Of a stretch of 64,000 bases of DNA, positions 1 through 64,000 are shown piece after piece. Numbering within the stretch: position 1 is the stretch's first letter; each line of letters opens with the position of its first letter. The translations under genes and the position numbers were made by a program. The stretch is from positions 1 to 64,000 of the forward strand of contig NZ_SIHY01000004.1 in the NCBI RefSeq assembly GCF_004320535.1, in the 5' to 3' direction. Source of the stretch: Arthrobacter sp. S41. GTDB taxonomy: Bacteria; Actinomycetota; Actinomycetes; Actinomycetales; Micrococcaceae. The notes beneath the pieces were generated by a model that made no database searches, was not told where the DNA came from, and saw nothing but the letters and a program-made list of their open reading frames with translations.

Positions 1-130
1 AAAAAACACTCAAGAACATCACACGGGGGTGCAATGCCTCAAGCAAATGTTATGTATTCACCAAATAAAATAAATATTCGGTATCAACAAACTTGGCACA
101 CTATTGAGTTCTCAAACAACAAACACTTAC
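1..130 (-). promoter_or_regulatory. rRNA operon leader with boxA-like element (16S gene beyond left edge)
   Basis: Read on the minus strand, 118-94 gives TGTTTGAGAACTCAATAGTG followed by TGCCA. This is the conserved block that I know from actinobacterial pre-16S leaders and 16S-23S spacers, where it carries the boxA antitermination and processing signal. It is followed by the AT-rich stretch usual before a mature rRNA. No 16S 3' end lies upstream on this strand, so this should be the 5' leader, not the spacer, with the 16S gene starting left of base 1. The recognition is from memory of the motif, not from an alignment. Confidence 0.65.
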
Positions 131-182
131 CGGTTCTTTACCGACCATTTCAGGCGGTAATTTCGTCCAGCGTTATATTCAA

Positions 183-212
183 ATCTTATCACCGTGAATT
201 TCTGAAAGTCAA
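183..212 (-). promoter_or_regulatory. Putative rRNA promoter P2
   Basis: On the minus strand a -35 TTGACT (212-207) is separated by 18 bases from TAAGAT (188-183). It lies about 65 bases upstream of the boxA-like block, a typical position for the proximal promoter of an rRNA operon. The -10 is only a 4/6 match. Confidence 0.45.
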
Positions 213-364
213 ATCAATTGTTTGTGATTTGAATCAGTATTCATGGTTCCCATTCTTCAACATCTTTTCCACAGTGACCTGTGCAAAACCGTTGATATTC
301 TGGGGTTTTGCCTCCGATTTACATCCGGTTATTTCTTCCGTTTTGCTCTCGGCGACAAGGAAAA

Positions 365-393
365 ACTATACACAGGTTTGGGGGGTCGTGCAA
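365..393 (-). promoter_or_regulatory. Putative rRNA promoter P1
   Basis: On the minus strand TTGCAC (393-388) and TATAGT (370-365) are spaced by exactly 17 bases. Together with P2 this gives a tandem promoter arrangement for the rRNA leader. The rest of 213-445 holds no coding region that I can support; a 146-codon open frame on the plus strand through here has no ribosome site and runs across the promoters. Confidence 0.45.
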
Positions 394-445
394 ATCGGTG
401 AGGTGGTTTGTTGCGGTGACCGTGCACACTTAATCCGCTGCAACC

Positions 446-477
446 AGTTTAAACCGCGACATCATGCGGTTTAAACT
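446..477. repeat. Perfect inverted repeat, 12-bp arms
   Basis: AGTTTAAACCGC at 446-457 is repeated in inverse at 466-477 with an 8-base loop. It sits between the EcsC-gene terminator and the rRNA promoters. There is no T-run on either side, so it may be an operator or a second, U-poor terminator insulating the rRNA promoters. Confidence 0.5.
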
Positions 478-482
478 CAAAA

Positions 483-524
483 AAACACCCTGTAAAACAG
501 TTTTAACTGTTTTACAGGGTGTTT
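483..524 (-). terminator. Rho-independent terminator of the EcsC-like gene
   Basis: A perfect 20-bp inverted repeat (483-502 and 505-524) with a 2-base centre is followed on the minus strand by seven T residues. It ends transcription of the minus-strand gene that stops at 563 and shields the rRNA promoters downstream. Confidence 0.85.
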
Positions 525-562
525 AGTAAGCGCCGTCATCGGCGCCAAAACCTGTTAACCGT

Positions 563-1327
563 CTAGTCTTCGACGATTTCGGCGTCCAGAACGCGTGGGT
601 CATCTTGCGACAGTGCGCTCGGGACAATCGTTGGCATGCCGGCGAAAGCTACGTTCGCATTCTCGATCACGCGCTTTGCCATGAATCGGTTGCCAGCCCC
701 ACCAATCACCGCGCCAACACCGAACGGAACCAATCTTCCCATCATGCTGGCAGCCTGGGTGCCAATGATCTTATGCAGGAACTTCTTCTGCAAGGTGCGC
801 TGCATGCTGGAGTAGAGGCTGGTATTCTTGTTCGCCCCGAAGGCTTGGGCCCAACCCTTCACAGGTCCTCCACCACGGCCAGCGGCCTGAGCGGTAAGCC
901 CTGCAATCATCGAGCTTCCTTCTTCACCCATGAGGATGCCCATCACCAAGACTCGTGACTGGTCTGGATCTTCGATGGCGATGCCGTGTAGTTCGGCCAA
1001 GCTCTGCGCATAGAGTGCAGAAGCTTCAAGGAAGCCCAGGGTCGCCGCAGCTGAAAGACTCAGTGATATCACCGTGCCAATAGCCGGTACTGCTGCAGTA
1101 CCACCGACGGCAGCTCCGGAACCGGTGACAACTAATAGGTAGTCACGTTCGACGATGGCGGCCAGTTCGGTCGAGTCCGCTTGGGGGTGCCTCTTACGCA
1201 GTCGATTGATGTACGCAAGTACCAGTGGCCGCTGCACGCCAATGCCCTTCAAAATAGCTTGCTGCACACTAGGGCGTGGCTTGCCATCTTTGCCAATGAA
1301 AGTCATCGAGATTGGATCTTTTTTCAT
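563..1327 (-). CDS. EcsC family protein
   Basis: The 254-residue product matches the EcsC family by overall pattern: a charged N-terminal third, then a glycine/alanine-rich hydrophobic middle (about residues 60-110) and a second glycine-rich segment with GMPTIVPSAL-like motifs near the end. The biochemical role of the family is poorly known; it is named after a gene next to the Bacillus EcsAB transporter. I chose ATG 1327 because GGAGG lies 4 bases upstream; a TTG at 1348 would add seven residues. The gene stands alone and ends at a strong terminator. Confidence 0.75.
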   Translation of the reverse strand: MKKDPISMTFIGKDGKPRPSVQQAILKGIGVQRPLVLAYINRLRKRHPQADSTELAAIVERDYLLVVTGSGAAVGGTAAVPAIGTVISLSLSAAATLGFLEASALYAQSLAELHGIAIEDPDQSRVLVMGILMGEEGSSMIAGLTAQAAGRGGGPVKGWAQAFGANKNTSLYSSMQRTLQKKFLHKIIGTQAASMMGRLVPFGVGAVIGGAGNRFMAKRVIENANVAFAGMPTIVPSALSQDDPRVLDAEIVED

Positions 1328-1540
1328 GATGCCTCCAGCTTTCCGCAAAACCCTGAGAGTTACCTTGAGTCTGCCGTGCTTTGCTCGGGTTCGCTGCCAT
1401 TGAGTGGATGGTGCATTACTTGCTTGTGGAACTTAATCTACAGATAACTTCAGACCAGTGACGGTTACGGCACGTTCAGTTGCGGGATTCTGCAATGCTA
1501 AGGCAAGAAAATACAGGGATGATCGCCCTGCGCGAACGGG

Positions 1541-2617
1541 CTAGAACTGAATGTCAGTCCAGATTAATGACCCAGGTTCATCAATGATCGTTGGTATTGC
1601 TTCATCCAGCGGTGGCTGGCTCTGCTCGATAAGGCCCTGGCCAACAACCTGCCACGAAGTATCAGGTACCAAGTAGCTTCCGGACTTGTTGAGCGCATCT
1701 TCGCGGCCCAGTGACTTAAGGAACGGTTTGATGCGTGACTCGCCGGACTCTTGTAGGTTCAGGGCTCCGGCGATGACAAACTTCTCGTCGCCCACACCTT
1801 TGGCTTGGCGCCCCTCATCGATATGAACGTAGTCCTTGCCGGCTAGATAGTCGGAGATAACTTTAAGTTCATCACTCTGGCGAGCTGCGGCAAGGTCTTG
1901 GTTCTGATCTTCGGGTTCAGTCTGTGTGGCTACTACGTGCACACGCTGACCGCGGTACTCAATAGGAATGTCCCATAGTCCGGTGTTCATCACTGGAATT
2001 GATGCGGCCAGTACACCGTCGAGTTTGGTGTGGTGCAACTGGTTGTTGGCAACGTCCTGCCATTTGAGCTTGGAGACCGCGGTGATCTGATCTTCATCAA
2101 CCGGGTACTTGGAGAGCACGACTACCGAGCCCTGCTCTTCAAATTCGCCCTGACCCCAGGCATCTTGTGCCCCACCAATGACACCGTCAGCGTTCAGATC
2201 CGCGCCACTCTGCAACCCCTTGGAACCAACGGCTAGATAGGAGTACTGATAGTCAACATCTGGACGTTCATCCTCGGTGTTGTTCAGGTACTGGTCGCGG
2301 AAGGTATCTAGGGCTGCCTGGTCCGCATCCACATCGGTAAGGACAACTACGTCAGCGTTGGACTGAGCGATGCTGTCAGCGACATGCCCTGCCTGCAGGT
2401 TGCTTGCCCCCATCAGGTTTTCGTTCAACTTACCCGGCGCATCCGCGGTGAGGTTCGCTTCGATGGTGGCAACACGCAATGAGGTCTGCGACAGTGCTTG
2501 GGTTGGGATGCCAGCTACATCAGTGGCTCCGGCTGGGACAGCAAGGGCCGAGGCTGCGGGGAACACTAAAAGCGTCCCTAGGCTCACCCCTGCTGCTCCA
2601 ACTAAAAACTTTCGCAC
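1541..2617 (-). CDS. Secreted endonuclease/exonuclease/phosphatase-fold protein, catalytic residues eroded
   Basis: The 358-residue product begins with a signal peptide (about residues 1-30, basic start, hydrophobic core, Ala-rich cleavage region) and starts with GTG 2617. The body follows the secreted EEP family that carries a DLNxDGxxGG...G segment (here DLNADGVIGG) before VVLSKYPV. Residues that are catalytic in relatives look replaced. The usual GDLN is GALN (in FVIAGALN), the usual SHPTPP histidine region reads ATQTEPE, and the final SDHRLVW region reads DEPGSLIW. The protein may therefore be a binding protein or pseudoenzyme. It is probably exported; its substrate is unknown. Confidence 0.7.
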   Translation of the reverse strand: MRKFLVGAAGVSLGTLLVFPAASALAVPAGATDVAGIPTQALSQTSLRVATIEANLTADAPGKLNENLMGASNLQAGHVADSIAQSNADVVVLTDVDADQAALDTFRDQYLNNTEDERPDVDYQYSYLAVGSKGLQSGADLNADGVIGGAQDAWGQGEFEEQGSVVVLSKYPVDEDQITAVSKLKWQDVANNQLHHTKLDGVLAASIPVMNTGLWDIPIEYRGQRVHVVATQTEPEDQNQDLAAARQSDELKVISDYLAGKDYVHIDEGRQAKGVGDEKFVIAGALNLQESGESRIKPFLKSLGREDALNKSGSYLVPDTSWQVVGQGLIEQSQPPLDEAIPTIIDEPGSLIWTDIQF

Positions 2618-2658
2618 GGATCAACCCTACGCCGTACCCCAACCGTTTTTCCAGCACC

Positions 2659-4311
2659 TTAATCGGATTGTAATGCGAGCTTCATCGTCGCCTTCTTGTT
2701 GGCCTCGAGAATCTCTTCCATATAAGGGGCACGAATCCGCATAGATACGCGGGCGTCAACCAGACATACTCCATGGGCACCGGCACTTACCCAGTCGCCA
2801 ACAGCGCTCAAGTCCTCAAGCTGATCAACCCGCACGCCAGTGGCACCCATGGACCGAGCGATGCCAGCGAAGTCCACCGTCGGAATCAGCATCGGATCCT
2901 CATGCAGACCGATCGAACCGTACTGGTGCACCTCGGCGCCATAGGCGGAATCGTTGTAGATCACGATGACTCCGCTGTTGACCGTGCGGATGATCGACTC
3001 CAGGTCTGCCAAGCCCATCAGGAAGCCGCCATCGCCGGCAGCCAGCACCACGGTTCGCCCCTCGGCCGCTGCGCCAGCGCCCACCATCGAAGCGATGCCT
3101 AGTCCGATGGACTGGTAGGCGGTTCCCACACAGCTCAGCGAGCGGGTGCCGGTGGTGGACCAATACATTGGTCCCCAGCCGATGAAGTGACCACCGTCTT
3201 GAACCAGCACACGGTTGGCCGGCAGAATCTTTTCCAGTTCGCTAGCCACCCGGCGCGGATCAAGCAAGCCGTCCTCAGCCACGTCGTCGCCGGCCGGACG
3301 GGTGCGTAGGTCCTCCAGATCTAGGCTCGGGCACCAGGTGCTGTCGGCGGTGTGCACTGCATGCAGCAAATCTTCGAGGGCAACCTGCACGTCGCCCTGG
3401 GCAAAGATGTCCACGCGCGCGTTGGTGGCATTCGGCGCCAGATCAATTTGAATCAGCGTCGTCGACTGGTCAATCAGCTCGCCGAAGCGCATGGTGAATT
3501 GGTTCAGGGACGCACCCAAAACCAGCACGGTATCGGCCTGGGCGATAATGCGCGCGTTGGCTCCGGTGCTGAAACCACCGGTGATACCTAGATCAAATGT
3601 GTAGTCCAACAAATCGCGTGCCAGCAACGTGCCCGAGGTACTCGCATCCAACTTCTGCGCCAGTTCTCTAACTTGCTCGGCGGCGTCGATGGCACCGCGG
3701 CCATAAAGAATGTGCGTGCGTTTGGAGGCGTCGATCTTTTGAACGATCTGCTGCAGTGTGGCGGAAGCAAGCCGGGGCTTGGGTGGCGCACAATTCATCG
3801 AAGCGAGTTCTGGAAGTTCTTCCTCAGCGCTTTCGGCCGCGGCCAGATCGTAGGGAATGGCCAGAACCACTGGAGTCTGCTCACGCAGCGCATGCGCGGC
3901 GGCTTGAAGAGCGGTGCTTCCCGGAGTGTGGCGGTCCACTACATAACGAGGTGCTCGCACCCCAGCGTCGATGGCGGCTTGGTCTACGTCCCAGCCGCGC
4001 AGTCCAGTGCTCGGCGCATCGCCGGTGACAAAAAGCAACGGGGTGCCAGCGGCGGCAGCTTCGGCCAGCGCGGTCACCGCGTTGGTATAGCCGGCACCAT
4101 AGGTGGTGGTGGCGATGGCCAGCTTATTTGAAATCCGGAAGTACGCGTCAGCTGCTGAGACAGCGGCCGATTCATGGCGCACCGCGGTGTAGTCGAATCC
4201 CGCGCGAACGGCGGCATCAAGGAAGTGGGCGTTGCCGTTGCCCATCAATCCGAAGATCTGTGGGGCTACCGGTTTTAGGGCGTGGGCAATGGCTGCGGAA
4301 ACGCTAGACAT
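2659..4311 (-). CDS. Thiamine-diphosphate-dependent enzyme, acetolactate synthase-like
   Basis: The 550-residue protein has the three-domain layout of the acetohydroxyacid synthase / benzoylformate decarboxylase superfamily. There is an N-terminal PYR domain with the conserved glutamate in RHES (about residue 43). A central Rossmann-like domain lies at about 190-330. The C-terminal PP domain carries GDGGFLMG, with YND about 25 residues later, the ThDP/Mg2+ motif. No regulatory subunit gene is adjacent and the gene is monocistronic, so it is more likely a catabolic decarboxylase or ligase than the biosynthetic IlvB. The substrate cannot be read from sequence. Confidence 0.8.
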   Translation of the reverse strand: MSSVSAAIAHALKPVAPQIFGLMGNGNAHFLDAAVRAGFDYTAVRHESAAVSAADAYFRISNKLAIATTTYGAGYTNAVTALAEAAAAGTPLLFVTGDAPSTGLRGWDVDQAAIDAGVRAPRYVVDRHTPGSTALQAAAHALREQTPVVLAIPYDLAAAESAEEELPELASMNCAPPKPRLASATLQQIVQKIDASKRTHILYGRGAIDAAEQVRELAQKLDASTSGTLLARDLLDYTFDLGITGGFSTGANARIIAQADTVLVLGASLNQFTMRFGELIDQSTTLIQIDLAPNATNARVDIFAQGDVQVALEDLLHAVHTADSTWCPSLDLEDLRTRPAGDDVAEDGLLDPRRVASELEKILPANRVLVQDGGHFIGWGPMYWSTTGTRSLSCVGTAYQSIGLGIASMVGAGAAAEGRTVVLAAGDGGFLMGLADLESIIRTVNSGVIVIYNDSAYGAEVHQYGSIGLHEDPMLIPTVDFAGIARSMGATGVRVDQLEDLSAVGDWVSAGAHGVCLVDARVSMRIRAPYMEEILEANKKATMKLALQSD

Positions 4312-4469
4312 TATGGACTCTTTTCAAGAAATGATGATGAAGAAAATTCCATATATGTCTGCCGTTACCAGTTGCTACGGCAACGGGTATCGCCCCTTTT
4401 GAGAGCGCCGGAATCCACAATACTGTGACCCCTGACTCAATGATGATAGGGCACTGGGAGCAGTTTGCG

Positions 4470-5831
4470 CTAGAGCGCTTTGTCCTCAGGCTGAACGCCT
4501 AGGCAGTGCGCGAGCGCCTCATCCAAGTGCGGCGTGCGGAATGTGTGCGAGCGTTGAAGCAGTTTTGCAGGTGTCACGCGCTGGCTGGCTAGGGCCAACA
4601 AGTCTGCTCCTTGCGCGCCCAGAAGAAGTTTGGGCGCCAACGTCGGAACGGGAAGCAAGTCCAATCGGTGAAGTGCTCGTGCCAAGGTCTTTGAATACTC
4701 TTGATTCCTTACTGGGCATGGTGCCACCGCATTAACTGGGCCTTCCAAAAACACATCCCATAACGCACGATGATAGATCTCGACCAAGTCGTCTAGGCCT
4801 ATCCATGACTGCCACTGCTGCCCTTGACCAATTCTTCCGCCAAGCCCCGACAAGTACAGCGGCCTAAGTAAGCCCAGCACCCCTGACTGAGGGCTTTGAA
4901 CCAGACCGGTGCGCACCTGCACACGGCGCATACCCTGGGCTTGACCCTCGCGGGCTGCAGCCTCCCAGTCTTGGACCGTTTGGGCTAGAAAATCGGTTCC
5001 GTGTTCGGCATCCTCATCCAACAGCTTCTCTCCAGCGTGTGCGCCGTAAACGCCGATGGCTGAGGCTGAGACAAAGGTCTTCACCCCGGCTGCTGCGGCG
5101 GCCCTAGCCAACTTTCTCGTGGGCTCGATTCGACTGTCGCGAATCCGCTCACGATGTTTCTGCGTGAAGCGTCCGGCGATCGTGGCACCAGCAAGATGGA
5201 TGACGGCATCGCACCCAGCCAAGCTCGCTACATCCGGGTCCTCGGGATTCCAGAAGCGCTCATTGTCCGCGCGCGCAGTGCCGCGGACCAGGCGATAGAC
5301 CTTGTGACCTCCGGATTGCAGAAAAGCTACCAACGCGGTCCCCACAAGCCCGTGAGATCCAGTCACCGCGATAACCATAGGCTCCATACCGTGCCGGGCC
5401 GCACGCTGGTGAGCCGTCAGATCTTGGGCAAGCTGCCCATGGCGGTAGGTGAGCATTCGCCGTACCATCCGTGCCGGTAAATTGGTTTCGACCTCATCGC
5501 GCATGAGGCAAGTGTTCGCGCTTTCTGGCACAACCTCGTGTTTGTGTCGCCACCGAAGCGGCCGCAAAGGTAGCTGTCGAGACCCAACGGGCGCGAGCTC
5601 ATCGGTGAAGAGTCGGAAACGTTCGTAGTCTGCAACTTGATGTTCCGCTCGCCACCGTAGACCGATAGGCAAACCAATGACCGAGGCACCATGGGCCAGC
5701 GAGTCCGCTTGGTGCACTGCGCGCACCGGTTGCCAAGGTGGTAGGAGCCGCTGCATGGCTCCAACACGCTCGTGCCAAGTGAAGACTTGTTCTGCACTGA
5801 AAGGCATGGACGACTCATGGATTATCCGCAT
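4470..5831 (-). CDS. TIGR01777 family NAD(P)-binding protein with N-terminal SRPBCC domain
   Basis: The 453-residue product has two parts. Residues 1-145 resemble a SRPBCC (START-like) ligand-binding domain beginning with ESSMPFSAEQVFTWHERVGA. From about residue 150 an epimerase-type Rossmann domain starts with VTGSHGLVGTAL and continues with the DAVIHLAGATIAGRFT and SASAIGVYG motifs of the TIGR01777 (YfcH-like) family. The fused layout is common in actinobacteria. The reaction is not established for the family. ATG 5831 is used; no operon partner is visible. Confidence 0.8.
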   Translation of the reverse strand: MRIIHESSMPFSAEQVFTWHERVGAMQRLLPPWQPVRAVHQADSLAHGASVIGLPIGLRWRAEHQVADYERFRLFTDELAPVGSRQLPLRPLRWRHKHEVVPESANTCLMRDEVETNLPARMVRRMLTYRHGQLAQDLTAHQRAARHGMEPMVIAVTGSHGLVGTALVAFLQSGGHKVYRLVRGTARADNERFWNPEDPDVASLAGCDAVIHLAGATIAGRFTQKHRERIRDSRIEPTRKLARAAAAAGVKTFVSASAIGVYGAHAGEKLLDEDAEHGTDFLAQTVQDWEAAAREGQAQGMRRVQVRTGLVQSPQSGVLGLLRPLYLSGLGGRIGQGQQWQSWIGLDDLVEIYHRALWDVFLEGPVNAVAPCPVRNQEYSKTLARALHRLDLLPVPTLAPKLLLGAQGADLLALASQRVTPAKLLQRSHTFRTPHLDEALAHCLGVQPEDKAL

Positions 5832-5937
5832 ATTTCACACTATGACCTAATGGCACGTTAAGCACAAGAACTTCAGCAGTTCAATACGACCGCTGACGTC
5901 CTCATGTTTAAGCCACGCCTGGCGCAAAAATACCCGA

Positions 5938-6933
5938 CTATTTAGCCTGCACTAGCGGCAAAACCTTTTTGTAGTCGGCTTCCTGCTTGGTCCAGAATTT
6001 TCCGTATTCCGCCGAATCTTGGTAACTAGTTGTCAGGCCAAGATTGTCCATCTTTGAAACCACGGACTCATCTTCGATAGCAGCCTGCAACGCGGCCTCC
6101 AATTTTTTGGCCACATCTTCAGGCAGGCCCGCTGGCGCAGCGTAACCGCGAGCAGTTGCTGCCACCACGTCATAGCCTTCTTCACTGAAGGTTGGCACGT
6201 CCGGCAAGACCTCGGCGCGTTCCTTGTCCATCACTCCGAGCACCTTGGCTTTGCCCTGTTTCTGAAGATCAATCACTTCACTGATGTTTCCAACCAACAC
6301 GTCAACGTGCTTGCCTAGGAAAGCAGTAGAGGCCTGCGAGGCTCCCTCCGAGAAATGAACTGGGCTCAGTTCAGCCCCGGTGGCCTCGTTGATCTGTGCG
6401 ATGGCAAAGTGCTCGCCACCCATCTGACCTGTGGTCGTGGCGTTAATAGACCCAGGTTTGGCCTTGCTGTCCTCGAGCAGGTCCTTGAGATTTTTGTATT
6501 TGCTGTCGGCCTGCACAGCAATCACCATCGGATCAACTACCTGTCGCGCCAGCGGCTGAAGGTCTTCACGTTTGAAGGCCGCTCCGCGTGCCTCGTCCAT
6601 TGGGATGACAACAATTGATGGTGAACCCACGGCTCCAATGGTGTAGCCATCAGGCTTGGCATTGGCCAGTGATGTGTAGCCGATTTGCCCACCAGCACCC
6701 GGCTTGTTGACCACTTCGACATTGGTTCCTAGCTCTTTTTCCAGTACGGGCTGAATCAGGCGAGCAGCGGTGTCCACTGGTCCGCCGGGCGAAAATGACA
6801 CCAGCAGTTCTACGGACTTACCATTTTTTGGAAAATCGGCTCCTGCATTGGACGTGGATGCTCCACTGGCTGAACAGCCGGCAGCAGCCAGGGTGAGAGC
6901 ACCTACAGCAACGGCGGTGATGATGCGTTTCAT
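5938..6933 (-). CDS. tctC: Tripartite tricarboxylate transporter substrate-binding lipoprotein (TctC-like)
   Basis: The 331-residue product is a Bug/TctC-type extracytoplasmic solute receptor. A lipoprotein signal ends in LAAAGC (cysteine about residue 20). The mature part contains VELLVSFSPGGPVDTAARLI and NKPGAGGQIGYTSLANAKPDGYTIG, the family signature around the carboxylate-binding site. It is the last gene of a minus-strand tctB-tctA-tctC set, 39 bases after tctA. Family knowledge says it captures di- or tricarboxylates such as citrate or aromatic acids outside the membrane. The ligand is not known here; the linked aldolase and cyclase genes suggest a carboxylic acid that is then degraded. 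Confidence 0.9.
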   Translation of the reverse strand: MKRIITAVAVGALTLAAAGCSASGASTSNAGADFPKNGKSVELLVSFSPGGPVDTAARLIQPVLEKELGTNVEVVNKPGAGGQIGYTSLANAKPDGYTIGAVGSPSIVVIPMDEARGAAFKREDLQPLARQVVDPMVIAVQADSKYKNLKDLLEDSKAKPGSINATTTGQMGGEHFAIAQINEATGAELSPVHFSEGASQASTAFLGKHVDVLVGNISEVIDLQKQGKAKVLGVMDKERAEVLPDVPTFSEEGYDVVAATARGYAAPAGLPEDVAKKLEAALQAAIEDESVVSKMDNLGLTTSYQDSAEYGKFWTKQEADYKKVLPLVQAK

Positions 6934-6972
6934 GTGTTTTCCTTCGTTTTCGGTACAACTTATTGCGAGTGT

Positions 6973-8478
6973 TTAGCTTTCAGGGTCTTCAGCCACCAGC
7001 GCGGCTGGCTTGCGCAGCTTCAGTAGCGGACTGCAGACAATAACCAATGCGATGAGCAGGAGCACCATCGTGATGGGACGGTCAAAGAAAATGGAGAAGC
7101 TACCGTGCGAAATGTCCAAGGACTCGCGCAGGGAACGTTCCATCAGTGGGCCCAAAACCAGGGTCAGGACCATCGGAGCCAGAGGGATGTCCAGACGACG
7201 CAGTCCCAAACCGACCAGGCCGAAGATGATCATGACAAATACGTCGAATACCGAGAAGTTGATCGTGTAGGCACCAACAACCATGAACATCAAGATCAAC
7301 CCGGCCAGGATTGGGTAAGGCACCTTCAAGATCGAAGTCCACAGGCCGACCAGAGGAACGTTGAGCACAAGCAGCAGAACGTTACCGATGAACAGGCTGG
7401 CGATAATCGTCCATGCCAGCGTGCTGTGTTCGGCGAACAACGTCGGGCCTGGGGTCAGGCCCTGCTGCAGGAAAGCTCCCATGAGCACTGCAATGGTCGG
7501 CGAGGCGGGAATTCCCAAGGTAAAGAGCGGGATTAGTGCACCGTTTGCGTGCGCATTGTTTGCGGTCTCGGGACCGGCGACACCTTCGATGGCTCCTCGT
7601 CCCAGTTCGTTGCGATACTTGGAGAATTTCTTTTCCGCTCCGTAGGAAAGCAGGGAGGAAACCGATCCGGTCATTCCCGGAATCAGTCCCATCGCGAATC
7701 CAATGCCGGTACCGCGAGCGAAAGCTGGCGTGCTGCGTTTCCAGTCAGTTCGTGTGGGAAGTAGGGCACGCAGTCCAGGTGTCTGCGTCACCGTCTGGTT
7801 CTTTCCCGGGCGGTAAGACAAGATTTCCGACAACCCGAAGATGCCAACGATAACGGCCACAAATGAGACGCCGTCAAGCAAACGGTCCATGCCAAAGGTA
7901 AAACGTGGTGCTCCCATGACCGGGTCAATACCAATCATTGAAATCAGCAGACCCAGGGCACCGGAAATCAGCGCCCTGACCATGGAGCGTCCTGCCAAAG
8001 CAACAAGCAGAGAAATTCCAACAACTACAAGAGCGAAAAATTCTGGTGGACCAATGAGCAACCCCAGACTTCCGAGCGGTTTGGCAGCCAGGACCAGACC
8101 CACGGTGGCGATAGTCCCGCCGATGAATGAACCAACCGCGGCGATGGTCAGGGCTACGCCGGCACGGCCGACTTTAGTCATTTGGTAACCATCGATGGCG
8201 GTAATCGCAGAAGCGGCTTCGCCGGGCGTATTAAGCAGAACGCTGGTGATGGTTCCGCCGTAGGTTGTGCCATAAAAAATCGCGCACAGCATGATGATAG
8301 AACCGGCAGGATCAAGATTGAGAGTCAGTGGAATTAGCAAGGCGATGCCGGCGACCGGTCCGATGCCAGGCAGTACGCCAATGACCGTGCCCAGCAGGCA
8401 GCCAACGAAGGCGAAGAGCAGGTTTTGCCAGGTCATCGCCTCGGCAAAACCCATCATGAGTTCGTTAAGAACGTCCAT
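6973..8478 (-). CDS. tctA: Tripartite tricarboxylate transporter large permease (TctA-like)
   Basis: The 501-residue membrane protein has the TctA pattern: N-terminal GVLPGIGPVAG, then YGTTYGGTITSVLLNTPGEAASAITAIDG-type motifs and a second PGMTGSVSS / TLGIPASPT pair, with about 11-12 hydrophobic segments. ATG 8478 follows the tctB stop by one base (TGATATG) with GGAA seven bases upstream, so the two are translationally coupled. A TTG at 8490 is less likely. The protein forms the membrane channel of the sodium- or proton-driven carboxylate uptake system with TctB and TctC. Confidence 0.92.
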   Translation of the reverse strand: MDVLNELMMGFAEAMTWQNLLFAFVGCLLGTVIGVLPGIGPVAGIALLIPLTLNLDPAGSIIMLCAIFYGTTYGGTITSVLLNTPGEAASAITAIDGYQMTKVGRAGVALTIAAVGSFIGGTIATVGLVLAAKPLGSLGLLIGPPEFFALVVVGISLLVALAGRSMVRALISGALGLLISMIGIDPVMGAPRFTFGMDRLLDGVSFVAVIVGIFGLSEILSYRPGKNQTVTQTPGLRALLPTRTDWKRSTPAFARGTGIGFAMGLIPGMTGSVSSLLSYGAEKKFSKYRNELGRGAIEGVAGPETANNAHANGALIPLFTLGIPASPTIAVLMGAFLQQGLTPGPTLFAEHSTLAWTIIASLFIGNVLLLVLNVPLVGLWTSILKVPYPILAGLILMFMVVGAYTINFSVFDVFVMIIFGLVGLGLRRLDIPLAPMVLTLVLGPLMERSLRESLDISHGSFSIFFDRPITMVLLLIALVIVCSPLLKLRKPAALVAEDPES

Positions 8479-8479
8479 A

Positions 8480-8980
8480 TCAAATTCCAATCATGCTCAA
8501 CGGCAGCAACGTTGCCACCGGAAGAGAGACGTGCAGGACGGTCGTGAACAGGTAGAACACACCGACGCTCCCGCAAAGAGAAATAACTACGGCTTTCACC
8601 CACCCGATCCGAGCCCGGAAGCCAAGGTGATACATGAGGAAGGCAAATACGCTCAGCTGGAATCCGAGGAATGGCAAAGCGGCAGCCAGTATCACCAGGC
8701 TGAGGATGACAGCCCCTACTTGCGCCCCGTCGAACGACTCTGCCTCGGTTTGCTCTGTTGGCGTCGCGCGTCCCTGCAGGAACCACAAGACGGCAAGCAC
8801 CATCAGGAATATGCCAAGTACCGCGGGGAAAAAACCGGCGCCTGGGCCCAAAGCGCTCCCGAGTCCAAGCTTCAATGAACCCAGCAGCGCATACAGGCCG
8901 ATAAGCGCGATGACTGCTTGGCCAATGAGCAGTGGCCATCGCCCGGAAGGAACCGAGCTCCCCGTTGCATCATTCGACAC
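8480..8980 (-). CDS. tctB: Tripartite tricarboxylate transporter small permease (TctB-like)
   Basis: The product of about 166 residues has four hydrophobic segments and the GLGSALGPGAGFFP motif near the start that marks the TctB family. GTG 8980 is chosen because GGAGG lies five bases before it; ATG 8998 is in frame but has no ribosome site. It is the first gene of tctBAC, divergent from iclR across roughly 140 bases that should contain both promoters and the IclR operator. TctB is the small membrane subunit that pairs with TctA. Confidence 0.88.
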   Translation of the reverse strand: MSNDATGSSVPSGRWPLLIGQAVIALIGLYALLGSLKLGLGSALGPGAGFFPAVLGIFLMVLAVLWFLQGRATPTEQTEAESFDGAQVGAVILSLVILAAALPFLGFQLSVFAFLMYHLGFRARIGWVKAVVISLCGSVGVFYLFTTVLHVSLPVATLLPLSMIGI

Positions 8981-9118
8981 AGCATCCTCCAATTGCATAG
9001 TTTGTTCGTAAATTTCATACAGTAAAATTATCTAGCGTTCCATGAAATAGTGACATGAGGCACAAGAGGTCGTCAAGCAAGTGCATCAAATTACAAATTA
9101 ATTGCATAGAATGAAATC

Positions 9119-9898
9119 ATGGCGGCAGAAAACGAGAAGTCCGAGACACCCAATGGCATGAGGTCATTAACCAGAGCTATTGCCGTATTCGAGCAGATTC
9201 AGCGCTATGAGCACCCTCGGCGCCTGAGCACCATCGCTGCCGATATGGGCATGAGCTCGCCAACCACACTTCGGATCTTGCGAGTACTTCAGGAAGCAGG
9301 CCTCGTCAGCCAGACCGACAAGAGCTACCGATTGGGCCCAGCGGTGCTCCCTGCGGCCCGCGTCTTCCTGGAAAACGATCCCTTGCCGCGAGTTGCCCAG
9401 CCGATCCTTCAGCAACTTTCTCAAGCCACGAAGCTGACAGCTTCGCTGTACACCCGTCTGGGCAGTGAGCGAGTTTTGGTTGAACGCGTGGTGGGCGAAA
9501 GTTCCCTAGGTTACAACCTCCCGCAGGGACGACGCCTTCCACTAACGGCCGGCGCGGCCGGACGCATTTTCTTGCTTGGCGCAGACGACGATGAGCTAAC
9601 GCAGATTGCCGAGACGTCTCGACGCCTGCATTACGAAGCAGAGGACTTTGACCTCTTGGCCATCAAGGACCGCGCCCCCAACACCGATGCCAACTACGCC
9701 ATCTCCGAGGATGAGCGTGCCCTTGGCATTATCTCGATTGCCGCCGCCATTCCATCTCGCCAAGGCCCACCAACCGAGGCACTCTCCTTGACCGGCCCCA
9801 TCCACACGCTTACCCGCGAAGCCCTGGAAACTCGGGCTCCGGAACTCCTTCAGGCCGCTCGTCGCTTGTCCGATCTTCTAGCAAGCAGCGTCTACTAA
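9119..9898 (+). CDS. IclR family transcriptional regulator
   Basis: The 259-residue product has an N-terminal winged helix-turn-helix (about residues 13-75, with LRILRVLQEAGLVSQ as recognition region) and a C-terminal IclR effector domain (about 85-255). It sits between the divergent tctBAC and the aldolase/permease operon, so it probably senses the imported acid or a breakdown product and controls both. TAGAAT at 9107-9112 ends six bases before the ATG and there is no clear ribosome site, which suggests a leaderless transcript. Confidence 0.88.
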   Translation: MAAENEKSETPNGMRSLTRAIAVFEQIQRYEHPRRLSTIAADMGMSSPTTLRILRVLQEAGLVSQTDKSYRLGPAVLPAARVFLENDPLPRVAQPILQQLSQATKLTASLYTRLGSERVLVERVVGESSLGYNLPQGRRLPLTAGAAGRIFLLGADDDELTQIAETSRRLHYEAEDFDLLAIKDRAPNTDANYAISEDERALGIISIAAAIPSRQGPPTEALSLTGPIHTLTREALETRAPELLQAARRLSDLLASSVY

Positions 9899-9912
9899 GG
9901 CAATAACCAACC

Positions 9913-9943
9913 CAATCAGGCGCGTGAATCACGCGCCTGATTG
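9913..9943 (+). terminator. Terminator hairpin after iclR
   Basis: Perfect 15-bp arms (9913-9927 and 9929-9943), GC-rich in the middle, follow the iclR stop by 14 bases. There is no T-run, as is common in actinobacteria. The rest of the gap up to 10134 should hold the promoter of the aldolase operon; a GTGTGAAAC ... GTTTCACGC inverted pair lies around 10061-10115 but is too widely spaced for a firm operator call. Confidence 0.65.
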
Positions 9944-10134
9944 TCGTGCCCAGAATTTCCGACACTTTTGGCGCCCTCTGCGCGAAACACAATTTCCCAC
10001 ACCTTGACACTGTGACGCAGCCCATGCCATGATTCCGTACATCATCAAGAAATTGCGTAGTGTGAAACTATAGAACGTCTACTGAAATTAACTCAGTTGT
10101 TTCACGCTCACCCCAGATTTGGGATAGGTGCCCC

Positions 10135-10758
10135 ATGAATCAATCGACACAGTCTCTTTGCGTCGCACAATCTGTCATCAATCGACTTGCCGCGCTTCCT
10201 GCCGCCAACATCGGCGATGCCATGCAGCGACTAGGAATTGCTTCGGCGGACATCCAAGCAGTGTGGGATGGCGCTAAAATTTCCGGACCTGCCTACACGG
10301 TATGGGTGGCCCCAGGCGACAATGCCGGAATCCATGAAGCGCTCAAACATGTTCAGCCCGGCGAAGTCATCGTTGTCAACGGCGGTGGTTATACCGACCG
10401 CGCACTGCTCGGAGAGCTTATCGGCGAGCGCGCAATATCCAAGGGTGTCGCGGGATTTGCCGTCGACGGGGCGGTTCGGGATGCGGTGGATCTCGGCGAA
10501 ATCAATCTTCCGGTCTTTGCTCGAGCTACTAGCCCCGCCGGCCCCTACAAGAATGGTCCCTTCGAAGTTAACGGAACCATCGCCTTTGGCGGTGTTGCCG
10601 TCTCGCCGGGAGACATTGTCGTCGGAGACTCGGACGGATTGGTCATCATCCCGGCAGAACGCGCCAAGGACATCGCCACCGCTGCCGAAGCCGTGAACCT
10701 TGACGAGTCACAGCGCCGCGCAGCCATTCTTGCTGACCGCAAAATCTCCCATTCCTAA
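10135..10758 (+). CDS. RraA-like protein, probable 4-carboxy-4-hydroxy-2-oxoadipate-type aldolase
   Basis: The 207-residue product belongs to the RraA / class II pyruvate aldolase fold: AANIGDAMQRLG near the start, VVNGGGYTDRALLGELIGERA in the middle and GVAGFAVDGAVRDAVDL, which carries the metal- and pyruvate-binding Arg-Asp pair. Proteins of this length in catabolic clusters are often HMG/CHA aldolases or oxaloacetate decarboxylases. The older name 'demethylmenaquinone methyltransferase' for this family is wrong. It is the first gene of a plus-strand operon with a dehydrogenase, a permease and a cyclase, which supports a role in acid breakdown. Confidence 0.8.
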   Translation: MNQSTQSLCVAQSVINRLAALPAANIGDAMQRLGIASADIQAVWDGAKISGPAYTVWVAPGDNAGIHEALKHVQPGEVIVVNGGGYTDRALLGELIGERAISKGVAGFAVDGAVRDAVDLGEINLPVFARATSPAGPYKNGPFEVNGTIAFGGVAVSPGDIVVGDSDGLVIIPAERAKDIATAAEAVNLDESQRRAAILADRKISHS

Positions 10759-10778
10759 TAATCTAAGGTCCTCATACT

Positions 10779-11555
10779 ATGAAATGTGCACTCATCGGAC
10801 TCGGTGAAGTCGGACAGACTTATGCTGCCGCGCTGCTCGAAGCTGGTCACGAGATCACCGGCTACGATCCGTTTATCAATCATGCCCCGCAGGGCGCGCA
10901 ATTAGCGCAGTCAGCTGCCCAAGCAGTTAAGGATGCAGACATGGTTTTGGTTCTGACCGGCGCCGGCGCCGCACCAAAGGTCGCGCAGGAATGCTTACCG
11001 GTGATGAAGCCAGGATCTGGTTACGCGGATCTGACCAGTTCATCCCCCAAGGTCATGGAAGACTTGGGTGCCACCTCGGGCCAGGTCAACTTCATCGATG
11101 TCGCCATCCTTGGACCCGTTATTGCCCAGGGTGCAAAAACTCCGCTGATGGCTAGTGGCCAGGGAGCTGAGGACTTTGCCGATCTGCTCAAGTCTGTGGG
11201 AGCACCGGTCGAAGTCGTAGCAGGCGGACCGGGCAGCGCCATGGCCCACAAGTTGCTACGCAGCGTCTTCACCAAGGGTCTTGCATCCGTGGTGATTGAA
11301 GCCGTTCACGCAGGCGCCGCTGCAGGACTTGAACCATGGATCCGAACAGAAATCTCTACAATGCTTGCCGGTGACGGACAGGCAACCATCGACCGGTTCC
11401 TTAGCGGCACCGCCAAACACGCGGTACGTCGCGCGGCAGAAATGCGCTCGACCGGCGGGTACTTGGAAGACCTAGGCGTCCCACACGAAATGTCTGACGC
11501 CTCGGCCAGTGCAATGGAGCGCATGACCATCGATACTAAAATGACAGCTGGCTAG
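10779..11555 (+). CDS. NAD(P)-dependent dehydrogenase, 6-phosphogluconate/3-hydroxyisobutyrate-like with DUF1932 domain
   Basis: The 258-residue product starts with the Rossmann motif IGLGEVGQTYAAALLEAGH and a DPF turn, followed by the YADLTSSSP and GPVIAQG segments of beta-hydroxyacid dehydrogenases. The C-terminal half (about 170-258, with MAHKLLRSVFTKGLASVVIEA) is the helical DUF1932 domain; the lysine there is in the usual catalytic position. It follows the aldolase gene by 20 bases and likely oxidises or reduces a hydroxy acid intermediate. The substrate is not identifiable. Confidence 0.8.
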   Translation: MKCALIGLGEVGQTYAAALLEAGHEITGYDPFINHAPQGAQLAQSAAQAVKDADMVLVLTGAGAAPKVAQECLPVMKPGSGYADLTSSSPKVMEDLGATSGQVNFIDVAILGPVIAQGAKTPLMASGQGAEDFADLLKSVGAPVEVVAGGPGSAMAHKLLRSVFTKGLASVVIEAVHAGAAAGLEPWIRTEISTMLAGDGQATIDRFLSGTAKHAVRRAAEMRSTGGYLEDLGVPHEMSDASASAMERMTIDTKMTAG

Positions 11556-11587
11556 CAGCGACGCTAGCAAGCTTGGAAGGAAACAGC

Positions 11588-12925
11588 ATGATTGGCATCT
11601 GGGCGCTAGGCGTCTACCTCGCGGTCATCATCGTTTGGACGGTGCTAATGCGCCGTAACGTCGGTGAAGCGATGATTCTTGGCTTCGTTGTGGCCGCAGC
11701 GTTCAGTGGCAGCCAGATGCTGTCCGTTGGTTGGGCCGCACTCTATGAGGCGCTCACCGACGAAATCGTCTATGCAACAGTGATCTTCGTATTCATGGGC
11801 TACCTGCTTGAACGAGCCGGAGTCATGGAACGCATGATCAACCTGCTGGACTCGTTGATCGGTGGCAGTAAGGGCGGAGCCGCCTACGTGTCCACGGTAT
11901 CCTCGGCCGGTTTGGGTAGCATCGTGCACAATCAGGCGGCCATCGCCGCAACCGTTGGATCGATTACCATCCCGTGGATGGAACGCTCAAAGATCGACCG
12001 CCCTACCGCAGCCACCATCGTGGCCGGTAACGCGGGCATGGGAATCACTTTCCCGTTCAGTGCTTCAATGTTTGTTCTTGTTGGTTCCTCCACCGTTGGC
12101 CCTTTGCTCTCAGCCAATGAGTTGCTGGTCCCCTTGATTTTTGGTGGGCTTTGGTGCGTGGCGCATCGACTGGTTGTGACCTATCTTTTGGTTCGCCGCA
12201 GCGGCGCCCAAACCACACCCACCGAACAGCGCCAGCAACTATCGGTGGCTTTTAGGCAAGGGTGGAGCACCCTACTGCTCTTTGTCGGTGTTGCCATTCC
12301 GATGATCATCACCAGCGGTGCCATCGCCGAGGCACTGAGCAATTACACCCAAACCAACGTGGCCAAAGCGATCAGCCCGATCTTCTGGATCCCCATCGCG
12401 TTGATCGTCATGGGATTGCTGCTCGGATTGAGCAAATTGCCACGCAGCCTCAAGGCCTGGTCATCCATGCTTGAGGACTCCATCCCCCGCTTTGGCATTG
12501 TCGGAATTACTGTGCTCTTCGCCTTTGCCGGCGCCAACGCCCTGGCCAGCACCGGATTGCCGGAGCAACTCACCACGGTGTTGAACCAGCTTTCACTGCC
12601 GGTGTGGCTGCTCGCCCTGGTGATTGGGTTAATCGTCATTGCTGTGGCGGCTCCGTTGTCCTCAACAGCAACCATGGCCGCGGTGGGCACCGTGGGAGTG
12701 GCCGCCCTTGTGGCCGCCGGAGTCCCGGCGCCGACCGCTGCCGTTGCTGTGCTGGTATTTTCCTCCTGCGAAGCGGCGGTTCCCCCGGGTGGAGCTCCGT
12801 TGTACGTTGCCTGCGGTATTGCCGGGGTCAACCCGTACAGCACCTTCCGTTCCATGATGCTGTTCTACGCAGTGCCGTTGCTGGCCATTGGTATGTTGAT
12901 CGCATCCGGAATCCTGCCGGTCTAA
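11588..12925 (+). CDS. TRAP-type large permease (DctM-like)
   Basis: The 445-residue integral membrane protein has about 11-12 hydrophobic segments. Its layout resembles TRAP / ion-transporter superfamily large subunits, with two re-entrant-like glycine-rich regions (GNAGMGITFPFS near 150 and PLSSTATMAAVGTVGVAALVAAGVP near 360) and an ERAGVMERM loop. ATG 11588 follows GGAAGGAAAC; an in-frame TTG at 11573 is rejected. No DctP binding protein is near, and the only partner is the 82-residue protein that follows. It may therefore act as a secondary carrier for the substrate of this operon. Confidence 0.75.
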   Translation: MIGIWALGVYLAVIIVWTVLMRRNVGEAMILGFVVAAAFSGSQMLSVGWAALYEALTDEIVYATVIFVFMGYLLERAGVMERMINLLDSLIGGSKGGAAYVSTVSSAGLGSIVHNQAAIAATVGSITIPWMERSKIDRPTAATIVAGNAGMGITFPFSASMFVLVGSSTVGPLLSANELLVPLIFGGLWCVAHRLVVTYLLVRRSGAQTTPTEQRQQLSVAFRQGWSTLLLFVGVAIPMIITSGAIAEALSNYTQTNVAKAISPIFWIPIALIVMGLLLGLSKLPRSLKAWSSMLEDSIPRFGIVGITVLFAFAGANALASTGLPEQLTTVLNQLSLPVWLLALVIGLIVIAVAAPLSSTATMAAVGTVGVAALVAAGVPAPTAAVAVLVFSSCEAAVPPGGAPLYVACGIAGVNPYSTFRSMMLFYAVPLLAIGMLIASGILPV

Positions 12926-12939
12926 AAGGAAACGAAAAA

Positions 12940-13188
12940 ATGTATCAACTTATACTTCGAAAAACCTTTGTCGCCTCCCTGGCACTGGCCCTGTGCGGCG
13001 GAATCGTCTTTGTCCTGTTACAGCTCGCCGGAATGATCTTCGGCAGTGCACTCTTGCTGACCGGCCCCAACGCGGTGTTCAAAACGGTACTTTGTATCTG
13101 TGCATCTATTGCCTCAATCGCCGCCTATCTATTGCTCCATGTGGGCTCCACCCCGGTGAAATATGCACAGGAGAACTCATCAAAATGA
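12940..13188 (+). CDS. Small two-helix membrane protein, possible accessory subunit of the upstream permease
   Basis: The 82-residue product has two clear transmembrane segments (about residues 10-34 and 46-68) and a short polar tail. AAAGGA lies about ten bases before ATG 12940. It starts 15 bases after the permease stop, and its own stop overlaps the next start (ATGA at 13185-13188), so it is translated as part of the operon. It is shorter than DctQ (four helices) and I do not recognise a family. A role as a small permease subunit is inferred from position only. Confidence 0.65.
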   Translation: MYQLILRKTFVASLALALCGGIVFVLLQLAGMIFGSALLLTGPNAVFKTVLCICASIASIAAYLLLHVGSTPVKYAQENSSK

Positions 13189-14156
13189 GCAAGTACCCCA
13201 CTCGTGCCGAGCTAAAACAACGCCCGGGAATCCTTGCCGGTACCTCATGGGACCTATTTAGCTCCCCGTCTGCTGGCGCCCCCGACAAGATTGATGCGGC
13301 CAAACGTATTCAGGCGGCCACATCGGTCCGCTTGGGAGAAACCTTTGGGCTGGACTATCCGATTGATGCGTTTTCGTCTGGCATGTCTAAAACCCGAGGC
13401 GCTGCAGAGCACCACATTTTTGGCAATCATCCGGCCCATCGTGATGACTACTTGGACAGCTTTTACCTTCAAGGCTCCTCGCAGATCGATGGACTGCGCC
13501 ACCGCCGTTCGGATGAAGTCGGCTTCTACAATGGGGTGCCCGACGAAAAGATCATTGTGGGTACCAGCGAACTGGGCATCCAATACTGGTCGGATCAGCC
13601 CATCGTGACCCGTGGCGTGATGATCGACCTGGACGGGTTTGCTCAATCCCAGGGCCATCAACTTGATCATGCCAACGGGGAGCAGATCCCGCTTTCCCGG
13701 CTCCTTGAGGCCATAAGCCACCATGGAATCTCACTGGAACAAGGCGACGCGTTGATGGTTCACACCGGCTGGAGCGAATGGTTCTTAGCGCTATCCCCGG
13801 AGGGAAAATCCCGACAACGTGACTCAGGCAAAGCCACCGGGTTGGTGCAATCCGAAGAACTACTAGACTGGGCGTGGGATTCGGGATTGAGCATCCTGGC
13901 GGCCGATAACTTCGCCGTGGAGTGCCTGCCACCGGTGGCCAACTCCCCCTTCATCAGCACGGCCCCCAATGATCGCGGAATGATGCACCAAGAGTTTTTG
14001 GCAAAGCTCGGCCTCCCGCTTGGAGAGCTTTGGCGTTTGGGACCATTGGCCCGACGCATGAGCCAGCTGAAGAGGTGGGATTGCCTACTGACCATTAAGC
14101 CACTGAATGTTATTGGCGGCACCGGATCCCCAGCCAACGCCACCGCGGTCTTTTAA
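13185..14156 (+). CDS. Cyclase family protein (kynurenine formamidase-like metal hydrolase)
   Basis: The 323-residue product matches the PF04199 cyclase fold in its larger variant, where the HxGTHxDxxxH metal site reads GSSQIDGLRHRR (about residues 97-108). A later GDALMVHTGWSEW segment is also typical. Members open amide or lactone rings or dehydrate polyketide-like acids using a divalent metal. The start ATG overlaps the previous stop, so it is coupled. As last gene of the aldolase operon it probably opens a cyclic or amide intermediate; the substrate is unknown. Confidence 0.8.
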   Translation: MSKYPTRAELKQRPGILAGTSWDLFSSPSAGAPDKIDAAKRIQAATSVRLGETFGLDYPIDAFSSGMSKTRGAAEHHIFGNHPAHRDDYLDSFYLQGSSQIDGLRHRRSDEVGFYNGVPDEKIIVGTSELGIQYWSDQPIVTRGVMIDLDGFAQSQGHQLDHANGEQIPLSRLLEAISHHGISLEQGDALMVHTGWSEWFLALSPEGKSRQRDSGKATGLVQSEELLDWAWDSGLSILAADNFAVECLPPVANSPFISTAPNDRGMMHQEFLAKLGLPLGELWRLGPLARRMSQLKRWDCLLTIKPLNVIGGTGSPANATAVF

Positions 14157-14160
14157 ACCC

Positions 14161-14206
14161 AAAAGTCTCGCGCACTACCAAAGCAGTGCACGAGACTTTT
14201 GATTTT
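14161..14206 (+). terminator. Terminator of the aldolase-cyclase operon
   Basis: Arms 14161-14176 and 14185-14200 pair with one mismatch and are followed by GATTTTTT. It lies between two convergent operons. Confidence 0.85.
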
Positions 14207-14219
14207 TTGCTGGTTCTAA

Positions 14220-15890
14220 CTACAGCGCCTTCGGTCCGAATTCGGCCAAGAACTGACCCGGACCCGGGTTGGCTGGCGCGTCCGAGCCACCAAGGTGCTG
14301 AAGTACGCCCCACACGGCATTCAGTCCGGTGGTCACCGCGCCTTCGGCCCAGCCAGCGGTCCACGACACGTCGTCTCCCGCAAGGAAGATGCCGCGGTGA
14401 CCGGCAGCCATCTTTTGCTGGTCAAAGTGCGTGTAGAGACGCTGCTGGTAGCGGTAATGGCCCGGCAGGTTGGCCTTAAACGCACCCATGAAGTTCGGAT
14501 CGGACTCCCACGATACGGTGATTGGCTGGCCCACAATGTGGCTACGGATATCCACACCCGGGTAGATCTTCTCCAGTGAGTGCAGCATCAGTTCCATGCG
14601 GCGTTGCGCCGACAGGGAGAGCCACTTGAGCGCATCATCGTTCCAGGTGTAGGAAAGCAGGATGACCGCGGGCTGATCCTCCCCGTTATCTAGCAGGTAG
14701 GTGGCGCGGTTCAGCCGGTCGGTGAGCGTCATGGACATCAGGTGCTCCCCGGTCACCGGGTCGCGGTCCTTCCAGAACGGGCGGTCCACCATCACGAAGG
14801 TTTTTGAGGACTGCATGTAGTGGCTGCGCTCGATCGCGGTCCACAGTTCGGCTGGGAAGAGCTCCTCGTCGGTGTCGATCCCGGTGGACAGCAACCAGGA
14901 CTGCACGGTGGAAACCACGGCGCCAAATTCTGCGGTGCGACCAAATCGTTCGGTCACCTCAATGGTGTTAGCCCCGTTAAAGCCTGGGTTTTGGGTGCGG
15001 TACACCTTGGAGACCGCACCGCGTGGCGCGCCGCCGTGCAGCGAGGACAGGGAAGTGCCTTCTGGCCAATGCGCCATCTTTTGTGGTGCGTGATTCCATA
15101 GCGCCTCGGGCAGTTTGGCCGCGCCGCCGGTGATGCCGCGGTGGTAGTCATCGGCGTCGGTATACACCACGCGCAGGATTTCCAGGATCGAGTTGGGGAA
15201 GTCGGTGTCCCAACCGCCTGAGCCGAAGCCCACCTGGCCAAAGGCTTCGCGGTGCTCAAAGCCGGCCTCCTTGAAGGCCTTGGAGTTGGCGATGAAGCCG
15301 TAGAAGCTTTCCTCGTCGAACTCTTCAAGCGTCGAGTCCCACAAGGCCTTGATGGTGGCGGTATCGCGGTCGCGGATGGCCTGCTGCATCTGCTCAAAGT
15401 GGGCGTCTTCGCGCAGGGCCTGCTTCCACGCCTCGGCCACTTCTTGGTAGAAGACCGGCAAATCGGCGGCGTCTTCTACGTAGATTTTCTGTCCCTTAAG
15501 CTCGATCACCGTGGAGTCGGTGGGCTCGGCCAGCGGGTTCGGGAAGTCGTAGGTATCCAGCTCAAGCAGCTCGATGTAGTGGTAGAGCGCCTTGCTGGAG
15601 ACCGGGAAGCGCATGCCGCCCAGATCGCAGGTGATCTGCGGGGCTGCGGCGAAGCTGGCGGTGCGCAGTCGCCCACCGATCGAATCGGCCTCATAAACTA
15701 CTGGCTTCAGGCCCAGCTTCATCAGTTCATAAGCGGTCACCAGACCCGAAAGTCCGGCGCCGATCACGGCCACCTCGGTGCCGTACAGCGCTTCGGGCAC
15801 TGAACCCAGCCCGGCCTCGTTGGCTACAAATCTGTCGTAGCTGAACGGGAAGTCGGGGTTAAGCATGGTGATGGGGTTGCTGGTATTCAT
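14220..15890 (-). CDS. Flavin-dependent amine / L-amino acid oxidase
   Basis: The 556-residue product has the N-terminal FAD motif VAVIGAGLSGLVTAYELMKLG (about residues 38-58), then VVYEADSIGGRLRT and DLGGMRFPVSSKALYHYIELL, the signatures of flavin monoamine oxidases / L-amino acid oxidases. A C-terminal GIFLAGDDVSWTAGWAEGAV segment closes the FAD site. ATG 15890 follows the permease stop by two bases with AGGA upstream. An open frame extending to 16433 is an artefact overlapping the permease. It oxidises an amino acid or amine to the keto/aldehyde product with H2O2 release; the permease gene upstream should import the substrate. Confidence 0.85.
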   Translation of the reverse strand: MNTSNPITMLNPDFPFSYDRFVANEAGLGSVPEALYGTEVAVIGAGLSGLVTAYELMKLGLKPVVYEADSIGGRLRTASFAAAPQITCDLGGMRFPVSSKALYHYIELLELDTYDFPNPLAEPTDSTVIELKGQKIYVEDAADLPVFYQEVAEAWKQALREDAHFEQMQQAIRDRDTATIKALWDSTLEEFDEESFYGFIANSKAFKEAGFEHREAFGQVGFGSGGWDTDFPNSILEILRVVYTDADDYHRGITGGAAKLPEALWNHAPQKMAHWPEGTSLSSLHGGAPRGAVSKVYRTQNPGFNGANTIEVTERFGRTAEFGAVVSTVQSWLLSTGIDTDEELFPAELWTAIERSHYMQSSKTFVMVDRPFWKDRDPVTGEHLMSMTLTDRLNRATYLLDNGEDQPAVILLSYTWNDDALKWLSLSAQRRMELMLHSLEKIYPGVDIRSHIVGQPITVSWESDPNFMGAFKANLPGHYRYQQRLYTHFDQQKMAAGHRGIFLAGDDVSWTAGWAEGAVTTGLNAVWGVLQHLGGSDAPANPGPGQFLAEFGPKAL

Positions 15891-15892
15891 TG

Positions 15893-17383
15893 CTAGTCCT
15901 GAGGTAGTTTCGAAAGGTGGCTGTCGATATAGGCCTGCTTGCTTAGTTTGCCCAGCGTTGATCGGCGGCGTCCATAAGCCAGGTAGAGCACGATGCCTAC
16001 CAGCATCCACGCACCGAAGACTACCCAGGTGTGCCAGCTGAGCTGGGTCATCAGGAACAGGCAGGCGAGCACGCCCAAAATCGGGGTGACTGGGTAGAAC
16101 GGCACCTTGAAGGTACGCGGTGCCAGTGGCTGCTTGCGGCGCAGGTACATCACCGAGACGCCCACCAGCGCGAAGGCGAAGAGGGTGCCGATGCTCGTGG
16201 CGTCGGCCAGTGCGCCCAGCGGGATAAAGCCGGCGGTGATCGCCACCAGCACACCGGTAATCACGGTGCCCAGCACCGGGGTGCCGGTGCGGCGCGAAAT
16301 TTTGCCGAAGGCCGCCGGCACTAGTCCGTCGCGGGACATGGACAGCAGGATGCGGGTCTGTCCGTAGAGCACGGTCAGTACCACCGAGGCAATGGCCAGC
16401 ACCGAGGCCAGCGCAAAGACCAGCACCATCCATGGCTGCCCGGTGATTTCGCCGACGATCTGCACCAGGGCAGCTTCGGAGCCTTCAAACCAGGTCCACT
16501 TTCGGGCGCCGACCGCGGAAACCGCCACCAGCACATAGGCCACGGTGACGATCAGCATCGAGAGCATAATGGCTCGTGGCAGATCACGCTTGGGGTTTTT
16601 GGCTTCTTCGCCGGCCGTGGAGGCGGCGTCAAAACCGATGTAGGAGAAGAACACGCTGGAGGCTGCGGCGGTGACGCCGGCTGCGCCCATCGGCAACAGC
16701 GGCTGGAAGTTGCCCGCATCAAAGGCGCTGAAGGCGACGATCGAGAAGAAGATCAGGATGCCGGCCTTGATGATGACCACCACGGTGTTCACGATGGCCG
16801 ATTCGCGCGCTCCACGCATCAAGAGCAAGGTGGCGAGCACCACGACGATCAACGCCGGCAGGTTCACTACCCCACCTTCAGCCGGTCCCCCGGCCAGTGA
16901 AACGGGTAGTTCCAGGCCAAAGGCGCGCAACGCTTCGTTGACATATTCGCCGGCGCCCACGGCCACGGCGGCCACGGACACCGCGTATTCCAGCACCAGA
17001 CACCAACCGCAGATCCAGGCGATGCCTTCACCCATGGTCGCGTAGGTATAGGAGTAGCTGGAACCTGCCACCGGCACCATTCCGGCCATCTCTGCGTAGG
17101 ACACCGCCGAAAGCAGTGCGGTGATGCCAGCGATCACAAAGGAGATCCAGATGGCCGGGCCTGCGATCGGCACCGTGGCGCCAAGAATCACCAGGATGCC
17201 GGTGCCCAGGGTCGCGCCGACACTGATCATGGTCAGCTGCCACATGCCTAGGGTTCGGCGCAGTGTTCCGCCCGATGAGTTTGCTTCGCTCTCGGAGACC
17301 ATCTGCGTGATCGACTTGCGCCGTCGCAGCTGCGGACCGAGGCCGGTGGCTGGCTTGCGCCTGGCTTGTGTCGTGCTGTTCAT
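15893..17383 (-). CDS. APC family amino acid/polyamine permease
   Basis: The 496-residue protein has about 12 transmembrane segments and the APC opening motif GATLGTGILVILGATVPIAGPA after a 45-residue polar N-terminus. The helix 6 region reads SSVFFSYIGFDAASTAGEEAKNPKRDLPRAI, typical of cationic amino acid transporters. ATG 17383 with GAGGA six bases upstream is preferred over GTG 17401. It is co-transcribed with the amine oxidase gene downstream and divergent from pucR, so it most likely imports the oxidase substrate. Confidence 0.88.
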   Translation of the reverse strand: MNSTTQARRKPATGLGPQLRRRKSITQMVSESEANSSGGTLRRTLGMWQLTMISVGATLGTGILVILGATVPIAGPAIWISFVIAGITALLSAVSYAEMAGMVPVAGSSYSYTYATMGEGIAWICGWCLVLEYAVSVAAVAVGAGEYVNEALRAFGLELPVSLAGGPAEGGVVNLPALIVVVLATLLLMRGARESAIVNTVVVIIKAGILIFFSIVAFSAFDAGNFQPLLPMGAAGVTAAASSVFFSYIGFDAASTAGEEAKNPKRDLPRAIMLSMLIVTVAYVLVAVSAVGARKWTWFEGSEAALVQIVGEITGQPWMVLVFALASVLAIASVVLTVLYGQTRILLSMSRDGLVPAAFGKISRRTGTPVLGTVITGVLVAITAGFIPLGALADATSIGTLFAFALVGVSVMYLRRKQPLAPRTFKVPFYPVTPILGVLACLFLMTQLSWHTWVVFGAWMLVGIVLYLAYGRRRSTLGKLSKQAYIDSHLSKLPQD

Positions 17384-17480
17384 CTCGGGTCCTCGCTGCA
17401 CAGTGGGTTTTCTTCTGCCTTCAAGCCTAGATCTGTGATCCGGCTCTCAGCATGGAAGTTTTGAACTAAAATATTTTCCT

Positions 17481-19067
17481 ATGGGACATTTTGCACCGCC
17501 GCCATCCTCGTCGAGCGTCGACACCCCGGGCATCACCTTAGGTCGTTTCCTGCGCCAACTGCCACCGGAAATCACGCTGGTCAACGACGCAGGTGATCGG
17601 CCGCTGCGCTGGGTAGAAGCCAGCGATATGGATGACCCCACCGATTACCTACTGGATCAGGAGATGATCCTCACCAGTGGCTTCCCCCTAGTCGGCCACA
17701 GCGATGATGCGCAGGTGGTCAACGGTTTTATCAGCCGGCTGGCCAACGCCAAAGTCAGCGCCCTGGGTTTTGGGCTGGAGCCATATTTCACCCAAATCCC
17801 GAGAACGGTGCTCGACGCCTGCCGCAAGCACCAGATGCCCCTGCTACAAATTCCGGCCAGCGTGCCCTTCGCCGCGATCGGCATCGCCTTTGCCAAGCTC
17901 ACCGAGGCCGACAACGCCGCGCAGCTGCGTGCCAGCGCCGAAGCCAATCGCGCGCTGATGCGCTGCCTGACCCAGAGCGATCCCGAAAGCGCGCTGGTTT
18001 CCGTACTCTCCCAGCGCCTAATTGCCAGCGTGCGACTGCTGGGTACCGAAGGCGCCATCCGCTACCAGGCCACCATCGGTGACACCGCTGAGCTCAACGA
18101 GGAGCTGAAGTTAGAGCTCTTCACCCAGGCCACCACCGCCGCTGGGCAGTTCGCCCTGCACCAAGAAGATTCCTTGGTCGACCTAGCCTTCCCGATCCGC
18201 GCCACACTTCCCATCGGCGGCCGCGCGCCACTTCTTGGGGTGCTTTCGGTCGGCTTCGCCCGTAGTCCCTCGGCTTTTGACCACAACCTCATCACCACCG
18301 CGCTGGGTCTACTCGAAGTCCTCGCCCGCGAGCGCGCCGCCAGCTCCTCCACCGCAACCCAGCTGGCCACCGCGCTGCTTTTGGGCAATCGCGGTCCGCT
18401 GGATGACTCGATGCTCTCCCTGCTGAATCTCAACCTCGGCGGGAACCGCACAGACCCCGCCCGCGTTGTCGTAATCACCGCACTGTCGCATCAACCCGGC
18501 ACCGAGGCCAACTTCCACCTCACCCACCTGCAGGCTCTGTTTGATACCCGACTGGTCATGCAGCACGACGATTACTTTGTGGCCCTCACCCGTTGCGAAT
18601 CCACCCAGACTATGTTCGATCGGCTCAAGTCCTCCGGCTACCTCGCAGGCTTCAGCACACCAGCGCCCGTCGACCATCAGCTCGGCGAAAAACTGCACGA
18701 CCTACTCGCCCAGGCAACCGGCTTACTGCCTCGGATGCGCGAACAGGGCCAGAGCCTTGATGCTCAAGTGATTCCCCGCTCGTTCCTCTCCCTACTACCC
18801 AGCCAGGCCGGAAAGCAGCTAGCACAGGAGACCCTGGCACACATCCTTGATTTACCCGAAGCGCGTCGCGACCTGTATCTAGAGGTGCTGCAAGGCTGGT
18901 TGGAAGCCAACGGTTCCTGGGACCAAACGTCGAAAAACATCGACCTGCACCGCAATTCCGTGCGTCGCCACATCGCCGCCATCGGCGAGGTTCTTAACAA
19001 AGACCTCAACCGCGCCGACGTCCGTCAGGAGCTATATCTGGCCTTAACTTTCCGCTCCATGAGCTAA
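17481..19067 (+). CDS. PucR family transcriptional regulator
   Basis: The 528-residue product has an N-terminal PucR sensor domain (about 15-140; GRFLRQLPPEITLVNDAGD, then DYLLDQEMILTSGFPL) and a middle region with weak GAF-like character. The C-terminal helix-turn-helix (about 465-520) contains WLEANGSWDQTSKNIDLHRNSVRRH. PucR-type proteins usually activate catabolic genes when the substrate is present. The divergent oxidase/permease pair is the obvious target. No ribosome site is visible before ATG 17481, and TAAAAT at 17467-17472 suggests a leaderless message. Confidence 0.87.
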   Translation: MGHFAPPPSSSSVDTPGITLGRFLRQLPPEITLVNDAGDRPLRWVEASDMDDPTDYLLDQEMILTSGFPLVGHSDDAQVVNGFISRLANAKVSALGFGLEPYFTQIPRTVLDACRKHQMPLLQIPASVPFAAIGIAFAKLTEADNAAQLRASAEANRALMRCLTQSDPESALVSVLSQRLIASVRLLGTEGAIRYQATIGDTAELNEELKLELFTQATTAAGQFALHQEDSLVDLAFPIRATLPIGGRAPLLGVLSVGFARSPSAFDHNLITTALGLLEVLARERAASSSTATQLATALLLGNRGPLDDSMLSLLNLNLGGNRTDPARVVVITALSHQPGTEANFHLTHLQALFDTRLVMQHDDYFVALTRCESTQTMFDRLKSSGYLAGFSTPAPVDHQLGEKLHDLLAQATGLLPRMREQGQSLDAQVIPRSFLSLLPSQAGKQLAQETLAHILDLPEARRDLYLEVLQGWLEANGSWDQTSKNIDLHRNSVRRHIAAIGEVLNKDLNRADVRQELYLALTFRSMS

Positions 19068-19108
19068 GCCCAGCGCCCGAGATTCAAGAAACTTTTCCAC
19101 AAGATTCG

Positions 19109-19148
19109 AAGACATATTCTAATTAACGAAGTATAATTAGAATATGTC
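19109..19148 (+). promoter_or_regulatory. Leaderless promoter covered by a 14-bp perfect inverted repeat
   Basis: AAGACA (19109-19114), a 17-base spacer and a consensus TATAAT (19132-19137) place the transcription start at or next to ATG 19144. The arms 19111-19124 and 19135-19148 are perfect inverse copies around a 10-base centre. The repeat therefore runs from the -35 to the first codons, as expected for a repressor site. Confidence 0.7.
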
Positions 19149-20604
19149 CGAAGCAAAGGTGCACGGAGATGCCCTGCCCCAGGCGGTAGAGCCAGCGGAA
19201 TTCGAAAACCACTGGCTCGCATTGCAAAGAGACCTGACGTGGATACAAGACCACGGCAGTAAAGAGGACTGTGTCCGGGGCATCGAGTTACTCGAAGGGC
19301 TCATAGCGTCTGCCAACTTCCAGCAGGCCGGCCTCTCTCACCAGCTGGAAAAGAAATTCGTTTCCGACCATGAGGAACGTGGCGTCAACCTTGACGACCA
19401 GACTCGTGGTGCCGCTGCTTGCGTAGCCATTGCCCGCAAACAGTCCCCAAATGGCTACCGCAATTACCTAGTCAACTGCCGCATCCTCTTTGAAGACACA
19501 CCAAATATCGCTGCAGCCTTTTCCCGGGGCGAATTTACCGAACCTCAAATTTTCACCATCCTCAACGAACTGCAGACTGTCAAAGCGCAACGTCGCACCG
19601 AATTTGATGATCTCTTCGGCCAGAACCCGAACATGTTCGAGGGCATGGGGCGGAATCGGATCAAGGATACCGTCCGAAATTTCACGCTTTCCTTCAATTC
19701 CGACCCTATATCCAAAGAGCACAAAACTGTCGAAGAGTCTCGTTTCGCTCGCATGACTATCGACGAGAAAAAGGGCTGCGTGAAGCTGACCGCACAGTTC
19801 CCACTACTGTCGGGAATGGGACTCAAGAACTACTTGTACAAGGAGTCCCGCAAGCTCAATAAGAAGGGCGACAAGCGCACCAAGGACCAGATCCGGGCCG
19901 ACATTCTCTTTAGCTACATGATGATCGGTGAGCCCTCAAAGATGCCCATCAACTTGCAGGTTGGCGTCATCATGACCGAGCGAGCACTCTTCCAAGGCGA
20001 ACGTGAACCCGCTTTCCTCGAAGGCTACGGCTACATTCCCGCACAAGAGGTGCGTGAATGGATCGGCGGGCACCAGATCGACAACGAATTAACCTTCGAA
20101 GAGATGGAAGCAAAGCTCACCCCGGAACATATTGAAGAAATCGAAGTGCTCACCGAACTCGCGAGAATATATACGGCTCCCGGCAACCAAGACTTGATAA
20201 GCATGGATTCCAAGGCCCGGATCTTCCCGGAGAAGCTCAAGAAATTCGTCAGCATTCGAGATCGACATTGCCGCACACCTTTCTGCGACGGAATCGTTGC
20301 CGAAACTGACCACGTGGAGCAGTACGCGCGGGGTGGGAAGACCAACGTGCACAATTCCTGCGGCCGTTGCGAAAACTGCAACAAGAATAAGGAAGCTTAC
20401 GGTTGGATTGAGCTCACGGCCATGAAGGGTCCGCACACGATGCTCATCAGCCCGGTATCCGGAATGTCTTATCAGTCCACGGCCCCACCTGCGACCGGAT
20501 ATGTGCATAAGCCTTTCCCACAGTTGGCGACCGATGCAACGTGGTTCAAAGACTTCAAGGGCAGGCTGAGCCGGGGCGATCCGCCGGCTTCCAACACATC
20601 ATGA
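19144..20604 (+). CDS. DUF222 / HNH endonuclease family protein
   Basis: The 486-residue product has an N-terminal helical DUF222 (13E12-repeat-like) region and a C-terminal HNH domain (about 370-425). The HNH domain reads RDRHCRTPFCDGIVAETDHV, then a GGKTNVHNSCGRCENCNKNKEA segment with the paired cysteines that bind zinc. Such genes are numerous and variable in Micrococcaceae and are often linked to mobile DNA. This copy is lysine-rich and has lower GC upstream than its neighbours. It is probably transcribed without a leader from the promoter overlapping its start. Confidence 0.85.
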   Translation: MSEAKVHGDALPQAVEPAEFENHWLALQRDLTWIQDHGSKEDCVRGIELLEGLIASANFQQAGLSHQLEKKFVSDHEERGVNLDDQTRGAAACVAIARKQSPNGYRNYLVNCRILFEDTPNIAAAFSRGEFTEPQIFTILNELQTVKAQRRTEFDDLFGQNPNMFEGMGRNRIKDTVRNFTLSFNSDPISKEHKTVEESRFARMTIDEKKGCVKLTAQFPLLSGMGLKNYLYKESRKLNKKGDKRTKDQIRADILFSYMMIGEPSKMPINLQVGVIMTERALFQGEREPAFLEGYGYIPAQEVREWIGGHQIDNELTFEEMEAKLTPEHIEEIEVLTELARIYTAPGNQDLISMDSKARIFPEKLKKFVSIRDRHCRTPFCDGIVAETDHVEQYARGGKTNVHNSCGRCENCNKNKEAYGWIELTAMKGPHTMLISPVSGMSYQSTAPPATGYVHKPFPQLATDATWFKDFKGRLSRGDPPASNTS

Positions 20605-20623
20605 CCGCAAACCTAAGGTGTTT

Positions 20624-20646
20624 CCGCGCAGCACTTCGCTGCGCGG
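20624..20646. terminator. Bidirectional terminator hairpin
   Basis: CCGCGCAGC (20624-20632) pairs with GCTGCGCGG (20638-20646) around ACTTC. It lies between the convergent HNH and nitrilase-family genes. Confidence 0.65.
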
Positions 20647-20664
20647 GCATACCCTATGGGTCAG

Positions 20665-21462
20665 TTATTTCTCCATTAGCCATTGCGCGTAGAGATCCGT
20701 CCGAGCTTCGGCAAGGTACGGAACTTCCGATCTAATCTTCGCCAAAGAACTCACGTCGATATCCGCAGCAAGAAGCTCGGAACCTGCACCGGCTTGAGCC
20801 AGGATGGTGCCATCAGCACCGGCGATTACGCTGGTGCCTGCCAACTCAAATCCAGCTTCAGTTCCGCTGTGGTTTGCGTAGGCAATAAAAAGCTGGCTCT
20901 CCATGGCGCGAGTTGGAACAAGTTGAGTGCACACTTGCTCGTATCCGCGGCCCATGGCAGTGGGAACAAGTAGCAACTGCACTGAACGTCGCGAGGCTTC
21001 CCGGACAACCTCCGGGAATTCCACGTCAAAGCAGATCACCATGCCCAGCGTGATGCCCTCATATTCGAAGGAGGCTGGAGGGTTGCTGCCAGCGATAAAG
21101 ACTTCATGCTCTTCAGTACCAAAGAGCTGCACCTTTTGATAATGGGCCAGCTTCGCTCCCCGATCATCAACAAAAGTAGACGTGATCAGCCAACCGTGAT
21201 CAGTGATCTCGGGTAGGGAGTAGACCAGGGCAATCGAATGCTTGGCGGCAATGGCCGACAACCGCTCACGCGCACCAGGCAACAACGAAATATCCAGCGA
21301 ATCGCGCAGGACGTAGGGCGCATAGCCGACGGTGAAAAGCTCGGAAGTGAGCAGGATTTTGGCGCCATCGGAGGCAGCACGTTGCGCAGCATGATCGATG
21401 GCAAGAAGATTGCGCTCAATCTCCAATACCTCTGCCTCGGCCTGCATTACTACGATACGCAT
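20665..21462 (-). CDS. Carbon-nitrogen hydrolase (nitrilase superfamily amidase)
   Basis: The 265-residue protein carries the complete catalytic set of the superfamily: Glu41 in LLTSELF, Lys110 in HYQKVQLFG and Cys144 in VICFDVEFPE. ATG 21462 is supported by GGAAGGAA six bases upstream; an earlier in-frame start at 21483 is not. The length fits omega-amidase or aliphatic amidase subfamilies that hydrolyse small amides in the cytoplasm. The gene is monocistronic and the substrate is unknown. Confidence 0.88.
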   Translation of the reverse strand: MRIVVMQAEAEVLEIERNLLAIDHAAQRAASDGAKILLTSELFTVGYAPYVLRDSLDISLLPGARERLSAIAAKHSIALVYSLPEITDHGWLITSTFVDDRGAKLAHYQKVQLFGTEEHEVFIAGSNPPASFEYEGITLGMVICFDVEFPEVVREASRRSVQLLLVPTAMGRGYEQVCTQLVPTRAMESQLFIAYANHSGTEAGFELAGTSVIAGADGTILAQAGAGSELLAADIDVSSLAKIRSEVPYLAEARTDLYAQWLMEK

Positions 21463-21619
21463 TTGGTTCCTTCCAAGCATCATCGATGGCTAGGTTTAAC
21501 CATATTCTGAGCGCACCCTGATATGTCTAGGTTATTTGGCACCGCGAGTGCAGATCTGCGTACTTTTCGCACCAACAACAAAGTCGCCCAGAAAAGCTTT
21601 CTGGACGACCTCATTGCGA

Positions 21620-24451
21620 TTACTTGCCGACGGCCTCAGCAAGAAGTTCAACCACGTGGCGGTACTCTTTGCCGGTGGCGCGGGACATTCCAAGTTCGCA
21701 CGTGCGGTTGCACGACGCATGGGCTTGCGCATCCAGCTCGCGAACTTCGGCAGCTTCGCGTGCGGTGGCCGAGTCAGTCAGCTCGGGGTGCAACATGCCA
21801 CGATCCCCCGCAAAGGCACAGCAACCCCAGTTCACTGGAGTGTTCACCTGCTGCGCCACGGTCTGTGCGATTTTCTGCAGATCAGGGTTCAGACCCATTT
21901 GGGTGGACGAGCAGGTCGGGTGCAACGTGATCGAGGAGATCTTCTGAATTTCAGGCAACTTGTCCAGCAGGTGCTTTGAGGTGAAAGCCAACAGGTCAAC
22001 CACTTCATACCCCTGCTCTTCGAGGGTGTGGGCAAAGCCCTCGGTGCAGCTGGAAGCATCAGAAATGATCGGCAGATTTTTCCCCGGCAAGGCTGAACGA
22101 ACTTCTTGAAGGACGCGCTCGGCCATCGCCTCGTGCCCCTCCGCGTAGCCCTTGGAAGTCCAAGGGGTACCGCAACAGGTGGATTCAATGCCTTGCGGGA
22201 CATATACCGAAACGCCAGCGGCATGCAGCAACTTGGTGAAGGCCGAAGCCACACCTTCGCCTTCACCGGTCGGGCCAAACATCGAGTTCACACACGCAGG
22301 AAGGTAAATCGCCAGCGGCTCGGTGCCAGCAGCGCCTAAATTCCCAGCCAATAATTTACGTGCCTTGCCTCCCCCGGGAAGATCCGCATCATAGCGTGGC
22401 ATAACATCGGTGCTCACGACCTTGCGGGCCACATCGGTGACGCCTCGTACCAGCGGTGCCGGGAGTTTATCGGCAACACTGAGCGCAAGGGACCCCGCAC
22501 GAGTGGCCGGTCCCCAGCCCTTGGCGACGGCCTTAAAACCGGCAGCCAAAACCGGGTGAGTATCTTCGCGACGCAGACGCTTGACCAGCAGACCGGTATT
22601 GATACCGACCGGGCAGGCGGTCACGCACATGCCATCCACGGCGCAGGTCTGTACGCCGTTATATTCGTAATCGCGTTCCAGCTCCGCAGCCAGTTCAGTG
22701 TTGCCTTCGGCTTCAGCCTTGGCAATGGCGCGACGCACCACGATGCGCTGGCGCGGGGTGAGGGTCAGGTCCTTGGAAGGGCAAACAGGCTCGCAGTAAC
22801 CACATTCCACGCAGTGGTCGGCCTCAACTTCGATGGTTTCGTTGAGCTTGATATTGCGAATGTGGGCCGCGTGGTCCTCGTCGATGATCACCCCTGGGTT
22901 CATCATCAGCCGCGGGTCACAGGCAGCCTTCAATTCAAGGTGCACCTCGTAGAGTTCGTCGCCGTACTGCGCGCGAACAAATGGGGCCATGGCGCGGCCG
23001 GTACCGTGCTCAGCCTTCAGGTTCCCGTCCTTGGCCAGGATCAGTTCAACCATTTTGTCGTTAAACGAGTTGTAGCGGTTTAGTGACGCATCACCCTCGA
23101 AGCGGTCGGTGAGCATAAAGTGGATGTTGCCGTCCTTGGCATGGCCGAAGATCACCGAATCTTCGTAACCGTACTCCGTGAACAGGCCTTGCAAGTTGTC
23201 GCAGGTTTCAGCCAGTGATTCAACCGGGACAACGACGTCTTCTAGTAGGGCGGTGGTCCCGGATGCGCGAGCGCCTGCCACCGAGGCGTAGAGGCCCTTG
23301 CGGAATTTCCAGGCAGCCTGCCGGCTCTTGGCATCGTCAGAGAGCAGTGCGGGGGCGCGTAGCGCCGCGGTGTCCAGCAGACGTTGGCCAGCGGTTTGCA
23401 ACCCGGTAAGTTCTTCGGCGTTATCCGCGTGGTATTCGATCAGCAGCGCCGCCTGTTGATCCACCTCAAAGCCCATAATCGCCTCGGGCACACCGGGCAG
23501 TTCTTGACCCACACGCAGTGAAGTGGAGTCCATTAGTTCAAGGGTCGCCGCCCCGGATTCCAACAGTTCAGGCAGGGCACGGGTGGCCAAATCCAGGTTT
23601 TCGAACACGGCCAGGGTGGCGATGGCCAACTTACGGATCGGCACGGTACGGAACACCGCTTCGGCAACAAAGGCCAAGGTTCCTTCGGAGCCGATGATTA
23701 GGTGCGCCATCAGATCCGCCGGGGTGTCATAGTCCAAAAAGGCGTTGATGCCGTAGCCCATGGTGTTTTTTAGGGCAAAGTGCTTTTGGATTTTGGCCAC
23801 CGAGGCCGGGTTGGTGCGCACACGCTTGACCAAGCGGTCCAAGGTGGCGACCAGTTCCGGTTCCGCGGCGGCTAGCTGACGGTCGGCATCCGGATCGGCG
23901 GTATTAATCATGGTGCCCGAGGGCAGCACAAAGGTCATCGATTCCAAGGTGCGGTAGGTGTTAAACTCGGTGCCGCAGGCCATGCCAGAAGAGTTATTGG
24001 CGATCACTCCGCCGATGGTGCAGGCCGCTTCGCTCGCCGGATCCGGACCGAGCTTGCTGCCGTACACCGCCAGACGCGCGTTAACTTGGCGGACGGTGGC
24101 GCCGGGCTGCACCCGCACGCGAGCACCGTCGTCGAGCACCTGAATGTCGCGGAAGTTGCGGCGCACGTCGATCATCAAACCATCACCGCTGGCCTGGCCA
24201 GCCAGCGAGGTGCCGCCCGAACGCAGGGTCACCGGTTGGTTATTAGCGGCCGAGGCGCGCAGCAGGGCTGCGACTTCAGCGGCATCTTTGGCAAGGATTA
24301 CGGCCTGAGGGGTGTACAGGTAATGCGAGGCATCCGAGGCGTAGGCGACACGGTCGATGGATCGAGTTTTAACGCGCCCCGGATCGCCCACGAGGTCGAG
24401 AATACTGGATGGAACCCTAGGTTCACCGAGTGCCGGCGTGCTCAATGCCAT
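21620..24451 (-). CDS. FAD-linked oxidase / iron-sulfur D-lactate (or glycolate) dehydrogenase, fused form
   Basis: The 943-residue protein fuses three modules. An FAD-binding type 4 domain (about 35-270) has LRSGGTSLAGQASGDG and ASEAACTIGGVIANNSSGMACG. A C-terminal FAD-oxidase cap lies at about 270-520. A ferredoxin-type region follows, with CVECGYCEPVCPS near 545 and CAVDGMCVTACPVG near 600. Two CCG-type heterodisulfide motifs end the chain (CCGTPWTSKGY, CCAFAGDRG). This is the GlcD+GlcF-like layout of membrane-linked D-lactate dehydrogenases. ATG 24451 has AGGAG upstream. The divergent GntR gene and intervening operator suggest substrate-responsive control. Confidence 0.88.
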   Translation of the reverse strand: MALSTPALGEPRVPSSILDLVGDPGRVKTRSIDRVAYASDASHYLYTPQAVILAKDAAEVAALLRASAANNQPVTLRSGGTSLAGQASGDGLMIDVRRNFRDIQVLDDGARVRVQPGATVRQVNARLAVYGSKLGPDPASEAACTIGGVIANNSSGMACGTEFNTYRTLESMTFVLPSGTMINTADPDADRQLAAAEPELVATLDRLVKRVRTNPASVAKIQKHFALKNTMGYGINAFLDYDTPADLMAHLIIGSEGTLAFVAEAVFRTVPIRKLAIATLAVFENLDLATRALPELLESGAATLELMDSTSLRVGQELPGVPEAIMGFEVDQQAALLIEYHADNAEELTGLQTAGQRLLDTAALRAPALLSDDAKSRQAAWKFRKGLYASVAGARASGTTALLEDVVVPVESLAETCDNLQGLFTEYGYEDSVIFGHAKDGNIHFMLTDRFEGDASLNRYNSFNDKMVELILAKDGNLKAEHGTGRAMAPFVRAQYGDELYEVHLELKAACDPRLMMNPGVIIDEDHAAHIRNIKLNETIEVEADHCVECGYCEPVCPSKDLTLTPRQRIVVRRAIAKAEAEGNTELAAELERDYEYNGVQTCAVDGMCVTACPVGINTGLLVKRLRREDTHPVLAAGFKAVAKGWGPATRAGSLALSVADKLPAPLVRGVTDVARKVVSTDVMPRYDADLPGGGKARKLLAGNLGAAGTEPLAIYLPACVNSMFGPTGEGEGVASAFTKLLHAAGVSVYVPQGIESTCCGTPWTSKGYAEGHEAMAERVLQEVRSALPGKNLPIISDASSCTEGFAHTLEEQGYEVVDLLAFTSKHLLDKLPEIQKISSITLHPTCSSTQMGLNPDLQKIAQTVAQQVNTPVNWGCCAFAGDRGMLHPELTDSATAREAAEVRELDAQAHASCNRTCELGMSRATGKEYRHVVELLAEAVGK

Positions 24452-24498
24452 GGTGCGCTCCTGTGTTGCGGGCAGGTGGTTACTGCCCAAGAAGAAAA

Positions 24499-24509
24499 TT
24501 GTCTAACAA
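24499..24509. promoter_or_regulatory. FadR/GntR-type operator in the divergent promoter region
   Basis: TTGTCTAACAA fits the TnGT-N(0-3)-ACnA palindrome bound by FadR-subfamily GntR proteins. It lies between the dehydrogenase gene and the GntR gene, 48 bases upstream of the former. Confidence 0.55.
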
Positions 24510-24582
24510 GTACACATGCCATGATAGTACGTTTCATGGGATACTTACATAGTTATTTTCTGCCGGCGCGAAAGGAAATCAC

Positions 24583-25233
24583 GTGGCAGCCCGATTAGGA
24601 GTGGTTTCGGTGGTGCAGGCCGTCATCACCTCACTGCGCACCCGCATCTTCAGCGGCGAGCTGGCCCCCGGCACCCCCTTGGGCGAAGTCGATGTGGCCA
24701 CCCATTATGAGGTGGCCCGTCCCACCGCCAAGGCCGCGCTGGAAAACCTCGTGGCCAGCGGCCTGCTCACCCGCAACGCCCACCAGAGCGCCCGGGTCAC
24801 GCGCCTGACCTCGGCTGATGCCCGCGACATCTACAGCACCCGCGCCATCATCGAAGCCGAGGCTGTGCGCCTGCTGGCCAGCACCGGCCAGGTTCCGCAA
24901 GCCGCTCGTGCGGCCAACGAAGAAATCACTGCCCTGCGTGATGCCTCGCCGATCCAGATCGTGGACCCGGACGTTCGCTTCCATACCGCCTTGGTTCAGG
25001 CACTAAATTCGCCGCGCACCAGCGCCATTTACGGCCAACTCAGCGACGAGATCCGCTTGTGCATGACGCAGGTGCAAGATGCGACGTTGCTAAACACCAC
25101 GGATATCGCCGACGAACATGCCCGCTTGCTACAAAAGATTGCCGACGGTGACCAGCAAGGTGCCGCAGAATTATTAGCTCAGCATTTAGAGAATGCGAGC
25201 GAACGACTAGCCGCGCACCTAGATAGCTTGTAG
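24583..25233 (+). CDS. GntR family regulator with FCD domain
   Basis: The 216-residue product has an N-terminal winged helix (about 5-70; GTPLGEVDVATHYEVARPTAKAALENLVASGLL) and an all-helical FCD ligand domain (about 80-210) with the metal-site pattern of LldR/DldR-like proteins (DVRFHTALVQA and later histidines). GTG 24583 follows AAAGGA. Divergent placement makes it the likely regulator of the D-lactate/glycolate dehydrogenase, responding to a hydroxy acid. Confidence 0.88.
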   Translation: MAARLGVVSVVQAVITSLRTRIFSGELAPGTPLGEVDVATHYEVARPTAKAALENLVASGLLTRNAHQSARVTRLTSADARDIYSTRAIIEAEAVRLLASTGQVPQAARAANEEITALRDASPIQIVDPDVRFHTALVQALNSPRTSAIYGQLSDEIRLCMTQVQDATLLNTTDIADEHARLLQKIADGDQQGAAELLAQHLENASERLAAHLDSL

Positions 25234-25308
25234 GCAACAGCGCGGCCGGAGAACCCTCCCACAACAAGCCGACTTTCACTGGACGCACGCATACCCCCGC
25301 CCGTATTC

Positions 25309-25336
25309 TTGAAATACCCCAGGGGGTATGTATAAG
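25309..25336 (+). promoter_or_regulatory. Promoter with CsoR/CstR-type operator in the spacer
   Basis: TTGAAA (25309-25314) and TATAAG (25331-25336) are 16 bases apart. The spacer holds the palindrome ATACCCC-AG-GGGGTAT (25314-25329), the known operator form of CsoR/CstR repressors. A weaker related site, ATACCCCCGCCCGTAT, lies at 25291-25306. Repressor binding would block RNA polymerase directly; the probable repressor is encoded in the same operon at 28566. Confidence 0.8.
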
Positions 25337-25368
25337 CTCGTACTACATCCGTCCCGAAAGGAATCACC

Positions 25369-26754
25369 ATGTTGCTTGAACGCCTCTACGATGAGGACCT
25401 CGCGCAGGCCAGCTACTTTATTGGTTGCCAAGCTAAGGGTGAGGCCCTTGTGGTCGATGCCCGTCGCGACATCTCCGACTACCTGGCTCTGGCTTCCAAA
25501 CACGGCATGCGCATCACCGCCGTTGCCGAAACCCACATCCACGCCGACTACCTCTCCGGCACCCGCGAACTGGCAGCTGCCACCGGCGCCACCAGTTACG
25601 TTTCCGGTGAAGGTGGAGAAGACTGGCAGTACGGTTTTGAAGCCCAGCGACTCTACGACGGGGATGAAATCGCCTTGGGCAACCTACGCATCGTCGCTCG
25701 CCACACCCCGGGCCACACTCCAGAACACCTGGCCTATCTGGTCACCGACGGCGCGTTCAGCAGCTCCCCGGGCTACTTGCTCTCCGGAGACTTCATTTTT
25801 GCCGGCGATCTGGGCCGACCTGACCTCCTAGACGAGGCCGCCGGAGGCGTAGACACTCGTTTTGAAGGCGCCCGCGATCTCTATGCGTCCCTAAAGAAGA
25901 CTCTCGCCGAACTGCCCGACTACATCCAGATCCACCCGGGTCATGGGTCCGGTAGCGCCTGCGGCAAGGCACTTGGCGCGGTTCCATCTACTACGCTGGG
26001 CTACGAGCGCAAGTTCGCTTGGTGGAGCACCTACCTGGCCACTGATGATCAGGACGGTTTCATCGCCGAACTGCTCAACGGCCAGCCAGATGCCCACGCC
26101 TACTTTGCCCGTATGAAGCGGCAGAATCGTCAGGGACCAACTATCCTTGGTGAGCTTGAACAGCTCACAGAGCTCGATGCCGCACAGATCCTTGAGCAGA
26201 TGGAAGCTGGCACGTCGGTATTTGTTGATACCCGCAGTCACACCCAGATCGCTGAAGGCACAGTTCCTGGCGCACTGTCGATCCCCGGCAAAGCAAAAAC
26301 CGCGAGCTTCGGCGCATGGGCCTACGACCCTGAAGAGGATCGTCGTTCAATGGTGGTGCTGGCGGAATCTGTTGGGCACGCAGATGAAATCCGTGCACAC
26401 CTGATGCGCGTAGGGATCGACGCCGTGAAGGGTTACGCACTCTCCCTTGATGGCCTCCCAAGCTACAAGCCGCAGTCAATCACACCTGCACAACTGACTG
26501 ATTTCGACCATGACTTACTGCTAGATGTGCGCAACAAGACCGAATTTGCCGCCGGGCATATCCCTGGCGCCACACAGATTTCCGGTGGTCGAGTGCTGTG
26601 GCAGCAGGACCAGTTGCCAACGGATGGCACCATCGTGACCTACTGCCAGAGCGGCATGCGCAATGCAGTGGCTGCCAGCGCCCTACGTGATGCCGGATTC
26701 AACGTGATTGAGCTCGAAGGTAGTTACCTCGGCTGGTCCAAGCTAGACAACTAA
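25369..26754 (+). CDS. CstB-like persulfide dioxygenase fused to two rhodanese domains
   Basis: The 461-residue protein has the three-part layout of Staphylococcus CstB. The metallo-beta-lactamase fold (1-250) carries THIHADYLSG (His56, His58, Asp60), RHTPGHTPEH and HPGHGSGSACGK, the non-heme iron site of persulfide dioxygenases. A middle rhodanese (about 265-355) lacks the active cysteine (VVLAESVGHADE). The C-terminal rhodanese (about 365-461) keeps it in YCQSGMRN. Family knowledge says it oxidises persulfides to thiosulfate/sulfite in the cytoplasm. It is the first gene behind the CstR-type operator. Confidence 0.87.
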   Translation: MLLERLYDEDLAQASYFIGCQAKGEALVVDARRDISDYLALASKHGMRITAVAETHIHADYLSGTRELAAATGATSYVSGEGGEDWQYGFEAQRLYDGDEIALGNLRIVARHTPGHTPEHLAYLVTDGAFSSSPGYLLSGDFIFAGDLGRPDLLDEAAGGVDTRFEGARDLYASLKKTLAELPDYIQIHPGHGSGSACGKALGAVPSTTLGYERKFAWWSTYLATDDQDGFIAELLNGQPDAHAYFARMKRQNRQGPTILGELEQLTELDAAQILEQMEAGTSVFVDTRSHTQIAEGTVPGALSIPGKAKTASFGAWAYDPEEDRRSMVVLAESVGHADEIRAHLMRVGIDAVKGYALSLDGLPSYKPQSITPAQLTDFDHDLLLDVRNKTEFAAGHIPGATQISGGRVLWQQDQLPTDGTIVTYCQSGMRNAVAASALRDAGFNVIELEGSYLGWSKLDN

Positions 26755-26787
26755 TCATCGACAGTACCGAAAGCTGAACTGAATTTT

Positions 26788-27327
26788 ATGACTTCCCCTA
26801 AGACTGTGCTGGACGCTGAAGCACTCAAGTGTCTGGTAGCTACCCCGGATAGCGAGCTCGCGCTGATCGATGTACGCACGGCTGGTGAATTTGAGACCGT
26901 CCACATCCCCGGTTCCTACAACGTACCGCTGGATGAGTTCCAAGCGAACGCTGCCGAGGTGCTGAACAAAATTCCTGGCCGCCCGATACTGATCTGCCAC
27001 AGTGGTAGCCGGGCCACTAAGGCGCAACACGTTCTGCAGGAACTGAATATCACCGGTAGCACCGTTCTCAGTGGTGGTATCACCGCCTACGAATCTGCAG
27101 GTGGCACTATAGTGCGCGGTACACAGCGCTGGGCCTTGGACCGCCAGATGCGCATGACCGCCGGTTCTTTGGTATTAGTTGGATTGCTCGGCGCAAAGTT
27201 CATCTCCCCGAAGTTCGCTTACCTTTCGGCGGGGATCGGCGGTGGGCTTGCATACTCGGCTGTACGCGATAGCTGCCCGATGATCAACGTCCTGTGCATG
27301 GCACCCTGGAACAAGGTAAAGAAGTAG
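26788..27327 (+). CDS. Rhodanese-like sulfurtransferase with C-terminal membrane hairpin
   Basis: The 179-residue product has a rhodanese domain (about 8-110) with the active cysteine in ICHSGSRA. Two hydrophobic segments follow at about 125-165 (DUF2892-like), as in E. coli YgaP, which is membrane-anchored. It would move sulfane sulfur at the inner face of the membrane. It starts 33 bases after the CstB-like gene and ends three bases before the TauE gene, so it belongs to the sulfide-response operon. Confidence 0.86.
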   Translation: MTSPKTVLDAEALKCLVATPDSELALIDVRTAGEFETVHIPGSYNVPLDEFQANAAEVLNKIPGRPILICHSGSRATKAQHVLQELNITGSTVLSGGITAYESAGGTIVRGTQRWALDRQMRMTAGSLVLVGLLGAKFISPKFAYLSAGIGGGLAYSAVRDSCPMINVLCMAPWNKVKK

Positions 27328-27330
27328 ACC

Positions 27331-28200
27331 ATGGAAATTGGACCTCTGCTGATCATGATCTTGGCCCTAGCGGGCGTTGTCGGGCTAGCCCTGGGAATGT
27401 TCGGTGGCGGGGGTTCAATCCTGATGGTTCCGCTACTGAGCTATGTAGCCGCGATGCCCACCAAAGAAGCAATTGCCACCTCTCTACTTGTGGTGGGAGC
27501 AACCTCGGCGGTCAGCCTGTTGCCACATGCGCTCAAAGGTCATGTGCGCTGGGTACAAGGTCTGATTTTTGCAGCCACCAGCATGGTTGGCGCCTACGGA
27601 GCCGGGTTATTGGCCCAAGGAATTCCTGCTCAGCTCCTCATGATCGGCTTTGCAGTGATCATGGTAGGTAGCGCCCGCGGGATGATCCGTGGACGGAAGG
27701 AGCGTGCCAACGCCAGCCTTCCTTTGAGGTTCTTCGTCCCTGTGGGTCTGGGCATTGGAATGGTGACCGGACTGGTGGGCGCTGGCGGTGGTTTTCTGAT
27801 CGTTCCGGCGTTGGCCTTATTAGCTGGCCTGTCCATGCAGCACGCCGTGGGAACTTCCTTGTTGGTGATCACCCTGAATTCAGTTGCCGCCATGTCAGGG
27901 CAGCTTAATGCCCTCTCAATTAATTGGACGCTAGCATTGGGCTTGGCGGCAGCAGCAATCGTTGGATCTTTGATCGGGATGAAAATCTCTCAAAAAATCA
28001 ACGACAGCGCGTTGCGTCGCGGATTTGGTTATTTTGTTTTAGCCATGGGGGTATTTGTACTCAGCCAAGAGCTTCCAGCTCCAGGCGGGCTGATACTCAG
28101 TTGGACAGCGGTGACTGGCGGTGCACTTCTTATCTTGTGCCGCATGCTTCCAACGCTCGACATCCGATGCCCGCTTGTGGCCAAAGGCGGCGGCCTATGA
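27331..28200 (+). CDS. TauE/SafE family sulfite/anion exporter
   Basis: The 289-residue integral membrane protein has about eight to nine helices in two halves. Each half starts with the TauE repeat motif (GLALGMFGGGGSILMVPLLSY near 17 and GMVTGLVGAGGGFLIVPALALL near 147). Members export sulfite, sulfoacetate or similar anions. In cst-type operons TauE removes the sulfite made by the persulfide dioxygenase, which fits the gene order here. Its stop overlaps the next start (ATGA at 28197-28200). Confidence 0.88.
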   Translation: MEIGPLLIMILALAGVVGLALGMFGGGGSILMVPLLSYVAAMPTKEAIATSLLVVGATSAVSLLPHALKGHVRWVQGLIFAATSMVGAYGAGLLAQGIPAQLLMIGFAVIMVGSARGMIRGRKERANASLPLRFFVPVGLGIGMVTGLVGAGGGFLIVPALALLAGLSMQHAVGTSLLVITLNSVAAMSGQLNALSINWTLALGLAAAAIVGSLIGMKISQKINDSALRRGFGYFVLAMGVFVLSQELPAPGGLILSWTAVTGGALLILCRMLPTLDIRCPLVAKGGGL

Positions 28201-28844
28201 AGCCGATAGAACTCACCGCCTACAATTTTGCGACATTCATTGAGAACAATGAGCTGGTGCTTGTGGATTTCTGGGCACCTTGGTGCTCTCCTTGTCGCAG
28301 CTTTGCACCGATCTTTGACCTGGCCAGCGTGCGACACCCGAAAATCGCGTTTGCGAAGGTTAATACCGAAACTCAAAGTGAACTGGCACGAGCAGCCAAA
28401 GTTGCTTCGATCCCGACACTTAGGGCCTTCAAAAATGGGATACTTGTACATTCAAAACCCGGCGCGTTAAACACTGGCGACTTGGAACAGCTGATCGAAC
28501 AGTTCAAGACGCTTACACCGAACGATCACCAGTCCGATGGCCGGCCAGCTAACAAGGAGACAACGATGCGTACCGCTGACGAAGCAACCCGCAAGCGAAT
28601 TCTTAACCGACTCAAGCGCGCCCGTGGCCAGCTTGATGCAGTCATCAATGCGGTGGAAACCGACGGATCATGTCGTGAAGTTGTCACGCAGCTCTCGGCA
28701 GTGTCTACCGCCTTGGATCGTGCAGGCTTCGCCATCGTCTCCACTGCAATGCAGTACTGCATTGCAGATCCAGAAAAAGCTTCCAAAGAAGAAGATGGAC
28801 TGAGCGTCGAAGAACTCGAAAAGCTATTCCTCTCCCTGTCCTAA
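28197..28844 (+). CDS. Thioredoxin in frame with a CstR-like persulfide-sensing repressor
   Basis: One open frame of 215 residues joins two proteins. Residues 1-108 are a thioredoxin with WCSPC (Cys30, Cys33; Ser replaces the usual Gly). From Met124 (ATG 28566) a complete DUF156 CsoR-family repressor of 92 residues follows. AAGGAG lies six bases before ATG 28566, so the repressor can also be made alone. In repressor numbering Cys36 and Cys65 are kept but His61 of copper-binding CsoR is alanine. That is the CstR pattern for sensing persulfide, not copper. No stop codon separates the parts, so a true fusion, an internal start, or both are possible. Confidence 0.85.
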   Translation: MKPIELTAYNFATFIENNELVLVDFWAPWCSPCRSFAPIFDLASVRHPKIAFAKVNTETQSELARAAKVASIPTLRAFKNGILVHSKPGALNTGDLEQLIEQFKTLTPNDHQSDGRPANKETTMRTADEATRKRILNRLKRARGQLDAVINAVETDGSCREVVTQLSAVSTALDRAGFAIVSTAMQYCIADPEKASKEEDGLSVEELEKLFLSLS

Positions 28845-28871
28845 CCACACCACTAAACACCAAGGAAAATT

Positions 28872-29030
28872 ATGTGCCGTCAAGTTCAATGCAAGATTTG
28901 CCAGAAGACCACCTGGGCTGGCTGCGGCCAACACGTTGATTCAGTAATGCGCAACGTTTCGGCCAAGGACCGCTGCCAAGGTCACGAAGCCGAACCTAAA
29001 AAGGGTTTCTTCAAGCGGTTATTCGGCTAG
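28872..29030 (+). CDS. Small cysteine-rich conserved protein (52 aa)
   Basis: The 52-residue product begins MCRQVQCKICQKTTWAGCG, has cysteines at 2, 7, 10, 18 and 35, and ends in a basic-aromatic tail (KKGFFKRLFG). CxxC plus further Cys and His suggest a zinc ribbon-like fold. I recall similar unnamed small proteins in many bacteria with the MCRxxxCxxCxKxTWxGCG start. AAGGA lies before ATG 28872. It follows the CstR part by 27 bases and may be the last gene of the sulfide operon. Function unknown. Confidence 0.8.
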   Translation: MCRQVQCKICQKTTWAGCGQHVDSVMRNVSAKDRCQGHEAEPKKGFFKRLFG

Positions 29031-29431
29031 GCCGATTCAACCTCGAAGCCAACCAGCCAGTGAAGACCAAAACGGTCGCGGACCTGGCCATCTGTAGCAC
29101 CCCAGGGTTTGAGTGACAGTGGGTCGATGACCTCACCGTCAACACACAGTTGCTCAAACCACTGGCGCATAATTTCTGGCTTAGCGCTCCCCAGCAGGGA
29201 AAGCATTAGGCCTTGAGTCTTCACCGCACTCTGCCCTGCCGCAACATCTGCGCCGCCTAGGTTCACCACCCCACGCAGCTCGGCGTGCGCGATCGCCTCA
29301 GGCGTACCTTCGTCGCGATTGAACTGCTCATGGGTAAAGAGCCGAAGCTCTCCACCAAAAATCTCCGCATAAAAGTTCATCGCTTCGCGTGCATTGCGCT
29401 CGAAGAGCACGTAAATCATTGGGGAAGACAT
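29027..29431 (-). CDS. PhnB-like VOC (glyoxalase fold) protein
   Basis: The 134-residue protein matches the PhnB-like VOC group: YVLFERNAREAMNFYAEIFGGELR at the start, IAHAELR in the middle and a WGATDGQVRDRFGLHWLVGFE end. Members bind metals or small ligands; no reaction can be named. AGGGA precedes ATG 29431. It starts six bases after the DUF779 gene, so the two form an operon. Its stop codon shares CTAG with the stop of the opposite Cys-rich gene (29027-29030). Confidence 0.82.
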   Translation of the reverse strand: MSSPMIYVLFERNAREAMNFYAEIFGGELRLFTHEQFNRDEGTPEAIAHAELRGVVNLGGADVAAGQSAVKTQGLMLSLLGSAKPEIMRQWFEQLCVDGEVIDPLSLKPWGATDGQVRDRFGLHWLVGFEVESA

Positions 29432-29437
29432 GTTTCC

Positions 29438-29851
29438 CTAACTGGTTGGAAATTCGATGAGCTGACTGCGGATCAAAAAACGTTTGCCTTCTGGGGCTTC
29501 AACAGAGAAGCCGGAGCCACGACCCGTGACCACATCAACGGTCAGTTTGGTGTGCTTCCAGTATTCAAACTGCTCTTTGGACATCCAGAATTCGATCTCT
29601 CCCAAGGCTTGCCCGTTGGCATCATCGAGGGGAAGTAATCCGAGCAAAATATCCGAGTCACCGGTGCGGAATTCCCCGGCCGGGTAGCACATGGGCGAGG
29701 AACCATCGCAGCACCCGCCGGACTGATGGAACATCAGCGGACCATGGATGCCCCAGAGTTTGCGCAACAGGTCTAGGGCCTCGGACGCGAAGGCTACTCG
29801 GGAGAAGCCTTCCCCGGCGATGGTTGCCTTGGTTTCAGTTACGGATCTCAT
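29438..29851 (-). CDS. DUF779 domain protein, aldehyde-dehydrogenase associated
   Basis: The 137-residue product matches DUF779 (FHQSGGCCDGSSPMCYPAGEF near 45, then VDVVTGRGSGFSVEAPEGKRFLIRS). The family is known mostly from its constant neighbourhood with aldehyde dehydrogenase genes, as here. Paired cysteines and histidine suggest a metal site; function not established. GGAG precedes ATG 29851. A terminator hairpin separates it from the alcohol dehydrogenase gene upstream, so expression depends on read-through or an own promoter. Confidence 0.85.
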   Translation of the reverse strand: MRSVTETKATIAGEGFSRVAFASEALDLLRKLWGIHGPLMFHQSGGCCDGSSPMCYPAGEFRTGDSDILLGLLPLDDANGQALGEIEFWMSKEQFEYWKHTKLTVDVVTGRGSGFSVEAPEGKRFLIRSQLIEFPTS

Positions 29852-29928
29852 GGTTCACTCCTGCGTGAAGTTGTTGTTGCCAGTGTCCTCCATTTCATCC
29901 ATGCAGTCCACGGTGTTGCTGAAGTAAA

Positions 29929-29976
29929 AACCTCGGGCTTGCCCGCCACAATGTTGCGGCGGGCAAGCCCGAGGTT
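29929..29976 (-). terminator. Terminator after the alcohol dehydrogenase gene
   Basis: Perfect 19-bp arms (29929-29947, 29958-29976), strongly GC-rich, loop of 10, followed on the minus strand by TTTTACTTC. It lies nine bases after the adh stop and inside the ald-adh-DUF779 series. Confidence 0.85.
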
Positions 29977-29985
29977 ACACGTAAA

Positions 29986-31017
29986 TTATTTTGTTCCGGT
30001 GTAGTCGATGACCACGCGTCCATCGATCTTTGCATGACGCATTTCGTCGAAGACCGCGTTAATATCTTCCAGCGGACGAGTGTGGAACGTCGGCTTGATC
30101 TTGCCTGCAGCGTAGAAGTCCAGTGCCTCAATCATGTCTTGGCGTGTACCAACGATCGAGCCGCGGATGGTCAGCCCCTTGAGCACAATGTCGAAGATGG
30201 GAGCTGGGAAGTCACCAGCGGGCAAGCCGTTGAACACGATGGTTCCACCACGACGAGTGATGCCGATCGCCTGGCCAAAGGCTTTAGGGTGGACCGCGGT
30301 GACCAGCACACCGTGGGTGCCTCCGACCTTCTCCTGAATAACTTCAGCTGGATCCTGCGCGAAGGCGTTGACGGTAATTTCCGCACCGTGCTTGGAGGCC
30401 AGCGCGAGCTTGTCATCGGCCACGTCAATGGCGATCACACGCATCCCCATGGCCACAGCATATTGCACCGCAATGTGCCCCAGACCACCGATGCCGGAGA
30501 TCGCAACCCATTGACCTGGCTTAACCTCGGTCATTTTCAGCCCCTTGTACACCGTCACCCCAGCACACAGCACCGGCGCGATCTCATGCGGATCAGATCC
30601 TTCAGGGATGTGGGCAGCGTAGCGTGCATCCACGAGCATATACTGCCCGAAGGAACCATCCATGGAGTACCCACCATTGGACTGCTCTTCACACAATGTT
30701 TCCCAGCCGGTGCGGCAATACTGGCAGTGCCCGCAAGCACTGGCTAGCCACGCGTTGCCGATCAGATCACCCACGGCAACTTCGGTGACACCTTCGCCGA
30801 GCTTTTCGACGGTACCTACCCCTTCATGCCCGGGGATCAGCGGAAGTTTGGGCTTGACCGGCCAATCCCCCTCGGCAGCGTGAAGGTCGGTGTGGCAGAC
30901 GCCGGAGGCGATCAGTTTGACCAGCACCTGCCCGGGGCCGGGCTGGGGAATGGTAGCATCTTCGACTTCTAGTTCGTCGCCGAAACCTTTGACTACTGCA
31001 GCTTTCATCGTGCTCAT
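29986..31017 (-). CDS. adhP: Zinc-dependent alcohol dehydrogenase (AdhP type)
   Basis: The 343-residue medium-chain dehydrogenase has the catalytic zinc ligands in GVCHTDLHAAEGDWP and IPGHEGVG. The structural zinc site is CGHCQYCRTGWETLC, and the NAD motif is GIGGLGHIAVQYA. Length and motifs fit AdhP-like enzymes that oxidise or reduce primary alcohols and aldehydes. ATG 31017 has AAAGGA upstream. It follows the aldehyde dehydrogenase gene by 129 bases; together they would convert an alcohol to its acid. Confidence 0.92.
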   Translation of the reverse strand: MSTMKAAVVKGFGDELEVEDATIPQPGPGQVLVKLIASGVCHTDLHAAEGDWPVKPKLPLIPGHEGVGTVEKLGEGVTEVAVGDLIGNAWLASACGHCQYCRTGWETLCEEQSNGGYSMDGSFGQYMLVDARYAAHIPEGSDPHEIAPVLCAGVTVYKGLKMTEVKPGQWVAISGIGGLGHIAVQYAVAMGMRVIAIDVADDKLALASKHGAEITVNAFAQDPAEVIQEKVGGTHGVLVTAVHPKAFGQAIGITRRGGTIVFNGLPAGDFPAPIFDIVLKGLTIRGSIVGTRQDMIEALDFYAAGKIKPTFHTRPLEDINAVFDEMRHAKIDGRVVIDYTGTK

Positions 31018-31146
31018 GTACTTTGTCCTTTGCAAGAAAAACGACAGTGCTGGGCAGAAACCACCGTTGGGAAAATAAAACCAATCGCGTCCCTGACGTT
31101 TCTTAAGTCGACCCGCACCTTTGGGTTTTTGTGAATACCTTTCGGT

Positions 31147-32670
31147 TTAGAAGAAGCCGAGTTTATCTTCCGAGTAGGAGACCAGCAGGTTCTTGGTCTG
31201 CTGGTAGTGATCAAGCATCATCAGGTGATTCTCACGTCCGATGCCCGAAGACTTGTAACCGCCGAAGGCCGAGTGGGCCGGGTAGGCGTGATACTGGTTG
31301 ACCCAAACACGGCCGGCTTGAATAGCGCGGCCGGCACGGTAGGCGACGTTGCCGTTACGGCTCCAAACACCGGAACCCAAGCCGTAGAGGGTGTCGTTGG
31401 CGATGTTAATGGCATCGTCGTAGTCCTTAAACTTGGTCACCGCGACCACCGGCCCGAAGATCTCCTCCTGGAAGATGCGCATGTCATTGGTGCCTTCAAA
31501 GATGGTCGGCTGCACGTAGAAGCCACCGGAGAGCTCCCCACCCAGGTCTGCGCGGCCACCGCCGAGCAGTACCTTGGCACCTTCGGCCTTACCAATGTCC
31601 ATGTAGGACAGGATCTTTTCCAGCTGGTCATTGGAGGCTTGGGCACCCATCATCACGTCGGTATCCAGCGGGTTGCCCTGCTTGATGGCCTTTGTCCGGG
31701 CTACCACATCGCCCATAAAGCGGTCGTAGATGCTTTCCTGAATCAGCGCACGTGATGGGCAGGTGCAGACTTCACCCTGGTTCAGGGCAAAGAGGGTGAA
31801 GCCCTCTTGGGCCTTGTCGTAGAACGCGTCGTCCTTGGCGGCGATGTCCTCAAAGAAGATGTTTGGGGACTTGCCGCCCAGCTCAAGGGTGACCGGGATC
31901 AGGTTCTCGGAGGCGTACTGCATGATCAGTCTGCCCGTGGTGGTTTCACCGGTGAACGCGATCTTGCGGATGCGCTTATTGCTGGCCAGCGGCTTGCCGG
32001 CTTCCACACCAAAACCGTTAACGATGTTCAGCACACCTGCTGGCAGTAGGTCACCGATCAGTTCCATCATCACCAAAATGGAGACCGGGGTCTGCTCGGC
32101 TGGCTTGAGCACAATCGCATTGCCGGCAGCGAGGGCTGGGGCCAGTTTCCACACGGCCATCAGGATGGGGAAGTTCCAAGGGATGATCTGCCCAACCACG
32201 CCTAGCGGTTCATGATAGTGATAGGCGGTGGTGTCATCATCAAGCTGGGACAAGCTGCCTTCTTGAGCGCGAATGGCTCCGGCGAAGTAGCGGAAGTGGT
32301 CTACAGCCAGCGGCAGGTCGGCATTCAGGCATTCGCGGATAGCCTTGCCGTTATCCCAGGTTTCGGCCACGGCCAGCATCTCAAGGTTCCCTTCGATGCG
32401 GTCGGCAATCTTGTTCAGGATGACCGCACGTTCGGCTGGGCTGGTTTTGCCCCAGGCCGGAGCTGCGGCATGTGCTGCATCCAGTGCCACTTCGATGTCT
32501 TCGGCGGTGGAACGGGCAACTTCGCAGAAGACCTTGCCGGTGACCGGGGTGACATTTTCGAAGTACATGCCCTTAACTGGGGCGACCCACTGCCCACCAA
32601 TGTAGTTTTCGTAGCGCTCTTTAAAATTGACCAGCGCGCCGTCGGTGTTCGGGTTTGCATAAACACTCAT
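31147..32670 (-). CDS. NAD-dependent aldehyde dehydrogenase
   Basis: The 507-residue protein is a standard ALDH. The cofactor region contains [32 protein letters not shown], the general base lies in [12 protein letters not shown] and the catalytic cysteine in [11 protein letters not shown] (about residue 305). It resembles the ExaC/AldA class that acts on acetaldehyde and other short aldehydes. It is transcribed first, ahead of adhP and DUF779, behind two palindromic sites at 32724-32764. The GAF-type regulator upstream is the likely controller. Confidence 0.92.
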
Positions 32671-32723
32671 GGTGACTCCTTTGTCAGTGACTGATGCCGC
32701 GAGTTTCCCCGCAGTGCCTTGAG

Positions 32724-32764
32724 TGTGACTCTAGTCACAGAAACGTTGCAGGTAGGTTGCAACG
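32724..32764 (-). promoter_or_regulatory. Two palindromes upstream of the aldehyde dehydrogenase gene
   Basis: TGTGACT-CT-AGTCACA (32724-32739) and CGTTGCA-N7-TGCAACG (32744-32764) are both perfect. They lie 54-94 bases upstream of the ald start in a 105-base gap, an activator-like position. The GAF regulator encoded just upstream is the natural candidate to bind them. Confidence 0.55.
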
Positions 32765-32775
32765 CACCGACAGTT

Positions 32776-33996
32776 TTAGACTTCGAGTTCTTGGATCTCG
32801 GCAACGATCAGCGAACGGGCCGGAGAGGTGGCCGGAAGTTCACGCAGGGCCGAGCGCAAAAGGTTTGAATCGGTGAGCTGGCGGCCGAGGTTCAGTAGCT
32901 GTTGCGCGGTACCGCGGTCCATCACCAATTCACGCAGCGCGGCCTCAGCACGGTAGCGCAGTACCAAAATGCCGGGAGCTTGCGAGCGCTCAAGCATGCC
33001 CGGCGAGTAGAGCTGCAGCGCGGATTCGATATCGCCACTTTCTAGCGCTCGACGCAGTCGTCCGAGGGTAGTTTGCAGTTCCCACTGCAAACGGTACGGG
33101 CGAGAATTCAAGGAACGCCCCGGGAATCCAGCCAAGACTTTGCGCAGTCGCACCATTTCCGCACGGACGGTGCCTTCGGCTGCGGAATCCGGCCTTTCAA
33201 ACAGCTCGTCAACCAGCTGTGCGCTGGAGAGCCCATCACGATGTTGAGCCAAAAGAGTCAAGATCTCGGCATGCCTCAAAGAAATTGGGTGCGATCCAAG
33301 GTGAGCACCATCGGGTTGACCCAAATCAAGGTAATCCGGGTCAGCCACCACACCTGCGCCAGGAAGTAGCAGCTGAGTTTCTGCAGCCATCACGGAGGCC
33401 TGCAATAGCGGCATAGAGTGCATGGCGATCGCATCCGGCCCACCGGTCAGATCAATCGCGCCTATCACCTGTCCGGTGCGCGGGTTGCGAATGGGAACCG
33501 CCGAACAGCTGTATTGCTGCGCTTGCTCGTAAAGATGCTCCGCACCGGAAACTTGAGATCCTTCCCCGGTGGCCAACGCCATGCCAGGCGCGGAGGTGCC
33601 GACCGACTTTTCGGCCCAGTCGGCACCGGCCATAAAACCTACGTGCTCGGCTTGGCTCATGGAGCTGTTACTACCCGCCACCCACAACAACGTTCCTCCG
33701 GCATCCGCCAGCGCGACCAAAAGATTGGCGTCGGTCGCGGCAGGAACAAGGAGCTTTTCAAAAACAGGCCAGATCCGCTGAAGTTCACTGCGTTCACGGG
33801 CAAGGCGCAGCCGGTCGTCGCTCAAAACCGGTGGGCCTTGGAGCGAACCCGTTTGGGCCAGTGACCGTTTCCAGGATTCGCGAACATCTGTGCGCAATGG
33901 AAGCTCACCTAGAGCCGCTTCTTGTGTGGAGAGTAGCTCGCGGGCTTTTTGTGCGCGGCGAGTTGCGTTGGACCAGTCGATAGCAGACGTGCCCAT
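32776..33996 (-). CDS. GAF-domain transcriptional regulator (AcoR-like N-terminus, winged-helix C-terminal part)
   Basis: The 406-residue product starts with the helical region and GAF sensor of AcoR-type regulators (RTDVRESWKRSL, then WVAGSNSSMSQAEHVGFMAGADWAEKSVGTSAPGMAL near 105-145). It lacks the sigma-54 AAA+ domain and Fis helix. From about residue 235 a winged-helix region follows (SLRHAEILTLLAQHRDGLSSAQLVDELFE), then a helical tail. This is the common actinobacterial form found beside acetaldehyde dehydrogenase genes, which supports control of ald/adh in response to an alcohol or aldehyde. Confidence 0.82.
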   Translation of the reverse strand: MGTSAIDWSNATRRAQKARELLSTQEAALGELPLRTDVRESWKRSLAQTGSLQGPPVLSDDRLRLARERSELQRIWPVFEKLLVPAATDANLLVALADAGGTLLWVAGSNSSMSQAEHVGFMAGADWAEKSVGTSAPGMALATGEGSQVSGAEHLYEQAQQYSCSAVPIRNPRTGQVIGAIDLTGGPDAIAMHSMPLLQASVMAAETQLLLPGAGVVADPDYLDLGQPDGAHLGSHPISLRHAEILTLLAQHRDGLSSAQLVDELFERPDSAAEGTVRAEMVRLRKVLAGFPGRSLNSRPYRLQWELQTTLGRLRRALESGDIESALQLYSPGMLERSQAPGILVLRYRAEAALRELVMDRGTAQQLLNLGRQLTDSNLLRSALRELPATSPARSLIVAEIQELEV

Positions 33997-34176
33997 ACTC
34001 CCCCTTCACCCCATTAAAAAGTTGGTTCTTTGCAGTTCCAACCAGACTAGGTCAATAGCGGAAGCTTGAGAAGAGATATCAAGCCCCGCCAGAGCATTCG
34101 GTTCGACAAGTCACCTACATTGAGCCCAATTTATAGTCGACAAGTACACTATCTTTCTTTTATTTTTACCCATTTC

Positions 34177-34226
34177 TTTACTCTGCCCTCTGCGCGAGAG
34201 TAATATACAACCAAATGGTTGTATAT
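34177..34226 (+). promoter_or_regulatory. Leaderless promoter with 11-bp palindromic operator over the arsR start codon
   Basis: TTTACT (34177-34182) and TAATAT (34201-34206) are 18 bases apart, and ATG 34215 is eight bases after the -10, so the message is probably leaderless. ATATACAACCA (34203-34213) and TGGTTGTATAT (34216-34226) form a perfect palindrome with a 2-base centre. It covers the -10, the transcription start and codons 1-4, which would give tight autorepression. Confidence 0.7.
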
Positions 34227-34553
34227 GAGTTGAGCGAAGAACAGACGAACAAGGTCTTCCGCGCCTTGGCAGACGCCACACGAAGAGATATCGTACGGCG
34301 GACCCTTCACGTCGAGGTCAGCGTTTCTGAACTTGCCGCAAGCTACGACATGTCGTTTGCGGCCGTTCAGAAACACGTCGCCGCATTGGAAGCCGCTGGT
34401 CTGGTCATCAAAATCGCACGTGGTCGCGAACGCATAGTTCGCGGACAGCCGGACACCATCCGGCACGCACAAGAACTACTTTCTTCCCTCGAAGGCATCT
34501 GGCGTCAGCGCATCAGCAGGCTCGATGATTTGCTCGCCGATGGGGACAAATAA
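34215..34553 (+). CDS. ArsR family transcriptional regulator
   Basis: The 112-residue winged-helix protein has the ArsR pattern FRALADATRRDIVRRTL and SVSELAASYDMSFAAVQKHVAALEAAGLV, without cysteine metal ligands in the recognition helix. It belongs to the non-metal ArsR group that is paired with SRPBCC proteins. The gene is 11 bases ahead of a two-domain SRPBCC gene and its start lies in a palindromic operator, so it likely represses its own operon. The inducer is unknown. Confidence 0.88.
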   Translation: MVVYELSEEQTNKVFRALADATRRDIVRRTLHVEVSVSELAASYDMSFAAVQKHVAALEAAGLVIKIARGRERIVRGQPDTIRHAQELLSSLEGIWRQRISRLDDLLADGDK

Positions 34554-34564
34554 GGAGCATTCCC

Positions 34565-35536
34565 ATGCCCGTCACATCCGTTGTCAAAGATCCGGAAACA
34601 CTCTCGCTGACCGTCCATGCAGAATTTCCGGTCAAGGTATCCCGCCTTTGGGATGCCTACCTTGATGCCCGGCAGCTTGAAAAGTTCTGGGGTCCGGTTG
34701 AATGCCCGGCAACTTTCACCCGACATGATGCCATTGTTGGCGGTCGTTCGAATTACCACATGACCACGCCCGAGGGAGAAGAATTTCACGGTTATTGGAT
34801 CTGGAACGAAATCGTCGAGCACAAGTTCTTCGAAGTTAGTGACGGCTTTGCGCATGCAGACGGGACTCCGAATACCGATTTGCCACTCAGCCGCATGGTC
34901 TTCACTTTCGACCCGACACCCGAAGGATCAAAACTGAGCATTACCGCGGTTTTTGACTCCGTCGAGGAACTAGAACAGGTGGTGGCCATGGGCATGATCG
35001 ATGGCACCCGTTCGGCGATGAGCCAGATCGAACAGGTCCTCATCGACCTGCGTGACTACGCCGAAAATTTCAGTACCGATGCACAGATTCTCTCTGATAC
35101 CCAGGTACGCATCACCCGCCTGATTCGCGGGTCAGTCGCGCAAGTTTGGCGGGCTCACCATGACGAGCAGCTCATAAAGCGCTGGATGCTCGGCCCCGAC
35201 GGATGGCAGATGACTGAATGTGCAACGGCGCAGGAAACAGGCGAGACCTACCGATACTGGTGGGAGCCGATTTCTGCTGATGCGGGTTCCGGGTTCGGGT
35301 TCACCGGCGCCGTGCTGGAATCCTTGCCGCAGTCCTATGAACAGACCACCGAGCAGATGATCGACACGGACTACCCAGCCACGGTGAACGAGCTGACACT
35401 GACACCAAATGACGGCGGAACCCTGCTCACCGCGCTCATTACCTATCCCGACGCGCAAACCCGCGACATGGTGCTCGCCACCGGAATGACAGAGGGAATG
35501 GAAGCCAGCTACGCCCGGCTCGAATCAATTCTCTAG
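34565..35536 (+). CDS. SRPBCC (AHSA1-like) protein with two tandem domains
   Basis: The 323-residue product carries two AHSA1-type START-like domains. The first (about 10-160) has FPVKVSRLWDAYLDARQLEKFWGP, and the second (about 175-320) has RGSVAQVWRAHHDEQLIKRWMLGPDGW. Both end with the GMIDG / GMTEGMEASYARLE motif of the family. Single-domain forms are usual next to ArsR genes; here the unit is duplicated. Such proteins bind hydrophobic ligands; no ligand or reaction can be assigned. It forms an operon with arsR. Confidence 0.85.
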   Translation: MPVTSVVKDPETLSLTVHAEFPVKVSRLWDAYLDARQLEKFWGPVECPATFTRHDAIVGGRSNYHMTTPEGEEFHGYWIWNEIVEHKFFEVSDGFAHADGTPNTDLPLSRMVFTFDPTPEGSKLSITAVFDSVEELEQVVAMGMIDGTRSAMSQIEQVLIDLRDYAENFSTDAQILSDTQVRITRLIRGSVAQVWRAHHDEQLIKRWMLGPDGWQMTECATAQETGETYRYWWEPISADAGSGFGFTGAVLESLPQSYEQTTEQMIDTDYPATVNELTLTPNDGGTLLTALITYPDAQTRDMVLATGMTEGMEASYARLESIL

Positions 35537-35595
35537 ATGGCGATTCGCCCCACATCCTGTCTTCGCTCGCGCGCAAATATGAAAGACTTAGCTTC

Positions 35596-36297
35596 ATGAG
35601 TTCTCACAACGCGCGCGCGGGCCTGGATAAGAAGGCCGATCAGGTTCAGGACATGTTCGACAAGCTGGCTCCACGCTACGACTTGCTCAATACCTTGATG
35701 ACCGGTGGCATTGTGAACTACTGGCGCAAGATCACCACCGAGGCTATTGCCCCAAAGCCCGGCGAGCGCATCCTCGACCTAGCAGCTGGCACCGGCACCT
35801 CTTCGGTCCCGTTGGCAGCAGCGGGCGCCAATGTCACCGCCTGCGACATGTCCAACGGCATGCTCGAAGAAGGACGCAAGCGTTACCCACAGCTGGACTT
35901 CGTCTACGGCGACGCACACGAACTTCCATTTGAAGATGACACCTTTGATGCGGTGACCATCTCCTACGGTCTGCGCAATATCGACGACACCGAGAAGGCA
36001 CTCTCGGAGCTGCGTCGCGTGACCAAGCCAGGCGGACGCATCGTCGTCGCTGAGTTCTCCACCCCAACGGTTACCCCAATCAAGGTGGCCTACCAGCAAT
36101 TTTTGCCACGCGTGATCCCTGCGCTGGGCTACATTGTTTCGCCTAACCCAACCGCTTACGCGTACCTGGCAGAGTCCATCGCGGCTTGGCCAAACCAGGA
36201 GGATCTGGGCGCCAAGTTCATCAACGTTGACTGGAAGAATGTGGAATACCGCAATCTGACCGGCGGCATCGTCGCGGTACACCGCGCCTGGAAGTAA
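35596..36297 (+). CDS. menG: Demethylmenaquinone methyltransferase (MenG/UbiE)
   Basis: The 233-residue class I SAM-dependent methyltransferase has VQDMFDKLAPRYDLLNTLMTGG at the start and the SAM motif ILDLAAGTGTSSVPLA (about residues 55-70). Later it has YGDAHELPFEDDTFDAVTISYGLRN and RIVVAEFSTP. These are the UbiE/MenG signatures. It catalyses the last step of menaquinone synthesis, methylation of demethylmenaquinone, which fits an aerobic actinobacterium using menaquinone. The gene is monocistronic and ends at a hairpin. Confidence 0.93.
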   Translation: MSSHNARAGLDKKADQVQDMFDKLAPRYDLLNTLMTGGIVNYWRKITTEAIAPKPGERILDLAAGTGTSSVPLAAAGANVTACDMSNGMLEEGRKRYPQLDFVYGDAHELPFEDDTFDAVTISYGLRNIDDTEKALSELRRVTKPGGRIVVAEFSTPTVTPIKVAYQQFLPRVIPALGYIVSPNPTAYAYLAESIAAWPNQEDLGAKFINVDWKNVEYRNLTGGIVAVHRAWK

Positions 36298-36314
36298 CCC
36301 TTCACAGTCTTACT

Positions 36315-36350
36315 TTTCGGCTCGCATCCTTTGCTGGATGCGGGCCGAAA
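36315..36350 (+). terminator. Terminator hairpin after menG
   Basis: Arms 36315-36329 and 36336-36350 pair over 15 bp with one G-T pair and a loop of six. There is no T-run after it. Confidence 0.65.
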
Positions 36351-36394
36351 GTTCGTTAACGACGAGACAACAATCTGCTGTTACACTCGTTTTC

Positions 36395-36409
36395 ATGGAT
36401 ACCTACTAA
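36395..36409 (+). CDS. Leader peptide MDTY upstream of the ABC-F gene
   Basis: ATG GAT ACC TAC TAA forms a four-residue reading frame. TACACT at 36382-36387 ends seven bases before the ATG, so the ATG is likely the 5' end of the message (leaderless). The stop is directly followed by the left arm of a long stem (from 36412). This is the layout of ribosome-mediated attenuation known for antibiotic-inducible ABC-F genes. The call rests on position and structure only. Confidence 0.5.
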   Translation: MDTY

Positions 36410-36411
36410 GC

Positions 36412-36480
36412 TAGCCAATGATCTTGCGCCCCTCATATTCGGGGCGACCCGTTCATTTTGGCTACCGGCTACGGTGTCCC
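36412..36480 (+). promoter_or_regulatory. Putative attenuator stem in the ABC-F leader
   Basis: TAGCCAATGA (36412-36421) pairs with TCATTTTGGCTA (36453-36464, two bases bulged). It encloses a strong inner stem CGCCCC / GGGGCG (36427-36432, 36441-36446) with an 8-base loop. A second GGCTA at 36467-36471 offers an alternative partner for TAGCC, and a T-rich stretch follows from 36481. A ribosome paused on the MDTY frame would cover the left arm and change the fold. Confidence 0.5.
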
Positions 36481-36561
36481 TTTCTTTCTAGCTCCCTATA
36501 GGTTGAGCCAGTTCTTGATTCCGCCAGTCGGCAGCCTCTTCACCATCTGTGGGAGGAATAT

Positions 36562-38166
36562 ATGTCTTTGACTCCACCAATAACCCTGCACAATCTCAGC
36601 TTCCAATGGCCTACCGGCGAGCGCGCTTTAACTAACTTGGAAGGAACCTTCCCGGCCGGACGAGTCGGACTCACCGGCAGAAATGGCAGCGGAAAATCGA
36701 CACTGCTTAAGCTCATGGCCGGGCTGCTGAAGCCTACCAGCGGATCAATTGAAGCTAACGCCCAGATCGGCTACCTGCCACAAACGATCACCTCGGAAAA
36801 GAACGCAACTGTGGCGCAGCTACTTCGCGTTGACAAGTCGCTTGTTGCGCTGCGAGCCATTGAGGCTGGCAGTGTCGATCCGGCCGACTTTGATGCGGTG
36901 GGCGATAACTGGGATGTAGAAGCGCGTATTGAAGCTGAGTTGGACCGACTTGGCCTTGGGCACCTGAGTTTGGAACGTGAGGTAGGTTCACTCTCCGGTG
37001 GCGAAGCCATGTTGCTGGCCGTGCTGGGCCTACAGCTTGCCGGAAACGAGACCACTCTGCTTGATGAACCAACCAATAATCTTGATGCGCCCACCCGTGA
37101 GCTGCTCTATGATCTGGTGCGTTCTTGGAAAGGATCGTTGATTGTGGTCAGCCACGATCTGGCGTTGTTAGAGCTAATTGAGCACACCGTGGAACTGTAC
37201 GCCGGGGAACTGCGCGTATTTGGCGGGCCCTACAGCGTTTACCTTCAGCAGCTGGATACTGAACAGCTCGCCGCACAGCAAGCGGCAAAAACTGCTCAAA
37301 ATCACCTGAAGGTGGAAAAGCGTCAGCGCGTGCAGGCTGAGACCAAGCTGGCGCGCGCCAAACGCAAAGGCCGTGCCGAACAACTCGGCGGCGGATTACC
37401 GAAGATTCTGGCCAATAGCCTGCGTCAGAAGTCCGAAGCGAATGCTGGAAAGATGCGCTCAAATCTGGAGGGAAAGGTCGAGAGCGCTCAGGGAAAGGTT
37501 GATGACGCGGATCAAAAAGTGAGAGAGGTTGAACATATTAACCTTGAACTGCCTGATCCACAGTTGCCCGCAGGTAAGCAGGTAGCTACGGTGCTTTCTG
37601 GTCTAACTCAGCACATCATTCAGGGTCCTGAACGAGTCGGGCTGATCGGGCCTAACGGGTCAGGCAAAAGCACCTTGTTGCGGCAATTAGTTTCAGGCAC
37701 AAAGCCCGAAGAGCAACTGAGCGGGACGCTGCACCTAGAGCGCGTCGGCTATCTACCGCAGCGGCTGGTGGGTCTTGATGACCAGCTCAGCGCCATGGAC
37801 AACGTGGCTGCCGTAGCGCCGTCGGCAAATAGCGGGCAGATTCGCAATATGCTCGCCCGATTGCTGTTGCGTGGTGCCAGCGCAGATCGGGCACTGGGCA
37901 CACTTTCAGGCGGTGAGCGCTTCCGCGTTTATCTAGCCACGCTCTTACTGGCTGAGCCCACTGCGCAAATGCTCATACTCGACGAGCCGACAAATAATCT
38001 GGATATCGACAGTGTGCGACAGCTAGCCGAAGCTTTGCAGACCTACCGTGGAGCGTTGTTGGTAGTCAGCCACGATCAGCAGTTCCTGGCACAGCTGAAG
38101 CTGGACTATTTTCTTGAACTCTCGGCACAAGGAAACCTGAGCAAGTCCTACCCCGACCCGGTTTGA
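36562..38166 (+). CDS. ABC-F family ATPase (ribosome-protection type candidate)
   Basis: The 534-residue protein has two ABC ATPase domains and no membrane segments. Domain 1 (1-215) has GRNGSGKST, LSGGE and DEPTNNLD; domain 2 (about 345-525) has GPNGSGKST, LSGGER and DEPTNNLD. A charged helical linker (about 230-325, rich in Lys, Gln, Arg) separates them, the P-site-reaching element of ABC-F proteins. GGGAGGA precedes ATG 36562. The long regulated leader (36395-36561) suggests an antibiotic-inducible resistance factor, not a housekeeping EttA. The drug class cannot be read from sequence. Confidence 0.85.
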   Translation: MSLTPPITLHNLSFQWPTGERALTNLEGTFPAGRVGLTGRNGSGKSTLLKLMAGLLKPTSGSIEANAQIGYLPQTITSEKNATVAQLLRVDKSLVALRAIEAGSVDPADFDAVGDNWDVEARIEAELDRLGLGHLSLEREVGSLSGGEAMLLAVLGLQLAGNETTLLDEPTNNLDAPTRELLYDLVRSWKGSLIVVSHDLALLELIEHTVELYAGELRVFGGPYSVYLQQLDTEQLAAQQAAKTAQNHLKVEKRQRVQAETKLARAKRKGRAEQLGGGLPKILANSLRQKSEANAGKMRSNLEGKVESAQGKVDDADQKVREVEHINLELPDPQLPAGKQVATVLSGLTQHIIQGPERVGLIGPNGSGKSTLLRQLVSGTKPEEQLSGTLHLERVGYLPQRLVGLDDQLSAMDNVAAVAPSANSGQIRNMLARLLLRGASADRALGTLSGGERFRVYLATLLLAEPTAQMLILDEPTNNLDIDSVRQLAEALQTYRGALLVVSHDQQFLAQLKLDYFLELSAQGNLSKSYPDPV

Positions 38167-38175
38167 TCCCCAACT

Positions 38176-38217
38176 GGCGGTGTGCTTCCGGTTTAGACTT
38201 GAGCAAAGCACACCGCC
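38176..38217 (+). terminator. Terminator hairpin after the ABC-F gene
   Basis: GGCGGTGTGCTT (38176-38187) pairs perfectly with 38206-38217 around an 18-base loop, ten bases after the stop codon. No T-run. Confidence 0.6.
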
Positions 38218-38241
38218 GCGGATCTCGAAAGCAAGTGGAAC

Positions 38242-38493
38242 ATGTCATATCCCCAGCGCACCGTTGAAGTAGTAAACACCGGACTGGTCATCGACCAGTC
38301 CGCCACCTTGCTCTGGACTGATATCAAACGTGCGTTCATTTACGAAACCGGATCAGGGCAAGAAGCCCTTACCTGTGCAGAATTCATGCTGGTTGAAGGC
38401 TACAGCGTAGAAATCAACAGCCAAATGCCTGGCTGGGATCTCGCTTTGGAGCACTTACCTCAACGTATTAATAACCTCGTCGACGAACGCTAG
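38242..38493 (+). CDS. Conserved-looking hypothetical protein (83 aa)
   Basis: The 83-residue soluble, acidic product starts at ATG 38242 with GTGGA upstream. It has no signal peptide, membrane segment or motif that I recognise; three aromatic-rich strands in the first half suggest a small alpha/beta domain. It is 20 bases ahead of the hydrolase-like gene and is probably co-transcribed with it. Confidence 0.65.
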   Translation: MSYPQRTVEVVNTGLVIDQSATLLWTDIKRAFIYETGSGQEALTCAEFMLVEGYSVEINSQMPGWDLALEHLPQRINNLVDER

Positions 38494-38513
38494 AGACTTC
38501 TAGGAGTACTGTC

Positions 38514-39104
38514 ATGGCAACCATTGTTTTGTTCCACCACGTCCAAGGACTAACCCCCGGCGTCCAAGCGATGGCGGGCGAACTGCGTGCGGCCGGGCAC
38601 ACGGTTCATACTCTGGATCTGTTTGCAGGAAAACTCCCCAAGGACCTTGAGTCCGGAATTCGTCTGGCCAATAAGCTCAGCGAAGACAAGATCCAAGAAC
38701 GCGTGGACAAGCTCTTCAGCAAGCTACCCGAAGAGCTGGTGTACATCGGCACTTCGTGGGGTGCAGCCTTGGCCCAACAGTGCGCACAACAGCGCCCGGG
38801 AACCGTCGCAGCTGTGTTGCTTGAGTCCTTCGTAGACCTGGACGCCGACTGGAGCTTCGGGCCATGGCCGGAAAATGTTCCAGTACAGATCCACGGTATG
38901 GATGAAGATCCATTCTTCGCCATGGAAGGCGACTTGGAATCGGCACAAAACTTCGCCGAAGGTGAAGGTAAAGACGTGGCGCAGTTGTTCACCTACCCGG
39001 GAAACCAACATCTGTTTACCGACAGCTCCTTGCCTTCGCATGATCCTGCGGCCAGGGCGCTGGTCATGGAACGGATCATCAAGTTCTTGGAGCCTTACGT
39101 CTAG
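38514..39104 (+). CDS. Dienelactone hydrolase-like alpha/beta hydrolase
   Basis: The 196-residue product has the short alpha/beta hydrolase pattern of the dienelactone hydrolase family: IVLFHHVQGLTPGVQAMAGELRAAGH at the start, a nucleophile elbow GTSWGAALAQQ (about residues 80-90) and a late GNQHLFTDSS segment with the histidine. Classical dienelactone hydrolases use cysteine in GxCxG; here the nucleophile is serine. An Asp of the triad lies in the GMDEDPFF region. The substrate is unknown. Confidence 0.8.
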   Translation: MATIVLFHHVQGLTPGVQAMAGELRAAGHTVHTLDLFAGKLPKDLESGIRLANKLSEDKIQERVDKLFSKLPEELVYIGTSWGAALAQQCAQQRPGTVAAVLLESFVDLDADWSFGPWPENVPVQIHGMDEDPFFAMEGDLESAQNFAEGEGKDVAQLFTYPGNQHLFTDSSLPSHDPAARALVMERIIKFLEPYV

Positions 39105-39322
39105 GACTTGTCCTCAACCAACGATTCATAGAAGCTGTCTTCTTCAGCTCCATGATTTTCTGAGAATACTCGGCATTTCTCTGTCGTCACTCGAATATTT
39201 GGAAGGTCCGCGTCCAGATATCGGTTGCTGAAGGCAGGGCATCGCCGAATGGGTGCATGCCCACCATCTTTTATTTGTTGCCGTAGCGGATTTGGCCACG
39301 GCTATTACGCCTTGGTCGATCA

Positions 39323-40291
39323 TCAAAAACGCTCTGAACCTTGCAATGCGGTTCGCCGGTAAGTTCCCGGAGGACTGCCCAACTCCCGCTTAAAAGCAAG
39401 GGCGAAGGCAGCTTCCGAACCATAACCAACTTCTTCAGCGATAGTGGCAATGGTTTCATCTGTAGAGGTCAGACGGTGGGCTCCAATCTCAACGCGCCAA
39501 CGTGTGAGATATTCAAGCGGACCGACCCCTACAACCGCTTTAAATCTGGCCGCCAAGGTGGATCGGGAAACATGCGCTTTATCAGCAAGAAGCTGAACAG
39601 TCCAACGCGCTGACGGGTTGCTGTGTATGGAACGCAATGCGTCGGACGCAACTGGATCAGAGAGCCCATTGAGCCAGCCAGTGCCTTGCGGATCCTGAGC
39701 CAGATAATGACGAATGATATCGATCAACAGGACAACTGCTAGGTGTGCGCCTACAACACCGGCGCCAATACGCTGGTCAGATGATTCGTGACCAATCCTC
39801 CCCAATAAGTACTGTGACATCGCAGCACCCGGAGCGTGCGCCGGTAAATGAATGACCGGCGGAAGCGAATCCAGCAACAGCTCATGCGCGTTGCGGTCAA
39901 ACCTGAAGCTCCCGCCGATTAGCACTGCGCTCACCGGTTGCTCGCTGGCACCAACCTCTGCGCTACGACCGGCCGTGGCCCGGAATAGCGAGGAAGCTTG
40001 CTGTTCGGGAACCTGACCGGAAGTGGAGAGGACAAATTCTTGCGGTCGGGTAAGCAGGAAAGAATCACCTGTATTTAAGGTCAGCGGCTGAGCCAAACCT
40101 TCGGTATCCAGTGTGCAGGAACCTTCTAAAACCGAATTGAACTTGGCTCCGCCCGGAGCCGGAAATCGCACCGCCCATGCCCCACGGCCGGTGAAGGTCG
40201 AAGTACGCTCACCACGGGCCTTGAGTAATGCGAGGACGTCCTCAAGTGGATCGATCAAATCTGGATGATTTATAGGTTTTTCTGGACTCAT
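39323..40291 (-). CDS. AraC family transcriptional regulator with cupin domain
   Basis: The 322-residue product has an N-terminal cupin_6-like domain (about 15-195, GAWAVRFPAPGGAKFNSVLEGSC) and two C-terminal helix-turn-helix motifs (about 225-315; QLLADKAHVSRSTLAARFKAVVG and IATIAEEVGYGSEAAFALAFKRELG). This is the RCS/AraC type found divergent from short-chain dehydrogenase genes. ATG 40291 is used; the longer open frame to 40663 overlaps the SDR gene. Its regulated partner is a pseudogene here. The 218 bases between 39105 and 39322 hold nothing that I can identify. Confidence 0.85.
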   Translation of the reverse strand: MSPEKPINHPDLIDPLEDVLALLKARGERTSTFTGRGAWAVRFPAPGGAKFNSVLEGSCTLDTEGLAQPLTLNTGDSFLLTRPQEFVLSTSGQVPEQQASSLFRATAGRSAEVGASEQPVSAVLIGGSFRFDRNAHELLLDSLPPVIHLPAHAPGAAMSQYLLGRIGHESSDQRIGAGVVGAHLAVVLLIDIIRHYLAQDPQGTGWLNGLSDPVASDALRSIHSNPSARWTVQLLADKAHVSRSTLAARFKAVVGVGPLEYLTRWRVEIGAHRLTSTDETIATIAEEVGYGSEAAFALAFKRELGSPPGTYRRTALQGSERF

Positions 40292-40294
40292 AAC

Positions 40295-40309
40295 GATAGA
40301 TAGTCTATC
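40295..40309. promoter_or_regulatory. Palindrome in the AraC-SDR divergent region
   Basis: GATAG-ATAGT-CTATC (40295-40309) lies 4 bases from the araC start and 44 bases from the SDR start. It could be the operator shared by both genes. Confidence 0.4.
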
Positions 40310-40352
40310 TCTCGCGGGCCTATTGTGGAAGAAGTTCACAAAAGTAGCACAA

Positions 40353-41299
40353 ATGACCAATCTAATCACCACCGAGTTCCCCCTCGCGCAACGGCAGATC
40401 ACATTCTGGACGGGGTCGCACTTAATGGCAAACGCATGATTGTCACTGGCGGAGCCTCCGGCATCGGAGCACAAACGGTGCGCGCCCTTGCCAAGGCTGG
40501 TGCCGAAGTTACCGCTGCCGTCCGCAATCCAGCCGCACTGCAACCAATCATTCAAGAGGCAAAAGACAAAAACTGGCCCGGGACGATTAACGCGGCCCGG
40601 CTTGACCTTGCAGATCTTGGCTAGGTACGCGAATTTACTGATTCCTGGGACGGACCTCTGCACTCATTGGTAGCCAACGCCGGAATCATGGCCATCCCTG
40701 AGTTGCGACGCGCGCCCGGCGGCTGGGAGCTACAACTAGCTACCAACTATCTAGGCCACTTCACATTGACCACTTGGTTAGATGACGCACTGCGTGCCGC
40801 AGGCGATGCGCGAGTAACCATCGTCAGCTCAGGTGCACATCGGAACAACCCCTTAAACTATCAAGATCCCCAATTCGAGCAGACACCTTACGATCCATGG
40901 GTTGCCTACGGCCAATCCAAAACGGCAGGCGTACTGCTGGCAGTTGGCATCGCGAACCGCTGGGCGAAGGACGGTATCGTCGCAAACGCGCTCATGCCTG
41001 GCTGGATCAATACCAATCTGCAGCGGCACATCGACTTGGAAACATTGCAAAAAATGGGCGGGGCAGACGCTGAAGGCAACCGCATCGATCAGCCGCATTA
41101 CAAAACAATGGAACAAGGGGCGGCAACGAATGTTCTGTTTGCGGCGTCACCGATCCTAGCGGGCGTCACCGGACGTTACTTCGAAGACAATCAGGAAGCA
41201 GCCATCGCGACAAGTGACACTGGTGCCGGCGTAGCTGCGCACGCACTTGACCCTGAGCACGCCGAGAAACTTTGGGAGTACGCCCAAAGCGTCCTCTAA
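40353..41299 (+). pseudogene. Short-chain dehydrogenase pseudogene (frameshift plus amber codon)
   Basis: The reading begins MTNLITTEF at ATG 40353, the usual start of this SDR group. It then continues in another frame from about 40382 (RATADHILDGVALNGKR, then the cofactor motif VTGGASGIGAQTVRALA). This needs loss of one base near the C-run 40379-40383. A TAG at 40622-40624 interrupts the frame inside LDLADLG*VREFTD. Beyond it the same frame continues intact with VANAGIMAIPEL, the NYLGHF strand, SSGAH, the catalytic YGQSK and the C-terminus to 41299. Two independent lesions argue for a true pseudogene. Confidence 0.85.
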
Positions 41300-41320
41300 G
41301 CAAAAAATGGGCCGAAAATC

Positions 41321-41357
41321 GAAGATCCCCTTCACCGAATCGGTGAAGGGGATCTTC
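41321..41357 (-). terminator. Terminator downstream of tRNA-Lys
   Basis: Perfect 18-bp arms (41321-41338, 41340-41357) followed on the minus strand by GATTTT. It may also stop plus-strand transcription from the SDR pseudogene. Confidence 0.8.
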
Positions 41358-41363
41358 TGGTTG

Positions 41364-41436
41364 TGCGCCCTGCGGGGATCGAACCCGCGACCAATGGATT
41401 AAAAGTCCAGTGCTCTACCAGCTGAGCTAAAGGCGC
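41364..41436 (-). tRNA. tRNA-Lys (anticodon TTT)
   Basis: On the minus strand GCGCCTT (41436-41430) pairs with AGGGCGC before the discriminator A at 41364. A D-arm GCTCAGCTGGTAGAGC, an anticodon loop CTTTTAA with TTT at 41403-41401 and a T-arm GCGGGTTCGATCCCCGC are all in place. The gene has 73 bases and no encoded CCA. It reads AAA/AAG. Confidence 0.96.
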
Positions 41437-41596
41437 ACGGCACAAGGCCAAAAACCATACTACCTGATGTAACCGCGTGAGTATTAATCGGCCGTATTAG
41501 CGCGTCGGACAACCGCATATTTGGCTAAATCCCGCACCTTGTGCGCTGCAACACCAGTTAACGAACCCTCAAGGTTCGGGGAGTATTCTTGAGCCC

Positions 41597-42262
41597 ATGA
41601 AAGGTGCACGCGCAGGATCAAAAGTAGCTCAGGATGCCGGATACCGTCATCACAAACCACGCCCCTTCTCCCCCGAAGAATTCGAGCCCTACGAAGGTGG
41701 TGCCGACCCGGCGCGCGTTTCAGAAGCCGCTCATCTTTCAGCCCAAGCATTTGTCCGCCGTGGCATCGCCAACAATGACCCAGAGGTTTCTAACCGGCTG
41801 ATTGCGGTGGCCGAAAATGAGGGTCTTGAGGTGCTCGCAGAACTGTGGAGTGAGGCACCAGCTCATTCACTGCCCGGCGCACTATGGCGTCTGTACGCAG
41901 TTCGCGCGGCAACCATGAGTAAACCAGAAGTGCATTCGGCGCGTTTCCAAGCAGGAGCGCATAGGGCCCAAGTTGAACGGATTGTCGCCGGCGTTGCCGA
42001 ACCTCCTACCGCGGAAGAGCTGAAGAACATGACCGGCTCGATTCTATCCGGCGCATTTGACGGAGATTTCGCCCACGCCTTGGAGCGTACCGCGGCCTAT
42101 TGCCGAGTCCTTGTGCTGGGAATGACAGAACACGCTGATGCCGCTGACCTGTCCAATAGTGATCGCGGCAGCAAGCTGACACAGCAGGCTCGTGCGCTGA
42201 GCAGGACCGCAGCCGATCTGGAAATCTGCGCCCGACTGTGGCGCCAAGACGCATTGGATTAA
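41597..42262 (+). CDS. Conserved-looking hypothetical protein (221 aa)
   Basis: The 221-residue, helix-rich soluble product has a basic, disordered start (KGARAGSKVAQDAGYRHHK) and a body rich in Ala, Glu and Leu. No catalytic motif or membrane segment is visible and I do not recognise the family. TATTCT at 41583-41588 ends eight bases before the ATG with no good ribosome site, so the message may be leaderless. Codon use is like that of its neighbours. Confidence 0.7.
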   Translation: MKGARAGSKVAQDAGYRHHKPRPFSPEEFEPYEGGADPARVSEAAHLSAQAFVRRGIANNDPEVSNRLIAVAENEGLEVLAELWSEAPAHSLPGALWRLYAVRAATMSKPEVHSARFQAGAHRAQVERIVAGVAEPPTAEELKNMTGSILSGAFDGDFAHALERTAAYCRVLVLGMTEHADAADLSNSDRGSKLTQQARALSRTAADLEICARLWRQDALD

Positions 42263-42324
42263 AAAGCCAGTACAGAGTTCTAGGATGGATGAGGAACTAG
42301 TCCCGTAATTTTAGGCAGGTACGT

Positions 42325-43536
42325 GTGGTCGCTGGATCAAAAGCGAACTCTTCGGGGATCATGCGTTGGCTGGTGATACTGATTGCCACCGGACTGCTGT
42401 CCCAGGCAGCTTTAAACCTCATTCGCCCGGTGACCACCTATAAACTCATCTCCTTTGGCTCTGGCTCATTTACCGTTGGTGCGGTGACGGCCGCTTACGC
42501 AATTCTGCCGCTATTCACGGCAATGCTTTTGGGCCGGGTTAGCTCTCGAATCCGACGCATCCGGTTACTCATGGTGGCCGGTGTGGCACTGATTGCCGTG
42601 GGCGGTGTGGGCATTAACCTGTCGCCTAATGCGCTCAGCGTGGCCCTGTCCAGCGCAGTGTTGGGCTTGGGGCATTTGATGTTCACCATCGGTGGGCAGT
42701 CATCCATCGCCCGCTTTTTCCCGGACAGTGATTTGGATAAAGGCTTCGGCTGGTTCACTGCTGCGTACGCGGCCGGGCAATTTTTGGGCCCGCTAGTTGG
42801 CGGCCTGCTGCTGGGCACCGGCACGGATGCCCACTCGGCGCAGCGAATAGCCGACATTAGCCAGTCATTGTGGATCGGCGCGGGATGCGCGCTACTTGCG
42901 GTGCCGTTCTTGCTTCCCAATTGGCAGCCTCGAACCTCCAAGTCGGTCACCTCTGCGCGCCCGGAACGCTCCACAGCGTCCATCGGTTCGATCCTGAAAA
43001 TCAAGGGCATGATCTCGCATATGTTTGCGTCGTTGACCTTGCTGTCTATGTTGGACATTTTGACTGCCTTCCTACCGCTGGTTGCGGAGAAACATGACGT
43101 CACACCGGCAGCAGTTGGTGTGCTTTTGGCCATTCGTGGTTGCGCTTCAGTGGTGTCACGATTGTTCATTCCGAAACTCTCCGCGCACTTTGACCGACGC
43201 CAAATGTTGGTCGCCAGCCTGTACATTTCCGGCGTTTCCATCGCGTTGGCTCCGACGTTCATCGACGTGCTCTGGGTTTCTGGGTTGGCGCTGCTCATTG
43301 GAGGCTTCTTCCTAGGTCTGGGTCAGCCGATGACCATGACCATGATTTCTACCTTGGTGCCCACGGTGGATCGTGGGTCTGCACTGGCCGTGCGGCTTAT
43401 GGGAAACCGGCTCGGACAAGTAGCTTTACCGGTTATTTCAAGTTCAGTGGCCGCTGGTCTCGGTCCGGCAGGCGCCATCTGGTTCTGTTGCGCGCTGTTA
43501 TGCCTGAGCGGTGCGGAAAAGAATCTGCGTCGTTAG
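42325..43536 (+). CDS. MFS transporter
   Basis: The 403-residue membrane protein has about 12 helices in two halves. The first-half loop reads GRVSSRIRRIRLLMV and the second-half loop FIPKLSAHFDRRQMLV, which are MFS loop 2-3 motifs. A central loop lies at about 195-225. It starts with GTG 42325. Family members are mostly drug or metabolite efflux pumps; the substrate is not known. It is separated from the phosphate genes by a structured-RNA candidate with its own promoter. Confidence 0.82.
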   Translation: MVAGSKANSSGIMRWLVILIATGLLSQAALNLIRPVTTYKLISFGSGSFTVGAVTAAYAILPLFTAMLLGRVSSRIRRIRLLMVAGVALIAVGGVGINLSPNALSVALSSAVLGLGHLMFTIGGQSSIARFFPDSDLDKGFGWFTAAYAAGQFLGPLVGGLLLGTGTDAHSAQRIADISQSLWIGAGCALLAVPFLLPNWQPRTSKSVTSARPERSTASIGSILKIKGMISHMFASLTLLSMLDILTAFLPLVAEKHDVTPAAVGVLLAIRGCASVVSRLFIPKLSAHFDRRQMLVASLYISGVSIALAPTFIDVLWVSGLALLIGGFFLGLGQPMTMTMISTLVPTVDRGSALAVRLMGNRLGQVALPVISSSVAAGLGPAGAIWFCCALLCLSGAEKNLRR

Positions 43537-43567
43537 CGTGAGAAATTACACGCACAGGTTATTACGG

Positions 43568-43689
43568 TTGACATCAGGGGCGTAAGGCGAGAAAACTAGG
43601 TAACGGTGTCGGGCCGCTGGTAACCCCGGGCTCCAAAATTCTGCCGCTTCGAGCGGCCTTCCGCCGAGAGGCGTTCCCGGTCCGACACC
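43568..43689 (+). ncRNA. Candidate structured RNA / cis-regulatory leader before DUF47-PiT
   Basis: TTGACA (43568-43573) and AAAACT (43592-43597, 18 apart) would start RNA at G43605. From there a closing stem GGTGTCGG (43605-43612) pairs with CCGACACC (43682-43689). A second stem CCGGG / CCCGG (43626-43630, 43676-43680) encloses two hairpins: GCCGCT-TCG-AGCGGC (43643-43657) and CGCC-GAGA-GGCG (43662-43673, GNRA loop). GCCGCT also occurs at 43613-43618, so AGCGGC has two possible partners. The gene start is 85 bases downstream. I cannot assign a known RNA class. Confidence 0.55.
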
Positions 43690-43774
43690 TTCAATCCCCC
43701 GGCGTTAACTTCCACGTCGTAAACTGTTCTGCGTTGGTACCAAAAGCTGTCGATTTGAATGGTGCGCCCAAAAA

Positions 43775-44389
43775 GTGAAGTTCCAGGTCTTTCCCTCCTC
43801 CTCGCGTGGCATTGAGTTGCTTTGTGCTCTGACCACCACCATTCGGGGGTCCGTGGCTAGTGTGGCCGAAATGATCGGCAGTCCTAGCACGCGCACGGAA
43901 CAATTGCGCAACCTTGCAAATGCTGAAGCCGAGGCCTCGGACTTGGTGCACGCGGTGCTCACCCACTTAAGAACGAGCTACATCAGCCCGCTGCCACGCG
44001 AGGACATGTACGCACTCTCGCGCTTCTTGCACGAGACCATGGAGCACCTGCGTGGTACCGGCGAACTGATTATGACCGTGGGTTCCACCCCGCTCTCCGA
44101 GCGTTCCTCGGAGCAGTTGGAGTTGATTGGCCAGCTTGCTGAGTTGGCCTCCGATGCGGTGCAACGACTGAACAACCTCGATGATTTGGAAGATCACTGG
44201 ATGCAGATGCTTCAGTTCTCCAAACGTGCCGCACGCACCCACCTTGTGTGGGGCGATGAGATCGCTAATTTTGCTAAGGCTGGCACCATTCACCGCCATC
44301 AGCAGGTCGCCGACCAGCTGATGCTCACCGTCAACACTCTGCGCCAGTTCGCCGACCACCTCGGTCGAGTGCTGGTCAAGGAATCCTAA
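43775..44389 (+). CDS. DUF47 / PhoU-like regulator of phosphate transport
   Basis: The 204-residue all-helical protein matches the DUF47 (YkaA/Pit accessory) family: LANAEAEASDLVHAVLTHLRTSYISPLPREDMYALSRFLHETMEH resembles the PhoU-type metal-binding repeat region. It starts at GTG 43775 (MKFQVFP) and ends five bases before the PiT gene. Family knowledge says DUF47 proteins act with PiT permeases and restrain or tune phosphate uptake. The structured leader upstream suggests RNA-level control. Confidence 0.85.
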   Translation: MKFQVFPSSSRGIELLCALTTTIRGSVASVAEMIGSPSTRTEQLRNLANAEAEASDLVHAVLTHLRTSYISPLPREDMYALSRFLHETMEHLRGTGELIMTVGSTPLSERSSEQLELIGQLAELASDAVQRLNNLDDLEDHWMQMLQFSKRAARTHLVWGDEIANFAKAGTIHRHQQVADQLMLTVNTLRQFADHLGRVLVKES

Positions 44390-44394
44390 AACCC

Positions 44395-45423
44395 ATGACC
44401 CTCATTACGGTCCTCACCGCTGTGGCGGTCGTCCTGACGCTGGCCTACGCCGTGCTCAACGGCATGCGTGACGCCTCCACCGCGGTGGCAGCTTCGGTGC
44501 GCACCAGGGCGTTGCGCCCGGCCATTGCGGTGTCTTTAGCGGCGGTGTTCGCCTTCATTGGCACCATGGCAACTTCGGGGTTGAGTGTGACCCTGGTGCA
44601 GGAACTGAACATCAACGTGCCCTCGGGAGTTGCTGGGTTAAAACTGCTGATCAGCGGGCTGATCGTCGCCGGCATCTGGGGCATTTATTGTTGGTGGCGC
44701 GGTTTGCCGATTAGTTCCACGCACGCATTACTCTCCGCTTTAGCCGGTGGCAGTGGTGCCTCGGCGATCATGGGCGATGAGTCCACTCGCAATGTGTGGG
44801 GCTTGTTGCTGTCCTCGGTGATCATCCCGATGGTGCTGGCCTCAATCATCGCCTATGTCCTGTCCTACCTCTTAGTTTTCCCGGCAACCTGGTTCTTGCG
44901 CCACACCACATCGCGCTCCGTCAACGAAGGCTCCAAAGCGGGACAGGCGGTTGCGGCGGGGGCGGTGGCTCTGGGTCTTGGACTGCAGGACGGCCAGCGC
45001 ACCGGCGCCCTGTTGAGTCTGGTGCTCATCACCGGCCAGATGATGAATCCTGGGCCACTGACCGTGGCCATTCAGCTCACGGCGGCTTCCGCCTTGAGCT
45101 TCGGCGTGCTGCTGGGCGGCTGGAGGATTACCTATACCCTGGGCCGGCGCTTGGTGCACTTTGATCCGTTGCGCGGCATGATTGCCCAGGGCGTGGCTGC
45201 TGGCATGCTCTTTGTTGGCTCCCTGTTGGTCCACCTACCGCTGTCCACAACGCAGGCGGTGACCAGCGGTATTATCGGCGCTGGCCGGAATCAGTCTTTT
45301 GAATCGGTGGCTTGGCGCAATGTGTACCGCGTGGTCTGGCACTGGCTATTAACCCCGGTGGTTTGTGTCCTCGGTGGCGCGATTTTCACACTGGCGGTGC
45401 GCCCGCTATTTGCCGGTCACTAA
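44395..45423 (+). CDS. pit: PiT family inorganic phosphate transporter
   Basis: The 342-residue protein has about ten helices and the duplicated PiT signature: NGMRDASTAVAASVRTRAL in the first half, GLPISSTHALLSALAGG in the middle, and PLSTTQAVTSGIIGAGRN in the second half. It is a low-affinity, proton-coupled carrier of metal-phosphate. It forms an operon with the DUF47 gene. The high-affinity pst operon lies less than 1 kb to the right, on the other strand. Confidence 0.9.
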   Translation: MTLITVLTAVAVVLTLAYAVLNGMRDASTAVAASVRTRALRPAIAVSLAAVFAFIGTMATSGLSVTLVQELNINVPSGVAGLKLLISGLIVAGIWGIYCWWRGLPISSTHALLSALAGGSGASAIMGDESTRNVWGLLLSSVIIPMVLASIIAYVLSYLLVFPATWFLRHTTSRSVNEGSKAGQAVAAGAVALGLGLQDGQRTGALLSLVLITGQMMNPGPLTVAIQLTAASALSFGVLLGGWRITYTLGRRLVHFDPLRGMIAQGVAAGMLFVGSLLVHLPLSTTQAVTSGIIGAGRNQSFESVAWRNVYRVVWHWLLTPVVCVLGGAIFTLAVRPLFAGH

Positions 45424-45617
45424 AGATCCTCGGGGATAAATAGGTCTTCGATACGGCAGTTGAACTGTGCGGCGAGTTTAAACGCCAGCGGCAAGGACGG
45501 GTCGTAGCGCCCTTTTTCTAGGGAAATGATCGTCTGCCTGGAGACCCCCAGCAGGTCGGCTAGCGCCTGTTGGGAGATCCCGCGGTCCTTGCGGTATTCA
45601 CTGAGATTGCTCTGCAC
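45420..45617 (-). CDS. Small XRE-family regulator (YozG-like, 65 aa)
   Basis: The 65-residue helix-turn-helix protein reads YRKDRGISQQALADLLGVSRQTIISLEKGRYDPSLPLAFKLAAQFN and ends in IEDLFIPED, the standard short Cro/CI-type regulator that accompanies membrane proteins. GTG 45617 overlaps the preceding stop by one base (TAGTG), so the pair is coupled. Its last four bases overlap the end of the convergent PiT gene. It probably autorepresses the operon through the palindrome at 46106-46123. Confidence 0.85.
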   Translation of the reverse strand: MQSNLSEYRKDRGISQQALADLLGVSRQTIISLEKGRYDPSLPLAFKLAAQFNCRIEDLFIPEDL

Positions 45618-46081
45618 TAGCTCTGCGCCCGCTTGATCAAGAAGTAGCGCAGGATGAAATCTGCCCCGGTGAGTAGCAAAACACCGGTGAGCACCAGGCT
45701 TACAGATGCCTGCACGTTGATAAACGAAAATACCGCTGCGCCGAGACCGCAAATAATCATCAGGTCTTGGAACACTTTGACAACAGCCTCGTCATGCCAT
45801 TGACCTTCAATTGAGATCTCGGGATTTCTTAGGGATCCGCGAACCGTATTTCGGTCAACCAACAAGACCCAGAAAATGACGGACAGTATCGGCCACAAGG
45901 CCGCGGCCATAATCAGTGTGGCAAAAACTGGGTTCTGTGGGGCGTTCAGCTTGGCAAAGAGCAAACCAGCTCCAAGAGCTAGGGCCGCACCTGCGATAAG
46001 GCTGATGCCGATCAACAGGGCTGTGCCTCCACCAAATCGCGAACGACCCCATCTGGTTTTGGACGATAGTTCTGCGTTCAT
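45617..46081 (-). CDS. Four-helix membrane protein paired with the XRE regulator
   Basis: The 154-residue product has four hydrophobic segments (about 20-42, 52-74, 105-124, 128-146) and a polar loop in the middle (DRNTVRGSLRNPEISIEGQWHDE). It looks like the DUF2178-type membrane partners of YozG-like regulators. Function unknown. GGAG lies ten bases before ATG 46081. Confidence 0.75.
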   Translation of the reverse strand: MNAELSSKTRWGRSRFGGGTALLIGISLIAGAALALGAGLLFAKLNAPQNPVFATLIMAAALWPILSVIFWVLLVDRNTVRGSLRNPEISIEGQWHDEAVVKVFQDLMIICGLGAAVFSFINVQASVSLVLTGVLLLTGADFILRYFLIKRAQS

Positions 46082-46105
46082 TTTTATCGCTCTCCTTCAT
46101 CGCTG

Positions 46106-46145
46106 TGTAAACGTTACTTTACAGACAAGGACGCTTTACAGTCAA
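46106..46145 (-). promoter_or_regulatory. Autoregulated promoter of the XRE/membrane pair
   Basis: On the minus strand TTGACT (46145-46140), a 16-base spacer and TGTAAA (46123-46118) form a promoter. TGTAAA-CGTTAC-TTTACA (46106-46123) is a palindrome overlapping the -10. CTTTAC recurs at 46117-46122, 46134-46139 and 46151-46156, exactly 17 bases apart. Confidence 0.6.
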
Positions 46146-46171
46146 GGGTGCTTTACCTCAGATTTTAAAAA

Positions 46172-46203
46172 CCAGCGGCGCACCCTTGATGGTGCGCCGC
46201 TGG
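46172..46203 (-). terminator. Terminator of the pst operon
   Basis: CCAGCGGCGCACC (46172-46184) pairs perfectly with 46191-46203, followed on the minus strand by TTTTTAAAATC. It lies about 83 bases after the pstB stop; the bases between hold nothing coding. Confidence 0.85.
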
Positions 46204-46285
46204 CGGTGATCCCCTCCAGGATCCCCGGAAGACCCCCCTTCCGGTTCGTCTACCGCCTACTAAAAAGTGGCGGCATCCGAAATCT

Positions 46286-47065
46286 TTATCCGAAGCGTCC
46301 GGAGACGTAATCTTCGGTGGCCTTCTGCTCTGGGTTAGAGAAGATGGCGGTGGTGTCGTTGAACTCGATGAGCTTGCCCGGCTTGCCGGTGCCTGCGATG
46401 TTGAAGAACGCGGTCTTGTCGCTCACGCGGGCTGCCTGCTGCATATTGTGAGTCACGATCACTACGGTGAAGTCGTCCTTGAGCTCGTTGATCAAATCCT
46501 CAATGGCCAAGGTAGAGATCGGGTCCAGTGCCGAACATGGCTCATCCATCAAGATCACATCTGGCTTCACCGCGATGGTGCGGGCGATGCATAGACGCTG
46601 CTGCTGACCACCGGAAAGACCGGAACCTGGCTTATCCAGACGGTCCTTAACCTCGTTCCAGAGGTTGGCGCCACGTAGCGACTTCTCAACCAGGTCCTCG
46701 GCATCCGAGCGGGAGATCTTGTTGCCGTTCAGCTTTACGCCGGCGAGCACATTGTCCTTGATGGACATAGTTGGGAATGGGTTCGGACGCTGGAAGACCA
46801 TGCCGATCTGGCTGCGCACGGTGACCGGATCAACGCCGGGTGCGTAGAGGTCGTCTCCGTCAAGCAGTACCTGACCCTCAACGCGGCCACCGGGGATGAC
46901 TTCGTGCATACGGTTCAGCGTGCGCAGGAAGGTGGACTTGCCACAACCCGATGGGCCGATGAAGGCGGTAACGGACTTTGGCTCGATGTTGATCGAGACG
47001 CCCTCAACGGCCAGGAACTTGGAGTAGTAGACGTTCAGATCGTTGACGTCGATGCGTTTTGCCAT
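46286..47065 (-). CDS. pstB: Phosphate ABC transporter ATP-binding protein PstB
   Basis: The 259-residue ATPase has Walker [10 protein letters not shown] (about 36-44), the PstB-specific [15 protein letters not shown], the signature [13 protein letters not shown] and Walker [14 protein letters not shown]. With PstA and PstC it powers high-affinity phosphate import. It is the last gene of pstSCAB, 46 bases after pstA, and ends before a strong terminator. Confidence 0.96.
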
Positions 47066-47111
47066 AATATTTCCTTAAAACTTTGGGTGGGTCAGAGACG
47101 GAGCCTTAAGC

Positions 47112-48254
47112 TCAACGGCCCTTCTTGGGAGCGAAGATCGAAGCGACCAGGCGGGCGATCAGGTTCAGTGCCATCACCATCAGAATCAGCAGCAGGGCTG
47201 CTGCCCAGGCACGCTGGACCGATGGGTCAACGTTGGTTGGGCTGGTCGGGTTCATGATCTGGTAGTAAATGAAGGTCGGCAACGTGGACATCCAGTTAGC
47301 AAACACGTTCATGTTGATGTTGCTTGCGATGCCGGCGGTGACCAAGATTGGTGCGGTTTCGCCGATGACGCGGGCGATTGCCAGGGTGACACCGGAGGCG
47401 ATACCGGAGATCGCGGTTGGGACAACTACCTTCAAGATGGTGCGCCAGCGGCGCACACCCAGTGCGAAGGAAGCTTCGCGCAATTCGTTCGGGACAATCT
47501 TGAGCATTTCCTCGGTGGAGCGAACCACTGTTGGAATCATCAGTACGCTCAAAGCCACCGCGGCAACAATGCCCATTCGGGCGCTTGGGCCAAGGATCAT
47601 GCCGAAGAACGCTGCTGCGAACAAGCCGGCGACGATCGAAGGGATACCGGTCATTACGTCCACGAAGAAGGTGATCGCCTTGGATAGCGTCTTGCCCTGA
47701 CCGTATTCAACCAGGTAAACCGCGGTGAGCATGCCCACTGGTACGGAAATCAAGGTAGCCCAGAGGGTGATCAGCAAGGTGCCCATCACTGCGTGGTACG
47801 CGCCACCGACAACTGGTGTGCCGTTTTCCACGCCCTGATTATCTACTGCACCGGTAACACCATTCATCGAGGTGAACAGGAAGTGACCGTTCAGGCCCGG
47901 CAGACCCTTTTCCAGCACCGTGTAGAGCACCGAGGCCAGCGGGATCAGTGCCACGATAAATGCGGCGTAGATCAGGTAGGTCCACATCGCGTTGGTGCCG
48001 CGACGCTTGCCTTCCACCACGGTGGTGATTACCGAGGCGGCAACTAAGAAGATGATGGCGGAGTAGATCGCAAAGGCGGCAATGCTAAAACCGGTCAGGG
48101 TTGAAGCTGCAGCGCCGATGATGATCGAACCGGCTGCGATGGCCCAGATGGCCCACTTAGGCAGCTTGCCCTTGGCCAGCGAATTGCGCTTGCGTACCGG
48201 TGGAACCGGGCTGTTGCCGGTGCTATGTCGTGCGTTAGTGGTTGTAGCGCTCAT
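47112..48254 (-). CDS. pstA: Phosphate ABC transporter permease PstA
   Basis: The 380-residue membrane protein has an extended polar start (about 30 residues) and two extra helices before the six-helix permease core. The core carries the EAA-type loop ELREASFALGVRRWRTILKVVVPTAISGIASGV near 255-290. The IMNPTSPTNVDPSVQRAWAAALLLI end is typical of actinobacterial PstA. Its start overlaps the pstC stop by one base. Confidence 0.95.
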   Translation of the reverse strand: MSATTTNARHSTGNSPVPPVRKRNSLAKGKLPKWAIWAIAAGSIIIGAAASTLTGFSIAAFAIYSAIIFLVAASVITTVVEGKRRGTNAMWTYLIYAAFIVALIPLASVLYTVLEKGLPGLNGHFLFTSMNGVTGAVDNQGVENGTPVVGGAYHAVMGTLLITLWATLISVPVGMLTAVYLVEYGQGKTLSKAITFFVDVMTGIPSIVAGLFAAAFFGMILGPSARMGIVAAVALSVLMIPTVVRSTEEMLKIVPNELREASFALGVRRWRTILKVVVPTAISGIASGVTLAIARVIGETAPILVTAGIASNINMNVFANWMSTLPTFIYYQIMNPTSPTNVDPSVQRAWAAALLLILMVMALNLIARLVASIFAPKKGR

Positions 48255-49189
48255 TAGTTAGCCCCCGAGAATTCCTTGTGGCGGGCGATGATGCCACGGG
48301 CGAAGATGTTCACAACCAGGGTGATCAGGAACAGTACTAGGCCGGCAGCGATCAGCTCCGAGAGTCGCAGGCCGAAGGCCTCAGGGAAGTTCAACGCGAT
48401 TTCCGCGGCGATGGTCTGGTTTCCAGTCTTGATCAGCGAAGGGATCAGGTTGCCTGTGGAAAGCACCAGGGCCACTGCCATGGTCTCGCCCAAGGCTCGT
48501 CCCAGTCCCAGCATGACCGCCGAGATAATGCCCGGGCGGGCGAAAGGAAGAACGGCGGTGGTGATCATTTCCCAGCGGGTGGCACCCAAAGCCAGGGCGG
48601 CTTCTTCGTGCAACTTTGGAGTCTGCAAGAAGATTTCTCGGGTCAGCGAGGTGATAATCGGCAGAACCATCACGGCCAGCACAATGCCGGCGGTGAGCAT
48701 GGTCTTACCGGTCTGCGAGGCAGGACCGGCGAAGATCGGGATGAATCCGAGGTTCTTGGCCAGCCATTCAAATCCGGGAACCAAGGCTGGTGCCAGGATC
48801 ATGTAGCCCCAAGCACCGTAGATCACCGAGGGGATTGCTGCCAGCAGGTCAATGAGGTAGCCCAGCGGGCCAGCAACCTTGCGTGGAGCGAAGTGCGAGA
48901 TAAACAGTGCCACACCCAGACCGACTGGGGTAGCTATCGCCAGGGCGATAGCCGCGGCGATGACCGTACCGATAACAATCGGCCAGATATAAGCGAAGAA
49001 TCCTTGACCGCCGGAAACCTCTGCCGGATCGGCAAAGAACGTCGGCAGGGCTTGGATCAGCAAGAAGACTGCGACCGCAAAGAGCGTGATTAGGATCAGT
49101 ACACCGGCGGCCAGGGCTGCACCGGAGAAGATCTTGTCGCCTAGGCGGCCTGAAGTCGATGACTTGCTTGTCAAAGCATTGGTAGTCAT
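48254..49189 (-). CDS. pstC: Phosphate ABC transporter permease PstC
   Basis: The 311-residue permease has six core helices. Its YLIDLLAAIPSVIYGAWGYMILAP segment and the loop KLHEEAALALGATRWEMITTAVLPFARPGIISA are typical of PstC. ATG 49189 (MTTNALTSK) is chosen over an upstream in-frame start at 49282, which would run into the pstS-pstC hairpin. It forms the membrane channel with PstA. Confidence 0.95.
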   Translation of the reverse strand: MTTNALTSKSSTSGRLGDKIFSGAALAAGVLILITLFAVAVFLLIQALPTFFADPAEVSGGQGFFAYIWPIVIGTVIAAAIALAIATPVGLGVALFISHFAPRKVAGPLGYLIDLLAAIPSVIYGAWGYMILAPALVPGFEWLAKNLGFIPIFAGPASQTGKTMLTAGIVLAVMVLPIITSLTREIFLQTPKLHEEAALALGATRWEMITTAVLPFARPGIISAVMLGLGRALGETMAVALVLSTGNLIPSLIKTGNQTIAAEIALNFPEAFGLRLSELIAAGLVLFLITLVVNIFARGIIARHKEFSGAN

Positions 49190-49252
49190 GGCTAGAGCCT
49201 TTACAAAACGGGGGTGATGCAGCCAATGCTGCAGGGGTGGAGGGGTGTTGCT

Positions 49253-49283
49253 GGTGCGGGTGGTCGAGTTCACCACCCGCACC
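49253..49283 (-). terminator. Intra-operon hairpin between pstS and pstC
   Basis: Perfect 12-bp GC-rich arms (49253-49264, 49272-49283) with a 7-base loop lie between the pstS stop and pstC. Such a hairpin lowers downstream transcription or protects the pstS message, so that the binding protein is made in excess. Confidence 0.7.
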
Positions 49284-49306
49284 GAGTGCCGGATTCCGGC
49301 GAGTTA

Positions 49307-50422
49307 CTACTTGGCGACGGTGATTGCGTCGATAGCCTTGGCAGCCTTTTCTTCGATGCTGCTCGACAGTGGAGCGTTGCCGGCTGAATCCGCAGCAGCC
49401 TTCTGGCCCTCAGCGGAAACTACGTACTTACCGAAGGACTTGACCAGGTCAACAGTTGCCTGATCCTTGTAGGTGCTGCAGAAGATGTGGTACGAAACCA
49501 AGACGATTGGGTAGGTACCGGCTTCGGTGGTGTCGCGCTTCAGATCCAGTGCCAAGTCGTTCTTGGAGGCACCCTTCACTGGGGTTGCGGTCTCCAGCGC
49601 CTTAGCGGCAGCGTCTGCTGAGATCTTGGTGTATTCGTCGCCCACCTTGACGTTGACGGTGGACAGCTTGCCTACAGCCGAGAAGTCAGCGTAGGTGATT
49701 GCGCCGTCGGTGGAGGTGGTGGTGGAAACCACGCCGGAGGTGCCCTTAGCGTTTTCCGACTGGATGTCGCTTGGCCATTCTCCGGAAACTTCGTAGTTCC
49801 AGACCTTGCCAGCGGCAGCCTTGAGGTACTCAACAAAGTTCTCGGTGGTCCCCGACTCATCGTTGCGGTGAACAACGGTGATTTGCTTGTCCGGCAGGGT
49901 TGCATCTGGGTTCTGCTTGGCAATCACTGGGTCATTCCACTTGGTGATTTCCTTCTTGAACACCTTGGCGATGGTCTGCGCATCCATGTTCAGCTCGTCA
50001 ACACCCTCAAGGTTGTAAGCTACAGCGATTGGCGAGACGTACGCAGGAATGTTGAAAGCGCCTTCTGGGCCACAAATCTTCTTGGACGATTCGGCTTCGT
50101 CTTCCTTCAGGTAAGCATCCGAGCCAGCGAACTGAGCGCCACCAGCCAAGAATGCCTTACGGCCAGCGCCCGAGCCATCTGGCGAGTACTGTACGTTAGC
50201 GCCTGCGTTGGCAGCCTTGAAGCCTGCGCTCCAGGCTTCCATAGCCGAGGTCTGGCTGGAAGCGCCAATGCCGGTCAGGGTGCCACTGGCACCTGAGCCC
50301 GACGAGCTTGCGGAGCTGCCCGAGCTTGAGGTGGCGGTCGGATTATCCGAGCCACAAGCAGTCAGTGCGATTGCCGCTACAGAAAGGACGGCAGCTGCAC
50401 TGCCAAGGCGATTAAGCTTCAC
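49307..50422 (-). CDS. pstS: Phosphate-binding lipoprotein PstS
   Basis: The 371-residue lipoprotein has a signal ending in IALTACGS (cysteine about residue 23), then a Ser-rich linker and the PstS body. It contains GIGASSQTSAMEAW, DGSGAGRKAFLAGGAQFAGSDAYL and VVHRNDESGTTENFVEYL, the phosphate-contacting loops. GTG 50422 has GGGGAG upstream. It is the first gene of pstSCAB, preceded by a PHO box at 50532-50549. Confidence 0.96.
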   Translation of the reverse strand: MKLNRLGSAAAVLSVAAIALTACGSDNPTATSSSGSSASSSGSGASGTLTGIGASSQTSAMEAWSAGFKAANAGANVQYSPDGSGAGRKAFLAGGAQFAGSDAYLKEDEAESSKKICGPEGAFNIPAYVSPIAVAYNLEGVDELNMDAQTIAKVFKKEITKWNDPVIAKQNPDATLPDKQITVVHRNDESGTTENFVEYLKAAAGKVWNYEVSGEWPSDIQSENAKGTSGVVSTTTSTDGAITYADFSAVGKLSTVNVKVGDEYTKISADAAAKALETATPVKGASKNDLALDLKRDTTEAGTYPIVLVSYHIFCSTYKDQATVDLVKSFGKYVVSAEGQKAAADSAGNAPLSSSIEEKAAKAIDAITVAK

Positions 50423-50531
50423 GAGTTGGTACTCCCCATGTTGAATACGATGAATATGAAAACTTCCAGCGGATCTTCCCCCGCTTCATCTATGACGTTA
50501 AAGAGCCAAGGTAACCAGATCCCCCGGCAAA

Positions 50532-50549
50532 GGTGAACAAAGGGTTAAC
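50532..50549 (-). promoter_or_regulatory. PHO box upstream of pstS
   Basis: On the minus strand GTTAACC-CTTT-GTTCACC forms two 7-bp direct repeats four bases apart, matching the actinobacterial PhoP half-site consensus GTTCACC. It lies 110 bases upstream of the pstS start and indicates PhoR-PhoP control under phosphate starvation. The rest of the 50423-50639 gap shows no gene. Confidence 0.75.
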
Positions 50550-50639
50550 AGCTTCTACGTATTGTCGTGATCCTGCTCACTAGAGCAATATGCAGGCAAC
50601 TTCATCGGGTTAAAGCCCTGAGCGTGGGAGACTGACCCT

Positions 50640-51782
50640 ATGGCAATTCAGAGCAAAGCGAAGTCGCTACCAACCCGGGTAACTGGCTTCCTCGCTGCGC
50701 GCAACCGCTCTGGGCTGTTACGCGCGCGCAGCTCCCTTCCAAGGATTTTGCGCATGACCATGGGCGCCATCGGCGCCTTCTGGATCGCGGAGAGCATCTG
50801 GGGACATACACAACCGATTTTTGCCGCCACCAGCGCACTGATCTCCTTGGGCTTTGGAGCCTCAACCACGATACGCAAAACCGCTGAAGTCGCTTTGGGC
50901 TGCACCTTGGGTGTGGCACTGGGCGATACGCTGATGCATTGGTTTGGCCAAGGTATCTGGCAGGCCGCGGTGGTGATGTCGCTGAGTTTGGTGGTGGCTC
51001 GTTATCTAGATTCCGGGGCCATCTTCTCCACTCAGCTCGGGATGCAGTCAGCCCTTGTGGTGTTATTGCCGATCAGCGTTGATGGGCCTTTTGCCAGATC
51101 CATTGACGCTTTAACCGGATCATTATTGGCGTTGCTGGTGATTGTTCTTTGGCCTTCGGACCCGCGGCGCACCCCGGTCTCAGCGCTCAGCGACTTGTTT
51201 AAGGAACTTTCTGAGGCAATTTTGGAATGTTCCTGGGCCATTCGTGACGATGATCGTCGTGCGGCATTCCACGCGCTGATTAAGGCGCGCGCCACCCAGA
51301 GTCACCTGGATAAGTTACCCGGCGCTTTTAGTGCTTCGAAGGAACTGGCGATGATTTCGCCGTCCGGACGCCGGCATCGCCATGAGCTCAATCGGCTTTC
51401 CGAACGCTTTAACCACTATGACTGGACGGCGCGTAACCTTCGCGTTTTTGCCCGCCGGTTATCTTCGGTCATCACCAATGGGGCGCTGACCCCAGAAGGT
51501 GCCGAATCGCTCGCGCCACTTTTGCGTGAAGTATCCGAAGCGGTGAACGCGCTGGCGCACTCGGTTCGCGAACAGAATCTGGCCGGTCAACGAAAGTACG
51601 AACGGGCAGCTATCCGCCAGCTGGAAAATGCGGCAGCACAGCTAGACCCGCAGAGCTTAGGCGTCCAAGGTTTGCAAGGTGAAGGATTAGTCCTGTTGTT
51701 GCGCCCGATGATCGTTGACCTTCTAGAATCTGCAGGACGCAATCACGATGAAGCCATCGCAGCGTTGCCCAAGCTCTCCTGA
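50640..51782 (+). CDS. FUSC-family membrane protein
   Basis: The 380-residue product has five to six hydrophobic segments in residues 35-170 (IAESIWGHTQPIFAATSALISLGFG, GCTLGVALGDTLMHWFG, ALVVLLPISVDGPF). A long cytoplasmic helical region follows (about 180-380). This matches the aromatic-acid-exporter / fusaric acid resistance (FUSC/ArAE) group, here with one membrane half. It is possibly an efflux pump component; the substrate is unknown. GGGAG precedes ATG 50640. Confidence 0.8.
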   Translation: MAIQSKAKSLPTRVTGFLAARNRSGLLRARSSLPRILRMTMGAIGAFWIAESIWGHTQPIFAATSALISLGFGASTTIRKTAEVALGCTLGVALGDTLMHWFGQGIWQAAVVMSLSLVVARYLDSGAIFSTQLGMQSALVVLLPISVDGPFARSIDALTGSLLALLVIVLWPSDPRRTPVSALSDLFKELSEAILECSWAIRDDDRRAAFHALIKARATQSHLDKLPGAFSASKELAMISPSGRRHRHELNRLSERFNHYDWTARNLRVFARRLSSVITNGALTPEGAESLAPLLREVSEAVNALAHSVREQNLAGQRKYERAAIRQLENAAAQLDPQSLGVQGLQGEGLVLLLRPMIVDLLESAGRNHDEAIAALPKLS

Positions 51783-51817
51783 ACAAAAATGTCGGCCGGG
51801 GTCGATAGCATTAGGCT

Positions 51818-53212
51818 ATGGCCAAAACCTCCACGCGCACCAAATCTTCAGCAACCTTCAAATGCTCGGAATGCGGATGGACCACTATCAAATGGGTGGG
51901 ACGTTGCGGCGAATGCCAAGCGTGGGGCACCGTTGAAGAAGTAGGCACCGTTTCGGCGCGCACCGTCGCGGCGGCCAAGGTGGCGCATCCGGCTAAGCCA
52001 ATCGCTCAGATTGACGGCTCCGAGGCAGCCTTCAGGCCCAGCGGTGTTTCCGAACTGGACCGTGTTTTAGGTGGCGGATTGGTTCCAGCTGCAGCAATCC
52101 TGCTCGCCGGAGAACCGGGCGTGGGTAAGTCCACACTGTTACTGGATGTAGCGGCAAAGGCAGCAAATACCGGTCTTCGAGTGCTGTATCTGACCGGTGA
52201 AGAATCGGCGGCTCAGGTGAAATCCCGGGCCGAACGTATCAACGCCGTGGCCGATAACCTTTACCTCGCTGCAGAAACTGACCTTGCCCTCGCGCTGGGA
52301 CAGATCCAAGAGATCGACCCACAACTGCTGATTTTGGACTCGGTCCAGACCTTCTCCTCAGCGGAGATTGATGGGGCTGCCGGCGGCGTCTCCCAGGTAC
52401 GCGAGGTGGCGGCCTCTATCATCAACGCTGCCAAGACCCGGGCCATGTCCACCATCATGGTCGGACACGTGACCAAGGAAGGCTCCGTGGCCGGTCCGCG
52501 CCTACTCGAGCACCTAGTTGATGTGGTCTGCCAGTTTGATGGTGAGAAGCATTCGCGCTTGCGCATTCTGCGAGCGCTGAAAAACCGTTACGGTGCTACC
52601 GATGAGGTGGGCTGCTTTGATCTGAATGAGGACGGCATTGAATCGCTCACCGATCCGTCCAAGCTTTTTGTCACCCGTACCCGCAATCCGGTACCGGGCA
52701 CCTGCATCACCGTGACGCTGGAGGGCCGACGCCCGCTGGTAGCCGAGGTGCAGACCTTGCTATCACGCAGTAATGCCCCAGCTGCCCGTCGTGCCACCAG
52801 TGGCCTGGATGCTGCACGCGCCCAAATGGTCGTGGCCGTTCTACAAGCTCGGGCCCATATGGATCTTTCTTCGATGGACTCCTATATCGCCACGGTGGGC
52901 GGAGTAAAAATTGCCGAACCCGCTTCGGATCTTGCCTGCGCGTTGGCTTTGGCTTCCTCGATGAATGAGTTCCCGCTGCCCCAGGACTTTGTGGCCTTTG
53001 GTGAGGTGGGGCTGGCCGGTGAAGTACGCCAAGTTCCCGAGATCTCGCGGCGAATCACCGAAGCCCAACGGCTTGGGTTCTCCTTTGCTATGGCTCCGGC
53101 GACCCCGGAACCACTGAAAAACATTCCCGAGGGTATCCACGTATTCCAAGTGGAGAACATAGCTCAGGCACTGGATGTTGCCTTCACCCAGCGACAGAAA
53201 CCAGCACGATAA
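51818..53212 (+). CDS. radA: DNA repair protein RadA
   Basis: The 464-residue protein starts with the four-cysteine zinc ribbon (CSECGWTTIKWVGRCGEC, residues 14-31). The RecA-like ATPase has Walker A GEPGVGKST (about 95) and LLILDSVQTF. Next come the RadA-specific KNRYG (in LKNRYGATDEVGCF) and the C-terminal Lon-like domain (about 280-460). It acts in recombination intermediates and branch migration. It is followed after 34 bases by disA, a widespread pairing that links repair and c-di-AMP signalling. Confidence 0.95.
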   Translation: MAKTSTRTKSSATFKCSECGWTTIKWVGRCGECQAWGTVEEVGTVSARTVAAAKVAHPAKPIAQIDGSEAAFRPSGVSELDRVLGGGLVPAAAILLAGEPGVGKSTLLLDVAAKAANTGLRVLYLTGEESAAQVKSRAERINAVADNLYLAAETDLALALGQIQEIDPQLLILDSVQTFSSAEIDGAAGGVSQVREVAASIINAAKTRAMSTIMVGHVTKEGSVAGPRLLEHLVDVVCQFDGEKHSRLRILRALKNRYGATDEVGCFDLNEDGIESLTDPSKLFVTRTRNPVPGTCITVTLEGRRPLVAEVQTLLSRSNAPAARRATSGLDAARAQMVVAVLQARAHMDLSSMDSYIATVGGVKIAEPASDLACALALASSMNEFPLPQDFVAFGEVGLAGEVRQVPEISRRITEAQRLGFSFAMAPATPEPLKNIPEGIHVFQVENIAQALDVAFTQRQKPAR

Positions 53213-53246
53213 ACTTGAGTGTTGTCGCCCGCTGAAAGGACGCAAA

Positions 53247-54320
53247 TTGAAAGCGCACCCATCCCCCGAATTTCTTGCCATCTTGGCCCAGATTGCTCCG
53301 GGAACCGAACTCGCTGCGGGTCTTGAGCGCATTCAGCGTGGCCGCACCGGCGCCCTGATTGTCTTGGGCCACGACAAGGTCGTGGAATCGCTGAGCTCCG
53401 GCGGATTCAGAATCAACGCGGACTACAGCCCAACCCGGATCCGCGAGCTGGCCAAAATGGACGGCGCGATCATCCTTGACGGCACGGCACGGCAGATCCT
53501 GCAGGCCGGCGTACAGCTAATGCCCGATGCGCAGATTGATACCCAAGAATCGGGTACCCGTCACCGCACGGCCGAACGTGTTGCAGTACAGACTGGCTTC
53601 CCGACCATCTCGGTCTCCCAGTCCATGCAAACCATCACCCTGTATGCGGACGGCGAGCGCCACGTGCTTGAACCGGCCGAACGACTGTTGGCCCGAGGTA
53701 ACCAGGCTGTTGCTACCCTAGAGCGCTACCGGCATCGTCTGGACCAGGTCACCAGCGCTTTATCGGCGGCGGAAATTGAAGACGTCGCCACCGCACGTGA
53801 AGTATTGGCGGTTCTGCAGCGCACCGAAATGTTGCGACGAACCAGCGAAGAAATCTCCCGCTACGTTCTGGAGCTGGGTATTGATGGTCGACTGCTAGCG
53901 GCACAGCACGCAGAATTGCTTTCCGGGATCCAGGTTGATAATCAGTTGCTCTTGCGTGATTATGCTCAGGCTGAAGGATCCGAACTGGATATCGATCTGG
54001 CGCTTGGGCGACTTCATGAGGTCAGTGACGCCCAGCTAATCGATATTGAAGGGCTGGCCAAGATCCTGTTCCCACAGGGAACTATTGGTCAGGATGATCA
54101 GCTCTCCCCTAAGGGTTACCGTCTGCTATCGCAGATCCGCACCGTACCTAAGGCCATCGGTGACCGGTTGGTGGCGTCCTTTGATAATTTGCAGCTGCTG
54201 ATGGCCGCCTCGACCACGGCATTGATGGAAATTGAAGGTGTGGGCGAACAGCGTGCGCGGTCCATCCGTGAAGGGCTAGCTCGAATGGCTGAGTCTTCCC
54301 TGCTGGATCGCTACATCTAG
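53247..54320 (+). CDS. disA: DNA integrity scanning diadenylate cyclase DisA
   Basis: The 357-residue product has the DAC domain with DGA (residues 72-74, in MDGAIILDG) and RHR (105-107, in GTRHRTAERVA), the catalytic motifs for making c-di-AMP from two ATP. A helical spine and a C-terminal helix-hairpin-helix DNA-binding domain follow (about 295-350, ALMEIEGVGEQRARSIREGL). TTG 53247 is chosen because AAAGGA lies six bases upstream and the length then fits DisA. An open frame from 53175 overlaps radA. It is downstream of radA in one operon. Confidence 0.95.
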   Translation: MKAHPSPEFLAILAQIAPGTELAAGLERIQRGRTGALIVLGHDKVVESLSSGGFRINADYSPTRIRELAKMDGAIILDGTARQILQAGVQLMPDAQIDTQESGTRHRTAERVAVQTGFPTISVSQSMQTITLYADGERHVLEPAERLLARGNQAVATLERYRHRLDQVTSALSAAEIEDVATAREVLAVLQRTEMLRRTSEEISRYVLELGIDGRLLAAQHAELLSGIQVDNQLLLRDYAQAEGSELDIDLALGRLHEVSDAQLIDIEGLAKILFPQGTIGQDDQLSPKGYRLLSQIRTVPKAIGDRLVASFDNLQLLMAASTTALMEIEGVGEQRARSIREGLARMAESSLLDRYI

Positions 54321-54324
54321 CCAG

Positions 54325-54930
54325 TTACTCCAGTTTGAAGCTCACTGGTTCGGATTCAAATTCTCCGATGGCCGCCGTGAACTTGTAGGTACCGGGGCTT
54401 GGCTGCACACTCACGGCCTTGCAGCCCGGTGCCGAGCGGTCACGGTTCCAGGTGAAACGCGCGTCCTCTTTTTGTCCCGCGGCAAAGGTCAGCGGAACAT
54501 CTTCACGGTTTTGCAGGCAGTCCACGGTGGAGAAGACGCGGTCGGCTCCACTGGAGATCAAAAATTCTTGCTGGCTGGTTCCCACGTTTAAGTCGCACTC
54601 GCGCTTTGAGATGTTTTCGATACCAAGGATCAGCACCGGTTTTTTGCCAGCCGGGTAGCTTTTAGCGTCGGTGGTCGCGGTAATTTTGATCTCGTCCGAC
54701 TTGCACTTCTTGGCCGCATCCTCCGAAGATTCTGTGCTTGGCGCTGCCGAAGAGCTCTGCGCGGTCGGCGAAGGCGCCGGCGCGCTCTGCGGGTCGGAAG
54801 TGAGCAAACCTGCCACTGAGACAACGCCCCAAATGATCAACCCAATCAGTACCACGGCGATTACCGCCACGGTAATACGCCGACGCCGATAGACGCTGGC
54901 TGATGGCTTGGATCCGGGTGCATTGCTCAT
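54325..54930 (-). CDS. Hypothetical membrane-anchored protein with extracytoplasmic domain
   Basis: The 201-residue product has a basic start (YRRRR), one transmembrane helix (about 19-43), a Pro/Ser/Ala-rich linker (about 48-75) and an extracellular beta-rich domain of about 120 residues with four cysteines that may pair. It looks like a single-domain immunoglobulin-like surface protein. I do not know the family by name; it lies between the convergent disA and the divergent mutY. Confidence 0.72.
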   Translation of the reverse strand: MSNAPGSKPSASVYRRRRITVAVIAVVLIGLIIWGVVSVAGLLTSDPQSAPAPSPTAQSSSAAPSTESSEDAAKKCKSDEIKITATTDAKSYPAGKKPVLILGIENISKRECDLNVGTSQQEFLISSGADRVFSTVDCLQNREDVPLTFAAGQKEDARFTWNRDRSAPGCKAVSVQPSPGTYKFTAAIGEFESEPVSFKLE

Positions 54931-54968
54931 AGCTTAAGGCTAATTCATCGGCACACCCGATCCCGGTA

Positions 54969-55925
54969 ATGGCAGGGGAATCGAGCCAAATGCACAAGGT
55001 TGGATACAGTGGTGAGGTGCAGCAAATCCATCACAAAATCAACCAGTGGTACTTGGCAAACTCAAGGGACCTGCCATGGCGTCGTGAAGGCGCAAGCGGC
55101 TGGGAGGTTATGGTCAGCGAATTTATGCTGCAGCAGACTCCCGTGGTGCGCGTACTACCTGTCTGGGAACAGTGGATGAGTCGTTGGCCGCGGCCACAAG
55201 ATCTGGCCGCCGAACCTTTATCTGAAGCGCTCAAGGCCTGGGGACGGTTAGGTTATCCACGCCGCGCGCAGCGCCTACATGCGGCGGCGATTGAAATCAC
55301 CACCGAATACAACGGTGAGGTACCGCGCACCGAAGAAGCGCTACGTGCGCTGCCCGGGGTCGGAGACTATACCGCCGCGGCCATTGCTTGTTTTGCCTTT
55401 GGTCAGCCCACCGTGGTGGTTGATACCAATATCCGACGGGTACACGCCAGACTCTTTGGCGGCATGGCGCTGCCCGAACCCACCCCGCGGGCTAGTGAAT
55501 TCGCCCGTGCTCGGCAAGTGCAGCCCGAAGCTAAAGACGACGCAAATTTGTGGAACGTCTCGGTGATGGAACTAGGTGCCTTGGTTTGCACCGCGCGCAG
55601 CCCCAAATGTGATGCCTGCCCGGTCTTTGACCAGTGCGCATGGATTGCTGCCGGACGCCCGGCACCGCACTACACCCCCAAAGGCCAAGCCTGGCAAGGC
55701 ACGGACCGTCAGGTTCGTGGAGCCATCATGGCCATATTGCGAGAACATGAGCATCCGGTGACACAAACATCTTTCCTTGCTGACCTGTCCCTACAGGAGC
55801 ACACCAGCTATGTGGCGCTAGAAGGATTGCAAGCTGAATTAGCGCAGCGTGAACGAGCCCTGTCCGGTTTGCTCAAAGACGGGCTAGCCGTGCTTGAAGA
55901 CGGACACATTTGCCTGCCGTCCTAG
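54969..55925 (+). CDS. mutY: A/G-specific adenine glycosylase MutY
   Basis: The 318-residue protein has the HhH-GPD fold. It carries VSEFMLQQTPVVRVLPVWEQW, the hairpin LPGVGDYTAAAIACFAFGQ and the catalytic aspartate in VVDTNIRRVHARLFG. The 4Fe-4S ligands are in CTARSPKCDACPVFDQC (C-x6-C-x2-C-x5-C). The C-terminal domain is shorter than in E. coli MutY, as usual in actinobacteria. It removes adenine opposite 8-oxoguanine. ATG 54969 and ATG 54990 are both possible starts. Confidence 0.94.
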   Translation: MAGESSQMHKVGYSGEVQQIHHKINQWYLANSRDLPWRREGASGWEVMVSEFMLQQTPVVRVLPVWEQWMSRWPRPQDLAAEPLSEALKAWGRLGYPRRAQRLHAAAIEITTEYNGEVPRTEEALRALPGVGDYTAAAIACFAFGQPTVVVDTNIRRVHARLFGGMALPEPTPRASEFARARQVQPEAKDDANLWNVSVMELGALVCTARSPKCDACPVFDQCAWIAAGRPAPHYTPKGQAWQGTDRQVRGAIMAILREHEHPVTQTSFLADLSLQEHTSYVALEGLQAELAQRERALSGLLKDGLAVLEDGHICLPS

Positions 55926-55938
55926 TTATGATTAGGCC

Positions 55939-56739
55939 ATGAACGCTTCTGTAGACCCGACCAACGCTGCCCACCAGGTAGCCCGGCATCCTTGGTTCGA
56001 ACGCTTGGCCCGCCTAGGTTATGTCGCCAATGGTGTACTACATGCCACCATGGGCATACTTGCTGCATTTGTGGCCTCCGGCGGGCACGCAAAGGCAGAT
56101 CAAAGCGGTGCCATGCGTGCTTTGGCAGCACAACCCTTTGGCATAGTTCTGCTCTGGATCTGCGCGGCCGGGGCACTCTTACTGGGTCTGTGGTCGCTGG
56201 CTCAGCTCTTCCTTCCCGAGAAAGAGCTACGGGAGCGACTGAAATTTGCGGGAACGGCCGTGGTGTTCTTGGCCGTTGGTTTCACCTTTGGTCGATTTGC
56301 CGTGGGCAGCCCGAGCGATTCGGGAAAGACTACCTCTAGCTTCAGTGGCGAATTGATGAAGTCCTTTGCCGGACGGGCCGTGATAGTTATCATCGGGCTG
56401 ATCCTGTTGGGTATGGCTTGTTACTACATCTATAAGGGTGTCAGTAAGAAGTTTCTGAAGGATCTGGAAAATTCGAGCCGCCGGGATATCTCCAAGGCGA
56501 TCACCTACACCGGCATGCTTGGCTACCCAGCTAAGGGTCTAGTCCTCGGCGCGCTGGGAGTGCTGTTCATCGTGGCCACCGTACAGGGCGATCCCAAAGA
56601 AGCCAGTGGCATTGACGGTGCGCTGAAGGCTATCCGTGATCAAAGTTTCGGCCCCATTGTTTTGGGCGTCATTGGAGTGGGTCTGGTTATCTACGCGCTG
56701 TACCTGATCTTGCGTGCGCGCTACGACCAGATGGACTAG
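55939..56739 (+). CDS. DUF1206 membrane protein
   Basis: The 266-residue protein has six helices arranged as three similar pairs, each with an RLGYVANGVLHATMGILA-like start (here RLGYVANGVLHATMG, then the SFAGRAVIVIIGL and TGMLGYPAKGLVLGALG versions). This is the DUF1206 triple repeat. Function unknown. It starts 13 bases after mutY and is likely co-transcribed. Confidence 0.88.
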   Translation: MNASVDPTNAAHQVARHPWFERLARLGYVANGVLHATMGILAAFVASGGHAKADQSGAMRALAAQPFGIVLLWICAAGALLLGLWSLAQLFLPEKELRERLKFAGTAVVFLAVGFTFGRFAVGSPSDSGKTTSSFSGELMKSFAGRAVIVIIGLILLGMACYYIYKGVSKKFLKDLENSSRRDISKAITYTGMLGYPAKGLVLGALGVLFIVATVQGDPKEASGIDGALKAIRDQSFGPIVLGVIGVGLVIYALYLILRARYDQMD

Positions 56740-56742
56740 AGG

Positions 56743-57255
56743 CTACTGCTCCAATGAGATGATCATGCGGGTATTGCCCAAGGTATTGGGTTTTACCCGC
56801 GCAAGGTCGAGGAACTCGGCCACGCCTTCGTCTCGCGAGTGCAGGATTTCTTGGTAGACAATGGGATCAACTGCGCTCTGATCCGCCATAACGCTAAATC
56901 CGTGGCGTTCAAAGAATGCCACTTCAAAGGTCAGACAGAACACCCGTGTTACACCCACAGCCTTGGCCCGGCGGATTAGCTCTTCGAGCAATAGGTGTCC
57001 GATGCCTTGGCCGCGCACCTGTTCAGAGGTGGCCAGCGTGCGAATCTCGGCAATGTCTTCCCAGATCACGTGCAAGCCGCCGCAGCCAATGACATTTCCG
57101 TCCGAGTCCTGAGCCATCACAAATTCCTGAATGGATTCGTAATAGGTGACTGCTTCCTTGTCCAGCAGGATCCGCTTTTCAGCTAGCGGTCGCACAAGCT
57201 CGCGGATCGCTGCGACATCACTGGTTTTTGCTGAACGGACGGTAAAAGTATTCAC
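56743..57255 (-). CDS. argA: GNAT acetyltransferase, probable N-acetylglutamate synthase (ArgA-like)
   Basis: The 170-residue single-domain GNAT protein has RTLATSEQVRGQGIGHLLLEELIRRAKAVGV (acetyl-CoA loop near 72-100). Its VFCLTFEVAFFERHGF segment resembles Mycobacterium Rv2747-type N-acetylglutamate synthases of similar length. These make N-acetylglutamate, the first intermediate of arginine synthesis. A function outside arginine synthesis cannot be excluded because no other arg genes are near. Confidence 0.78.
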   Translation of the reverse strand: MNTFTVRSAKTSDVAAIRELVRPLAEKRILLDKEAVTYYESIQEFVMAQDSDGNVIGCGGLHVIWEDIAEIRTLATSEQVRGQGIGHLLLEELIRRAKAVGVTRVFCLTFEVAFFERHGFSVMADQSAVDPIVYQEILHSRDEGVAEFLDLARVKPNTLGNTRMIISLEQ

Positions 57256-57383
57256 CTGATAAATCCTATGCCCGATAGTTCGCAGAGTTTAAGTCGATGC
57301 CAGAAATGTCATAGAACGATGCGCCTGGTTGCGACTATGCCAAACTGAGCTAGAACCGCAGTTCGACCAGTTTAAGGATGAGG

Positions 57384-58610
57384 ATGTCAGTCAAGGAAGT
57401 ACGCCCAGGGTTTGGGCTGCTGGCCATCCTCTTATCCGCTGTCGGCATTGCCCCACTGCTTAACTACGGGCTTAGCGCGACAAGTGATCTGGTGATTCGA
57501 GATCTGGGCATCACCGAGTCCCAATTTGGTCTGCTGGCTACCGTTTGTTTTGGGTGCGCCGCGATAGGTAATGCTGCGTTTGGTAAATTCTCGGATCGGC
57601 AACCAGATACCCGGTTGATGCTGATCATTTTTGGTGCCGCCACGCTAGCTCTGGGGCTTGCCGCCGTAAATGCCGGCTACATTCTTTTGTTGGTGGCTGC
57701 CGGTGTTTCTGGGCTCGCCCAGTCATTTCCCAACGGTGTCACCAATCGTATTTTGGTCCAGCGAGTGCCTAGCGAACAACGGATCAACTGGACCGGGATT
57801 AAACAGTCTGGTGTTCAGGTCTCCCAGTTGATAGGCAGCGTGGGGTTCCCGCTTCTGGCCGCCGTCATTGGCTGGCGGGGAGCATCGCTGACCGGAGCCG
57901 TACTGGCTGCGGTGCTGGCCATTCTTGCAGTACGCATTCTGAACAGCACACCTCTGCTTCAAGCTCCAGAGTCGAGCCCCAGTAAGCAATCCGGGCCGAA
58001 GTCTGAAACCCCGATTGCACAGGCGGCACCTTCTACCCGGTACGTCATTTATGCATTAACCCTCTTTGGGTTTATCAACGGTGTTGGGGTTCAGGCCACC
58101 AATGTGTATTTGGCGCTGTTTGCGGTGCGCGAACTGCACTTCTCGCTCATCGCCGGCGGCCTGACCGCTGCAGTGGCCGGTGTGGTCGGAGTCAGCGCAC
58201 GAGTGGGTTGGGGCAGGATGATGTCCCGCGGCATCGCTGCACCAAAACTGCTTCTACTACTGGCCTCGCTTGCCACCTGCGGGGCCGTGAGCTTCCTGCT
58301 CTCCGAACAATGGCACTGCGCGACGCTGCTCTGGGTTGCGGTGATCTTGCACGGCGCCTCGGCCTTAGGCGTCTCGGTGGTTCTCATGGCTGCCTTGCTC
58401 CGCGCGGTTCCTGCTAACCGATTGGGCAGCGCCAGTGGCATCGTCTCTGCTGGGCAATTTGGTGGATTCACCGTTGGCCCGCTGGCCATGGGCCTGCTGG
58501 TCGGATCCGCAGGCGGCTTCACCGTTGGTTGGATCTGCGTGATCGGTGTTTATCTTTGCTGCACAGCTCTGGGACTGGTCTTGGTCTTGCGCTCGGCTTC
58601 CCGGCGTTAA
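57384..58610 (+). CDS. MFS transporter
   Basis: The 408-residue membrane protein has 12 helices in two halves with a polar central loop (about 195-220). GKFSDRQPDTRLMLI is the loop 2-3 motif, and GWGRMMSRGIAAPKLLLL the matching one in the second half. It resembles CynX/NimT-like or sugar-type MFS members; no substrate can be named. ATG 57384 has AAGG at a better distance than ATG 57378. It ends before a hairpin shared with clpC. Confidence 0.82.
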   Translation: MSVKEVRPGFGLLAILLSAVGIAPLLNYGLSATSDLVIRDLGITESQFGLLATVCFGCAAIGNAAFGKFSDRQPDTRLMLIIFGAATLALGLAAVNAGYILLLVAAGVSGLAQSFPNGVTNRILVQRVPSEQRINWTGIKQSGVQVSQLIGSVGFPLLAAVIGWRGASLTGAVLAAVLAILAVRILNSTPLLQAPESSPSKQSGPKSETPIAQAAPSTRYVIYALTLFGFINGVGVQATNVYLALFAVRELHFSLIAGGLTAAVAGVVGVSARVGWGRMMSRGIAAPKLLLLLASLATCGAVSFLLSEQWHCATLLWVAVILHGASALGVSVVLMAALLRAVPANRLGSASGIVSAGQFGGFTVGPLAMGLLVGSAGGFTVGWICVIGVYLCCTALGLVLVLRSASRR

Positions 58611-58626
58611 AGCAAGGCGTTAAAGC

Positions 58627-58668
58627 AACTAGCCGTGGAACCAGATTTCTCTTGTTCCACGGCTAGTT
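58627..58668. terminator. Bidirectional terminator between MFS gene and clpC
   Basis: Perfect 15-bp arms (58627-58641, 58654-58668) with a 12-base loop lie between the two convergent stop codons. Confidence 0.75.
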
Positions 58669-58686
58669 GTTACAAACGGTTTGAGC

Positions 58687-61200
58687 TTAGCTTTCCAGCG
58701 CTGCTGGTGCCGGCTCGCCTTCTAGCTGGCCTGGGCCGCCTTCGGCGCGGAAGACGAACTTCTGCAGTTCACCCTCGCCCTCAACGTCCACGGTGACATG
58801 CTGTCCAGCAACAATCTGACCGAATAGGATCCGCTCGGAGAGCTGATCTTCGATGTCGCGCTGAATGGTACGACGCAGTGGACGAGCGCCCATTGCTGGG
58901 TCGTAGCCACGCTGTGCCAACAGGCTGCGAGCACCCTGGGTCAGCTCGATGGTCATCTCGCGTTCCTTCAGACGCTTGGCCAGGCGGCCAACAAACAGGT
59001 CGACGATCTCTTCGATCTCGTCCTGGTTGAGCTGAGGGAAGACCACGGTGTCATCAACACGGTTCAAGAACTCAGGGCGGAAGTGCTGACGTAGCTCTTC
59101 TTGCACCTTGGCCTGCATGCGCTCATAACCGGTCTTGGTATCCGCGACCGACTGGAAGCCGGTCATTACACCCTTAGAGATGTCACGGGTACCGAGGTTG
59201 GTGGTCATGATGATGATGGTGTTCTTGAAGTCCACTACGCGGCCCTGGGAGTCAGTCAATCGACCGTCTTCCAGAATCTGCAGCAGCGAGTTGAACAGGT
59301 CAGCGTGAGCCTTTTCAACCTCGTCGAAGAGCACTACGGAGAATGGACGACGACGGACCTTTTCGGTCAGCTGTCCACCTTCTTCGTAACCGACGTAGCC
59401 TGGAGGGGCACCGAAGAGTCGGGAAACGGTGTGCTTCTCCGAGTATTCGGACATGTCCAAGGTGATCAGTGCGTCTTCTTCACCGAAGAGGAATTCCGCC
59501 AACGCCTTAGCCAGCTCGGTCTTACCCACACCGGTTGGACCGGCGAAGATGAACGAGCCACCTGGGCGGTTTGGATCCTTCAGGCCTGCACGGGTGCGGC
59601 GGATCGCCTGGGAGATGGCCTTGATAGCCGAATCCTGGCCGATAACACGCTTGTGCAGTTCTGCTTCCATGTTCAGCAGACGTGAGGACTCTTCCTCGGT
59701 CAGCTTCACAACCGGGATGCCGGTGGAGTTAGCCAGAACTTCAGCAATGAGCTCTTCGGTGACCTCGGATACTTCATCCATGTCACCGTTGCGCCACGAC
59801 TTTTCCTTTTCGTTGCGCGCCTCGATGAGCTTGGACTCCTTGTCGCGCAGCGAGGCTGCACCTTCGAAGTCCTGGGCGTCGATCGCCGCTTCCTTCTCCA
59901 GGCGTACGGTCGCGATCTCCTCGTCCATTTCCTTCAGGGCAGGAGGTGCGGTCATCCGCTGGATGCGCAGGCGGGCACCGGCTTCATCGATCAAATCCAC
60001 TGCCTTATCTGGCAGGAAACGATCCGAAATGTAGCGGTGAGCCAACGTTGCGGCAGCCTGTAATGCGCCATCGGTGATGGTCACGCGGTGGTGTGCCTCG
60101 TAGCGGTCACGCAGGCCACGAAGGATCTGCGTGGTCAGCTCAACAGTTGGTTCCTTGACCTGAATCGGCTGGAAGCGACGCTCAAGCGCTGCATCCTTCT
60201 CGATGTTCTTGCGGTACTCATCAAGGGTGGTGGCACCAATGGTCTGCAACTCGCCACGAGCCAACATAGGCTTGAGGATGGAAGCAGCGTCAATAGCACC
60301 TTCGGCCGCACCAGCACCCACCAGGGTGTGGATCTCATCGATGAACAAGATGATATCGCCACGGGTGCGGATCTCCTTGAGGACCTTCTTCAGGCGCTCT
60401 TCGAAGTCACCACGGTAACGGGAACCGGCGACCAATGAACCGAGGTCCAAGGTGTATAGCTGCTTGTCCTTGATGGTTTCTGGTACGTCGCCGCGAACGA
60501 TCGACTGGGCCAGGCCTTCAACTACGGCAGTCTTACCAACGCCAGGTTCACCAATAAGAACTGGGTTGTTCTTGGTACGGCGCGAGAGGACCTGCATGAC
60601 GCGTTCCATCTCGTGCTCGCGACCGATCACCGGATCCAGCTTGCCTTCGCGGGCAGCTGCGGTGAGGTTGCGACCAAACTGGTCCAGTACCGCCGAACCG
60701 GCCGGGGTACCTTCCTGCTGTCCGCCCGAGCTAACACCAGCGGCGGCAGTTTCCTTGCCACCCTGGTAGCCCGAGAGCAGCTGAATGACCTGCTGGCGCA
60801 CGCGGCCAAGGTCAGCACCCAGCTTCACTAGAACCTGAGCAGCAACACCTTCGCCCTCGCGGATCAAACCGAGCAGAATGTGCTCGGTGCCAATGTAGTT
60901 ATGACCCAGCTGCAACGCTTCGCGCAGCGACAATTCCAAGACCTTCTTGGCGCGAGGAGTGAACGGGATATGACCGGAAGGAGCCTGCTGGCCCTTACCG
61001 ATAATCTCCTGAACCTGCTCACGTACGGCACCCAACGAAATATTCAGCGACTCGAGCGCTTTAGCGGCTACGCCATCACCTTCGTGGATTAGGCCGAGCA
61101 GCAGGTGCTCGGTGCCGATGTAATTGTGGTTGAGCATGCGCGCCTCTTCTTGGGCGAGCACGACAACTCGACGGGCACGGTCGGTAAATCTCTCAAACAT
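58687..61200 (-). CDS. clpC: AAA+ protease chaperone ClpC
   Basis: The 837-residue Hsp100 protein starts [21 protein letters not shown] with two Clp-N repeats (1-150). AAA domain 1 has [15 protein letters not shown] and is followed by a short M domain (about 415-475). AAA domain 2 has [20 protein letters not shown], and the [17 protein letters not shown] loop follows. It unfolds substrates for the ClpP protease and is essential in many actinobacteria. ATG 61200 with AAGGAG upstream is chosen over GTG 61209. The 61210-61405 stretch upstream should hold its promoter; I see no convincing operator. Confidence 0.96.
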
Positions 61201-61405
61201 CTTCGGCACACTCCTTGCTTACCAATAATTCGATGCTACGCACCAAGCGACCGCAATTCGCCCTTGTTCGCCACGGGGATAACCCGAAGCGTTACTTCAA
61301 TACTGCTTGGTGGACGTCGCTTACCGGGACAAACGCCATTGAATTCTCATGTGAGGGAAAAAGAGTAGGTCAATTAAATTGATAGATCACGGTCATCGTT
61401 ATAAG

Positions 61406-61442
61406 CAAATGAGTCGGCACATTGAATGTGCCGACTCATTTG
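61406..61442 (-). terminator. Terminator of lsr2
   Basis: Perfect 18-bp arms (61406-61423, 61425-61442) follow the lsr2 stop by 23 bases on the minus strand. Confidence 0.8.
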
Positions 61443-61465
61443 AAGTCTTTGACTACCCGAGCGAA

Positions 61466-61786
61466 TTACTTCGTGCGGTTGCGTCCGCCCTTACGCATTG
61501 CAGCGTTGTAGGATTCTACAACCTCTGCATTAAGGCGCCCACGAGCGTTGACCTTGATATTGTTTTCTTTTGCCCAAGCACGAATTGCTGGGGCTTCGCT
61601 AGTCGCCGTCTGCTTCGACGAACGCGCAGCTTCTACATACGGATCAATGGCCGCGTGGAATTCTGCAGCATGTTCGTCGTTCAGGTCGATTTCGAAGTGC
61701 TGACCAGCAATGCTGAATGCAATTGATTCAGTTGCTTCGCTGCCATCAATATCGTCAATCAGGGCGATTTGAACCTGACGTGCCAT
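61466..61786 (-). CDS. lsr2: Nucleoid-associated protein Lsr2
   Basis: The 106-residue protein has the N-terminal beta-hairpin dimerisation domain (MARQVQIALIDDIDGSEA, then IAFSIAGQHFEIDL). The C-terminal DNA-binding domain (about 65-106) has an AT-hook-like arginine-glycine-arginine (VNARGRLNAEV). It binds AT-rich DNA and silences foreign genes, like H-NS. It lies in the actinobacterial order lysS - lsr2 - clpC. A ribosome site AGGA precedes ATG 61786. Confidence 0.95.
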   Translation of the reverse strand: MARQVQIALIDDIDGSEATESIAFSIAGQHFEIDLNDEHAAEFHAAIDPYVEAARSSKQTATSEAPAIRAWAKENNIKVNARGRLNAEVVESYNAAMRKGGRNRTK

Positions 61787-61925
61787 CTGGGGATTCCTCC
61801 GAGCTTGAATGTACTGAACTAGGCGTCAAATGAGACACCAGTCCTTTTCAATGTTCAAGCCTATACAAATAGCGTCAGAAAATTCTAATTCTGATCAATA
61901 TTCACAAGGTTCTATCAGGAATACT

Positions 61926-62093
61926 CTAATTCTCGTTCGTTGGATTATTGGAATCCGCACGATTTTGAATAAGCGCATCTGCTTCAGCTTCGGCCTGACG
62001 CTCTTTTCGGTCCGCGTTAGTAATCGCTTTCATCACGTACCAAAAAAGCAGAGCCAGGGCGATTGTTGGAACAATAGCCTCGACGTACAACAT
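61926..62093 (-). CDS. Small membrane protein coupled to lysS (55 aa)
   Basis: The 55-residue product has one transmembrane segment (about residues 3-21, EAIVPTIALALLFWYVM) and a charged tail rich in Glu, Arg and Asn. ATG 62093 lies three bases after the lysS stop, and its ribosome site GGAGG is inside the last lysS codons, so translation is coupled. Similar small proteins sit beside lysS in related actinobacteria as far as I recall. Function unknown. Confidence 0.75.
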   Translation of the reverse strand: MLYVEAIVPTIALALLFWYVMKAITNADRKERQAEAEADALIQNRADSNNPTNEN

Positions 62094-62096
62094 TAT

Positions 62097-63611
62097 TTAT
62101 GCCTCCGGCTTTAGCAGTGGGAAGAGAATCGTTTCGCGAATACCGACGTTGGTGAAGAGCATTACCAATCGATCGATACCCAGTCCGATACCACCCATCG
62201 GTGGTGCACCGTATTCCAGGGCACGCAGGAAGTCCTCGTCAAGCTGCATTGCTTCAGGGTCGCCGCCAGCGGCCATCAGCGACTGCTCGGTGAGGCGTTC
62301 ACGCTGAATGACTGGGTCGATCAGCTCCGAGAACGCGGTACCGCGTTCCATGCCACCGATGATGAGGTCCCATGCTTCGATAACGCCTGGCTTCGAGCGG
62401 TGTGGACGAGCCAGCGGCTGAGCCAGTGGCGGGTAATCACAAACGAAGGTTGGGTCGATCAAAGTTGGCTCGACAATTTCGCCAAAGAGCTCGATAACTA
62501 GCTTCTGAGCTCCCCAAGCAGGATCGATCTTTACTTCGTGCTTGGCCGCAACTTCGCGCAACACCGAAGCGTCGGTATCTGGAGTGATCTCCACACCCAC
62601 AGCCTCAGACAGGCCAGGGTACACGCTCAACCAGCGCCATTCGCCGTCCAGGTTTGCGGTGCCCTTAGGGGTTTCGACGGTTCGGCCAGCGCCAATGGCG
62701 TCGGCGGCGTTAAGGATAATTTCCTTCATGCGATCGGCCATCACGTACTGATCTGCGTAGGCTTCGTAGCATTCTAGGGTGGTGAATTCAGGCGAGTGAG
62801 TTGAGTCCACGCCTTCGTTGCGGAAGATGCGTCCGACTTCGAATACACGGTCCACGCCACCAACAACACAACGCTTGAGGTACAGCTCAGTGGCGATGCG
62901 CAGGGTCATTTCCTGATCAAAAGCGTTCAGGTGAGTCTTGAATGGACGGGCCGATGCGCCACCGTGAACCAGCTGCAGCATTGGGGTCTCAACCTCAACG
63001 TAGCCATGGTTTTCTAGGGTGTTACGTACGGCGCGAACAATGCCGGCACGCTTGTAAACCATTTCGCGAGCTTCATTGCGCACGATCAGGTCCGCGTAGC
63101 GCTGACGCACACGGGTAGCTTCATTCAAATCCGCGTGCAGCACTGGCAGCGGGCGCAGTGCCTTGGAGGCCATTTCGTAGGTGTCGGCCATGATCGACAG
63201 CTCGCCGCGGCGTGAAGAAATCACCTTGCCGCTAACAAAAACGTGGTCGCCGAGGTCAACGAGGGACTTCCACTGGGCAAGGCGTTCTTCGCCGACGTTA
63301 GCCAAGGAAAGCATCAGCTGCAGGCGCACACCCTCACCATTGGGGCCACCCTCCTGCAAGGTGGCGAAGCACAGCTTGCCGGTATTGCGCATAAAGACGA
63401 TCCGGCCAGCGACGCCTACTACGTCTTCGGTTTCTTCGCCGGCTTCAAGGTGCTCGTACTTATCGCGGATTTCCAGCAGCGAGTGGGTGCGAGCCACACC
63501 TACAGGGTAGGCTTCCTCACCCTTGGCCAGGAACTGGTTTCGCTTATCAGTGCGAACCTGTCGCTGGTCGTTGGTATCAATGGGCTGTGCGGAATTATTT
63601 TCGGAAGTCAC
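62097..63611 (-). CDS. lysS: Lysyl-tRNA synthetase, class II
   Basis: The 504-residue enzyme has an N-terminal OB-fold anticodon-binding domain (about 60-165, VVGVAGRIVFMRNTGKLCFATLQ) and a class II catalytic core. Motif 1 lies in RNTLENHGYVEVETPML, motif 2 in FEVGRIFRNEGVDSTHSPEFTTLECYEA, and motif 3 in GAPPMGGIGLGIDRLVML. It charges tRNA-Lys. It starts with GTG 63611; TAGAAT lies nine bases upstream without a clear ribosome site, so the message may be leaderless. Confidence 0.95.
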   Translation of the reverse strand: MTSENNSAQPIDTNDQRQVRTDKRNQFLAKGEEAYPVGVARTHSLLEIRDKYEHLEAGEETEDVVGVAGRIVFMRNTGKLCFATLQEGGPNGEGVRLQLMLSLANVGEERLAQWKSLVDLGDHVFVSGKVISSRRGELSIMADTYEMASKALRPLPVLHADLNEATRVRQRYADLIVRNEAREMVYKRAGIVRAVRNTLENHGYVEVETPMLQLVHGGASARPFKTHLNAFDQEMTLRIATELYLKRCVVGGVDRVFEVGRIFRNEGVDSTHSPEFTTLECYEAYADQYVMADRMKEIILNAADAIGAGRTVETPKGTANLDGEWRWLSVYPGLSEAVGVEITPDTDASVLREVAAKHEVKIDPAWGAQKLVIELFGEIVEPTLIDPTFVCDYPPLAQPLARPHRSKPGVIEAWDLIIGGMERGTAFSELIDPVIQRERLTEQSLMAAGGDPEAMQLDEDFLRALEYGAPPMGGIGLGIDRLVMLFTNVGIRETILFPLLKPEA

Positions 63612-63691
63612 AATTACCCATTCTACGTGTCATTGCGTGCCCGCAATGCCGTTCATGATCAGACTTACACCCGCTAATTTCCCACCGGGTA

Positions 63692-63733
63692 CACCAGAGC
63701 ACCGGCAAAGCGAAGTTTGCCGGTGCTCTGGTG
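63692..63733 (-). terminator. Terminator of the M13 peptidase gene
   Basis: Perfect 18-bp arms (63692-63709, 63716-63733) with a 6-base loop follow the stop at 63750 on the minus strand. Confidence 0.8.
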
Positions 63734-63749
63734 CGTGATCGGTGGTGAT

Positions 63750-64000
63750 TTACCAGATTTCGACGCGGTCTTCTGGGTCCAGCCACATGCCATCGCCTGG
63801 CTTGGTGCCAAAGGCTTCGTGGAAGGCGCTCAGGTTCTTGGGAACCTGGTTGCAACGGAATTCGCCCGGTGCGTGTGGGTCGGTGCGAACGCGGACCACT
63901 GCGGTTTCCGGACGGATCAGCGTACGCCAGCATTCAGCCCACGAGTAGAAGAAGCGCTGGTCACCGCTGACTCCGTCGATCACTTCATCCTCGGTGATGC
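63750..64000 (-). CDS. M13 family metallopeptidase, C-terminal end (cut by window edge)
   Basis: About 83 C-terminal residues are visible, running off the right edge: DGVSGDQRFFYSWAECWRT, then TDPHAPGEFRCNQVPKNLSAFHEAFG and GMWLDPEDRVEIW. This is the conserved end of neprilysin/PepO/Zmp1-type M13 zinc peptidases, where the arginine in FRCNQ shapes the substrate pocket. The HExxH zinc site lies outside the window. Confidence 0.85.
   Translation of the reverse strand, partial: ITEDEVIDGVSGDQRFFYSWAECWRTLIRPETAVVRVRTDPHAPGEFRCNQVPKNLSAFHEAFGTKPGDGMWLDPEDRVEIW

Follow-up and report, generated by a model that had tools for sequence, protein, structure and literature searches.

The ScCsoR circuit of S. 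coelicolor comprises a CsoR-like repressor, a persulfide dioxygenase, a rhodanese and a sulfite transporter, and its binding motif is ATACC-N6-GGTAT (PMC7533328). CstR of Staphylococcus aureus and Enterococcus faecalis has the DUF156 fold with cysteines at positions 36 and 65 and no histidine at position 61 (CsoR numbering). Persulfides and polysulfides bridge the CstR cysteines between subunits (PMC9774590; PMC9405070), and rhodanese and sulfite exporter genes often adjoin the genes of CstR homologues (PMC10318464). In the portion of the CstR literature covered here, we found no account of the route by which CstR regains its reduced form in vivo. In S. aureus, the thioredoxins TrxA, TrxP and TrxQ act as reductases of protein persulfides (PMC6196236).

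We analyzed a stretch of 64,000 nucleotides of Arthrobacter sp. S41 (hereafter the window) which holds a locus similar to each of these systems. The repressor encoded there has the fold, the two cysteines and the missing histidine of CstR, and rhodanese and exporter genes adjoin it, but its frame also encodes an N-terminal thioredoxin (Trx) and its sensing of sulfur is predicted. The same kinds of genes as in the ScCsoR circuit and the same ATACC-N6-GGTAT motif are present, whereas the summary of that study lists four genes, none of them for a thioredoxin, and no fusion was found there (PMC7533328). The S. aureus thioredoxins TrxA, TrxP and TrxQ, for their part, stand alone (PMC6196236). The Trx-DUF156 arrangement appears to be a new combination of known parts, and it was seen in one genome.

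Translation of the window confirmed the joined frame as it was first noted in the sequence: 215 codons plus a stop codon encode a thioredoxin, a linker and a DUF156 repressor, and no stop codon lies between the two domains (Table 1). The frame is open farther upstream, to position 27924, and comparison with the congeners showed that ATG 28197, the start of Trx, is common to the homologues. The Pfam Thioredoxin domain (PF00085) was found at residues 4-101 with 81.4 bits (cut-off 23.5) and the Trns_repr_metal domain (PF02583, DUF156) at residues 132-211 with 74 bits (cut-off 22.8). The WCSPC thioredoxin described in the earlier note was thus recovered, and W29, C30, P32 and C33 were invariant in a nine-row alignment. 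The NCBIfam equivalog TIGR01068 was missed (94.5 bits against a cut-off of 96.8), so that we call this part a thioredoxin-domain protein with a WCxPC motif rather than by the name of the equivalog; dithiol reductase activity is predicted for it.

Table 1. Features of the thioredoxin-repressor locus (positions counted from the first nucleotide of the window)
Feature	Position	Strand	Basis
Imperfect operator-like site ATACCCCCGCCCGTAT, doubtful	25291..25306	.	2 mismatches to ATACCCNNNNGGGTAT
Operator-like site of CstR/CsoR type, ATACCCCAGGGGGTAT, upstream of the operon	25314..25329	.	Exact ATACC-N6-GGTAT
Metallo-beta-lactamase fold and rhodanese protein, putatively of the persulfide dioxygenase type	25369..26754	+	PF00753, PF00581
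Rhodanese with YgaP-like membrane part	26788..27327	+	PF00581, PF11127
TauE/SafE family exporter	27331..28200	+	PF01925, 162.1 bits
Joined frame, 215 aa	28197..28844	+	ORF reading and Pfam
WCSPC active site, residues 29-33	28281..28295	+	Translation of the joined frame
Linker, 20 codons, contains the ribosome site of the repressor	28506..28565	+	Translation; low-confidence stretch of the model
Shine-Dalgarno AAGGAG	28554..28559	+	Sequence; 6 bases before ATG 28566
CstR-like repressor, 92 aa, own ATG	28566..28844	+	PF02583; matches to 2hh7 and 7mq1/7mq3; start common to congeners
Cys36 codon	28671..28673	+	Alignment to 2hh7
Ala61 codon, CsoR His absent	28746..28748	+	Alignment to 2hh7
Cys65 codon	28758..28760	+	Alignment to 2hh7
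52-aa Cys-rich protein, next gene after cstR	28872..29030	+	Beside cstR in 12/12 genus genomes with cstR, own included

The probability that 20 random codons contain no stop at the base composition of the window is about 0.48, to be multiplied by one third for the frame, and the joined frame would therefore be an ordinary outcome once the stop of Trx was lost. A sequencing or assembly error that hides a true stop codon between the two genes is very improbable: no homopolymer of the linker exceeds two bases, the genes of the operon align in frame to those of the relatives and the assembly is 99.99% complete in 7 contigs, although only one genome carries the join and the check covered the assembled sequence.

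The repressor part aligned without gaps to M. tuberculosis CsoR (2hh7), positions 7-67 to 7-67. Cys36, Ala61 and Cys65 in CsoR numbering correspond to residues 159, 184 and 188 of the joined frame, so that the full DUF156 repressor with its histidine lost was borne out, and both cysteines were invariant in the nine-row alignment. By overall similarity alone, CsoR 2hh7 (E 1.7e-9) was a slightly better match than 7mq3 (1e-8); 7mq1 was also matched, and 7MQ2, which is listed alongside 7mq1, is named CstR in the figure legend of a review (PMC9774590).

The genes of the locus stand in the order MBL-rhodanese protein, rhodanese with a membrane part, TauE, Trx, CstR and a 52-aa Cys-rich protein, and the stop of TauE overlaps the start of Trx as ATGA. 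The MBL-rhodanese protein missed all NCBIfam cut-offs. The ATACC-N6-GGTAT sequence at 25314 was the sole exact match in the window. When up to two mismatches were allowed, four matches were found in the window where 1.28 were expected, and 5 of 100 shuffles gave at least four; we retained only the exact site, since the imperfect site alone is at the level of chance. An operator-like site of the same form was present in all six congener loci examined, before the dioxygenase gene in five of them and directly before cstR in G002. These surroundings fit a persulfide-response operon. Genes for sulfur detoxification and a CsoR-type operator-like site, to which the repressor would bind, thus adjoin the repressor, and together with the cysteine pattern they support its description as CstR-like, DNA binding and sulfur sensing being predicted properties.

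The earlier note had also proposed that the repressor can be made alone, from its own ribosome site AAGGAG six bases before ATG 28566. This site was found, and GGAG precedes the start of cstR in 12 of the 12 genus genomes with cstR, own included (AAGGAG in 7 of the 12), which together with the start codon itself supports separate synthesis of the repressor. The conservation of the site is a stronger argument than the site alone, since a pairing with the 16S tail no worse than that of the stretch before ATG 28566 is obtained for 4.8% of random 20-base stretches. Pairing energies were -8.2 for the Trx start and -8.3 for the cstR start, and a low output of the fusion through a weak Trx ribosome site was dropped as an idea on these values. 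Because the Trx start pairs equally well, and random stretches do so at the frequency given, we do not rank the two products by abundance. An RNA structure at the Trx-cstR junction was not supported (z-score 0.53).

Two products are expected from the sequence, a free CstR of about 10 kDa and a Trx-CstR fusion of about 24 kDa (masses estimated from length). Any ribosome that makes Trx should also make the fusion because no stop separates the two parts, and the fusion is expected to be the only form of this Trx in this genome. Free CstR is expected too, since the cstR start with GGAG is present throughout the genus genomes with cstR. The repressor thus has its own conserved ATG and ribosome site at 28566, yet the frame is open from 28197.

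We then compared the locus with those of relatives. The genus set consisted of 18 genomes, 12 of which have this repressor (83 to 100% identity), including the genome under study (G000), which is the joined case. An intact separate Trx was found in nine congeners and ended at a stop in 9/9. Seven of the nine pairs have 20 to 43 bases between this stop and the downstream start of cstR, while the end of Trx overlaps that start in another frame in G013 (by 1 base) and in G007 (by 8 bases). The stop of Trx thus moves in this genus, given that the Trx frames of G007 and G013 cross the cstR start in another frame, and the join would be the in-frame extreme of this movement.

Comparison was extended to pairs of the same phylum, a pair being a Trx upstream of a repressor within 400 bases in the fetched loci, which do not represent all pairs of the searched genomes. 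The loci held 49 repressor matches, 4 of them duplicates; 21 pairs were initially found and the four duplicates (L041-L044) were dropped, which left 17 distinct repressors with a Trx at most 400 bases upstream. The separate pairs have homologous genes in the same order, and the operator form and the flanking genes are common in the congener loci examined, but in 16/16 of them a stop terminates Trx, either ahead of the cstR start or in overlap with it, so that the genes were joined in 1 of the 17 pairs. Same-frame neighbours, seen in 11 of the 17 pairs (own included), are not evidence of a join, as a same-frame pair scores better as a single match and many of the pairs come from close relatives. 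A Trx tail with L-D-M and a short stretch after the fold was seen in 13 of the 17 pairs; G000, G011, G013 and G007 are without L-D-M. In G050 (L017) the order is reversed, with the repressor first and then Trx on the same strand.

That relatives would share an established Trx-CstR fusion was not borne out, as the nine congeners with an intact pair have separate genes and no joint frame. This counts against a conserved design, while the joint frame and the expected fusion in this genome stand. The nearest relative, G011, shares 97% identity in the repressor and 73% in Trx. The Trx of G016 is disrupted: it lacks the active-site part, and what is left is split over two frames (L162, 2809-2971); a Trx piece (query 47-79) and cstR, which is 97% identical, together occupy an open frame of 173 codons. 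G016 was rejected as a fusion of complete domains, its Trx being a remnant without the active-site part. In G002 the dioxygenase, rhodanese, TauE and Trx genes are absent from the 6.5 kb around cstR, while cstR, the operator-like site and the 52-aa gene are present. CstR thus persists without this Trx, broken in G016 and absent from beside cstR in G002. The operator-like site directly before cstR in G002 (L165, 3125-3500) points to control of cstR and the 52-aa gene by CstR itself.

A wider search with the joined protein covered 147 relatives and samples of 395 family, 396 order, 394 class and 396 phylum genomes, which overlap. A second frame with both complete domains was absent from the matches listed for each of these samples, G000 being the only case; the check for DUF156 proteins with an N-terminal thioredoxin elsewhere in the family (395 genomes) likewise gave none among the matches listed. 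The four larger samples were searched with E-value limits of 1e-33 to 1e-37 and at most 7 candidates scored per genome, so that diverged fusions could be missed. A joined frame in more than one species, which would define a family of Trx-DUF156 fusions, was thus not found (1/17 pairs).

Other phyla were covered by a plasmid collection and one scan of genome contigs. Among the plasmids, 911 records matched the joined protein and four did so with at least 80% cover in one place. None of the four was retained as a fusion: Rhodococcus pRHL1 and pRho-G13 carry Trx, a stop and then a non-DUF156 protein, which we take to be AhpD-like, and Meiothermus pMtWR-220 and Streptomyces NA03103 have two annotated genes each. 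The best plasmid matches to the operon were from Arthrobacter, at about 67-74% identity, and two Arthrobacter plasmids with a similar gene set have their DUF156 gene apart and on the opposite strand. The contig scan returned at least 80 loci, mostly proteobacterial thioredoxins by title, with no repressor match among the matches listed. Among titles and the beginnings of abstracts on CstR, CsoR or DUF156 with thioredoxin, we found no description of a Trx-DUF156 fusion.

On these comparisons, a chance event in a single lineage explains the join better than an established sensor of a new type would. The locus is probably an ordinary CstR-controlled sulfur-detoxification operon in which the stop of Trx was lost in this lineage, after its split from G011, and this change was probably close to neutral. 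Ribosomes translating Trx would run through the ribosome site of cstR and make the Trx-CstR fusion, while other ribosomes would start at ATG 28566 and make the free 92-aa CstR, the ancestral product, as the conserved site and start suggest. CstR would bind the site at 25314, and, by analogy with what is known for CstR, persulfides or polysulfides would link its two cysteines across subunits, upon which CstR would come off the site. The Trx part is probably a general reductase of protein persulfides and polysulfide bridges, as the separate Trx of the relatives would be, and fusion chains can probably enter CstR tetramers beside free chains. The locus would also represent an early stage of gene fusion in which the ancestral internal start is retained.

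Selection on translational coupling is compatible with a lost stop, and we regard it as a possible but tentative explanation: Trx ribosomes crossing the cstR start would tie the output of the repressor to translation of the operon, and the fusion would be a by-product. In 3 of 10 genus pairs the reading frame of Trx extends past the start of cstR (in frame in G000, out of frame in G013 and G007), and TauE and Trx also overlap, but the other 7 of the 10 pairs have a gap between Trx and cstR.

The selective constraint on the two parts was then estimated. Between G000 and G011, residues 1-100 of Trx gave a dN of 0.18 and a dS of 1.48 (ratio 0.12), and the repressor gave a dN of 0.02 and a dS of 1.45. 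The dN/dS of Trx was 0.15 against G013 and 0.32 against G007, with dS near saturation, and dS was undefined against the other six of nine congeners. No excess of changes or faster evolution of Trx in G000 was found in six relative-rate comparisons against G011 and G013 with three outgroups (p 0.37 to 1.0), and at the sites invariant in the nine other Trx, G000 differs only once (V69). On the low dN/dS, the rate tests and this single change, Trx looks constrained rather than decaying. These tests combine the periods preceding and following the loss of the stop, whose age is hardly bounded, and show neither selection for the fusion nor neutrality; dN/dS and the relative-rate tests gave no evidence of selection for the join and none against it. 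The constraint on Trx, with no excess of changes, nevertheless speaks against a simple loss of the stop, and a single genome represents the species in these comparisons. The dS of about 1.5 to the nearest relative leaves room for an early origin of the join within the lineage, in which case the constraint on Trx would speak for a useful fusion.

Such a useful fusion would be a single-chain persulfide sensor with a built-in reductase, accompanied by free sensor from the internal start, whose mixed tetramers reset when sulfur stress ends; we consider this unlikely. In tetramers of free and fused chains, the tethered Trx would reduce bridges (di-, tri- or tetrasulfide) in the CstR of the same or an adjacent chain, and the repressor would recover faster once sulfane sulfur falls. 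Thioredoxins reduce protein persulfides (PMC6196236) and CstR forms such bridges (PMC9774590), so that a tethered Trx could reset the sensor, although an untethered Trx encoded in the same operon could do so equally. Both domains are complete with their active-site residues, Trx is not decaying and the age of the join is only loosely bounded, but 16 of the 17 pairs are separate and the relatives manage with a separate or broken Trx, or with none beside cstR. This self-resetting is thus an improbable alternative to the lost stop. Under either reading, the natural Trx-CstR allele and the relatives with separate genes provide a natural contrast for the question whether the sensor is reset by thioredoxin.

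The tether would probably be flexible, as the linker was modelled with low confidence: residues 109-124 had a pLDDT below 50 in a structure model built on nine rows with stops read through. Block means of pLDDT were 80 to 93 for Trx and 50 to 81 for the repressor, pTM was 0.50 and three of five models reached a mean pLDDT of only 52 to 56; the model is uninformative on tetramers. A first alignment of the joined protein with homologues was left unused, as it placed Trx rows on the repressor.

The 52-aa Cys-rich protein encoded after cstR matched nothing in Pfam or NCBIfam at E 0.001, and matches to it were found in 59 of 98 genomes. Its gene stays beside cstR even in G002, where little else of the operon is present at the locus. 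The 52-aa protein may be a partner of these repressors. By coordinates read by eye, a DUF156 match also lies no more than 170 bases away from it in G001, G005, G010, G014, G020, G025, G031, G037, G095, G111 and G113, a list that is a lower bound, while in others (e.g. G018 and G058) no DUF156 match was that near among the matches listed.
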